Assembly: GCA_029260535.1 (NCBI GenBank)
Contig: JAJDDA010000201.1
Location: 1-37,901 of the forward strand
From: Phycisphaerales bacterium
Lineage (GTDB): Bacteria; Planctomycetota; Phycisphaerae; Phycisphaerales; UBA1924
DNA: 37,901 bases
Direction: 5' to 3'
Shown here piece by piece: positions 1 through 37,901 of the stretch (within the stretch, counting starts at the first letter, position 1; each line of letters starts with the position of its first letter). The notes beneath the pieces were generated by a model. It made no database searches and was not told where the DNA came from. It was given only the letters and a program-made list of their open reading frames with translations. The position numbers and the translations under genes were made by a program.

Positions 1-665
1 AGGGCGATGTCGGGGCGGTCGTTGATGATGACGCTCGCGCCGAGCGGGTGCGCTACATCGACGAGCGCTCTTGCTCTGCGCAACAGTTCGGAATCATTCA
101 GCGCTTTCTCGCGGAGCTGCACGCAGTCGGCGCCGCCAGCGATTGCGAGCCTTGCGGTTTCCAGCCAGGGCAATCTGCACAGCGTTTCGGTGATAAGGGC
201 GCACAACACCCACCCCTGAAATCCGTTGCGATCGGCGCCCATGACAAGCGATAATTGCTTGTGCGCCTCGTAAACACGGTAGCGCAGCGACTCGGTTGCC
301 TTCGCAACGCTCGATGCGCCGGGATCGAGTTTCAGTGTCTCTTCGATCGAACGCAGCGCCTCGGCACACCGCCCGGCGGCGGCGTCGACAATCGCTCGGC
401 GTGACAACCTTGTTTGTTCGCTCTTCGTCTCGATCACCGTCCCGACGTCGCCCGGCGTGTCGCGGCTCGCGATCATCGCGAGCGGGTCGACACCGGCGCC
501 CTGAAGAATCTCGCGAACTGCGTGGCGGATAGATTTGAGCCCCGCTGTCAGTTCGGCGTCATCGAGCGAAAAACGTGCGATATCCTCAAGCACACGCAAC
601 CCCTCGCTCGCGCGATTCGCGGCGGCGTCGAGGATCCTCAGGCTGTCAGGGGAAAACCGTGGCAC
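1..665 (-). CDS. thiE: Thiamine-phosphate synthase with N-terminal ThiD2-like domain (3' end cut by window edge)
   Basis: Thiamine-phosphate synthase joins HMP pyrophosphate to the thiazole phosphate. The reading frame is open to the left edge, so the C-terminal part is missing. The visible 221 residues fall into two parts. Residues 1 to about 140 contain RILDAAANRASEGLRVLEDI and a matching later half, resembling the all-helical domain often fused to ThiE and described as a monofunctional HMP-phosphate kinase (ThiD2). The ThiE barrel then begins, with GGADCVQLREK and INDRPDIA, both characteristic ThiE segments. I chose GTG at 665 because TACCAT lies 6 nt upstream and the conserved domain begins just after it. 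TTG at 707 is an alternative. The gene follows the gamma-lyase by 57 nt in the same direction and may be co-transcribed or have its own promoter. The ThiE call is firm. The kinase role of the N-terminal domain is inferred from family resemblance. Confidence 0.88.
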   Translation of the reverse strand, partial: MPRFSPDSLRILDAAANRASEGLRVLEDIARFSLDDAELTAGLKSIRHAVREILQGAGVDPLAMIASRDTPGDVGTVIETKSEQTRLSRRAIVDAAAGRCAEALRSIEETLKLDPGASSVAKATESLRYRVYEAHKQLSLVMGADRNGFQGWVLCALITETLCRLPWLETARLAIAGGADCVQLREKALNDSELLRRARALVDVAHPLGASVIINDRPDIA

Positions 666-671
666 GCCGTC

Positions 672-677
672 ATGGTA
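672..677 (-). promoter_or_regulatory. Candidate -10 (TACCAT) for leaderless thiE
   Basis: TACCAT lies 6 nt before the GTG start. The spacing matches many other genes in this window. No Shine-Dalgarno and no clear -35 are visible. Confidence 0.4.
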
Positions 678-722
678 TCCGCGGATCGGGTGTGCGTGCC
701 GAGGCAATGCCCAACCCGGTCG

Positions 723-1913
723 TTACGCCAGCGCCTGCTCGAGATCGGCGATGAGATCCGCCGGGTCCTCGATCCCGACACTCAGGCGGATGAGGCTGTC
801 GGAGATGCCAAGCTCCGCCCTTTGATCAGGCGGGACCGAGGCGTGGGTCATGATCGCCGGGTGCTCGATGAGCGACTCCACGCCGCCGAGGGATTCCGCC
901 AGCGCGAAGACCTTGACGCGTTCAAGCATTGTCCTGGCGCGATCGATGCCGCCCTCAACGAAGATCGTGATCATCCCGCCGAAGCCGGTCATCTGCTTCT
1001 TCGCGATCTCGTGCTGGGGGTGCGAGAGCAAGCCGGGGTGGACGACACGCTCCATGTCGCTGCGCGATTCGAGCCACCGCGCGATGCTGAGCCCGCTCTC
1101 GTTGTGGCGCTGCATGCGCACGTCGAGGGTCTTCACGCCACGCAGGACCATGTACGAATCAAAGGGCGAGAGGACAGGGCCGGCGGATTTCTGGATGAAC
1201 CGGATGCGATCCGCGAGTTCCGGATCGCTCGTTGCGAGAAGACCGGCGACGCAATCCGAATGCCCGTTGAGGTACTTCGTTGCGCTGTGCATGACGATGT
1301 CGCAGCCGAGCAGGAGCGGGCGCTGGTTGAGCGGCGTCGCGAAGGTGTTGTCGCAGACGACGATCGTGTTCGGGTTTTTCGCCTTGGCAATGCGGACGAT
1401 CGCTTCGAGGTCGATCACCTTGAGCAGCGGGTTCGTCGGGGTCTCGAGCCAGACCATCGCGGTGTCGCTGGTCATGGCGTCTTCGAAATTCTTCGTGTCG
1501 GTCAGATCGACCGGGATAGTCTGGAGACCCTGCGAGCGCTCGCGGACCTGCTTGAAGAGGCGGTGCGTGCCGCCGTAGAGGTCATCCCCGGTGACGACCC
1601 TGCTGCCCTGATCGAGCAGATCGAGGATGAGCGAGGTCGCCGCCATCCCGGACGAGAACGCGAAGCCGCCGCAGGAGGGATCGGTCTCCTCCGAGATCGT
1701 CGAGCCTTCGAGCAGCGCGATCATGCGCTCGAGCGCGTAGCGGGTGGGGTTTTGCGCGCGCGTGTAGTCGAACCCCTTGTGCACGCCCGGCGAGTCCTGC
1801 GCGTAGGTCGAGGACAGGAAGATGGGCGGCATGACAGCGCCGGTGGTGGGCTCGGGGCGCTGTCCGGCGTGGACGACGCGCGTCCCGGGGCGTGTTTCGC
1901 GTGGGTCGATCAT
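723..1913 (-). CDS. Trans-sulfuration PLP enzyme (cystathionine gamma-lyase / gamma-synthase family)
   Basis: PLP-dependent Cys/Met metabolism enzyme, 396 residues, the usual length. Visible landmarks are the YTR motif near residues 50-52 (PLP phosphate contact from the neighbouring subunit), FSSGMAA near 87, D188 in VVCDNTFATP (pyridine nitrogen partner) and the Schiff-base lysine K213 in HSATKYLNGHSD. The upstream neighbour, 58 nt away on the same strand, is cystathionine beta-synthase. That context favours cystathionine gamma-lyase in reverse transsulfuration (cystathionine to cysteine, 2-oxobutyrate and ammonia), although MetB-type gamma-synthase cannot be excluded from sequence alone. 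ATG at 1913 is preferred over an in-frame TTG at 1919. No strong Shine-Dalgarno is present, and expression probably continues from the cbs promoter. Confidence 0.92.
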   Translation of the reverse strand: MIDPRETRPGTRVVHAGQRPEPTTGAVMPPIFLSSTYAQDSPGVHKGFDYTRAQNPTRYALERMIALLEGSTISEETDPSCGGFAFSSGMAATSLILDLLDQGSRVVTGDDLYGGTHRLFKQVRERSQGLQTIPVDLTDTKNFEDAMTSDTAMVWLETPTNPLLKVIDLEAIVRIAKAKNPNTIVVCDNTFATPLNQRPLLLGCDIVMHSATKYLNGHSDCVAGLLATSDPELADRIRFIQKSAGPVLSPFDSYMVLRGVKTLDVRMQRHNESGLSIARWLESRSDMERVVHPGLLSHPQHEIAKKQMTGFGGMITIFVEGGIDRARTMLERVKVFALAESLGGVESLIEHPAIMTHASVPPDQRAELGISDSLIRLSVGIEDPADLIADLEQALA

Positions 1914-1971
1914 GAACAAATCTCGGTCGTTGGTGGGAGGAGTCGTTTGATTGGATGTCAGTCGGTCAGGC

Positions 1972-3462
1972 TCAGTCGGTCGGTCGTTGCGATCGCAGGT
2001 AGTTGATCATGTCGATCCGGGTGATCAGCCCCATGAAGCGGTCGCTGTCGTCGGGGTCGGCGACGATCGCGACGCGATCAGCGCGGAAGATCGGCACGAG
2101 CGATTCGATCGGTGAGTCGTGCGCGATCGTCTCGAGCCGCTTGGTCATGAACTCGCTGACCGGGCGGTCGAGCAGGGTGTCCTCGTTGAGCAACGCGAGG
2201 AGCACGTCGCTCTCGTCGATGATCCCGATGGCTCTGCTCCGGCGTTTGCCGGTTTTGCCGGGATCGGGCAGCGGCTCAACGATCGCGACCTGCGAGACGT
2301 CGTAGAGCTTCATCGTCTTGAGCGCATTGGCGAGCGTGTCGGTCGGCTTGAGCGTGAAGTCCTCGCGCTGGCTGTGACGCCTCGCGATGAGGTCGCGGAG
2401 ATCACCATGCCGATCGCGCTCGATGAACCCGTTGTCGATCATCCAGAAGTCGTTGTACATCTTCGAGAGGTACTTGGCGCCATTGTCGCAGACGAACGTG
2501 ACGCAGGTCTTGGGCTCCGTCTGCTTCCGGCACCACAGCAGCGCCGCGTGGAGCAGGCAGCCGGTGCTCGAACCGCCGAGCAGGCCTTCCTTGAGCAGCA
2601 ATTCGCGCCCGGCGTTGAACGACTCGGCGTCGGTCACCGCGTACGCGTCGTCGACGAGGCTCATGTCGCAGACATCCGGGACGAAGTCCTCGCCCATGCC
2701 CTCAACGAGCCACGCGCCGGCGGTGACATGCTCACCCCGGCAGTGCAGCGGCTCAAGGATCGAACCGGCGGGGTCGGACAGGATGATCTTGCAGTCCGGG
2801 TTGTGCTCTTTGAAGAACTTGCCGGCGCCGGTGAGCGTGCCGCCCGAACCGACACCGACGACGAAGCCATCGAGCGTCAGGCCCACCGCTTCGATCTGCG
2901 CGGTGATCTCAGGAGCGGTCGTGTTGTAATGGGCCGCGGCGTTGTCGGGGTTGGCGAACTGGTTGATGTAGAGCGAGTTGGGGGTCTGCTCGGCGATCTT
3001 CGCGGCGACCTCCTGGTAGTACTCGGGGTGCCCCTTGGTCACGTCGGACCGCGCCGTGCGAACGTCCGCGCCCATCGCGCGCAGGTGCATGATCTTCTCC
3101 TTGGCCATCTTGTCGGGGACGACCACGATGAGCTTGTAGCCGCGCTGCCCGGCGACGAGCGCCAGGCCGAGCCCCGTGTTGCCTGCGGTGGCTTCGACGA
3201 GGGTCGGTTTCTCGGTTGCGTTCGCGTCGATGCGACCGTCCGCCTCGGCGGCCTCGATCATCGAGATCCCGATGCGGTCCTTGATCGACGCAGCGGGGTT
3301 CTGCGATTCCATCTTCAGGAAGAGACGGCAGGGGCCGGTGTCGAGCTTGGTGACCTCGATCATCGGAGTGCGGCCGACCATATCGAGGACGTTCCCGAAA
3401 ACGGGGCCCCCGGGGGTCTCGACCGCGGCGGATTCGGCTTGTGAGGAAGCGGCGTTAGGCAT
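1972..3462 (-). CDS. cbs: Cystathionine beta-synthase with C-terminal CBS-domain pair
   Basis: Condenses serine (or O-acetylserine) with homocysteine to cystathionine in the cytoplasm. The protein has 496 residues. The fold-type II PLP domain covers about 20-340, with the Schiff-base lysine K61 in PAASIKDRIG, the ATAGNTG loop at 91-97 and the glycine-rich phosphate loop GVGSGGTLTGAG near 205. Residues of about 365-490 form two CBS motifs, as in eukaryotic CBS, where they regulate the enzyme. The N-terminal heme-binding region of the animal enzymes is absent. Cysteine synthase has no CBS pair, so it is less likely. ATG at 3462 is preceded by TACACT at 6 nt spacing and no Shine-Dalgarno. This is the first gene of the cbs / gamma-lyase / thiE run. 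Confidence 0.93.
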   Translation of the reverse strand: MPNAASSQAESAAVETPGGPVFGNVLDMVGRTPMIEVTKLDTGPCRLFLKMESQNPAASIKDRIGISMIEAAEADGRIDANATEKPTLVEATAGNTGLGLALVAGQRGYKLIVVVPDKMAKEKIMHLRAMGADVRTARSDVTKGHPEYYQEVAAKIAEQTPNSLYINQFANPDNAAAHYNTTAPEITAQIEAVGLTLDGFVVGVGSGGTLTGAGKFFKEHNPDCKIILSDPAGSILEPLHCRGEHVTAGAWLVEGMGEDFVPDVCDMSLVDDAYAVTDAESFNAGRELLLKEGLLGGSSTGCLLHAALLWCRKQTEPKTCVTFVCDNGAKYLSKMYNDFWMIDNGFIERDRHGDLRDLIARRHSQREDFTLKPTDTLANALKTMKLYDVSQVAIVEPLPDPGKTGKRRSRAIGIIDESDVLLALLNEDTLLDRPVSEFMTKRLETIAHDSPIESLVPIFRADRVAIVADPDDSDRFMGLITRIDMINYLRSQRPTD

Positions 3463-3468
3463 ACCCGG

Positions 3469-3474
3469 AGTGTA
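3469..3474 (-). promoter_or_regulatory. Candidate -10 (TACACT) for leaderless cbs
   Basis: On the minus strand TACACT is followed by 6 nt (CCGGGT) and the ATG of cbs. TTCGAT lies 16 nt further upstream as a weak -35. Confidence 0.45.
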
Positions 3475-3570
3475 GCACCGGGAGGGAGGAATCGAAGGGG
3501 AAGAGAGTCGGATTCGGGGTGTTCGTGGACGCGGAGTCTGAGCGGAGCGAAGGCTCGGGTATCGAGTGGG

Positions 3571-4551
3571 CTATCCCGAGTTATCGGGCAACGGATCGGC
3601 GGTCCAGAGGTTGAGGATGGTGATGAGGCGCGGGTCGTTGGGGGCGTGGAAGTAGATGGTGTGTGCCGGCCATTTGCGCCCGGGTCGATGCCACTGCAGT
3701 GTGACAATCCCGAACATGGAATACACCGTGCAGAGCGAATCATCGCTGGCGAGGGAACGACGCCTGAACCACTTTGTGAACCCGACTCGGCCTCGGTCGA
3801 TCTGCACGGCGCTTCGCGAAGCCGCAAACGAGAATTGATAAATCATAAACAGGGACATGAGAAACGTACTGACCATCGCAACGACCGATTCCCACGCAAC
3901 TTCCGAACGGTCTGATGAGAACAGCAGGCTCAAAATCGAGGTCGTGCTGAGAACTAGCAAACCATAAAATACAAGCTTGATCCAGCCTCTGGCCCGCGAT
4001 GTCAGAGGTTTGGCTATTGGCGGGTCCCCAGTGATTTGCTGCGGAAAAACTTCTTCACTTGGAACGTCTTCAGGGAAGACACTCTTGTAAAGAATGACCG
4101 AGGGTGGGACGGTGCTTTGCGATTGATACGTATCCCGGAAGGCGTCGGCATCGATAATCCTGGACCACTCTGACCACCAACCAGCTCTGATATAGAACGC
4201 GGCGAGGATGGCATTGAAGTGAATCGTCTGGTCTTCGGGCGGCGTTGATTGCAGGGCACGGATCTCTGAATGCCGCAGAGCCCTCCGGTAGAGCAGGATC
4301 AAGAAACCTGCGATAGCACCAAATATGAGCCACAAGAGAAAAGTGACCCACGGGGGTTGGGATGTAAGCCATTCGGCTGCGAAGTAAAAAATCAACACGA
4401 TTGGGATCACTACCAGCGCAATCATGCACATGGCGAGATTGATCCCTGCTCTGTCCCACATGTCTAACATCCGCAACCCATCCACCCGCACCCACCTCGG
4501 CGGATCGTGCTCTTCATCAACCGTGATGGTGCATCGGGTCTCGGACGCCAT
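3571..4551 (-). CDS. Four-helix membrane protein of unknown function, lower GC
   Basis: I do not recognise this 326-residue protein. Four hydrophobic segments are visible near residues 38-60, 69-89, 191-211 and 220-243. They form two helical hairpins separated by a soluble stretch of about 100 residues and followed by a roughly 80-residue cytoplasmic-looking tail. The codon composition is less GC-rich than the neighbours: the 60 bases from 4021 contain 31 G/C, while nearby genes are visibly richer. This suggests recent acquisition. ATG at 4551 is preferred over GTG at 4557 because TACACT lies exactly 6 nt upstream of the ATG. The gene is flanked upstream by an unusual palindrome and downstream by cbs, and probably has its own promoter. 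Confidence 0.72.
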   Translation of the reverse strand: MASETRCTITVDEEHDPPRWVRVDGLRMLDMWDRAGINLAMCMIALVVIPIVLIFYFAAEWLTSQPPWVTFLLWLIFGAIAGFLILLYRRALRHSEIRALQSTPPEDQTIHFNAILAAFYIRAGWWSEWSRIIDADAFRDTYQSQSTVPPSVILYKSVFPEDVPSEEVFPQQITGDPPIAKPLTSRARGWIKLVFYGLLVLSTTSILSLLFSSDRSEVAWESVVAMVSTFLMSLFMIYQFSFAASRSAVQIDRGRVGFTKWFRRRSLASDDSLCTVYSMFGIVTLQWHRPGRKWPAHTIYFHAPNDPRLITILNLWTADPLPDNSG

Positions 4552-4557
4552 GCGCAC

Positions 4558-4563
4558 AGTGTA
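4558..4563 (-). promoter_or_regulatory. Candidate -10 (TACACT) for the membrane protein gene
   Basis: TACACT, then GTGCGC, then ATG at 4551. TTCGAA lies 17 nt further upstream as a weak -35. No Shine-Dalgarno. Confidence 0.45.
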
Positions 4564-4607
4564 TCAGAGCATGCGATTTATTCGAATCTATTTCTTTCAA
4601 GAGATTA

Positions 4608-4686
4608 CCGGTGCCGTGGTATCGCTTCGATGCCACGTTTCCAGTCACCCATCGTGGCATCACGAAACGTGATACCACGGCACCGG
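4608..4686. repeat. 79-bp palindromic element with four copies of CGTGGYATC
   Basis: The outer arms are a perfect 16-bp inverted repeat (4608-4623 and 4671-4686). Inside, ATGCCACG (4630-4637) pairs with CGTGGCAT (4653-4660). A competing stem, ACGTTTC (4635-4641) with GAAACGT (4664-4670), overlaps it. The 9-mer CGTGGYATC occurs four times in alternating orientation, at 4615-4623, 4629-4637, 4653-4661 and 4671-4679. There is no adjacent T-run and it lies beyond the atpG terminator, so it is not that gene's terminator. It may be a REP-like or miniature mobile element, or a multi-site operator. Confidence 0.75.
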
Positions 4687-4701
4687 CTTGATTCATATCA
4701 A

Positions 4702-4732
4702 TAAAAAATGGCCACGATCCCTCGTGGCCATT
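4702..4732 (-). terminator. Intrinsic terminator of atpG
   Basis: On the minus strand a perfect 11-bp stem (AATGGCCACGA with its complement, loop GGGA) is followed by TTTTTTATTG. It lies 28 nt after the atpG stop codon. Confidence 0.9.
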
Positions 4733-4759
4733 GGTGTGATTCTGATTGCCCGATACGCC

Positions 4760-5641
4760 CTATTCCAGAGCCGCAGCGCCGGAGATGATCTCGGTCAGCT
4801 CCGTCGTGATCTGCGCCTGGCGTGCGCGGTTGAACTGGCGGGTGAGCGTCTTGCCCATCTTGCCGGCGGCGTCGGTCGCGGACTTCATCGCGATCATCCG
4901 CGCCACGTGCTCCGAGACGATCGCGTCGGAGAAGCACTGCGCCAGCGTCGTCCGCACCGTCTCGGGGAGCAGCTCCGCGAGCAGTTCGCCGGACTCGGGG
5001 CTGAACTCGTAGAGCGGGCTCGGCCCGGTCTTCTCGTCACTCTCGCCGGTCTCGGTCGGGGGTTTCAGCGGGAGCAGCTGGAGGATCTCGGGGGTCTGCT
5101 TGCCGGCGCTCTCGTAACGCATGTACGCGACGCGGACGGCGGAGACCTCGCCGGCGCTGAACCGGTCCATGTATTCCTGCGCGAGGTGCTCGATCTCTTC
5201 TCTGCGAGGGTTGTCGCCGAAGTGTGTGTGGGTGCGGTTGGCCGGTGAGCCCTGGAATTTCAGGTACGCGACGCCCTTCTTGCCGACGAGCTCGGTCTCC
5301 GCGCTGACCGGCAGCGCGTTGAGGTGCTTCATCGCCTTGCGGAGGATGCCGCCGTTGTAGGGGCCGCACAGGCCGCGGTCGGAGGTCAGGATCAGCACGA
5401 GCTCGGGCTTGCCGCTGATGTCGCCGGACGGTCCTGAGATGAGCGGGTGGTCGATGTCGCCCGCGGTCGCGGCAAGCTCCTGCACGAGCGCGAAGACGCC
5501 CTCGGTGTAAGGCTTGGCGGCGGTCGCCCTGGTCTGGGCGGCGGCGAACTTGGCGGTGGCGATCATCTGCATCGTGCGGGTGATGCGCTTGATGTTGCCG
5601 ACCGCTTTCATGCGGTTTTTGATTTCGCGGATTGTGGCCAT
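4760..5641 (-). CDS. atpG: F-type ATP synthase gamma subunit
   Basis: This is the central rotor stalk of F1-ATPase, coupling rotation of the c-ring to catalysis in the alpha/beta head. At 293 residues it is of normal size. The N-terminal helix reads RMKAVGNIKRITRTMQMIAT, with the conserved KI/VxxTxxM pattern. The middle has LTSDRGLCGPYN, the family's SD+GLCG signature. The C-terminal helix (MKSATDAAGKMG...FNRARQAQITTEL) matches the conserved rotor helix ending in QxxITxEIxEI. The gene is oddly placed: no other atp gene is adjacent, it has its own terminator, and a methyltransferase is divergent upstream. TACACT lies 8 nt before the ATG, suggesting its own leaderless promoter rather than operon transcription. 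Confidence 0.97.
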   Translation of the reverse strand: MATIREIKNRMKAVGNIKRITRTMQMIATAKFAAAQTRATAAKPYTEGVFALVQELAATAGDIDHPLISGPSGDISGKPELVLILTSDRGLCGPYNGGILRKAMKHLNALPVSAETELVGKKGVAYLKFQGSPANRTHTHFGDNPRREEIEHLAQEYMDRFSAGEVSAVRVAYMRYESAGKQTPEILQLLPLKPPTETGESDEKTGPSPLYEFSPESGELLAELLPETVRTTLAQCFSDAIVSEHVARMIAMKSATDAAGKMGKTLTRQFNRARQAQITTELTEIISGAAALE

Positions 5642-5649
5642 AGGGCCGA

Positions 5650-5655
5650 AGTGTA
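5650..5655 (-). promoter_or_regulatory. Candidate -10 (TACACT) for leaderless atpG
   Basis: TACACT, 8 nt, then ATG of atpG on the minus strand. TTCCCA lies 17 nt further upstream. No Shine-Dalgarno. Confidence 0.45.
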
Positions 5656-5715
5656 GCCCTGATGCCGGGGGGTGGGAAGAGCCCGATTCGCCCCGGATGA
5701 CCCCGGATCACAGGC

Positions 5716-5721
5716 TATGCT
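5716..5721 (+). promoter_or_regulatory. Candidate -10 (TATGCT) for the methyltransferase gene
   Basis: TATGCT, 6 nt (TGGGCA), then ATG at 5728. It faces the atpG promoter in an 86-nt divergent intergenic region. Confidence 0.4.
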
Positions 5722-5727
5722 TGGGCA

Positions 5728-6453
5728 ATGTCAGGATTCAAAAACACCTACGAGGACGACGCTTACGCCGCGGCATATGCCAGGATGGAGTTCCCCGGGA
5801 CGTACTACCTCGCGTACCGGGACCTGCCCGAGATCCTCTCGGAGCATGTCTCCGGGACGGCGGCTCTGGATTTCGGCTGCGGCGCCGGGCGGTCGAGCCG
5901 ATTCCTCAAGAAGCTCGGCTTCGGCGTGATCGGGATCGACATCGCCCCGGAGATGATCCGCTGCGCGGATCAGATCGATCCCGGGGGCGACTACCGCCTC
6001 GTCTCGCCGGGCTCGTTCGAGGCGTTGGATAGCGCCCGATTCGATCTGATCCTCGCGGCGTTCCCGTTCGACAACATCCCGATGACGATGAAGCCCGAGC
6101 TCTTTGAGGGGTTGGCAGGGCTGCTGACTGAGGGTGGTCGGATCGTGAATCTGGTCTCGACACCGGAGATTTACACGAACGAGTGGGCGTCATTCTCGAC
6201 GAAGGACTTCCCGGAGAACAAACAGAAACAGTCCGGCGAGATCGTCAAAGTGATCTGCTTCGACATCGACGACCAGACCATCGTCGAGGACATCGTGTGT
6301 GATCAGGCGGAGTACCAACGCGTCTACGCGCAAGCCGGGCTGCGGATCATTGATTCGCGCCTCCCGCTGGGACGACAAGGCGAGCCGTCCGATTGGGTCA
6401 GCGAAGAGACGATCGCGCCGTGGCGGATCGATGTGCTCGAGCGGATCGCATGA
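5728..6453 (+). CDS. Class I SAM-dependent methyltransferase
   Basis: A 241-residue Rossmann-type methyltransferase of unknown substrate. Motif I is ALDFGCGAGRSSRFL (about residues 46-60), the acidic ribose-binding end of strand beta-2 is GVIGIDIAPEM, and motif IV is in FDLILAAFPFDNIP. The ILAAFPF in place of a DxxY-type pattern, together with the short C-terminal region, fits small-molecule rather than DNA or rRNA methylation, but this is only a guess. It is monocistronic: divergent from atpG and convergent with the Gly-rich secreted protein, whose stop lies 10 nt beyond its own. Confidence 0.85.
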   Translation: MSGFKNTYEDDAYAAAYARMEFPGTYYLAYRDLPEILSEHVSGTAALDFGCGAGRSSRFLKKLGFGVIGIDIAPEMIRCADQIDPGGDYRLVSPGSFEALDSARFDLILAAFPFDNIPMTMKPELFEGLAGLLTEGGRIVNLVSTPEIYTNEWASFSTKDFPENKQKQSGEIVKVICFDIDDQTIVEDIVCDQAEYQRVYAQAGLRIIDSRLPLGRQGEPSDWVSEETIAPWRIDVLERIA

Positions 6454-6462
6454 AGCCGTTAG

Positions 6463-8340
6463 TCACGGTGCGCAGTTGGTCCCGAACGCGCCGATGAGGA
6501 TGCCCAGGTCCGCGGTGTCGATGACATCATCCCCATTGAGATCCCCGATGCAGGGCTCGGCACACGGATCGGCGCCTGGTTCGCGAACGGTGACGTGCGC
6601 GCTGCCTAGGGCGCATTGTCCTGTGTTGTCAATGATATTGAACTGGAAGGTCATCTCGCCGGTGAACGCGGCGCCCGGCGTATAAAAGAGCTGCAGCCCA
6701 ACCGCCTGGGCGACGCCTTGCGAGGGCGGGGCGGCAATCGTCAGCGAAACCGGGACGCACGCGGTGCTGGCAATGGCGTAATCCAGTTCGACGAGCATGC
6801 CGGGCTCTGTGATGCCCCTGGCGTGCGCGGTCACGGGCAGCGCTTCATTCGGCAGCCCCGGGAGATCCATTGTCATCGAGCTGATCGTGATGGCGCTGCC
6901 ATCTTCACCCGCGTTGCCTGAGCCGAGCCCGCCCGCGCCTTCGAAACCCGGAGTGATTGTCGCGCCGGCATCGTTGATGACCGCGGCGTTCGATGAATTG
7001 AAGATCGCCCCCGCGGACCAGCCACCAACACCGCCACCGCCGTGGCCACCGGCGCCGCCCACTCCGCCGTTCCCGCCATCGCCTCCGGCGCCGTATACAT
7101 CTGGATTTGGAGAAGAGCTGGCGCCGTTCCCGCCATTGCCTTTGTTTCCGCCGGCGCCGCCTTCGCCACCGTTGCCTCCATCACCACCGTTGCCGGGGAA
7201 GAGCAAGCAATCAGCGGCGATATTGACAGCCCCCGCATTGACGAGAAGAGCGACCGAGGAGCCGCCGGGTTTTCCGCCACTGCCACCGCCGCCGGGTTGT
7301 CCGCCTGCGCCGCCGCCGCCGCCGCCTCGCCCGGTCCCGCAGACAACACAACTACCGAATGGGTCTGCACAGTCCTCGCCGGCGCCAGCGCCACCGCCTC
7401 CGCCACCACCGCCGGCAGTGCCCACATCGCCCGGCAGGCCTGATTGATGGAACCCGGTTCCGCCGGAGCCGTTCGCGCCGCTGGCGCCGTTCACGCCGTC
7501 AGCGCCGTCGCTTCCCGTTTCGGGGTTGCCGTTACTGCATCCAATGCCGTCGTTGCCACCCTGTCCTCCGGGGGCTCCGCCTGATCCAGATTGACCGGAT
7601 AATCCAGAATCTCGAAAACGTCCATTGCCGCCGTGGCCTCCGCCACCGGTTGCGCCAAGGCCTCTCGAGGATCCGGACGCGTTGTTGCCATTATTTCCGT
7701 TGCTTCCGGTAGATCCTGAACCCCCAGCGGTTCCGTTGCCAGCATCGCCCGTGATGACACCCACCGCTTCCAGATCAATTATGGCGCCGGCGCTATCCAC
7801 GTAGAGCCCGACGCTGTGACCCGATGGGGCGTTGTTGCCCAGCGATTCGATTGTGACGAGCTGAATCGTGATGGCGCTTGGATCGCCGGCATACCGCATC
7901 GCAACATTGTTCGATCGGATCGTGGTGATCGATGCGCCGGTACGCGACCAGTCGTTCGAGTCGTACCCGCCAAAGAGATTCACACCGGGGAGCAGGTTCA
8001 CTTCTTCCTCGTACACGCCTCCTGAGATGTACACATCGCGGATCGGTGTCAGGAGCGATGCCGCGAGCGATGCGGCGCTAATCGTGCGCATCGGTGAATC
8101 CATCGTGCCGTTGCTCATGTCGCTGCCCGTCAGCGCAACGAAGATCGGCCCGCACGCCATCCCATCGATGCCGTCACCGTTCGCATCGGTGAACGCGAGG
8201 TCGGGCAGGTCGAGCGACTGGTCCGGCGGGTTGATCGGGTCGCAGCAAACGGGCGCCCCCGCAGGAGCGTGAGCAGCAGCAGCCCCGATCGCGATCGAGC
8301 AGAGGATGGCGGACACGGCGTTCATTCGATGGATCAGCAT
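6463..8340 (-). CDS. Secreted Gly/Asn-rich protein with beta-helix-like start and C-terminal dockerin-like module
   Basis: A 625-residue exported protein. Residues 1-24 form a signal peptide (hydrophobic core then AAAAHA). Residues 60-195 contain FVALTGSDMSNGTMDSPMRT and ISGGVYEEEVNLLPGVNLFG, the style of the DUF1565-like start of right-handed beta-helix proteins. Residues of about 199-480 are low-complexity GG, GN and GGxGG runs resembling mycobacterial PE-PGRS tracts, interrupted by Cys-containing islands. Residues 490-590 look like an Ig/cadherin-type beta domain. The last 30 residues (CIGDLNGDDVIDTADLGILI...) form a single dockerin-like Ca-binding repeat bounded by cysteines, a common tail of planctomycete exported proteins. 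Probably a surface or extracellular matrix protein; ligand unknown. A weak AAAGGGA lies before the ATG. Confidence 0.8.
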   Translation of the reverse strand: MLIHRMNAVSAILCSIAIGAAAAHAPAGAPVCCDPINPPDQSLDLPDLAFTDANGDGIDGMACGPIFVALTGSDMSNGTMDSPMRTISAASLAASLLTPIRDVYISGGVYEEEVNLLPGVNLFGGYDSNDWSRTGASITTIRSNNVAMRYAGDPSAITIQLVTIESLGNNAPSGHSVGLYVDSAGAIIDLEAVGVITGDAGNGTAGGSGSTGSNGNNGNNASGSSRGLGATGGGGHGGNGRFRDSGLSGQSGSGGAPGGQGGNDGIGCSNGNPETGSDGADGVNGASGANGSGGTGFHQSGLPGDVGTAGGGGGGGGAGAGEDCADPFGSCVVCGTGRGGGGGGAGGQPGGGGSGGKPGGSSVALLVNAGAVNIAADCLLFPGNGGDGGNGGEGGAGGNKGNGGNGASSSPNPDVYGAGGDGGNGGVGGAGGHGGGGVGGWSAGAIFNSSNAAVINDAGATITPGFEGAGGLGSGNAGEDGSAITISSMTMDLPGLPNEALPVTAHARGITEPGMLVELDYAIASTACVPVSLTIAAPPSQGVAQAVGLQLFYTPGAAFTGEMTFQFNIIDNTGQCALGSAHVTVREPGADPCAEPCIGDLNGDDVIDTADLGILIGAFGTNCAP

Positions 8341-8463
8341 GGGGTCCCTTTGCCGTGCGGCCTGTAGATTCGGTTCTGAGTAGGTCTGCGTGATTATCGG
8401 GGGAATGCTCTGGTATCACAATCAAAAAACAAGCCCAATCCAGCGGTCACCTGTCCCATAGGG

Positions 8464-8499
8464 AAATAAAAAACCGCCCGGGAATGATCCCGAGCGGTT
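8464..8499 (-). terminator. Intrinsic terminator of glutamate dehydrogenase gene
   Basis: A minus-strand hairpin of 12 bp (one G-T pair; arms 8472-8483 and 8488-8499, 4-nt loop) is followed by TTTTTTATTT. It starts 27 nt after the gdhA stop codon. Confidence 0.88.
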
Positions 8500-8525
8500 C
8501 TTTGGTTCAGAAGTTGTTGGGCTGC

Positions 8526-9917
8526 TTACGGGAAGATGCCGCGCATCGTGTAGACCTTGCCGATCTGATCGAGGGCCGCGATGTAGGCGGCGGTGCGGAG
8601 GTCGACCTCGTAGCGCTGCTTGGCGACCTGCGTGCGCCGTGCGGCCATCACCATGTGGCGGTTGAGGTCGACGTCAACCTTGTCGACGTCCCAGTAGACG
8701 CTCGATTTGTTCTGGACCCACTCGAAGTAGGAGACGGTCACACCACCGGAGTTGCAGAGGATCGCGGGGAGGATCTCGATGCCGCGCTCGAGGAGCGTGC
8801 GCTCGCCGGCGGGGGTCGTCGGGGCGTTGGCGCCCTCGGCGATGACCTTGGCGTCGATCCACGCTGCGTTCTCGGGGGTGATCATCTGCTCGAGCGCCGC
8901 GGGGATGAGCAGATCGACGGTCGTGCGGTAGAACTCCTCGACGGAGATCGCCTGGGCGCCCTCGTCGGTGTGCTTGCCGGTTTTGGTCGCGCCACCGGCT
9001 TCGCCGAACCCTGCGACACCGCCGGTCTCGGCGACGTGCATCGCGAGGACCTCGCAGTTGAGGCCCTCGTCGTTGCGGATAGCGCCGGTGTGGTCCATGA
9101 CCGCGATGACATTCGCGCCGAGCGCCTGGATGAGCCGGCCCGACCAGGAGCCGACGTTGCCGAAGCCCATGATGCTGACCTTGAGGCCCTTCAACGGCAT
9201 GCCCATATCGGGGAGGATCTCGGAGACGACGTCAACGACGCCCTGACCGGTGGCCTTTTCGCGACCGAGCGAGCCGCCCATATCGACGGGCTTGCCGGTG
9301 ACGACACCCAGCGCGTTGTTGCGCGAGGAGGAGCCGGCCATATTCTGGTAGGTGTCGGCGAACCACGCCATGACCTGCGCGTTGGTGCCGACGTCGGGCG
9401 CGGGGATGTCAACCTCCGGTCCGATGTGGCGGCTGATCGCGGCCATGAAGCGGCGGCTGACGCGCATCAGCTCGTCGTTGTCGAGCGTGCGCGGGTCGCA
9501 CTTGACGCCGCCCTTGCCGCCGCCGAAGGGCACGCGAGCGAGCGAGCACTTCATGGTCATGAGCAGCGCGAGCGCCTTGACATCATCGAGCGAGACGTCG
9601 TTGTGGAAGCGGATGCCGCCCTTGTAGGGGCCCAGCGCGTTGTTGTGCTGGACGCGGTATCCCTTGAAGAGCCTGAACTTCCCGTCGTTCATGCGAACCG
9701 GGAAGTGCACCATGATCTCGTTCTTGGGCTGCGCCAGGATAATCTTGAGATGGTGGGGCAGCTCAAGAATCTCGGCCGCGGTGAGGACCGCGTCGATCGT
9801 CTGGAGGTACAGGTTGTTGGGATCCTGCTTCATCCCGAGCTCATCAAAGATGCTCGCGGAACGGAAGGCGGACGTGCTCGCGCCTTGGGAGGGCGCCTCG
9901 ATTGTTGCTTTGGTCAT
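8526..9917 (-). CDS. gdhA: Glutamate dehydrogenase (Glu/Leu/Phe/Val family)
   Basis: Interconverts glutamate and 2-oxoglutarate plus ammonia. The protein is 463 residues, in the range of hexameric NAD(P)-GDH. Substrate-side residues are visible: K99 in GPYKGGIRF, K123 in MTMKCSLA, the catalytic lysine K135 in PFGGGKGGVK and D175 in PAPDVGTN. The dinucleotide-binding loop is GFGNVG at 251-256, followed by VIAVMDHTGA, with aspartate at the end of the second strand. ATG at 9917 is preferred to GTG at 9926. The gene is monocistronic, with a strong terminator after it. The cofactor (NAD or NADP) cannot be decided by eye. Confidence 0.95.
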   Translation of the reverse strand: MTKATIEAPSQGASTSAFRSASIFDELGMKQDPNNLYLQTIDAVLTAAEILELPHHLKIILAQPKNEIMVHFPVRMNDGKFRLFKGYRVQHNNALGPYKGGIRFHNDVSLDDVKALALLMTMKCSLARVPFGGGKGGVKCDPRTLDNDELMRVSRRFMAAISRHIGPEVDIPAPDVGTNAQVMAWFADTYQNMAGSSSRNNALGVVTGKPVDMGGSLGREKATGQGVVDVVSEILPDMGMPLKGLKVSIMGFGNVGSWSGRLIQALGANVIAVMDHTGAIRNDEGLNCEVLAMHVAETGGVAGFGEAGGATKTGKHTDEGAQAISVEEFYRTTVDLLIPAALEQMITPENAAWIDAKVIAEGANAPTTPAGERTLLERGIEILPAILCNSGGVTVSYFEWVQNKSSVYWDVDKVDVDLNRHMVMAARRTQVAKQRYEVDLRTAAYIAALDQIGKVYTMRGIFP

Positions 9918-10170
9918 GGCTCGCACGCTCGGTTTTATGAAGCGCTCAGTTGTGGCGGGCGGGACTCGAATCCTCCGAGAGCCGTACGCCGCGGAAAAAA
10001 CTGCAGTGAATTTTCAGAGCAAATCAGCCGCATCTCCTTGCGGACAATTCGCTCCGATGCGGGGCGATGATAAGCCTCTTCGGGCAGAAAACCATGCTGA
10101 ATCATTGAAAAATCGCACTTCTCTCGCACCCGGCTCCCGGCCCTCGGGCGAGGTCCGGCTCCCGGTCGGC

Positions 10171-10857
10171 TCACCGCGGGAGTTTCTCGATGTCGTTGTC
10201 GAAACCGGCGAGGATCAGGGTGTCGTCCGGACCCACCACGCTGTCCGGCTGGGGGAGATCGACGACCCGCTCGTCGTAGTTCTCCGCCCCGGTGGCGGTG
10301 GAGGAGGCGACCCGGCGCTTGATCGCCACGATCGTGACCTTGTGCTTGTTCCGGAGGTCGAGATCGGCGAGTTTCTTCCCACGCCACGGCTCGGGGGTGG
10401 GGAGTTGAGCCAGCGCGTACCCGTTGCCGAGCTCGACATGGTCAATGATGAAGGGCATCAGGAGCTTGTGGCTCCAGCGATCGGCGGATTCATCCTCGGG
10501 GCTGACGATCGAGTCGGCTCCGATCCGCTGGAGGATCCTCGCCTGCATCGGGTTGCCCGCCCTGGCGATCACCCGCTTGACGCGGAGCGATTTCAGTAGG
10601 GCGGTGGTCATGGCGGTCGCCTCGAAATTGCGCCCCATGCCCACGATGGCGGTGTCCACCTGGTCGATGCCCTGGAGTTTGAGGGCGGCCTCATCGGTGG
10701 CGTCCATCGCGATCGCGAGGGTGACCTGGTCGCGGAGTTCCTCGACGACCTCCCGGCTCTTGTCGATGCCGATCACCTCGACGCCGGCGCGTGCCAGCGA
10801 GGTCGCCAACCGGGCGCCGAAACGCCCCAATCCGATCACAGTGAATCGTTCAACCAT
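10171..10857 (-). CDS. ktrA: Ktr/Trk potassium uptake regulatory subunit (RCK/TrkA-type)
   Basis: The cytoplasmic gating subunit of a K+ uptake system. It has 228 residues with a single RCK_N plus RCK_C arrangement, so it is KtrA-like rather than the duplicated TrkA. The nucleotide-binding loop is VIGLGRFGARL (residues 7-17) and D32 in GIDKS ends beta-2. The RCK_C part covers about 140-228. The open frame extends far upstream, but that extension is Arg-rich shadow sequence. The real start is ATG at 10857, where homology begins and TACCCT lies 9 nt upstream. It follows the membrane subunit gene with an 86-nt gap. Confidence 0.93.
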   Translation of the reverse strand: MVERFTVIGLGRFGARLATSLARAGVEVIGIDKSREVVEELRDQVTLAIAMDATDEAALKLQGIDQVDTAIVGMGRNFEATAMTTALLKSLRVKRVIARAGNPMQARILQRIGADSIVSPEDESADRWSHKLLMPFIIDHVELGNGYALAQLPTPEPWRGKKLADLDLRNKHKVTIVAIKRRVASSTATGAENYDERVVDLPQPDSVVGPDDTLILAGFDNDIEKLPR

Positions 10858-10866
10858 CGGTGTATC

Positions 10867-10872
10867 AGGGTA
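10867..10872 (-). promoter_or_regulatory. Candidate -10 (TACCCT) for ktrA
   Basis: TACCCT, 9 nt, then ATG of ktrA. It sits in the gap after ktrB, so ktrA may have its own transcript in addition to read-through. Confidence 0.3.
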
Positions 10873-10943
10873 GCCGTTTGTCGCAGACTGTGCCGCGGTG
10901 GGACGGGTTGGAATCCCGCTCCGCTCCGAGGGAGTAGATAAAT

Positions 10944-12704
10944 TTAGTAGATCACCACATCGCCGGTGGGGTACGAATACTGGGCCCGAAGCGCTGGCCG
11001 CACGCTGAAGAGCGCGGCGAAGATCGCGAGCGCCCCGACGCGGCCGATGAACATCGTGACCATGATCGTGATCCGTCCCGCCGGGCTCAATTCGCTCGTG
11101 ATGCCCATCGACAGCCCCGTCGTCCCGAAGGCAGAAACCGCCTCGAAGAGGATCGGCCCCATCTGGCCTCCCTGCACGGCGTGCTCGGTGACGGCGAGCA
11201 CGCCGGCGGAAATCATTGCGATGCCCAGACACAGCGCCAGGATCGTCGCGCACTTGCGCACGATCTCATCGGGAATCCGTCGTCCCCACACCTCGGTCTC
11301 GCCCCGGCCGTGGAGCGTGGACCACACGGTCATCGCCAGGACCGCGAAGACCATAACCTTCACGCCGCCGGCGACCGATCCCGGCGAGCCGCCGATGAAC
11401 ATCAGGAATATCAGCGACAGCTGCGCCAGCAGCCCCATGTCATTCGGAGACACGGTGTTGAACCCCGTTGTCCGCTGGAAAGTCATGACGTGTGCATCGA
11501 GCGCCGCAACCGAAATCGGCACGCCCTCAAGCACGGTCTCCGAGAGCAGAATCGTTCCGTATCCGAATAGGTACAGGCACGCGGTGGTGGTCAGGATGAC
11601 CTTGGTGTTCACGTTGAGCCGGATGAGATGCCGACCCTGCGCCCAGCGGCCCCGGATCCTGGCCCAGGCGACGCGCGCCATGTTGTCGAGCACCGGGAAG
11701 CCGATGCTACCGCAGAGAATCAGCGCCGGGAGGATGGTGTGGACCGTCCAGTGGGTGCGCAACCCCTCGTAACTGTTGGCCGTCGTCGAGAACCCGGCGT
11801 TGCAGAACGACGAGACGGCAAAGAACACGCAGTGGTAGATCCGATCTCCGGTCGACGCGATATCCGGGGCGCCCAGCCACGTCTCAGGCCAGGAAAAATA
11901 CATTGCGACCGCTCCGAGCAGTTCGAGCCCGTGCGTGATGACCACGATGAAGACCACCAGCCGCCCCAGGGAATACTGCCCCGCCCATCCCAGTTCGGTG
12001 GGCTCGCCCAGTGTCTGCGTCGCGCGCACACCAAACGACGAACCGAGCAGCGTGGCGACAACGGCGCCGAAGACCAGGATCCCCAGCGCGCCGAATTGGA
12101 TCCAGATGAGAATGATGACCTGCCCGAAGCGGGTGAATCCCTCGCCGGTTGGGCGGACGGTCAGCCCGGTCTGGCTGATCGCGCTCGTGATGGTAAACGA
12201 GGCGTCGAGCAGGTTGATCGGCTGATCCTCGGGGGTCGAAGCGGGGAGCATCAGCCCCGCCGTCCCCACCACGATCAACGCGAGAAACGATCCGACGAAG
12301 ATGAACCCCGGCGGGAGTTTCTTGTTGCTCACCACAACCAAGTACACACGCAGGGAGGTCACGATCATCAGCGCCGCCGTTGCCAGCGCCAACCCGAACC
12401 ACGACCACGACAGCCCCACGGCGATGACCACCAGCCCCACTTCGGCCGAGTGCGATATCAGAAACCGCCGCTGGGCCTCGCGACCGCCCGAACGCCGCAT
12501 CGAGATGACCATCGGGATCACGAACACGGCTACGGCGACGATCTGGAGAACATGGAGCAGCCCCTGGTTCAGGACCGGCTCACGCCAGCCGAAATGCAGC
12601 AGGGTTGGAACAAAGGCCAGCGTCGCCATAATCTCGCGGGCCAGCAGGATCCGCGGCGCATCACCGGCTTCCTCGCGGACCTTGAGTGTTCGGCGGTTGC
12701 TCAT
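10944..12704 (-). CDS. ktrB: Ktr/Trk-type potassium transporter membrane subunit
   Basis: A K+-translocating subunit of the TrkH/KtrB superfamily with four degenerate M1-P-M2 pore repeats. Selectivity-filter segments with conserved glycines are SAISQTGLTV, SSFCNAGFST, FQRTTGFNTV and SAFGTTGLSM. The conserved GGSPGSVAGGVK segment precedes the fourth repeat. At 586 residues it is longer than typical KtrB (about 450): residues 1-125 carry roughly four extra hydrophobic helices before the first pore repeat. The partner RCK gene lies immediately downstream, so the two form one system. TACGCT lies 8 nt before the ATG. Confidence 0.93.
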   Translation of the reverse strand: MSNRRTLKVREEAGDAPRILLAREIMATLAFVPTLLHFGWREPVLNQGLLHVLQIVAVAVFVIPMVISMRRSGGREAQRRFLISHSAEVGLVVIAVGLSWSWFGLALATAALMIVTSLRVYLVVVSNKKLPPGFIFVGSFLALIVVGTAGLMLPASTPEDQPINLLDASFTITSAISQTGLTVRPTGEGFTRFGQVIILIWIQFGALGILVFGAVVATLLGSSFGVRATQTLGEPTELGWAGQYSLGRLVVFIVVITHGLELLGAVAMYFSWPETWLGAPDIASTGDRIYHCVFFAVSSFCNAGFSTTANSYEGLRTHWTVHTILPALILCGSIGFPVLDNMARVAWARIRGRWAQGRHLIRLNVNTKVILTTTACLYLFGYGTILLSETVLEGVPISVAALDAHVMTFQRTTGFNTVSPNDMGLLAQLSLIFLMFIGGSPGSVAGGVKVMVFAVLAMTVWSTLHGRGETEVWGRRIPDEIVRKCATILALCLGIAMISAGVLAVTEHAVQGGQMGPILFEAVSAFGTTGLSMGITSELSPAGRITIMVTMFIGRVGALAIFAALFSVRPALRAQYSYPTGDVVIY

Positions 12705-12712
12705 ACGCGGTC

Positions 12713-12718
12713 AGCGTA
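12713..12718 (-). promoter_or_regulatory. Candidate -10 (TACGCT) for ktrB
   Basis: TACGCT, 8 nt, then ATG at 12704 on the minus strand. No Shine-Dalgarno. Confidence 0.4.
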
Positions 12719-12732
12719 CCGAAGTCGGGAGG

Positions 12733-14367
12733 TCATCGGTTGGAAACCGCCCCGGCGCCGGCTCCTGTGCGCACCGATTCCCGGAGCAGCCGGGTCGTGG
12801 CGCCGAGCATCCGGACGACCGCGATCCGCGACATCCCGAGCGAATCAGCGATCTCGCTCGGCGTCATCGGGGGTCGATCCGTCAGCCCATGCAGTAGGGT
12901 GATCGCCGCTCTATTCGGTTCAGGCAGGGTCGGCGCCGCCCCGGCGAATCCTGGCGGGAGGCCGAGCCATCTGCACCAGGGGGCGACGCGGCACGTCCAA
13001 TCGGTCAGGCGGGCTTGCGGGGTTTCGCCCGAGCCGCCCCTGGGATCGGGGCGGTCGCGGATCGCCCGCTCGATCGGCGCGAGCGCCTTGTTGATCGCAA
13101 GCCCCGCCGAGGCCGCCAGCCGCCCGCCTCGCGAGGGGTCGAAGTTGGCAGCAGCGCCGATGAGGGCGTCGATCGAGGCATCGTGCGCCAGGACCGCGTG
13201 CGAGGGCGCTAGCGCGGCAAGCGGCGCCCCCAGCCGACCTTCGATCGTGAGCAGCGCCAGTTCGAGTTCCGAACCGACCAACGCAGCGCGGAGGATCGCG
13301 GCATACCGCAGGTCCGCCTCGGCGCGGTCGAGCGCCGCAGCGCTGGGGCCGGACCGCCTTGTTGATCTCGCGATTGCTCCTGCGTTCACAAGCAGCGACC
13401 GGTGCAGGGTCGCGAGTTCCCGTTCAGTCTTCGCGTCGGGCTTCCCGGATTCGTTCGCTGCTTTGATGAATTCACCGATTGTACCCGGCGCCATGAATCT
13501 CGATGACGAATCAGACGGTGGGTTGATCACGATCACGTCGCCGGTCGGCAGCCTCCACCGCTTGAGCCTGCTGAGCCGGCGCTGGTTGACGATCAGCCGG
13601 ATCGCGGCGGGTGTCCGTTCGTACCGATCGGCGAGGACCGAAACGGGGATCGACCGTTGCGCCGCGCGGTCGATGATCCGCCGATCGCGAGGGGGGAGCG
13701 CGCCAGGGATTGCCGGCTCATCTTTCGCGGTGCGTCGGAGCAGTTGCCGCATGGTCTCTCGGCCTCGCCCGGTCCGCCTGGCGAGGCGCTGGGCGGTGTC
13801 GTTCATCGACCACCCGAACCGCCGCATGGCGCGCGCGCCGATCGTGGCGATGCGATCGGATTCGGCGTCATCGATCCGATCAAACGCGCCCGCAGCGCGG
13901 ACGGCCTCGGTGTTGTACTTCTCGTAACTCTCGATTGCGCTCAGCGTGAACGCGAGCCGCACGTTGCCCTCGTCATCGCGGTAGCGCTGCGCGATGAGCC
14001 CTCGACGCCTGGCGCGTTCGATGGTTTTTTTGCTGACATCCCAGCGTTCGAGCAGCGCATCAATCCCCAGGAACGGCGGGAGGTCGCTCACGGTGATCTC
14101 CGCACGATCGCTGATGCGCTCGACAAACGCGGACAGGTCCCCCCGGAGCGCCTCACCAATAATGAGCGTCGGCTCGTCCATCTCCGGTCGGTACCCGGTG
14201 ATGCGGAAGACGACCCAATCTTCCGGATAGGTTCGATCTGGATCGATCTCGCCGGCGAGCGCCGTCGCGGACAGGAGCTGCGCCGCGATGCGTTTCTTCG
14301 GCGCAAAGCGGAGCTGCTGCGCCAGGCCGGCCAGCGCACCGATGCGCAGTTTGCTCAGGCGGGGCAT
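12733..14367 (-). CDS. Divergent sigma-70-like / helix-turn-helix regulatory protein
   Basis: A 544-residue protein with several DNA-binding-like parts. Residues 95-140 look like an excisionase/MerR-type winged helix (LLERWDVSKKTIERARRRG). Residues 175-265 contain further HTH-like helices. Residues 320-435 resemble sigma-70 region 2, with FDPSRGGRLAASAGLAINKA (409-428) aligning to the FDPSRG-F-STYA-WWIRQA pattern; the aromatic residues used for promoter melting are missing. Residues 484-532 resemble region 4 (MTPSEIADSLGMSRIAVVRM in place of the usual LTLEEIGxxLGLTRERVRQI). It may be a degenerate sigma factor or a transcription factor derived from one. ATG at 14367 overlaps the end of mqnA by 13 nt, suggesting translational coupling. 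An in-frame start at 14403 lies deeper in mqnA and is less likely. Confidence 0.65.
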   Translation of the reverse strand: MPRLSKLRIGALAGLAQQLRFAPKKRIAAQLLSATALAGEIDPDRTYPEDWVVFRITGYRPEMDEPTLIIGEALRGDLSAFVERISDRAEITVSDLPPFLGIDALLERWDVSKKTIERARRRGLIAQRYRDDEGNVRLAFTLSAIESYEKYNTEAVRAAGAFDRIDDAESDRIATIGARAMRRFGWSMNDTAQRLARRTGRGRETMRQLLRRTAKDEPAIPGALPPRDRRIIDRAAQRSIPVSVLADRYERTPAAIRLIVNQRRLSRLKRWRLPTGDVIVINPPSDSSSRFMAPGTIGEFIKAANESGKPDAKTERELATLHRSLLVNAGAIARSTRRSGPSAAALDRAEADLRYAAILRAALVGSELELALLTIEGRLGAPLAALAPSHAVLAHDASIDALIGAAANFDPSRGGRLAASAGLAINKALAPIERAIRDRPDPRGGSGETPQARLTDWTCRVAPWCRWLGLPPGFAGAAPTLPEPNRAAITLLHGLTDRPPMTPSEIADSLGMSRIAVVRMLGATTRLLRESVRTGAGAGAVSNR

Positions 14368-15260
14368 GGCGCTGCGCCGGAGCGTTGCTCGGCATCGGCC
14401 CACTCGACTGTACGGCGCTCATCAAAGAGCCCGAGTTCGTGCGCCATGGAATAAAACAACTCGATCGCCTCGCGGTGCGTATCGCCCGGCTCGAAGCAGA
14501 GCAGTTCGCCAAGGTATTTCCGGGCGAGGTCCGTCGGCCATCCCAAACCCGGCGCCTGCGTGTCGACGACCCAGTCGGCGCGCATCGCGTTGTGCCGGCG
14601 CTGGTGGTCCAGCGCCATCTGCGCCAATCGCACCGGCTCGGATTCAAGATGGTCCGTTCGGCACATCCACGCGGCGTACACGAAGGGCAACCCGGTCAAC
14701 TCGCGCCACGCCTCGCCCAGATCGAGCTGGTGCGGGTACCGCACCGCCGGGGCGCTCTCGGTGACGACCTTGTCGCCGATGAGCAGCACCGAGTCCGGCC
14801 ACTCCATCGCCTGTGCGCCGCCCGGTTCTTCGGGGTGCGCCATGCGCTCGCGTGCGTTGAAACCGACAATCTCGGCGTCGATGCCGTGGAGTTTATTGAG
14901 CAAAATGCGGAGGAGCGCCACGGAGGTTCTGCTGTCGGTGTCCGCCCAGACCTTCGTGATGGTTTCGATGGGGTGCACAGAAAAGAGCCGGACGGTGAGC
15001 GTCTCGCCCTCGGACCCGATCATGCCGCAAGGCAGGAGGGTGACGTTGTGCTGCGAGCATTGGGCATCAAAGACCGGCGCGAGCACGACATCGACCGCAT
15101 CGGAATCGAGCATCCCGAGCAGCAGCGAGGGCGCCGCAAGGGTGAGATCGATATCGCCGCAGCCTTCGAGCCCGGCGATCATCGGCCGGGTGTTGAGGTA
15201 GCGGACCGCGCCGATCCGTGCGATGGAGGCCGAGGGTTTGTGTTCAACAATGGTGGGCAT
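14355..15260 (-). CDS. mqnA: Chorismate dehydratase (futalosine menaquinone pathway)
   Basis: MqnA removes water from chorismate to give 3-[(1-carboxyvinyl)oxy]benzoate, the first step of the futalosine route to menaquinone. The protein is 301 residues with a periplasmic-binding-protein-like fold. Landmarks are the N-terminal IGAVRYLNTRPMIAGL, DVVLAPVFDAQC, LLIGDKVV and LGEAWRELTGLPFVYAAW, all typical of the family. ATG at 15260 is preferred because homology starts there and TACGAT lies 6 nt upstream. The longer frame to 15353 would overlap the divergent NeuD-like gene. No other mqn gene is nearby; the next gene, overlapping by 13 nt, is the sigma-like protein. Confidence 0.93.
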   Translation of the reverse strand: MPTIVEHKPSASIARIGAVRYLNTRPMIAGLEGCGDIDLTLAAPSLLLGMLDSDAVDVVLAPVFDAQCSQHNVTLLPCGMIGSEGETLTVRLFSVHPIETITKVWADTDSRTSVALLRILLNKLHGIDAEIVGFNARERMAHPEEPGGAQAMEWPDSVLLIGDKVVTESAPAVRYPHQLDLGEAWRELTGLPFVYAAWMCRTDHLESEPVRLAQMALDHQRRHNAMRADWVVDTQAPGLGWPTDLARKYLGELLCFEPGDTHREAIELFYSMAHELGLFDERRTVEWADAEQRSGAAPCPA

Positions 15261-15266
15261 CGGGTG

Positions 15267-15272
15267 ATCGTA
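15267..15272 (-). promoter_or_regulatory. Candidate -10 (TACGAT) for mqnA
   Basis: TACGAT, 6 nt (CACCCG), then ATG at 15260 on the minus strand. Confidence 0.4.
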
Positions 15273-15333
15273 GTGCTTCACGCTGGACGCGACGACCAAG
15301 GTCGCGGATGATGCCCCAGGAGCCTTATCTGTG

Positions 15334-15990
15334 ATGACCAAACTGTCGAGCAATCAATCCACCCATGCACAGAGCCTCCTGCTCATCGGTGGTGGAGGGC
15401 ACGCGACTGTCGTCGCCGAAGCGGCAAGGCTCAGCGGCTGGAGGCTTGTCGGGTTCCTCGATGATGATTCCGATGCGCCACTAAGCAAGACGACCCAGTG
15501 GATCGGCTCGCTCGCAACGATCGAAACCCCCGAACTCACGGATCACCACCCGACGATTATCGCGGTGGGTGATCTCCGATTCAGACGGCAGCTCGTAAAA
15601 CTCGTCAAAGGCGACTTCGCGACGGTGATCCACCCCGATGCGTCGGTTGCTCCGAGCGCGACGATCGGCGAGGGCGTCTTCATCGGCCCCGGCGCGGTCG
15701 TGCACACCAACGCAACGATCGGCGCCCATGCAACGGTCAACTCCGGTGCGGTCGTCGAGCACGACGCGGTGATCGGTGAGAACGCGCACCTCGCTCCAGG
15801 CGCCGTCCTCGGCGGCGCAGTGCGGATCGGGTCGGGCGCTCTTATTGGTATTGGCGCGCGCGTGATCCCGGGTGTGCACATCGGTGAGGACGCGATCGTC
15901 GGCGCCGGCGCCGCGGTGATCCGTGATACGCCGGATAACGCTTGTGTTGTCGGTGTGCCTGCTTCAGAGATCGGTGCGGTGACGGAGTAA
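15334..15990 (+). CDS. NeuD/PglD-like sugar O- or N-acyltransferase
   Basis: A 218-residue protein with the two-part layout of the NeuD/PglD/PerB family. The N-terminal Rossmann-like nucleotide-sugar binding part starts with LLLIGGGGHATVVAEAARLSG, and VIHPDASVAPSATIGEG opens a left-handed beta-helix of hexapeptide repeats. The catalytic-type histidine lies in VVEHDAVIG, and the tail VVGVPASEIG is typical. These enzymes acylate amino- or sialic-acid-type sugars for surface glycans, using acetyl-CoA. No glycan cluster surrounds it, so the substrate is unknown. GTG at 15331 and ATG at 15334 are both possible. Confidence 0.88.
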   Translation: MTKLSSNQSTHAQSLLLIGGGGHATVVAEAARLSGWRLVGFLDDDSDAPLSKTTQWIGSLATIETPELTDHHPTIIAVGDLRFRRQLVKLVKGDFATVIHPDASVAPSATIGEGVFIGPGAVVHTNATIGAHATVNSGAVVEHDAVIGENAHLAPGAVLGGAVRIGSGALIGIGARVIPGVHIGEDAIVGAGAAVIRDTPDNACVVGVPASEIGAVTE

Positions 15991-16011
15991 TCCGCCTAGT
16001 TCGAGAACCGA

Positions 16012-16434
16012 TCAGTTCTCGTCCTGAACGAGATCATCACGCAACTCGCGCGCCCGTTCGAGCACGCCGTCGATGTTGTTGTCGATCGGCTCGAGCGTGT
16101 ACGACCATTCGATCGTCGTCGTGATGTTCGTCGGGATCGCCTCGGCGATCAGGTCAATCCCCGGCCACTCGTAGATCGGCGCTTTGGCGTTCTCGCTCGT
16201 TGTGATCGGCTCGAACCCCGGCTTGCTGAGCCGAACGTCGTAGACACCGAAGTAGGTGAAATCGACTTCCACAGGGGTGCGCCCGACCTGCACGTCGTTG
16301 AGGTGCACGAGCGCGCCGGGTGGGTCGGAGACGATGTTGATCCGCCGGTGCAGGCAGCCGGTCATCGTAGCGGTGAGCAACGACGCCGAGAGTATGATCG
16401 CGATGGTGCGGCAAAGGTGTTGCATCGCGTTCAC
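16012..16434 (-). CDS. PEGA-domain lipoprotein
   Basis: A 140-residue exported lipoprotein. A signal peptide ends in a lipobox (LTATMTGC, Cys27), followed by INIVSDPPGALVHLNDVQVG and RTPVEVDFTYFGVYDVRLSKPGF, in the PEGA-domain pattern of small beta domains on cell-surface proteins. Its start, GTG at 16434, overlaps the lptB stop as GTGA, so the two are translationally coupled; ATG at 16425 is an alternative. The coupling suggests an envelope role with the LPS-export ATPase, but no direct partner is known. A 7-bp inverted repeat spans its stop codon without a T-run. Confidence 0.8.
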   Translation of the reverse strand: MNAMQHLCRTIAIILSASLLTATMTGCLHRRINIVSDPPGALVHLNDVQVGRTPVEVDFTYFGVYDVRLSKPGFEPITTSENAKAPIYEWPGIDLIAEAIPTNITTTIEWSYTLEPIDNNIDGVLERARELRDDLVQDEN

Positions 16435-17243
16435 CGTACCTCCGCCGGCGCGTCTTCGGAAGCCGGGTCGGTGGGGGGCTGGCGCCTCGCCTTGCGCAGC
16501 GGCAGATCGTCGAACTCGTCACCCTTGAAGAGCGATCCGAGGTACGACTCGCGGACGACCTTGTCGTTGATGAGCTCGCGCGGTGTCCCCTCGCGGAGGA
16601 CCTGTCCCTCGGCGATCACGTACGACCGGTCGCACACGCGGAGCGTCTGCTGGACGTTGTGATCGGTGATCAGCACGGCGATGCCCATCTCCGAGAGCCT
16701 CCTGATCTCGCGCTGGAGGTCCTCGACCGCGATCGGGTCGACCCCCGAGAAGGGCTCATCGAGCAGCAGCAGCGAGGGATCGGTCGCAAGCGATCGCGCG
16801 ATCTCGAGCTTCCGGCGTTCACCACCGGAGCAGGTCCGCGCGAGATCCTTCGCCTTGTGCGTCAGCGAGAACTGATCGAGCAATTCCGCGGCCCGCTTCT
16901 TCCGGTCTGCCCGGTTCATCGATTGGGTTTCGAGGATCGCCAGGACGTTCTTCTCGACGGTCAGGCGCCCGAAGACGCTCGGCTCCTGGCTGAGGTAACC
17001 CATCCCGAGCCTCGCGCGCTGGTACATGGGGAGCGCCGAGATGTCCCGACCATCGAACGTCACGCGCCCGCCGTCGGGCTCGATCATCCCGATGGTCATG
17101 CGAAAACTGGTCGTCTTGCCGGCGCCGTTGCGGCCGAGAAGCCCGACGATCTCGCTCTCATCAACGGTGAACGAGACACCATCGACGACGGCTCGCCCGG
17201 AATAGATCTTTTTCAGGTTGTGCGCTTCAAGCAGCGGTCCCAT
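16431..17243 (-). CDS. lptB: ABC transporter ATP-binding protein, LptB-like (LPS export)
   Basis: The ATPase of the LptB2FGC-type complex that extracts lipopolysaccharide from the inner membrane. It has 270 residues. Walker A is GRNGAGKTT (37-45), the Q-loop glutamine is Q86, the signature is CSGGERRKLEIAR (138-150, Cys for the usual Leu), Walker B is LLLLDEPFSGVDP (158-170) and the H-loop is H195 in LITDHNVQQTL. The tail after residue 235 is longer than usual. LptB and LivF-type ATPases are similar, but GGERRKLEIARSLA and DHNVxxTL favour LptB. ATG at 17243 has TACACT 6 nt upstream; the longer frame to 17330 would run into the upstream gene. No lptA, C, F or G is adjacent. Confidence 0.9.
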   Translation of the reverse strand: MGPLLEAHNLKKIYSGRAVVDGVSFTVDESEIVGLLGRNGAGKTTSFRMTIGMIEPDGGRVTFDGRDISALPMYQRARLGMGYLSQEPSVFGRLTVEKNVLAILETQSMNRADRKKRAAELLDQFSLTHKAKDLARTCSGGERRKLEIARSLATDPSLLLLDEPFSGVDPIAVEDLQREIRRLSEMGIAVLITDHNVQQTLRVCDRSYVIAEGQVLREGTPRELINDKVVRESYLGSLFKGDEFDDLPLRKARRQPPTDPASEDAPAEVR

Positions 17244-17249
17244 CGGGTC

Positions 17250-17255
17250 AGTGTA
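17250..17255 (-). promoter_or_regulatory. Candidate -10 (TACACT) for lptB
   Basis: TACACT, 6 nt (GACCCG), then ATG at 17243. CTGACG lies 17 nt upstream as a possible -35. Confidence 0.5.
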
Positions 17256-17286
17256 CGGCGCTTGGCATCCGCCGTCAGCGGATCGC

Positions 17287-17808
17287 TCAAACGAGGAACC
17301 GCATGCACATGGGATAGCGGTAGTACTCACCCTTGTTCGCGGCGATCGAGCCCCGGATGCAACCGACGAGCCGGATCACGATCAGGAAGAGGGTGCCCAG
17401 GATCATCAGCGGAACCGCGATAATCGCACCAAGGCCGAAGGTGATCAGCGTGAACAGACCAAGGATGAGGCCGCCTCCGAAGAGGTAGATCAGCAGCGAG
17501 ATCTGGAAGTTGACTGTTTCGCGCCCGTGATCGTCGTAGAAGGGGGACTCGTCCGCCTTGATCCGCCACATGATGATCGAGCCGATCAGACCGAGGAAAC
17601 CCATCCCGTCGATCATGCTTGTCAGGCCGACGAGGTGCTGGAATGTCGTGTAGGTGCGCTCGGCCTCGGTCGCCTGCTCATCCCGGAGTGTCTGCCCCGG
17701 GCCATCGGCGCGGTCTGCGCCACCGCCGATGCCGATCGTGGCGACATAAACTTTGGGGCTCCAGGGTTGCTTTTCGTTTTCGTCCATCGGGATTGTTGCG
17801 GCGCCCAT
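17287..17808 (-). CDS. DUF4870 family membrane protein
   Basis: A 173-residue protein. The N-terminal 50 residues are soluble and poorly conserved in style. Three hydrophobic helices follow (about 62-78, 102-125 and 130-148). The segment MWRIKADESPFYDDHGRETVNFQISLLIY is the typical DUF4870/Tic20-like core, where a short acidic loop and HG(R/K)EAxNFQ separate helices 1 and 2. Function unknown. ATG at 17808 follows GAGGAG with about 10 nt spacing; the frame extends to a TTG at 17826, but that would include the Shine-Dalgarno. It lies 43 nt upstream of lptB on the same strand. Confidence 0.82.
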   Translation of the reverse strand: MGAATIPMDENEKQPWSPKVYVATIGIGGGADRADGPGQTLRDEQATEAERTYTTFQHLVGLTSMIDGMGFLGLIGSIIMWRIKADESPFYDDHGRETVNFQISLLIYLFGGGLILGLFTLITFGLGAIIAVPLMILGTLFLIVIRLVGCIRGSIAANKGEYYRYPMCMRFLV

Positions 17809-17907
17809 TGCGAGTCCACTCCTCAAGAGTATCGGTACGGGGGCTTCAAATCTGCTAAGCCCCGTCGATCCCTTCTTGGGAATCTGATCGAGGCCCTTTC
17901 GGAGTCC

Positions 17908-17913
17908 TAGAAT
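17908..17913 (+). promoter_or_regulatory. Candidate -10 (TAGAAT) for pdxA
   Basis: TAGAAT, 8 nt, then ATG at 17922. No Shine-Dalgarno. Confidence 0.45.
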
Positions 17914-17921
17914 CGCTCCGT

Positions 17922-19019
17922 ATGCCCACGACTCCTCAAGACAACCCGATGCAGCCGACGCCCCGGATCGCCGTCACCATGGGCGATCCGTACGGGATCG
18001 GCCCTGAGGTGGTGGTCAAGGCGCTCGCGGACCCGGAACTGCGGCAGTCGGCGCGGTTCGTTGTTTTGGGGATGAGCGAGCCGATGCACTACGCAGCGGA
18101 TCTCGCCGAGATCGAGCCCTACTGGTGGCGGGCGCCGATCGATTCACCCGTCGCCTCGACCGCGATGGCGGCGCGGGGTGTGGCGCTCTTTGATTTCGAT
18201 GACGTCCGCCTGATCGGCGCCCCAGGAGGCCGGGAGCCGGGCCCGACCAAGGAAGGCGGCGCCGCCTCGTTCCGGTTTGTCGAGCAGGCGATCGAGATGG
18301 CCAAGCTCCCCAACGAAGATCCGCTCCGCGTCGACGGCGTGGTGACGGCGCCGATCAGCAAGGAAGCCTGGGCGATGGCGGGCAAGAAGAACTACCCGGG
18401 GCACACCGAACTGTTCGCAAGGCGCCTCAGCGCCAAGCGCAGCGCGATGATGTTCCAGACCCCGAGGCTCCGCGTCGTGCTCGCAACGGCGCACATCCCG
18501 CTGATGGATATCCGCAATGCTCTGACGATCGGCAAGGTCTTCGACGCGATCGATCTCGCCAACGAGGCGTGCCTCTCGCTCGGGATCGAGCGACCACGGA
18601 TCGGTGTGTGCGGGCTCAACCCCCACGCCGGCGAGGGTGGATTGCTCGGCGATGAAGAGGACCGGCTCGTCAGCCCGGCGATCGAACTCGCCGTCTCGCA
18701 CGGCATCGACGCGCAGGGCCCATTCCCCGCGGACACCATCTTTAACAAGGCCCTCGATGGCGCCTTTGATGTCGTTGTCGCGATGTACCACGATCAGGGC
18801 CTGATCCCGGTCAAGCTGCTCGACTGGAAAGACGCGGTCAACGTGACGATCGGCCTGCCCTCGGTCCGCACGAGCCCCGATCACGGGACCGCGTTCGATA
18901 TCGCAGGAAAAAACAAGGCCGACGCATCGAGCATGGCCGCCGCGCTCCGTCTGGCGCTACGGCAAACAGTCGCACAAATGGCGCGTCGCGAGACTGAACT
19001 GAACGCGGCCTCAGTCTGA
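17922..19019 (+). CDS. pdxA: 4-hydroxythreonine-4-phosphate dehydrogenase
   Basis: An NAD-dependent enzyme of the DXP-dependent pyridoxal phosphate pathway; it oxidises 4-phosphohydroxythreonine to a product that decarboxylates to 3-amino-1-hydroxyacetone phosphate. It has 365 residues. The N-terminal GDPYGIGPEVVVKAL matches the family motif (Tyr for the usual Ala/Ser). Metal-binding histidines are visible as H191 (ATAHIPL), H235 (GLNPHAGEGG) and H290 (MYHDQGLIP). Substrate-binding H161 lies in NYPGHTE. Monocistronic. The family also includes four-carbon acid sugar dehydrogenases (PdxA2-like), but the motif set fits PdxA well. Confidence 0.93.
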   Translation: MPTTPQDNPMQPTPRIAVTMGDPYGIGPEVVVKALADPELRQSARFVVLGMSEPMHYAADLAEIEPYWWRAPIDSPVASTAMAARGVALFDFDDVRLIGAPGGREPGPTKEGGAASFRFVEQAIEMAKLPNEDPLRVDGVVTAPISKEAWAMAGKKNYPGHTELFARRLSAKRSAMMFQTPRLRVVLATAHIPLMDIRNALTIGKVFDAIDLANEACLSLGIERPRIGVCGLNPHAGEGGLLGDEEDRLVSPAIELAVSHGIDAQGPFPADTIFNKALDGAFDVVVAMYHDQGLIPVKLLDWKDAVNVTIGLPSVRTSPDHGTAFDIAGKNKADASSMAAALRLALRQTVAQMARRETELNAASV

Positions 19020-19069
19020 GCCGTCTCGTTTCGCTCGGCCGATAGCCGCGTCAACAGATTTTATAGAAT

Positions 19070-19537
19070 TCAGTTCGTGATCCGCGTGAACGTGACGTCG
19101 TCCATGGCGATCTGCATCCCGTGCCAGACTGCGGGGTTCTCGATCTGCTTGTTGTACGAGATCCAGTGGAACGAGAGCAGGCACATCACCGCGGCGCAAC
19201 CCCAGGCGGCGGGCTCGGCGATGGGGCGCCGGCGCAGGAGATACAGGATCCCGGCGCCAAGCGCGATCGAGAGCAATTTGAATATCACCAGCTGTTGGGC
19301 GCCCCCGATCGCAACCATCGCCCTGGCGACCGGGTTCAACTCGTACATCCCCGTTGACCGCATGTAGGTCAGCGTCAGGATGAGGTCCGCGATGCCCATA
19401 ATGGCGATAGCGAGCGTGAGCAGGGCGGTGCGTCGCTCACGCGATCCGTGGGCCCCGAACGCGTACCTCAACCTGAACTCCCGGCAGACCGCGCCGGCTA
19501 TGGAAATCGGGTTGTGGGCGGTGCGGGTGGTTGACAT
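19070..19537 (-). CDS. Small integral membrane protein (DUF5658-like)
   Basis: A 155-residue protein with three or four hydrophobic segments (about 38-58, 75-100 and 108-127). The pattern IADLILTLTYMRSTGMYELN followed by PVA is the DxxLTxxxxxxGxxEANP signature seen in DUF5658-type proteins, whose function is unknown. The final 30 residues are soluble. A GGAGG directly abuts the ATG, too close to serve as a normal Shine-Dalgarno. The gene is divergent from the large propeller protein and convergent with pdxA. Confidence 0.7.
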   Translation of the reverse strand: MSTTRTAHNPISIAGAVCREFRLRYAFGAHGSRERRTALLTLAIAIMGIADLILTLTYMRSTGMYELNPVARAMVAIGGAQQLVIFKLLSIALGAGILYLLRRRPIAEPAAWGCAAVMCLLSFHWISYNKQIENPAVWHGMQIAMDDVTFTRITN

Positions 19538-19595
19538 CCTCCGGACAATCGGCGTGTCCCGGGGCGAGGATCAGACGCGAGGAGAACCGCCTCCG

Positions 19596-19601
19596 TACAC
19601 T
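19596..19601 (+). promoter_or_regulatory. Candidate -10 (TACACT) for the propeller protein gene
   Basis: TACACT lies 12 nt before GTG at 19614, a somewhat longer spacing than in the other genes. Confidence 0.3.
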
Positions 19602-19613
19602 GTGTAGAGCGTA

Positions 19614-22600
19614 GTGGTTGCGCCAGTCATGCCATCGAATCGGGAGCCGATCATCGTCCCAATCAACACGATCACGAAGAGCAGATCGGACCATGCAACG
19701 CTTCGCGGCGTCTGCCTGATCGCGGCTGTGGTTCTCGGCGGCATCACAGCGCCGATCACGATGGCGCAGGTGAACCAGACGCCGGTCTATATGGACGACT
19801 CCCCCGCAGCGACCGAGGGGATCGCCAGAGCGAGGGATCAGGCCGCCAGGGGCAACGACGACGAGGCCGCCGAGGTCCTCCGCTCGTTATTAAGGACCGA
19901 CGGCGATCGTGTGATCGCGATCGAGGATGACCCCGGGCTGTACTACCCGGTCCGGAGCGTCATCCACCGGATCCTGCTCCGCAACGAATCGCTCTTCGAG
20001 CGCTACCTTGCGCTCGAGACGATCGAAGCGCAGCAACTCCTCGACGCGGGGCATGTCGAAGAGGCCGAGCATGTCGCGTTGCTGACCCCAGCCGGGTTTG
20101 AAGCGGCGCTGCTCCTGGCGCAGCGGAACCTCGAATCGGCGCGGTTCAACAGCGCCTGGCGGTTGCTTGCTTCGCTCGAAACACACCCGCTTCGGCAGAG
20201 CCCTGATCATGCCCAGGCCGCGGCGCTATTAGCAACGCAGGTCGCGATGTACCTGCCGCAGAACCCAAGGGTCACCGCGATGGTGTCGCGCTGGCGGCAC
20301 GAGGCGGGGCTCGATTCGGACGTCGTCATCGAACGCATCGAGGGCCCCGATCTGGTAATCGGGCTGACCCCGTTCGACCAGGGGCCGAGCGTTGAACTGG
20401 AAGGGATCGTCTCACGTCCCTTGTGGTCCGAACCATTGGCAACACCCAGCGATAACGCTGAAACAACGGGGATCGGCAACACCCGGGGTCGAATGGCCAA
20501 GGAAGCATGGGAAGTATTCCCAACAGTCGGTGGAGACACGATTTACATCAACAATGGATCCGAGATCGCTGCCTGGGATCGCTTTACGCTGACGACCCGC
20601 TGGCGCACCTCGTTGCACGAGGACGCCGATGCGAAGCAGGACCAGAATGCGGCCCCGGTGACTCGTCGCAGGAACCGCCGAACCGAGAGCGGGAGTCCCA
20701 AAACGGTCACGACCATTGACCGCTGGGTGGTCGCTTCGGTGCAGGAAGCAAGCGCGAATACGAGACAGGGCCCATCGTCGGTGCTCGCGCTCGATGCCGA
20801 GTCCGGCGCGATCCGCTGGCGGATCAGCCTCGAAGAGATCGCACCGACACTCGCCGGCGCCACGATCACCGGCAGGGTCATGATCGATCAGGGCGTGGTG
20901 CTGGTCACAATCTCGAAGAACATCGCCGAACGCCGGCTCGACAGTGTGCAATTGCTGGGTCTCGAACTGGTGACCGGTCGTCCGTTGTGGAGGCGTCAAC
21001 TCGGTTCGACGGGGACACTCCCATTCCCGACCGGCGGGTTTACCGCAGAGATCTCGGCGGTCTCCGATGGGACGTTCTTTCTTGTTGATTCGCTCGGGTT
21101 CGCCGCGGCGGTCGAGACGGTCAGCGGCAGGGTTCGCTGGGTTCGGGATCTCCAGATCGATCGGAACCTGCTGGGCGCCCGCGAGGCGTGGGCATCGACC
21201 GGGCCGGTCGTCGCAGGTGATTCTGTGGTGCTCGTGACGCCCGACAATCTCCGGATCGTTGAGCTTGATGCACGATCCGGGCGCGAACTGTCGAGCAGGA
21301 ACGCGCTGGAACTGCTGGGGGAGGATCAATCCCCGCTATACCCACTTATTACAGAAGACACGCTCGCGATCGTCGGGCAATCAGTGGTGTACGGGATCGG
21401 GCTCGAAGCGCTCGGCGACAAAGCAACGATGGCCAGAACAATCCTGGATATCGGATCGGACCTCTTCCAGGGCAGAGCGGTGATCGCCGGCAGCGAGGTG
21501 ATTGTGCCTACGAGGACAGGGCTGCACAGCGCCCCGATTCATCCCGGCGCTGGCCCCGCTGAGACGACAATCCACCTGAACGAACCGGGCAACGTGCTCG
21601 CAATGGCGAGCCAGTTGGTCGTGGTCGATGAATCCGCGGTGCGGACGTACCTGCTCTGGGATGTCGCCGAGCGCGTCCTGAGCGAGCGGATGGAAGAGAC
21701 CCCGACCGACCCGACCCCCGCGGTGACCTTCGCAGAACTGGCGTACCGGGCCTCACGACCGGATCAGGTCCTGCCGGCGGTCCGCCAGGCGCTGGGCTCG
21801 ATCGAAAAAGCGCCGAGCCTCGAACGGAACCGGGCCTCGCGCACACGCCTGTTCCTCTCGTTGCTCGCGATGATCGAGCCGGAGCCGGACGACCCGCAGG
21901 TGGGTCTGCTCGAGCGGGAACAGGTCGAGATGTTGCTGGTCGAGTTGGGTCGCGCCGCATCATCACCGACCGAGCGTGTGCAGCAATTGATGGCGCGGGG
22001 CTCGTTCTACGAAGCCGAGGGGCAGATCGACACCGCGGTGGAGTCGTACCAGCGCGTGCTCGACGATCCGGTGCTCGCCTCATCGACGGTTGAGGATTCC
22101 GGGATCAACGCCTCGGCGCAGCGCGTTGCGACCGACGGCTTGCGCCGCGTGATCCGCCGGTTCGGTCAGCCGGCGTATGCCGCGTACCAGGCGGAGGCGC
22201 TGCAGCAACTCGAAGCGGTCATGCCGGGATCGGGGCCCGAGGCGTACACCGTGATCGCGCACCGCTACCCGGTCTCCAGAGCCGGCGCGCAGGCGTGGCT
22301 GCACGCGGCGACGGCTTATCTCACAAGGGGCAGACCGCACGGCGCCGTCTTCGCGCTCGAGTCTGGTCTCCGCACCGCGGAGGACGCGCTGGCGGTGGAT
22401 GACGAGGTGGTCGGCGAACTCGCAGGGCGATTGATCGGGATGCTCCGCCAGACCGGGAGAGTTGCCGCGGCCGCTTCGATGCTCGATCGCCTGACCTCCG
22501 AGCGTCCGCTGCTCGTGCTGACCGACGCGGGATCGCCACTCGATGTCGGCGTGCTCCGTGCTTCGTTGTCGCAAGAGCTTGCCTTGCTTGATCGAAGGCC

Positions 22601-23870
22601 CTCGGTCGGGTTGCTCGGCGATGCCCCGCCGATCCAGACGCTCGATGGTTGGACGATCATGACGCCAATTAAAAGGCGACCTGTTGGGATTCCCACCGAT
22701 GTGATCCCGCTCGAGCGCGAGGGTGAGATCGGTCTCTGGCAGATCGACGAGGCGTCCGGGCTCACCAAGCGATGGGCCGTTGAGGCAGACGAACTGACAT
22801 CGCTCGTCGATTACGACGACGATGCGGTCTACCTGATGCACAAGATCGGGGATGATCACACCTTCGCGGCATACGACATGGAAAGCGGCGAGCAGAACTG
22901 GGCGTCGAGCCTGTTCGGCGATCTCTTCGAGATTCCAGCAGGCGAGAGCAACCGCACCGTGCCCACCATGCTCGATGGGGCCCGCTCAGCAACCGAGCAG
23001 CGCGTCTCCATGGACGACGCCACGATGATCATCATCGATCGCGGTGGCCGGGTCGTCGCGTATGACAAGCAAAGCGGGAAGGAGCGTTGGCGCCAGGCGC
23101 AGACCATCGATTCGGTGGTTGATGTTGCGGTCAACGCCGGGGTGGTGGCGGTCCTCGGCGCCCGGAACGGGACCAAGCCCGGGGATTCGATGATCCCGAT
23201 GATGCTCCTGCTCGATGGCCGAACCGGGCAGGCCCTGCACCGGATCGACATCGAAACCGGCCAGGGGCACTGGGTCCGCCTGACCGACGCCGCGGAGGCC
23301 ATCGTCGGTGCGACCGGCGCCGTCTCGCTCTACGACGTCTTCACAGGGCGCCGGAGGTGGAGCGTCGGTGGAGACAGCGGCAGGCACACGAACGAGGCCT
23401 GGGTGTTCCCCGGGAGGATTGTGGTGCTCAATGACCACGGCGAGCTCCGCCAGATCGAGACCGAGAGCGGGTCCCCGATGGACGATCAGCTGGACACCAG
23501 GCAGCGGGTGACCTCATCAGCCCCGATTGTCGGCGGCACGGTCGGTGATCACGCGGCATTCGCAACTACAATCGGCATTGTGCTTTATGATCGACAAGGG
23601 CAGCTGGTAGGGGTGGATCATCGGCCCTCATCCTCAGCGGTTCATCCGGCAGAGTTCGGCTCCGAGCGATTCGTGACGCTGAGCATGGTCGTCGGCGCCC
23701 GGGACGGCGAGGTCTTCTATTATGACCTGCATATCTTCTCGATCGAGAGCTGTGCCCTTGAGCAGAAACGAGCGATCGGCCTGTACCCCACACCGACCGG
23801 GATCGCGTTATTGGATGGTCGGATTTTGCTCACTTCAGGCCCGGGAACCGTGGTGTTGGACACCGAATGA
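19614..23870 (+). CDS. Large exported PQQ-like beta-propeller / TPR protein
   Basis: A 1418-residue protein. A hydrophobic segment at about 30-48 followed by ITMAQ is a signal peptide with a long n-region. Residues 60-230 are helical and TPR-like. A first propeller covers about 290-640, with blade repeats of the PQQ/BamB type: VLALDAESGAIRWRISL near 389, LELVTGRPLWRRQL near 449 and VETVSGRVRWVRDL near 497. Residues 700-1010 are helical TPR-like repeats (for example AEGQIDTAVESYQRVLDDP). A second propeller covers 1060-1418 (YDMESGEQNW near 1085, AYDKQSGKERW near 1148, DGRTGQALHRI near 1198, YDVFTGRRRW near 1239). No haem or PQQ-enzyme motifs are visible, so it is probably a scaffold rather than a dehydrogenase. 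GTG at 19614 is the longest start; ATG at 19629 is an alternative. Exact function unknown. Confidence 0.8.
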   Translation: MVAPVMPSNREPIIVPINTITKSRSDHATLRGVCLIAAVVLGGITAPITMAQVNQTPVYMDDSPAATEGIARARDQAARGNDDEAAEVLRSLLRTDGDRVIAIEDDPGLYYPVRSVIHRILLRNESLFERYLALETIEAQQLLDAGHVEEAEHVALLTPAGFEAALLLAQRNLESARFNSAWRLLASLETHPLRQSPDHAQAAALLATQVAMYLPQNPRVTAMVSRWRHEAGLDSDVVIERIEGPDLVIGLTPFDQGPSVELEGIVSRPLWSEPLATPSDNAETTGIGNTRGRMAKEAWEVFPTVGGDTIYINNGSEIAAWDRFTLTTRWRTSLHEDADAKQDQNAAPVTRRRNRRTESGSPKTVTTIDRWVVASVQEASANTRQGPSSVLALDAESGAIRWRISLEEIAPTLAGATITGRVMIDQGVVLVTISKNIAERRLDSVQLLGLELVTGRPLWRRQLGSTGTLPFPTGGFTAEISAVSDGTFFLVDSLGFAAAVETVSGRVRWVRDLQIDRNLLGAREAWASTGPVVAGDSVVLVTPDNLRIVELDARSGRELSSRNALELLGEDQSPLYPLITEDTLAIVGQSVVYGIGLEALGDKATMARTILDIGSDLFQGRAVIAGSEVIVPTRTGLHSAPIHPGAGPAETTIHLNEPGNVLAMASQLVVVDESAVRTYLLWDVAERVLSERMEETPTDPTPAVTFAELAYRASRPDQVLPAVRQALGSIEKAPSLERNRASRTRLFLSLLAMIEPEPDDPQVGLLEREQVEMLLVELGRAASSPTERVQQLMARGSFYEAEGQIDTAVESYQRVLDDPVLASSTVEDSGINASAQRVATDGLRRVIRRFGQPAYAAYQAEALQQLEAVMPGSGPEAYTVIAHRYPVSRAGAQAWLHAATAYLTRGRPHGAVFALESGLRTAEDALAVDDEVVGELAGRLIGMLRQTGRVAAAASMLDRLTSERPLLVLTDAGSPLDVGVLRASLSQELALLDRRPSVGLLGDAPPIQTLDGWTIMTPIKRRPVGIPTDVIPLEREGEIGLWQIDEASGLTKRWAVEADELTSLVDYDDDAVYLMHKIGDDHTFAAYDMESGEQNWASSLFGDLFEIPAGESNRTVPTMLDGARSATEQRVSMDDATMIIIDRGGRVVAYDKQSGKERWRQAQTIDSVVDVAVNAGVVAVLGARNGTKPGDSMIPMMLLLDGRTGQALHRIDIETGQGHWVRLTDAAEAIVGATGAVSLYDVFTGRRRWSVGGDSGRHTNEAWVFPGRIVVLNDHGELRQIETESGSPMDDQLDTRQRVTSSAPIVGGTVGDHAAFATTIGIVLYDRQGQLVGVDHRPSSSAVHPAEFGSERFVTLSMVVGARDGEVFYYDLHIFSIESCALEQKRAIGLYPTPTGIALLDGRILLTSGPGTVVLDTE

Positions 23871-23961
23871 GGCCGTCTGGCGCTCTTTGCAAGGGCTCTG
23901 GTCGGTAATCTTTGCGGTGAAACCGGGCAAATCGGATAGTTTTCGGGGGTGTCCCGTGTGG

Positions 23962-24001
23962 GTGAAATGCGCTGATTCTGCTGATTACGCGGATTTTTCA
24001 C
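23962..24001. repeat. Short 9-bp tandem repeat inside an inverted repeat
   Basis: Three 9-mers (GCTGATTCT, GCTGATTAC, GCGGATTTT) at 23971-23997 are flanked by GTGAAA (23962-23967) and TTTCAC (23996-24001). It lies 92 nt after the propeller gene and resembles the dispersed intergenic repeats with AATCCGCGTAATCAGC-type sequence seen in diverse bacteria; that family link is from memory. Confidence 0.5.
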
Positions 24002-24117
24002 TTGACGGGAGGGGGTCCATCGGGCAAAACTAGGGTGTTGAATACGCAGGTCTGATCGGCAGGCCTGCGGAGAGTGGGACAACTTTGATTGAAAGGGAGA
24101 GCAACACGTCCGCGCCC

Positions 24118-24147
24118 TGCGTTGTCATGGGGGAACATGACAACGCA
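24118..24147 (+). promoter_or_regulatory. 12-bp perfect hairpin in the leader of the PEP-CTERM gene
   Basis: TGCGTTGTCATG and CATGACAACGCA form a perfect stem with the loop GGGGAA. No T-run follows. It lies about 240 nt upstream of the PEP-CTERM start. A weaker stem (CTGTGTG with CGCACAG, about 24174-24203) follows. The 516-nt gap 23871-24386 otherwise holds no convincing gene; a TTGACG at 24002 is a possible -35 without a good -10. Confidence 0.5.
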
Positions 24148-24372
24148 ACCGAGCTACTGATAAGCACGCATTGCTGTGTGCATCGATCAACGCACAGGCG
24201 CACCACTTTCACAATCTGATTGAACACGGATGGCGCTTTGTTTTGCCAGCCGTTTCTCTTTAGTCCGTGTCCACTCGACTTTGTGTGGATGCACATCGTT
24301 GGATCGACGCCTTATGGCGTTTCACAAGGTTTCTCCCGTGGCGAGAGCTACGGAGGAGCGAGAAGAATCTTT

Positions 24373-24378
24373 AGGAGG
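24373..24378 (+). promoter_or_regulatory. Strong Shine-Dalgarno (AGGAGG) of the PEP-CTERM gene
   Basis: AGGAGG lies 8 nt before ATG 24387. It is one of the few perfect Shine-Dalgarno sequences in the window and fixes this start codon. It suggests high translation. Confidence 0.85.
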
Positions 24379-24386
24379 ATTTCGAA

Positions 24387-25187
24387 ATGCGTCACTTCAC
24401 TATGGTTGCCGCTGGCTTTGCGGTTGCCGCTGCTGGCACCGCCGCTATTGCTGCCGAGGCCCCGACCTCGATGCAGTTCCGCACCGGTCTCACCGTCGGT
24501 CAGGCCGACACCGGTTCGTCACACCGCACCGGCTCGTCCATCTGCTACTCTTCGCTCGGCCTCGGCACGAGCCCCTTCGAGAACTTCCAGGGCGGCGGCT
24601 TCAGCCACGGCTCGACCCCCGTTCTCGATGACATCCTCATGAACAAGCCCGCCGGTACGCGGATCGATGAGATCACGTTCTCGGTCGTCAGCTTCAATGA
24701 CGATGGCACCACTTCGGGCACCAGCACCACGCCCGGCGGCGATGTCACCACCACCGCCAACGTTGCGCTGTTCAACGCCAACCCCGACGGCACCCCGAAC
24801 TTCGCCGCGCCCAAGGGCTCGATCGCTGTTACGGGTCTCGTCATCTCTTCGTTCACGGTCAACCTGTTCACGATCGATGTGAAGGACCTCAACATCGTCA
24901 AGAAGGACGAGATGATGTGGGCCGGTATCTTCTTCACCGACACGACCGGTCCGGCGAACGCCGACCTGTCCCCGCTGAACGACGGCATCGGCCAGGGCAT
25001 CTTCCAGCAGTCCACCAAGGGCTTCTCGGATGACCTGTTCTCCTTCGGTGGTGGTCTCAACTGGTTCGGCGGCTTCCCCGCCAACCCCTGGGCCAACTTC
25101 GGCTGGGAGTTCCGTTCGGTCCCGACCCCTGGCGCCATGGCCATCTTTGGTCTCGCTGGTCTCGCCGCGACGCGTCGTCGTCGCTAA
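24387..25187 (+). CDS. Exported protein with planctomycete PEP-CTERM-type sorting tail
   Basis: A 266-residue secreted protein. The signal peptide is residues 1-22 (hydrophobic, ending AAIAAEA). The body is rich in Gly, Ser, Thr and Asp, mostly beta in style, with one Cys. The last 22 residues read VPTPGAMAIFGLAGLAATRR, then RR: a PEP-like motif, a short hydrophobic helix and a basic end, the arrangement recognised by exosortase. Such proteins are usually surface-attached or part of extracellular polymer. No exosortase is present in the window. Codon use is strongly biased to C-ending codons and the Shine-Dalgarno is perfect, both signs of high expression. Two terminators follow. Confidence 0.88.
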   Translation: MRHFTMVAAGFAVAAAGTAAIAAEAPTSMQFRTGLTVGQADTGSSHRTGSSICYSSLGLGTSPFENFQGGGFSHGSTPVLDDILMNKPAGTRIDEITFSVVSFNDDGTTSGTSTTPGGDVTTTANVALFNANPDGTPNFAAPKGSIAVTGLVISSFTVNLFTIDVKDLNIVKKDEMMWAGIFFTDTTGPANADLSPLNDGIGQGIFQQSTKGFSDDLFSFGGGLNWFGGFPANPWANFGWEFRSVPTPGAMAIFGLAGLAATRRRR

Positions 25188-25188
25188 G

Positions 25189-25227
25189 CAATCTTCAACT
25201 CTGAAGATTGTCCCTTTGTTTGTTTCT
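25189..25227 (+). terminator. Probable terminator of the PEP-CTERM gene
   Basis: A perfect 9-bp stem (CAATCTTCA with TGAAGATTG, loop ACTC) begins 2 nt after the stop codon and is followed by T-rich TCCCTTTGTTTGTTTCT. The T-tract is interrupted, so termination may be partial. Confidence 0.65.
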
Positions 25228-25316
25228 AAGTAGCACTTCACCTTTGCTATCTCGATACGCTGACTTCGAAACTTTCCCGAGACTTCGGGTACACGCAGTT
25301 TTCCAACGATGATTGA

Positions 25317-25352
25317 GCGGCGTCTGGTTGCGCAGACGCCGCTTCTTTTTTT
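25317..25352 (+). terminator. Strong intrinsic terminator
   Basis: A perfect 10-bp GC-rich stem (GCGGCGTCTG with CAGACGCCGC, loop GTTGCG) is followed by TTCTTTTTTT. It lies 107 nt after the first hairpin and 62 nt before the first sulfotransferase. Confidence 0.92.
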
Positions 25353-25398
25353 GCGCACTGAATAGAGGCTCAGGCTCGATCCCGATCGCGGATCTTCC

Positions 25399-25404
25399 TA
25401 TTCT
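25399..25404 (+). promoter_or_regulatory. Candidate -10 (TATTCT) for the first sulfotransferase gene
   Basis: TATTCT, 9 nt, then ATG at 25414. It lies just after the strong terminator, so this gene must have its own promoter. Confidence 0.5.
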
Positions 25405-25413
25405 GTCCGATCC

Positions 25414-26901
25414 ATGCTTTACAACGCCACAGACATTGCCGGAGCGGTTATCGAGGCCCAACGGCTGATCAACGCCGGCGAGGGTCGTGAGGCGCTTACG
25501 CTCTGCCAGAAGACGCTCAAGTCCCCAGGCGCCGGGGAAGACCCCAGGCTCCAGGCGGTGTACGCGACCTCGCTCTCGACGGTGGGGCTCGGCGCCGAGG
25601 CTCGAAAGGCCCTGAAAAAAACACTCCGCAAGCACCCGAAACTCCCCGATCTGCATTGTGTGGTGGGGAACACCTACCTGACGGAGATGGAGTACCTGGA
25701 GGCGAAACGACACTTCGCCAAGGCGCTGGAACTCAATCCGAAGCACGCAATGGCGCTGCGGTGCATGGCCGGCGCGATGATCTCACTCAGCGAGCACGAT
25801 GCAGCCCTGCAATTGCTCGAAGGTGCGGTTCGCAACGGAGTCAGCAACCTGGATATCCAGATCGCGCTGACCAGGGTCTTGTACAACAGCAAGCGGTACG
25901 ACGAATCCATCGCGCTGGTGGACCAGCTCATCAAGGTCGAGGGGCTTTCCGATCAACTCCGATTCCCGATGCTCTTTACCAAGGCGGACGCATTGCGGGG
26001 CGCCGGCAGGAGCGACGAGGCATTCGCCGCCTACACCGAGGCCAACCGTGCCGTCGGGGTCGAGCATGACATCGAGGCGCACGCAAAGGGCATCGATCGG
26101 CTGATGGAGGTCTGGACCCCGGAAGCGGTCGCGGCGCTCCCGAAATCGAATCGGAAATCCGAACAGATCGTGTTCATCGTGGGGATGCCGCGCTCCGGAA
26201 CGAGCCTTGTTGAGCAGATCATCGCGAGCCATCCCAGGGCGTTCGGCGCCGGCGAGTTGCGGCACATGGCGGACATCGTCACACAGATCGTCGGTGGGAC
26301 GCGGGAGATCACCGGGGGGCTCTTCGATCTCTCAAGGCTGAGCGCGAAGAACATCGACAACGCGTCGGCGCATTACCTGTCGCAGGTCACGAGCCTGGCG
26401 CCGGGTGCGGAGCGGATCTCGGACAAGATGCCGGGCAACTACATCTCGCTGGGATTGATCGGTTCGATCCTCCCCAACTGCAAGATCATCCATTGCGTGC
26501 GCGACGCGAGGGACACCTGCCTGTCGTGCTACTTCAACTACTTCCGCGGCAAGCGGATCACCTTCGCGTACGACCTCGAGGACCTCGGCTCGTACTTCAA
26601 CGATTACTGGCGGATGATGAAGCACTGGAAGAGCGTGCTGGATGTCCCGATCATGGACGTGGTGTACGAGGATCTGATCTCGGACCAGGAAGCGCAGAGC
26701 AGGCGGCTGATCGATTTTATAGGTCTGGATTGGGACGACCGCTGTCTCGAATTCTATAAAACCAAGCGGGTGACAAAGACGCTCAGCGCGGATCAGGTGA
26801 ACAAGCCGATCTACCGATCATCCATGTCGAGGTGGAAGCCGTTCGAGAGCCACCTGGAGCCTTTGCTCAAGAGGCTCCCCGCCGACGCGCTCAGGGATTG
26901 A
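25414..26901 (+). CDS. TPR-domain sulfotransferase (copy 1)
   Basis: A 495-residue protein. Residues 1-215 are TPR-like helices (for example YLEAKRHFAKALELNPKH at 94-111). Residues 250-480 are a PAPS-dependent sulfotransferase domain: 5'-phosphosulfate loop GMPRSGTSLVEQII (257-270) and 3'-phosphate loop RDARDTCLSCYF (363-374). There is no signal peptide, so it acts in the cytoplasm. Bacterial TPR-sulfotransferases are mostly of unknown substrate; glycan or protein tyrosine sulfation are both possible. The tail KTLSADQVNKPIYRSSMSRW is shared with copy 2. It heads a two- or three-gene unit. Confidence 0.9.
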   Translation: MLYNATDIAGAVIEAQRLINAGEGREALTLCQKTLKSPGAGEDPRLQAVYATSLSTVGLGAEARKALKKTLRKHPKLPDLHCVVGNTYLTEMEYLEAKRHFAKALELNPKHAMALRCMAGAMISLSEHDAALQLLEGAVRNGVSNLDIQIALTRVLYNSKRYDESIALVDQLIKVEGLSDQLRFPMLFTKADALRGAGRSDEAFAAYTEANRAVGVEHDIEAHAKGIDRLMEVWTPEAVAALPKSNRKSEQIVFIVGMPRSGTSLVEQIIASHPRAFGAGELRHMADIVTQIVGGTREITGGLFDLSRLSAKNIDNASAHYLSQVTSLAPGAERISDKMPGNYISLGLIGSILPNCKIIHCVRDARDTCLSCYFNYFRGKRITFAYDLEDLGSYFNDYWRMMKHWKSVLDVPIMDVVYEDLISDQEAQSRRLIDFIGLDWDDRCLEFYKTKRVTKTLSADQVNKPIYRSSMSRWKPFESHLEPLLKRLPADALRD

Positions 26902-26928
26902 GTACAACAAGAAGAGGAATCGAGCCAA

Positions 26929-28419
26929 ATGGCAATCCAGTTCAATGCGAATTCCAGCGCCAAATCAGTAGATCGTGCGATGAAATTGTACGAGAACGGC
27001 AACTATCTCGAATCGAGTGCGATGTGCACGACGCTGCTCAAACGGAATGCCAAGGAGCCGAATCTCTGGAGCATTCTTTCCGCGGCGCAGGTCGGCATGA
27101 TGAAGTACGCCGAGGCGAGAAAGTCGGCGATGAAGGGTCTGAAGTTCGCTCCCAAATCACCGGATCTGCAGTGCAGGTTGGGGCTGACCTACATGTCGGA
27201 GCACCGGTTCTCCGAGGCGGTTTCAGAGTTCAAGAAAGCGCAGTCGTACCAACCGGGGCACACCTGGTCGTTGCGGTGCCTCACTGATGCGCTGTCCCGC
27301 CAGGGGAAATTCGAAGAGGCCTACGAGACGCTCCACAAGGAGTATGAGGAGCAGCCCTACGAGATCGGGCTCTGGTTCGCGTACCTGAAGGTCTGCATGA
27401 AGACGGAGCGGTACGACGAGGCGATGAAGATTGCGGGCACGCTGATGAACGATCAGGTCACGGTCCGCCGGTTTAGGGCGGCGATGCTCTTCGTGATCGG
27501 AGAACTGCACACCAAGGTCGGGGAGTACGACCGGGCGTACGAGATCTGCACCGAGGCCAACGAGATCGCGAAGGAGCAGTTCGAGGCGGAGAAGCACCGT
27601 GCGGGCACCGACCGGGTGATCGCTGCGTGGACCCCTGAAACGATCGGCTCGCTCGACAAGCCGACACGGAAATCGGATCCCTTCGTGTTCATCGTCGGGA
27701 TGCCGCGTTCGGGAACGAGTTTGGTCGAGCAGATTATCGCGAGCCATCCCGCAGCGCATGGGTGCGGCGAGTTGGACTACATCAACCACCTCGCCGGGCA
27801 ATTCTCGAAAGACGGCGGCGGGTGGTCGTACCTGAGCCAAATCGATCGACTGACCAAGAACAATCTCGACAAGGCGGCCGGCCTTTACATCGACATGGTG
27901 AGCAAACTCGCGCCCGGCGCGAGCCGGATCACGGACAAGATGCCGATCAACCAGATGCACCTGGGCCTGATCAACGCGATCCTGCCCAACGCAAAGATCG
28001 TCCATTGCGTGCGCGATCCACGCGACACGTTCGTGTCGTGCTACTTCCACCATTTCCTGGGGAAGGGGAACGCGTTCACGTACAACCCCACCGATTTCGC
28101 CTCCTGCTTCACGGACTACTGGCGCCTGATGAAGCACTGGAAGGAAGTCCTGGACATCGAGATCCTCGATGTGGTTTACGAGGACGTGATCGCGGATCAG
28201 GAGGGCCAGAGCAGGCGCCTGATCGATTTCATCGGATTGGATTGGAACGAGAAGTGCCTCGATTTCCACAAGACCAAGCGCACGACGAAAACGCTCAGCG
28301 CCGAGCAGGTCAACAAGCCGATCTACAAGTCCTCGATCGCCCGGTGGAAGAAGCACGAAAAACACCTGGGGCCGCTGCTGGCCGGGCTGCCGGAAGACTC
28401 GCTCCGCGATGATGACTGA
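26929..28419 (+). CDS. TPR-domain sulfotransferase (copy 2)
   Basis: A 496-residue tandem paralogue of the preceding gene, 27 nt downstream. It has the same architecture at identical positions: TPR helices over 1-215 and GMPRSGTSLVEQII at 257-270, followed by RDPRDTFVSCYF. The C-terminal thirds are highly alike (for example LIDFIGLDW, TKTLSA-QVNKPIY) while the TPR halves have diverged strongly, suggesting retained catalysis with different partner or substrate binding. AGAGGA upstream of the ATG is a modest Shine-Dalgarno, consistent with a downstream operon position. It overlaps the longest reading of the next gene by 11 nt. Confidence 0.9.
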   Translation: MAIQFNANSSAKSVDRAMKLYENGNYLESSAMCTTLLKRNAKEPNLWSILSAAQVGMMKYAEARKSAMKGLKFAPKSPDLQCRLGLTYMSEHRFSEAVSEFKKAQSYQPGHTWSLRCLTDALSRQGKFEEAYETLHKEYEEQPYEIGLWFAYLKVCMKTERYDEAMKIAGTLMNDQVTVRRFRAAMLFVIGELHTKVGEYDRAYEICTEANEIAKEQFEAEKHRAGTDRVIAAWTPETIGSLDKPTRKSDPFVFIVGMPRSGTSLVEQIIASHPAAHGCGELDYINHLAGQFSKDGGGWSYLSQIDRLTKNNLDKAAGLYIDMVSKLAPGASRITDKMPINQMHLGLINAILPNAKIVHCVRDPRDTFVSCYFHHFLGKGNAFTYNPTDFASCFTDYWRLMKHWKEVLDIEILDVVYEDVIADQEGQSRRLIDFIGLDWNEKCLDFHKTKRTTKTLSAEQVNKPIYKSSIARWKKHEKHLGPLLAGLPEDSLRDDD

Positions 28420-28432
28420 TCAACCGCTTCGG

Positions 28433-28438
28433 TATACT
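28433..28438 (+). promoter_or_regulatory. Candidate -10 (TATACT) for the DUF721 gene
   Basis: TATACT, 9 nt, then ATG at 28448. It starts 14 nt after the sulfotransferase stop codon, so the DUF721 gene may be transcribed independently. Confidence 0.5.
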
Positions 28439-28447
28439 GCGCCAGCA

Positions 28448-28834
28448 ATGATCCCCGACGACTCAATCACGCCTGACGACCTCGACCGCTTCGGCATCGT
28501 GCGCGATTCGAGGGTCCGCCCCGAGCGCGCGCAGGCGATGGGTGAGACATTCCAGGCGCAGGCGCAATCGCTCAAGCGCTCGCAGCGGAAACACCTTGGG
28601 GTTGCGAGCGCCTGGGAGGCGGTCTGCCCGGATTCGCTTATTGATCGCACCGGCATCGTCGGGATCAAAGGCGGGGCGCTGACGATCGGTGTCGCGGATC
28701 ACGCGACGAAGTTTGAGCTCGACCGCCTGCTCCGAGACGGCGCCGATCGGGAGCTGATCAAGCTGGCGCCGACAACGGTTCGGCGTGTGAAGCTGGTCGT
28801 GGATTCGGGGATCCGTCCCGCAGGCGCGGTCTGA
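28448..28834 (+). CDS. dciA: DUF721/DciA family protein
   Basis: A 128-residue protein with the DUF721 core: a helix leading into W68-region VASAWEAVCPD, then a beta hairpin GGALTIGVADHATKFELDRL and a C-terminal RVKLVVDSG strand. DciA proteins help load the replicative helicase DnaB in bacteria lacking DnaC or DnaI. ATG at 28448 is preferred because TATACT sits 9 nt upstream; ATG at 28409 would add 13 residues and overlap the sulfotransferase. The N-terminal 45 residues are charged and probably flexible. The family call is good; the helicase-loader role is inferred from the family. Confidence 0.75.
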   Translation: MIPDDSITPDDLDRFGIVRDSRVRPERAQAMGETFQAQAQSLKRSQRKHLGVASAWEAVCPDSLIDRTGIVGIKGGALTIGVADHATKFELDRLLRDGADRELIKLAPTTVRRVKLVVDSGIRPAGAV

Positions 28835-28913
28835 GCGCGTCCGAGAACGCGCAAGTCGATCGAATCGGTTCTCAACGGGTGATCGTTGGTCCGCGTGCGC
28901 CGATACACGAGGC

Positions 28914-30440
28914 ATGCCGCCTCGCTCTTCCAGAACCGAACTCACGCCGGAACTGCACCGGCACATGCTCGAGATCCGCGACGGCGCCATCGACTGCGGA
29001 TTGGACTTCTTCGAGGTCATCTTCGAGGTCCTCGACTTCCGCACGATGAACCAGATCGCGTCGTTCGGCGGTTTCCCCGTGCGGTTCCCGCACTGGCGGT
29101 GGGGAATGGAGTACGACAAGCTCGACCGGCGTGATGCCTACGGGATGGGCCGGATCTACGAGATGGTCATCAACAACGACCCCTGCTACGCGTACCTGCA
29201 GGAGTCGAACGCGCTGCTCGATCAGAAGCTGGTGATGGCGCATGTTTACGCGCACTCCGATTTCTTCAAGATGAATTCGTGGTTCGGCAAGACCAACCGC
29301 AAGATGATGGACGAGATGGCCAACCACGCGGTGCGCGTGCGCCGGCACATCGAGCGCGAGGGCGCCGACACCGTTGAGCGGTTTATCGATACCTGCATGA
29401 GCGTTGAGAACCTGATCGACCCCCACTCGGTCTTTGTCGAGCGCGATGACCATGGCAGGCTCAGCGAGTTCGAGCCGCAACGGTTCGCCGCCAAGCCGGG
29501 GATGGACCGGTTCATCAACCCGCCGGACGTGATCGAACAACAGCGCGAGGCGCACCGGATAGAGATGGAGCGTGGCAGGGACCTGTTCCCGGCGTCGCCG
29601 ACCCGGGACGTGCTTCGATTCATCCTGGAGCACGCATCGCTCGAGCCCTGGCAGCACGATATTCTCTCGCTGATCCGCGAGGAGTCGTACTACTACGCAC
29701 CCCAGGGCATGACGAAGATCATGAACGAGGGCTGGGCGACGTACTGGCACTCGAAGATGATGACGAGCCGGTTCCTCGAATCGTCCGAGCTGATCGATTA
29801 CGCCGACCAGCACGCGAGCGTCGTGCACATGCCCCCCGGCGGGTTCAACCCCTACAAGCTGGGCGTTGAGCTCTTCAAGGACATCGAGCGGCGTTGGGAC
29901 ACCGGTCAGCACGGCCCCGACTGGGAACGCCTCGACCGGATCGGCGCGCGCTCGGCGCACGACGATGAATCGATGGGCGGGCGAGAGAAGATCTTCCAGG
30001 TGCGGTCGATCTATAACGACGTGAGCTTCATCGACGAGTTCCTGACCCCGGAATTCATCGACCGCCACCGGCTGTACCACTACAAGCAGGACGAGCGGAC
30101 CGGCGAGATGAAGATCGTCACGCGCGACCCGGAGCACGTGAAGCAGATCATGCTCTACCGCATCGCCAACGGCGGCCAGCCCTACATCCACGTCGTCGAC
30201 GCGAACTACATGAACCGCGGCGAGCTCTTCCTCGCGCACGAATGGAACGGCCTCGACATCGAGATCAAATCAGCGGTCGAAACAATCACGAGCCTCCGCA
30301 GGCTCTGGGGCCGACCGGTGCGGTTGCAGGCGCGGATCGAGGACGAGATGTGGCTGTTCACCTGCCAGGATGTAGATTCGCAGCCGAGCCGGGAGCGGAT
30401 CAGTGAGGACACGCCGCAGCCGGCGCATGTGATTACCTGA
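28914..30440 (+). CDS. SpoVR family protein
   Basis: A 508-residue protein of normal SpoVR/YcgB length. Characteristic segments are FGGFPVRFPHWRWGMEYD, MAHVYAHSDFFKMN, WQHDILSLIREESYYYAPQ and MNEGWATYWHSKMM; HE and HxxxH-like residues suggest metal binding. The family is linked to spore cortex formation in Bacillus and to stress physiology elsewhere, with an unknown biochemical role. It usually sits beside the PrkA-type kinase (yeaG) and a DUF444 (yeaH) gene; neither is adjacent here. The tail after about 480 is poorly conserved. A TANNNT match is not clear upstream (GATACA at 6 nt). Confidence 0.93.
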   Translation: MPPRSSRTELTPELHRHMLEIRDGAIDCGLDFFEVIFEVLDFRTMNQIASFGGFPVRFPHWRWGMEYDKLDRRDAYGMGRIYEMVINNDPCYAYLQESNALLDQKLVMAHVYAHSDFFKMNSWFGKTNRKMMDEMANHAVRVRRHIEREGADTVERFIDTCMSVENLIDPHSVFVERDDHGRLSEFEPQRFAAKPGMDRFINPPDVIEQQREAHRIEMERGRDLFPASPTRDVLRFILEHASLEPWQHDILSLIREESYYYAPQGMTKIMNEGWATYWHSKMMTSRFLESSELIDYADQHASVVHMPPGGFNPYKLGVELFKDIERRWDTGQHGPDWERLDRIGARSAHDDESMGGREKIFQVRSIYNDVSFIDEFLTPEFIDRHRLYHYKQDERTGEMKIVTRDPEHVKQIMLYRIANGGQPYIHVVDANYMNRGELFLAHEWNGLDIEIKSAVETITSLRRLWGRPVRLQARIEDEMWLFTCQDVDSQPSRERISEDTPQPAHVIT

Positions 30441-30462
30441 GGCCATTCCTTCAGAACAAGGC

Positions 30463-30468
30463 TAGAAT
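30463..30468 (+). promoter_or_regulatory. Candidate -10 (TAGAAT) for the zinc-ribbon gene
   Basis: TAGAAT, 6 nt (CAAACC), then ATG at 30475. Confidence 0.45.
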
Positions 30469-30474
30469 CAAACC

Positions 30475-30729
30475 ATGGGATGCTGCTCAGGACCACGACC
30501 CGGAATGCCTCGCGAGATCGACGAGGGGCCCAGCGATGCCGACATCGCCCGCTTCGGCGGTGACGAGATCACGTGCCCCGAGTGCGCCACCGAGGTCTAC
30601 CACGACGCGACGTTCTGCCACGAGTGCGGGCATGTCATGGAAGACCGCTCGGGTGGATCGAAGAAATGGATCGGCGTTGCGGCTGTGATTGCCCTGATCG
30701 GGTTTATATACGTGTTCGCGATCCGCTGA
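30475..30729 (+). CDS. Small zinc-ribbon membrane protein
   Basis: An 84-residue protein. C34/C37 (CPEC) and C48/C51 (CHEC) form a CxxC-x10-CxxC zinc ribbon, followed by a single hydrophobic helix at 65-82 that ends the protein, a tail-anchored arrangement with the ribbon in the cytoplasm. A second cysteine pair (GCCS) occurs at residues 3-4. Function unknown; the ribbon suggests protein or nucleic acid contact. Its stop lies 6 nt from the convergent pepA stop. It could be transcribed with SpoVR (34-nt gap), but it has its own candidate -10. Confidence 0.75.
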   Translation: MGCCSGPRPGMPREIDEGPSDADIARFGGDEITCPECATEVYHDATFCHECGHVMEDRSGGSKKWIGVAAVIALIGFIYVFAIR

Positions 30730-30735
30730 CCCGGC

Positions 30736-32235
30736 TTACAGCGAATCCACATACTCCGCGAGCAACCGGACGCCCCAGCCTGTGGGTGTGTCTTTGGCGA
30801 TGACCCCCATCTCGGTCTCCGCGTCGGCGACGCCTGCGATGTCCAGGTGGCACCACGGGATCGAGTCGCTGATAAAGTACGACAGGAACGCGGCGCCCTG
30901 GATCGGGTGCGCCTTGCGGTTGGGGTTCGAGTTGAGGATGTCGGCGCAGGGCGACTTCATCATCTCGCGGTAGGACTCGTCGTGCGGGAGGCGCCAGGTG
31001 CGCTCGCCGGTTGTCGCCGCGGCGGCTTCGATCCTGCCGCGCAGCTTGTCGTCCTCGCACCAGAGACCGGCGAAGGTTGAACCGAGCGCGGTGATGACGC
31101 CACCGGTGAGCGTCGCCATATCAATGATGCACGCGGGTTTTTCTTTGGCTTCTGCCCAGCACAGCCCGTCGGCGAGCACGAGGCGCCCCTCTGCGTCGGT
31201 GTTGGTGACCTCGACGGTGACACCGTTGCGGAAGGTTAGCACGTCGTCAGGCCGGTAGGCCTCGTCAGAGATGCTGTTCTCCGCCGCGACAAGGAGCCCG
31301 ACGACGGGAACGTTGGGCTTGATGACCGTGGCGATCGCGTGCATCGCGCCGAGCGTGTTGGCGCCGCCGCACATGTCGCCCTTCATCCCGGCCATAAAGT
31401 TGGACGGCTTAATCGAGAGCCCGCCGGTGTCGTACGTGATGGTCTTGCCGAGCAGGACGATCGGCTTGGCGCCGGCCTTGGCGCGTTTCGGCTTGTATTC
31501 AAGGCGGATCAGGCAAGGGGGGTTCTCCGACGCCTTGCCGACGTTGATGTGCCCTTCCATCTTCTCTTTGACCAGCGCGGCGCCGCGGATGACGCGGACG
31601 CTGAGCGTGTCGGTCCCACGAGCGATCCGCTGGGCTTCTTTCGCCATCCAGTCCGGTGTCGCGATGTTGGGGGGAGTGAAACCCCAACGGCGCGCGTGGT
31701 TGCACGAGACGGCGAGGCCGAGCCCCCGCTTGATCGAAGCGGCGGGCGCCGACTTGGTGGGGCGGAGCGTGATCGTCGGCCAGCCCTCGCCGGTGGTGGC
31801 GCTGCCCTTGAACTCGTTCTTGTCGAAGGTGAGCAGGCCGAAGGCCTCGCCGATGATCTGACCGGCGGCTTTGGGGTCGAGTTTGCTCGCGGGCAGTTCG
31901 AACCGGGCGTCCTTGTCCTTCGTCGCGGCGAGGCGCTTGGCGACCGGGGCGATCGCTGTGCGGAGCGCTGCCGCGCCGAAGTCGCTCTTCTTGCCGAGCC
32001 CGACAAGGAGCACGCGGGCAGCGGGGGCGTTCTTCTCTGGGAAGGCTTCGACAAGGTTGCCCACGGCGCCGGTGCACTCGGAGCGTCTGGCGGCTTTGGC
32101 GACATCACCGGAGGAGTCGAGTTTCTTCATCGCGGGGTCGAGCCCCGCGGCGCCCTTGGCGCCCTGGAAGACACCGATCACGACCGCTGCGGGTTTCGCT
32201 CCGCCCTCGGCTCCGACACGAACAGACTTCAGCAT
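30736..32235 (-). CDS. pepA: Leucyl aminopeptidase (M17 family)
   Basis: A cytoplasmic, hexameric, two-metal aminopeptidase removing N-terminal residues. It has 499 residues. Metal and catalytic residues are visible: K264 and D269 in LLGKTITYDTGG, D287 in MKGDMCGGAN, D348 and E350 in NTDAEGRL (the family signature) and the catalytic Arg351 next to it. The canonical GKGxTFD is varied to GKTITYD. The N-terminal 160 residues are the less conserved macrodomain-like part. AAGGAG lies about 9 nt before the ATG, a good Shine-Dalgarno, in contrast to many neighbours. It may also act as a DNA-binding regulator as in some species, but nothing here shows that. Confidence 0.95.
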   Translation of the reverse strand: MLKSVRVGAEGGAKPAAVVIGVFQGAKGAAGLDPAMKKLDSSGDVAKAARRSECTGAVGNLVEAFPEKNAPAARVLLVGLGKKSDFGAAALRTAIAPVAKRLAATKDKDARFELPASKLDPKAAGQIIGEAFGLLTFDKNEFKGSATTGEGWPTITLRPTKSAPAASIKRGLGLAVSCNHARRWGFTPPNIATPDWMAKEAQRIARGTDTLSVRVIRGAALVKEKMEGHINVGKASENPPCLIRLEYKPKRAKAGAKPIVLLGKTITYDTGGLSIKPSNFMAGMKGDMCGGANTLGAMHAIATVIKPNVPVVGLLVAAENSISDEAYRPDDVLTFRNGVTVEVTNTDAEGRLVLADGLCWAEAKEKPACIIDMATLTGGVITALGSTFAGLWCEDDKLRGRIEAAAATTGERTWRLPHDESYREMMKSPCADILNSNPNRKAHPIQGAAFLSYFISDSIPWCHLDIAGVADAETEMGVIAKDTPTGWGVRLLAEYVDSL

Positions 32236-32329
32236 TGCTGATCACTCCTTCAAAGTTACTTCTTCGCGTTGACTTGTTCCCACACGCGCACCAGCGCCAG
32301 CCGGTCATGCAAGTGTACCGAACAAGCGG

Positions 32330-32335
32330 TATTCT
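32330..32335 (+). promoter_or_regulatory. Candidate -10 (TATTCT) for the HIT gene, supports a TTG start
   Basis: TATTCT, 9 nt, then TTG at 32345. The nearest in-frame ATG (32420) would drop the conserved APWR segment, so the TTG is likely real. Confidence 0.45.
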
Positions 32336-32344
32336 TGTCTCATC

Positions 32345-32953
32345 TTGAACGATCAATCCCCGAAACACTCGCAACCGATTCACCGTGATGCGATCCACGC
32401 GCCGTGGCGGGATCGGTACATGAAGCTGCTCTCGGATGATCTCAAGGGCAAGCGGGAATCGGCCAGGGCGGGGCAGGAATCCGCGCCCCCCGACTCGTTC
32501 CTCGACGAGTACTGGCGATCACCAGCGGATGATGAAAGCAACCACGTGATCGCGCGGCTCGGCAGCGGCGATGCCGGCGGGATGATCCTGCTCAACCGGT
32601 ACCCCTACGCGAACGGGCACCTGCTCGTGGCGATGGGTGATGGCCGCGCCAGGCTGCTCGATTACACCCCCGAACAGCGAGCGGCGCTGTGGTCGATCGT
32701 CGATCGCGCGGTGGGGTTGGTCGAGGCGACATTGAACCCGCAGGGCGTGAACATCGGCGTGAATCAGGGGCAGGCGGCAGGTGCAGGCGTGCCGACGCAC
32801 CTGCATGTGCACGTGATCCCGCGCTGGATGGGGGATGTGAACTTCATCGACACCGTCGGAAAGATCCGGGTGATCCCGTCGGCGCTGGATGAGATGGCGG
32901 CGCGGTTCCGCGAGGTCTGGTCGGCGATCGAGTTGTCAAATACCAACAGCTGA
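32345..32953 (+). CDS. HIT family nucleotide hydrolase/transferase (Ap4A phosphorylase-like)
   Basis: A 202-residue protein. The histidine triad HLHVHVIPRW (H152, H154, H156, with H154 the likely nucleophile) is preceded by LLNRYPYANGHLLVA and NIGVNQGQAAGAGVPTHLHV, the Ap4A-phosphorylase-type branch found in actinobacteria and planctomycetes. The N-terminal IHAPWRDRYMKLL is the conserved APWR block of this branch, which requires the TTG start. It likely cleaves dinucleoside polyphosphates or adenylylated compounds. Its TGA is directly followed by the TAA of the convergent PilZ gene, with no spacer. Confidence 0.88.
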   Translation: MNDQSPKHSQPIHRDAIHAPWRDRYMKLLSDDLKGKRESARAGQESAPPDSFLDEYWRSPADDESNHVIARLGSGDAGGMILLNRYPYANGHLLVAMGDGRARLLDYTPEQRAALWSIVDRAVGLVEATLNPQGVNIGVNQGQAAGAGVPTHLHVHVIPRWMGDVNFIDTVGKIRVIPSALDEMAARFREVWSAIELSNTNS

Positions 32954-33325
32954 TTACGCCGCGAGCCTGCGGTCGTATTGAACACCGACGCGGTAGCCCT
33001 TGCTTGTTGCGATGCAGCGGACAACGTGCCCCGATTTCCAGGGCGCCGATGCGTGGCCGATGCGGACATCGAGTTGGGTCCCGGGCGCCAGCGGCAACGC
33101 CGACTTGAAGCCGGCGCCGGTGGTGCTCTCATCGAGCAGGCGAAGGTCGACCTTCGGCTCGTGCAACGTATCGACCGGTCCCATGCGCACCGCTTCGACC
33201 TGGCCGATGGCCTCGAAGCGTTCCGACTGGCGGCGCTCAAAGCGCAGCGCCGGACAGTTGGCGTGCAGCGCGTCGGCGTTATCGAGATTCTTGAAAGTCG
33301 GGTCGGTCGTGTGATTCGCAGGCAT
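32954..33325 (-). CDS. PilZ-domain protein (putative c-di-GMP effector)
   Basis: A 123-residue single-domain protein. The PilZ signatures are present: RxxxR as R32-QSE-R36, and the (D/N)xSxxG motif as DESTTG (65-70), followed by a six-strand barrel pattern ending VVRCIATSKGYRVGVQYD. These two motifs bind cyclic di-GMP, so binding competence is likely. The first 25 residues are a variable leader. Partner unknown. A flagellar locus lies 3 kb away, but nothing links them directly. No clear -10 is seen directly upstream. Confidence 0.85.
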   Translation of the reverse strand: MPANHTTDPTFKNLDNADALHANCPALRFERRQSERFEAIGQVEAVRMGPVDTLHEPKVDLRLLDESTTGAGFKSALPLAPGTQLDVRIGHASAPWKSGHVVRCIATSKGYRVGVQYDRRLAA

Positions 33326-33424
33326 GGGAAGAACCCCGTGATGAAGGACGCCGGGCGGGAGTCGCTCGGCAGGTCATCGCGGTTATCGACCCTGATGAGG
33401 TCGGACTTCATCTCAAGAGCGAGT

Positions 33425-34822
33425 TCAGGCGTTTTTTCGGGCGATCGACATCGCGCCCATGCGTTTGGAGACTCGGAAGGCCATTTCCAGCGATTGCTGG
33501 TAGTTGAGCCTGGGATCGCACAGGGTCGCGTAATTCCGGTTCAGATCGGCTTCGGTGACGCCTGAGCCGCCCCCGACGCACTCGGTGACGTCGTCGCCGG
33601 TCAGTTCGAAGTGGATGCCTCCGAGCCACGTACCGGCCGCTTCGTGGACATCAAAGGACGTCTCGATCTCGCTCAGGATGGCGTCGAAGTTCCGTGTCTT
33701 GATCCCGGAGCCAGTGGTCATCCCGTTGCCGTGCATCGGATCGCAGACCCACAGCACCGTCCGGCCCTCGGCTTTGACGCGATCGACGAGTGGAGGGAGC
33801 TTCTCCGCGACGTTCCCCGCGCCCATGCGCACGATCAGCAGCAGCTTGCCCTGCTCGTCGCTGGGATTGAGCGCATCAATAAGGCGGATGAGCTCGTCAC
33901 CGGTGATGGTCGGGCCGACCTTGACGCCGACGGGGTTGGCGATCCCTCGGAAGAACTCGACGTGGGCGCCGTCAACATCGCGCGTGCGCTCACCGATCCA
34001 GGGGAGGTGCGTGGAGAGGTTGTAGAACCCCTCGCGGCGCGGGACGGACCTGGTCTGGGCGGATTCGTAGAGGAGGTTCAGCCCCTCGTGGCTGGTGAAA
34101 AACTCCGCTCTGCCGAGGTCCTCGACCTTCGTTTCGCCCATCGCTTCCATGAACTCGAGCGCCTCGGCAAGGCCCCGGCTCGCGGCGAGGTACTCGTCGC
34201 GCAATTCGGGGGAGAGGTCGTCGTGATCGACGAAGCTCAGGTCCCAGTATTCCGGGTGGTGCAGATCGGCGAACCCGCCCTCGGTGAGCGCGCGGATGAA
34301 GTTCAGCGTCATCGCGGCGTGCTGGTAGCCGCGGACCATCAGGTGCGGGTCGGTCTTGCGTGCGTCGGCGGTCCCCTCGGAGCGGTTGATGAGGTCGCCG
34401 AAATAGCTGGGGATGGTGATCTCCCGACCCTCGGGGTCGAGGATGGTTTCGGTGGGGCTCGATCGCGGTTTGGCGTATTGCCCTGCGAAGCGACCGACTC
34501 GGACGATCGGGAGCTTGGCGCCGTGGACGAGCACGAGCGACATCTGGAGGAGGATCTTGAGCTTGTTGGTGATGATCTCGGGTCGGCACTCGTCGAGCGT
34601 TTCGGCGCAGTCACCGCCCTGGAGCAGGAATCGCTCGCCTCGTTGGGCCTCCGCGAGAAATTCTTTGAGGCGCTCGATTTCCCACGAGGTGACCAGCGGT
34701 GGGAGTGTGCCGAGTTTGCTGACGGCGCGCTCGACAGCGACGCGATCTTCGTACACGACCTGGTGGGCCGCGAGCTTCGATTTCCAGCCTGTGGGCGTCC
34801 AATTGGGGTCGTTGGCAGTCAA
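33425..34822 (-). CDS. 3-deoxy-7-phosphoheptulonate synthase, class II
   Basis: The first enzyme of the shikimate pathway, condensing phosphoenolpyruvate and erythrose 4-phosphate. The plant/mycobacterial class II type has NWTPTGWKSKLAAHQ at the start, the metal-binding cysteine C72 in LLQGGDCAE, RVGRFAGQYAKPRS, DPMHGNGM and HFELTGDDVTEC. It has 465 residues from TTG at 34822, which lies just before the conserved NWTPxxW segment and about 9 nt after CGGAG. The frame is open to GTG at 34945, but the extra 41 residues are unlike the family. The start is therefore uncertain by several codons; the function is not. Confidence 0.92.
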   Translation of the reverse strand: MTANDPNWTPTGWKSKLAAHQVVYEDRVAVERAVSKLGTLPPLVTSWEIERLKEFLAEAQRGERFLLQGGDCAETLDECRPEIITNKLKILLQMSLVLVHGAKLPIVRVGRFAGQYAKPRSSPTETILDPEGREITIPSYFGDLINRSEGTADARKTDPHLMVRGYQHAAMTLNFIRALTEGGFADLHHPEYWDLSFVDHDDLSPELRDEYLAASRGLAEALEFMEAMGETKVEDLGRAEFFTSHEGLNLLYESAQTRSVPRREGFYNLSTHLPWIGERTRDVDGAHVEFFRGIANPVGVKVGPTITGDELIRLIDALNPSDEQGKLLLIVRMGAGNVAEKLPPLVDRVKAEGRTVLWVCDPMHGNGMTTGSGIKTRNFDAILSEIETSFDVHEAAGTWLGGIHFELTGDDVTECVGGGSGVTEADLNRNYATLCDPRLNYQQSLEMAFRVSKRMGAMSIARKNA

Positions 34823-35055
34823 TGAAGCGGTCTCCGATTGCAGGGAATCATGGGGTGATTCTCGGCGTTTTTGAGCGTTGGCATTGCCGGTGAGGGTATC
34901 GAACTGTTGGCGTTGCGCCGCGCACAGACTCCAGCACAAAGTCACTTTTTTTTCGTTTCCTTACATATTCATTTACAGCGGACCCTGTTTTGGAGCCGAT
35001 TGCCCCTCGCGTTGGGTAATCCTGTTTTAGGACACCTAGCGATGAACCTCATGGT

Positions 35056-35076
35056 CGGCCTCTTCAGTTGAGGCCG
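35056..35076 (+). promoter_or_regulatory. 7-bp hairpin upstream of the histone-like gene
   Basis: CGGCCTC and GAGGCCG with loop TTCAGTT, 80 nt before the start. No T-run, so not a terminator. Role unknown. Confidence 0.3.
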
Positions 35077-35155
35077 GTCGAATCAACGTCAGATCGACCG
35101 CCCGCTTGTGTGGGCGCCCCCGACCGGCGAACACCAGAACGACGGAGCATCCAAG

Positions 35156-36256
35156 ATGCCGACCAAACGAACGCCGAGCCGCAAGGCAACAACGACGGCC
35201 AGCCGCCGACGAAAAGCGACGACCGGGCGCAAACGCGCCACCGCGAAGAAGACGACCGCTCGCAAGACGACCGCTCGTAAGACCACGGCTCGCAAGACGA
35301 CCGCCAAGCGGAAGACCACCGCGAAGAAGACCACGCCCCGTCGCAAGAAGGCGACCGCTCGCAAGAGCCCGGTCCGTAAGACAACCGCCAAGCGGAAGAC
35401 TACGGCCCGCAAGCCCGCCGCTCGCAAGACGACGGCCAAGCGGAAGACCACCGCGAAGAAGACCACACCCCGCCGCAAGAAGGCAACCGCTCGCAAGAGC
35501 CCGGTCCGTAAGACGACCGCCAAGCGCAAGACGACGGCTCGCAAGACGACCGCGAAGAAGCGCACCACGACCCGTAAGCCGGCGCGTCGCAAGACCACCG
35601 CGAAGCGGAAGACCACGGCCCGCAAGCCTGCCGCTCGCAAGACCACTGCCAAGCGCAAGCCCGCTGCCCGCAAGACGACCGCCAAGCGGAAGACGACCGC
35701 TCGCAAGAGCCCGGTCCGCAAGACCACGGCCAAGCGCAAGACCGCGGTTCGCAAGCCCGCTCGTCGCAAGACGACCGCTCGCAAGACCACCGCGACCCGG
35801 AAGCCGGTCCGCAAGACCGCTGTGAAGCGGAAGACGACCGCCAAGCGGAAGACCACCGCCCGCAAGAGCCCCGTCCGCAAGACGACCGCCAAGCGGAAGA
35901 CGACCGCTCGCAAGAGCCCGGTCCGCAAGACAACCGCCAAGCGCAAGACGACGGCTCGGAAGCCCGCCCGCCGCAAGACCACGGCTCGCAAGACGACCGC
36001 TCGCAAGAGCCCTGTCCGCAAGACGACCGCCAAGCGGAAGACGACCGCTCGCAAGAGCCCCGTCCGCAAGACAACCGCCAAGCGGAAGACGGTCGCTCGC
36101 AAGAGCCCCGTCCGCAAGGCTTCGGCCGTGAAGCGCAAGACGACCGCCCGTCGCAAGAGCGGCTCGAACCTGCGTCTCGTTGGCTCGGCTGGCTCCAAGC
36201 GCCGCACCTCGACGACACGCCGCAAGCCCGCCGCATCACGTCGCCGTGCGGCCTGA
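35156..36256 (+). CDS. Histone H1-like Lys/Arg-rich repeat protein
   Basis: A 366-residue protein composed almost wholly of K, R, T, A, P and S in short repeats. The main unit is about KTTAKRKTTARKSPVR, with KTTARK, KPARRK and KPAARK variants. KSPVRK occurs eight times. Only the last 60 residues (GSNLRLVGSAGS...) break the pattern. It resembles the C-terminal tail of eukaryotic H1 and bacterial H1-like proteins that bind and compact DNA. ATG at 35156 follows GGAG with a good gap; a GTG at 35108 is in frame but the extra residues are unlike the rest. The tandem repeats imply length variation between strains. A terminator follows the stop. Confidence 0.82.
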   Translation: MPTKRTPSRKATTTASRRRKATTGRKRATAKKTTARKTTARKTTARKTTAKRKTTAKKTTPRRKKATARKSPVRKTTAKRKTTARKPAARKTTAKRKTTAKKTTPRRKKATARKSPVRKTTAKRKTTARKTTAKKRTTTRKPARRKTTAKRKTTARKPAARKTTAKRKPAARKTTAKRKTTARKSPVRKTTAKRKTAVRKPARRKTTARKTTATRKPVRKTAVKRKTTAKRKTTARKSPVRKTTAKRKTTARKSPVRKTTAKRKTTARKPARRKTTARKTTARKSPVRKTTAKRKTTARKSPVRKTTAKRKTVARKSPVRKASAVKRKTTARRKSGSNLRLVGSAGSKRRTSTTRRKPAASRRRAA

Positions 36257-36285
36257 TTGAAGCAGGGTTGAAATCCGAAAAGCAT

Positions 36286-36328
36286 CCGGCCGTGCCGACG
36301 TGAGTCGCCGCGGCCGGTTTTCATTTTT
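36286..36328 (+). terminator. Intrinsic terminator of the histone-like gene
   Basis: CCGGCCG (36286-36292) pairs with CGGCCGG (36311-36317). An inner CGAC/GTCG stem continues it and TTTTCATTTTT follows. Positioned 29 nt after the stop codon. Confidence 0.85.
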
Positions 36329-36461
36329 GGGATCGGTGTCAGGGGATCACGATGGCCCGCTGCTTGCGTCCAGTCGCGTGAAGACCGGCGTGCTGGCGGT
36401 TCCCGGACGATGCGTAGTCGCCCGGGGGTGTCGATTGCGCGTCCGGACGTGTTTTCGCGCC

Positions 36462-36487
36462 AAGTTTGCGCGGCGGTCAGCCGATAT
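36462..36487 (+). promoter_or_regulatory. Candidate sigma-28 (FliA-type) flagellar promoter
   Basis: AAGTTT (36462-36467), 12 nt, then GCCGATAT (36480-36487). The sigma-28 consensus is TAAAGTTT, 11 nt, GCCGATAA; the Bacillus SigD form ends GCCGATAT with slightly wider spacing. It lies 107 nt before the 66-residue ORF and 370 nt before fliD. The stretch between the terminator at 36328 and the ORF at 36594 otherwise shows no gene. Confidence 0.6.
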
Positions 36488-36577
36488 GGATATTGCGCAT
36501 CGGGCGCCAGTGTGAAGCAGGATCCGGCGGTATGCCGAGAAATGCAGTCACCACCCCGTACCCCGATCGCGCCAGTG

Positions 36578-36583
36578 AAGGAG
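36578..36583 (+). promoter_or_regulatory. Shine-Dalgarno (AAGGAG) of the 66-residue ORF
   Basis: AAGGAG is 10 nt before ATG 36594 and supports this small ORF as a real gene. Confidence 0.7.
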
Positions 36584-36593
36584 CGCCCAGACT

Positions 36594-36794
36594 ATGGACC
36601 AGCAGCAGCACAACGCCAGCATTGATGCGCAAGCCAACGACCGCGCTGTGCGCGAGGCTCGGGCGATCTACCAGCGGGTGCTCGCCGGCTGGGCGATGGA
36701 CGTGCTCGAGTTGCGTCGTGGGGGGCTCGACAAGCCCTCGCTCCGCGATCATGGGCACAAGCTCCCGATGACGCCAGCTCGTAAGGCAGCGTAA
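36594..36794 (+). CDS. Small 66-residue protein upstream of fliD
   Basis: Not recognised. Mostly helical in style: Gln/Asn/Asp-rich N-terminus (residues 1-17), then an amphipathic helix REARAIYQRVLAGWAMDVLE (20-39), then a basic Pro-containing tail. It has a good Shine-Dalgarno and is followed after 62 nt by fliD, so the two are probably co-transcribed from the flagellar-type promoter. Its size suits a flagellar chaperone or regulator (FliT-like in role), but no sequence resemblance to FliT or FlaG was seen. Confidence 0.6.
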   Translation: MDQQQHNASIDAQANDRAVREARAIYQRVLAGWAMDVLELRRGGLDKPSLRDHGHKLPMTPARKAA

Positions 36795-36856
36795 GCACAG
36801 ACTTTCTAAACCCACGGCGAGTTGCCGGTGGTTATTCAAAGAGACGGAGGCACGAG

Positions 36857-37901
36857 ATGGGTGGCATCTCTTCCAGCACCGGTTTGTTCAGCGGCATCGA
36901 TACCGCTTCGCTGATTGAGCAGCTCCTGGCGATCGACGCCAGGCCCAAGCAGCTCGCGCAGGCGCGGATCACGCAGCTCCAGACACAGCAGACCGCGTTC
37001 CTCGACATCAACTCGAGGCTGCTCGGCCTCAAGTCTGCCGCGTCCACGTTCAACAGCTCGAAGATCTTCGACGCGACGCGCGCCAGCAGCTCGAACCCCG
37101 ACGCGATCACCGCGACCGCCAGCGACAACGCCACGCTCGGCACGTTCAAATTCAACGTCAACCGCCTGGTCAGCACCCACCAGCTGATCACCCGCCGCTT
37201 CGCGGACAAGGACACCAGCGGCCAGGGCGCCTCCGAGTTCACGTTCGAGGTCGGCAAGGGCCGGCTCGATTCGGACACCAACCTCGCGGACCTCAACGGC
37301 GGCGCCGGGGTCAAGCGCGGGAAAATCAAGGTCACCGACGCGTCCGGCGAGAGCACGACGATCGATCTCTCGACCGCGGTTTCAGTGAATGACGTGCTCG
37401 ACGCGTTCAACACGAACGCGGATATCAACGTGACCGCTTCAGCGACCGGGCAGGGGCTCAGCTTTACCGATACGTCGGGAGGCGCCGGGTCGTTCACGAT
37501 CGAGGACATCGCCAACGGGACGACCGCGGAAACTCTTGGGATCGACCAGAGCGTCGCGGGGACCGAGATCCTCACCGGCGACATTCTGTACCTGTCAGAG
37601 AACACCTCGCTGAGCGTCCTGAACGACGGCGCGGGGATCTCGTATGGCCCCGGTGGTTCGTCAGCGACCGCTGATTTCACGCTGTCATTTAACGGCGGAA
37701 CGGCGCACAACATCAACCTCGGCGAGATCGGGAACATCGTCGATGAAGAGTTCATCGTCTCCGGGACACCGGTTGTCACGATCGGCGACCTTAAGGCCCG
37801 CATCGAAGAGCAGACCAACAACGAGATCACCGTCTCGATCGGCGCGGACGGGACCAGCCTGTCGCTCGACGCGGTTGACGGCGTCGGGACCGTCACGATC
37901 A
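36857..37901 (+). CDS. fliD: Flagellar hook-associated protein 2 / filament cap (3' end cut by window edge)
   Basis: FliD caps the filament and helps flagellin subunits insert. The start is diagnostic: ISSSTGLFSGIDTASLIEQL followed by LAIDARPKQL and a coiled-coil-prone stretch, the FliD N-terminal domain. The visible 348 residues continue with beta-rich, Ser/Thr/Asp-rich domains (DTNLADLNGGAGVKRGKIKV and two similar modules with FNGGTAHNINLGEI), in keeping with the variable middle domains of long FliD proteins. The C-terminal D0 helix lies beyond the edge. GGAGG is 6 nt before ATG 36857. Transcription is probably from the candidate sigma-28 promoter upstream. Confidence 0.93.
   Translation, partial: MGGISSSTGLFSGIDTASLIEQLLAIDARPKQLAQARITQLQTQQTAFLDINSRLLGLKSAASTFNSSKIFDATRASSSNPDAITATASDNATLGTFKFNVNRLVSTHQLITRRFADKDTSGQGASEFTFEVGKGRLDSDTNLADLNGGAGVKRGKIKVTDASGESTTIDLSTAVSVNDVLDAFNTNADINVTASATGQGLSFTDTSGGAGSFTIEDIANGTTAETLGIDQSVAGTEILTGDILYLSENTSLSVLNDGAGISYGPGGSSATADFTLSFNGGTAHNINLGEIGNIVDEEFIVSGTPVVTIGDLKARIEEQTNNEITVSIGADGTSLSLDAVDGVGTVTI

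Follow-up and report, generated by a model that had tools for sequence, protein, structure and literature searches.

What defines a sigma factor is that it holds RNA polymerase and reads promoters. The protein described here, encoded in a 37,901-nucleotide stretch of DNA from a Phycisphaerales bacterium (the window), shares homologous regions 1.2, 2 and 4 with the group 1/2 sigma-70 factors SigA, HrdB and RpoS, and intact members of its family match SigA and HrdB at E about 1e-37. However, the family carries an array of helix-turn-helix (HTH) domains of ~270 residues at the N-terminus in place of region 1.1 and has no region 3 in the alignment, and the clade of the window protein is also without the clamp, -10 and -35 residues. 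The short linker between region 2 and region 4 is reminiscent of ECF (group 4) sigma factors, but intact relatives have region 1.2 and SigA-like FSTYA and RVRQIE motifs, and the window protein falls short on models by which other sigma proteins of its genome are recognised. In PhyR of alphaproteobacteria, a sigma-like domain has ceased to act as a sigma factor, according to two papers (PMC5830050, PMC4814048). The window protein has no receiver domain and the partner domains are DNA-binding HTHs; the parallel is therefore one of kind only. Similarly, it resembles MerR/excisionase HTH proteins (HTH_17, PF12728) in a winged HTH at residues 99-151, which is, however, one of several domains in a protein of 544 residues. 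In a literature search whose coverage lay largely outside subscription journals, no description of an N-terminal HTH array joined to a sigma architecture was found, and the main text of the Planctomycetota essential-gene paper on P. limnophila mentions the housekeeping sigma factor only.

The gene lies on the minus strand at 12733-14367 (ATG at 14367, TGA at 12733) and its open reading frame is confirmed as real. The homologues are full-length, and in their comparison the N-terminus, MPRLSKLRIGALAGLAQQLRFAP, agrees with the family consensus, MPRLPRIRIPALADLARQLRFAP, which supports the start at 14367. An earlier reading of the window, made from the sequence only, had given the same interval, to which the strand, minus, is now added. 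The encoded protein consists of an N-terminal domain, a MerR/excisionase HTH, a tandem HTH, sigma-1.2, sigma-2, a short linker and sigma-4, without sigma-3. An AlphaFold2 model of it has a mean pLDDT of 92.5, with the reservation that the underlying alignment includes intact homologues, whose fold the model may inherit.

The sigma-70 ancestry of the protein is firmly supported by homology over regions 1.2, 2 and 4. The family profile matched SigA/HrdB at E about 1e-38 (SigA, E=1.4e-38), and the fold search ranks sigma factors first (probability 1.0, E about 2e-3). In intact relatives, region 1.2 reads LPPYLASLYEIPLLTREQE, region 2 NLRLVVNIAKRH and region 4 TLEEVGQRFGVTKERVRQIE, with a linker lacking region 3 between the last two; when their sigma halves were aligned with the eroded ones, the two proved homologous along their full length (hhalign probability 99.3, E=4e-20). 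In the window protein, the remnant of region 1.2 covers residues 296-335 (13363-13482, minus strand), although it is clear in intact relatives only. The sigma-2 remnant at residues 343-438 (13054-13341, minus) carries clade-specific ETDLRWA-like and FDPSRGGRLAA motifs, with its core-clamp and -10 residues replaced, and the FDPSRGG segment that had first suggested a region 2 is indeed present at residues 409-415. The region-4-like HTH proposed from the sequence was recovered as well: within the sigma-4 remnant (residues 480-535; 12763-12930, minus), which reads AVVRML against RVRQIE of intact relatives, Sigma70_r4 matches residues 480-519 at E=1.3e-4, with 21.9 bits against a cut-off of 24.1 bits.

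The N-terminal half is of a different kind. A domain of ~95 residues (residues 1-95; 14083-14367, minus), for which no Pfam family was found, bears the motif YP.D.VVFRITGYRP...G.AL..DL and precedes the MerR/excisionase-type winged HTH (residues 99-151; 13915-14073, minus). The latter belongs to the HTH_17 type: PF12728 is detected in 60 of 80 family members with a best E-value of 2.3e-13, and R118, G123 and L124 are invariant across the 80 homologues, although the match at residues 102-130 of the window protein itself is weak (E=0.077). The MerR/excisionase domain of the sequence-only reading is thus real at the level of the family, but does not stand at the very start of the protein. It is followed by a tandem HTH (residues 167-270; 13558-13869, minus), HTH_23-like in the family, with a weak match to the Tc3 transposase fold. 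Folded alone, the N-terminal module had no PDB match at E<=0.001 in the fold search; what remained were weak hits to HTH proteins, among them DeoR and the bipartite domain of Tc3 transposase, and a known fold for the module was rejected. In an ORF of 381 residues from another family (L156, f74), the HTH array is missing and an N-terminal domain of ~84 residues is fused straight to a sigma half that looks intact.

Within Planctomycetota, to which the searches were confined, the family is near-universal in Phycisphaerae and occurs in other classes as well. The distribution across Phycisphaerae, proposed as a check by the sequence-only reading, came to 372 of 397 genomes in a class-wide search, nearly always with one match per genome; the gene was found in all 45 genomes of the window's own family and in 52 of 53 from the rest of the order, and it is single-copy in the window's own genome. 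The named relatives are Phycisphaeraceae/Phycisphaerales MAGs. Beyond the class, the query was the N-terminal module only, which keeps ordinary sigma factors out of the count, and full-length modules were detected in f50, f91, f100, f57, f64, f71 and f97, among other families.

What sets the window protein apart is the condition of its sigma half, as it belongs to a clade made up of families f1, f4 and f5. When sigma halves were scanned separately with Pfam, intact Phycisphaerae members matched both Sigma70_r2 and Sigma70_r4 in 36 of 36 cases, whereas among those of f1/f4/f5, the window protein included, Sigma70_r2 was recognised in none of 51 at E<=0.01 and Sigma70_r4 in 31; the window protein gave no Pfam match to Sigma70_r2 even at E<=10. 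Judged by a recognisable Sigma70_r2, the window clade would not be classed as sigma-70 factors by function. The same genome encodes a canonical RpoD and 16 proteins above the Sigma70_r2 cut-off, and the window protein is not among them.

The residues themselves, numbered after E. coli RpoD, against which the numbering was checked, tell a similar story. Intact members retain N383, D/E403, D/E407, G408, N409 and FSTY427-430, along with E, R, R and Q of the region-4 motif KERVRQIE, positions which we take to contact the clamp and the -10 and -35 elements in sigma-70. In f1/f4/f5 these sigma-2 and sigma-4 positions are mostly lost, mostly to alanine or hydrophobic residues, and FSTY becomes LAAP and similar; this comparison, unlike the Pfam counts, hinges on the alignment near a one-residue shift in the window protein. 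The position of Q437 is still basic, being R or K in 39 of 41 sequences of the clade. The window protein thus lacks the aligned clamp-contact and -10 recognition and melting residues of regions 2.1-2.4 and, with RVRQIE changed to AVVRML, also the -35 recognition residues of region 4.2. The absence of aromatic residues in region 2.3, remarked on from the sequence, is borne out by L and A aligned to W433 and W434; it is partly a family trait, since W434 is replaced family-wide and W433, kept in 18 of 18 out-of-class members, persists in about half of the intact Phycisphaerae. As several of these positions vary in sigma factors of other groups too, sequence alone cannot prove that core binding was lost.

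Trees were built with FastTree from the N-terminal module alone and are hence not driven by the sigma half. Families f1, f4 and f5 form one clade (support 0.999, and 0.998 with more sequences), whose members hold 0-2 of 9 and 0-2 of 6 signature residues. Its sister group is f2 (support 0.939), in which three of four members are intact; the remaining one, L090, has a partly eroded sigma half and is a possible intermediate, alone among its intact relatives. Six members of f3 (L072, L093, L144-L147), placed with moderate support (0.734), have lost region 4 wholly and have a damaged region 2 while keeping the N-terminal module, and the same holds for L154 (f112), which comes from another class and is placed among intact relatives. 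A six-frame search of the fetched DNA found no separate sigma-4 for f3 or L154, and a frameshift or a relocated sigma-4 was rejected for these cases. Given the positions of f1/f4/f5, f3 and L154 in the tree, parsimony requires at least three losses.

The eroded sigma half has nevertheless acquired a signature of its own, with the motifs ETDLRWA, FDPxxGGRLAA and DWTR..PW. The last of these is a clade-specific linker motif (residues 453-470 of the window protein; 12958-13011, minus) that includes a tryptophan, W464, invariant in 51 sequences of the eroded clade. In its closest pair (L014/L018), dN/dS is 0.15 for the N-terminal module, 0.22 for sigma-2 and 0.17 for sigma-4, as against 0.01-0.09 in the two pairs of intact members that lie closest; comparisons between most other pairs, being near saturation, carry little weight. 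These values indicate that the sigma half of the eroded clade is under purifying selection and would not be a dead domain.

The neighbouring genes provide a further view of the locus. Upstream, on the same strand, lies the menaquinone biosynthesis gene mqnA (14355-15260; VitK2_biosynth, E=9.8e-35), and the translational coupling proposed from the sequence corresponds to an exact overlap of 13 nt, the ATG at 14367-14365 lying within the end of mqnA (TGA at 14357-14355). Downstream, the potassium uptake gene trkH (10944-12704, minus), which also follows the gene in some relatives, begins 28 nt past the stop codon and is followed by trkA (10171-10860, minus). The whole row of mqnA, the sigma-derived gene, trkH, trkA and glutamate dehydrogenase (8526-15260, minus) recurs in two further loci (L002, L005). 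Among 92 other loci, mqnA adjoins the gene in 45, almost always directly upstream; all of these belong to f1-f5, intact f2 included, or to an unassigned Phycisphaerales MAG, and the adjacency is absent from all other families sampled. Being confined in this way, the pairing should date from within the order and be older than the loss in f1/f4/f5; about the original role of the family it says little. The partner that had seemed odd is therefore a conserved neighbour, although within the order only, and offers no clue to the basic function of the family. A search across the order for an operator in front of mqnA led to its rejection, as no word or dyad stood clearly above shuffled sequences (14 of 46, where the shuffled maximum was 11-13).

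Some observations concern the promoters of homologues elsewhere in the family. In most genomes of f10 and several of f19, a GATAAT motif lies just 5' of the gene, and a well-formed promoter, CTTGAC-N17-GATAAT or a near variant, was seen upstream of the homologue in eight loci (L056, L059, L066, L067, L053, L057, L065 and L088). In these eight loci the -10 element ends ~7-9 nt before the start codon, a spacing that suggests a leaderless mRNA. Position -12 is often G where the family has K/R at the position of sigma-70 Q437. A special GATAAT -10 regulon of the intact sigma was rejected, GATAAT and TATAAT both being few-fold over reversed-pattern controls genome-wide.

Considering ancestry, residue loss, retention, constraint and repeated loss together, we favour the view, with a probability of roughly 0.6, that the window protein was once an alternative sigma-70 factor and has become a DNA-binding regulator. 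Its ancestor would have combined the N-terminal HTH array with sigma-1.2, sigma-2 and sigma-4, a type that persists in most Phycisphaerae and in other Planctomycetota; judging from the intact residues, the array probably chose or strengthened promoters while RNA polymerase was held by sigma-2 and sigma-4. In the ancestor of f1/f4/f5, the residues gripping the beta-prime clamp helices and those reading the -10 and -35 elements would have been replaced, with the N-terminal module, the overall fold and purifying selection kept and new motifs fixed. Core RNA polymerase binding has thus probably been lost in the window clade, where the present role is most likely DNA binding by the N-terminal HTHs, perhaps joined by the C-terminal one, the old sigma-2 body serving as a scaffold or a protein-contact surface; the protein may act as a repressor or an activator without being a sigma subunit.

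The sequence-only reading had left a choice between a new class of sigma factor, an anti-sigma-like competitor and a repressor evolved from a sigma factor. The new class fits the family as a whole, as other lineages keep intact sigma-2 and sigma-4, and a regulator evolved from a sigma factor fits the window protein and its clade best; on an anti-sigma or competitor role the evidence points neither way. That the window protein is still a working sigma factor, highly diverged and with a different core interface and promoter, we consider unlikely. The retained sigma-like fold, the R or K at the Q437 position in 39 of 41 clade members, the sigma-4 recognisable in 31 of 51 and the purifying selection on both halves would all be expected of such a factor, but 0 of 51 sequences reach E<=0.01 with Sigma70_r2, a model cleared by 16 further sigma-type proteins of the genome, the core must presumably accept canonical RpoD as well, and related lineages do without sigma-4 altogether.

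By analogy with PhyR, the sigma-like half could instead bind an anti-sigma factor or another regulator and so free a true sigma factor. A fold kept without its polymerase- and DNA-contact residues and furnished with new motifs is the pattern expected of a mimic, for which PhyR/NepR/EcfG would provide the precedent (PMC5830050, PMC4814048). However, no receiver domain was found in the protein (no such Pfam match at E<=10), the best-conserved part is the DNA-binding module, and none of the conserved neighbours was recognised as an anti-sigma gene, which makes this account rather improbable. It is harder still to believe that the sigma half is merely decaying and non-functional, the N-terminal HTH module alone being of importance. 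The deletion of sigma-4 in f3 and L154 would agree with decay, as would a dN/dS that in the eroded clade exceeds that of the closest intact pairs, but in f1/f4/f5 this half is under purifying selection (0.17-0.22 in the closest pair) and carries near-invariant new motifs clade-wide.

For the family at large, a still tentative proposal, to which we give somewhat less than even odds, is an undescribed sigma class of Planctomycetota with a multi-HTH module, in which at least three lineages independently gave up sigma activity and kept the gene. It would add an alternative sigma architecture to Planctomycetota and, if true, mean that sigma factors have turned into stand-alone transcription regulators more than once. 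Descent alone should not qualify such genes as sigma factors. The intact, partly eroded and fully eroded versions in related lineages form a natural series in which one may ask how a polymerase subunit can turn into a stand-alone regulator, in what order its residues are lost and what role falls to the attached DNA-binding module.
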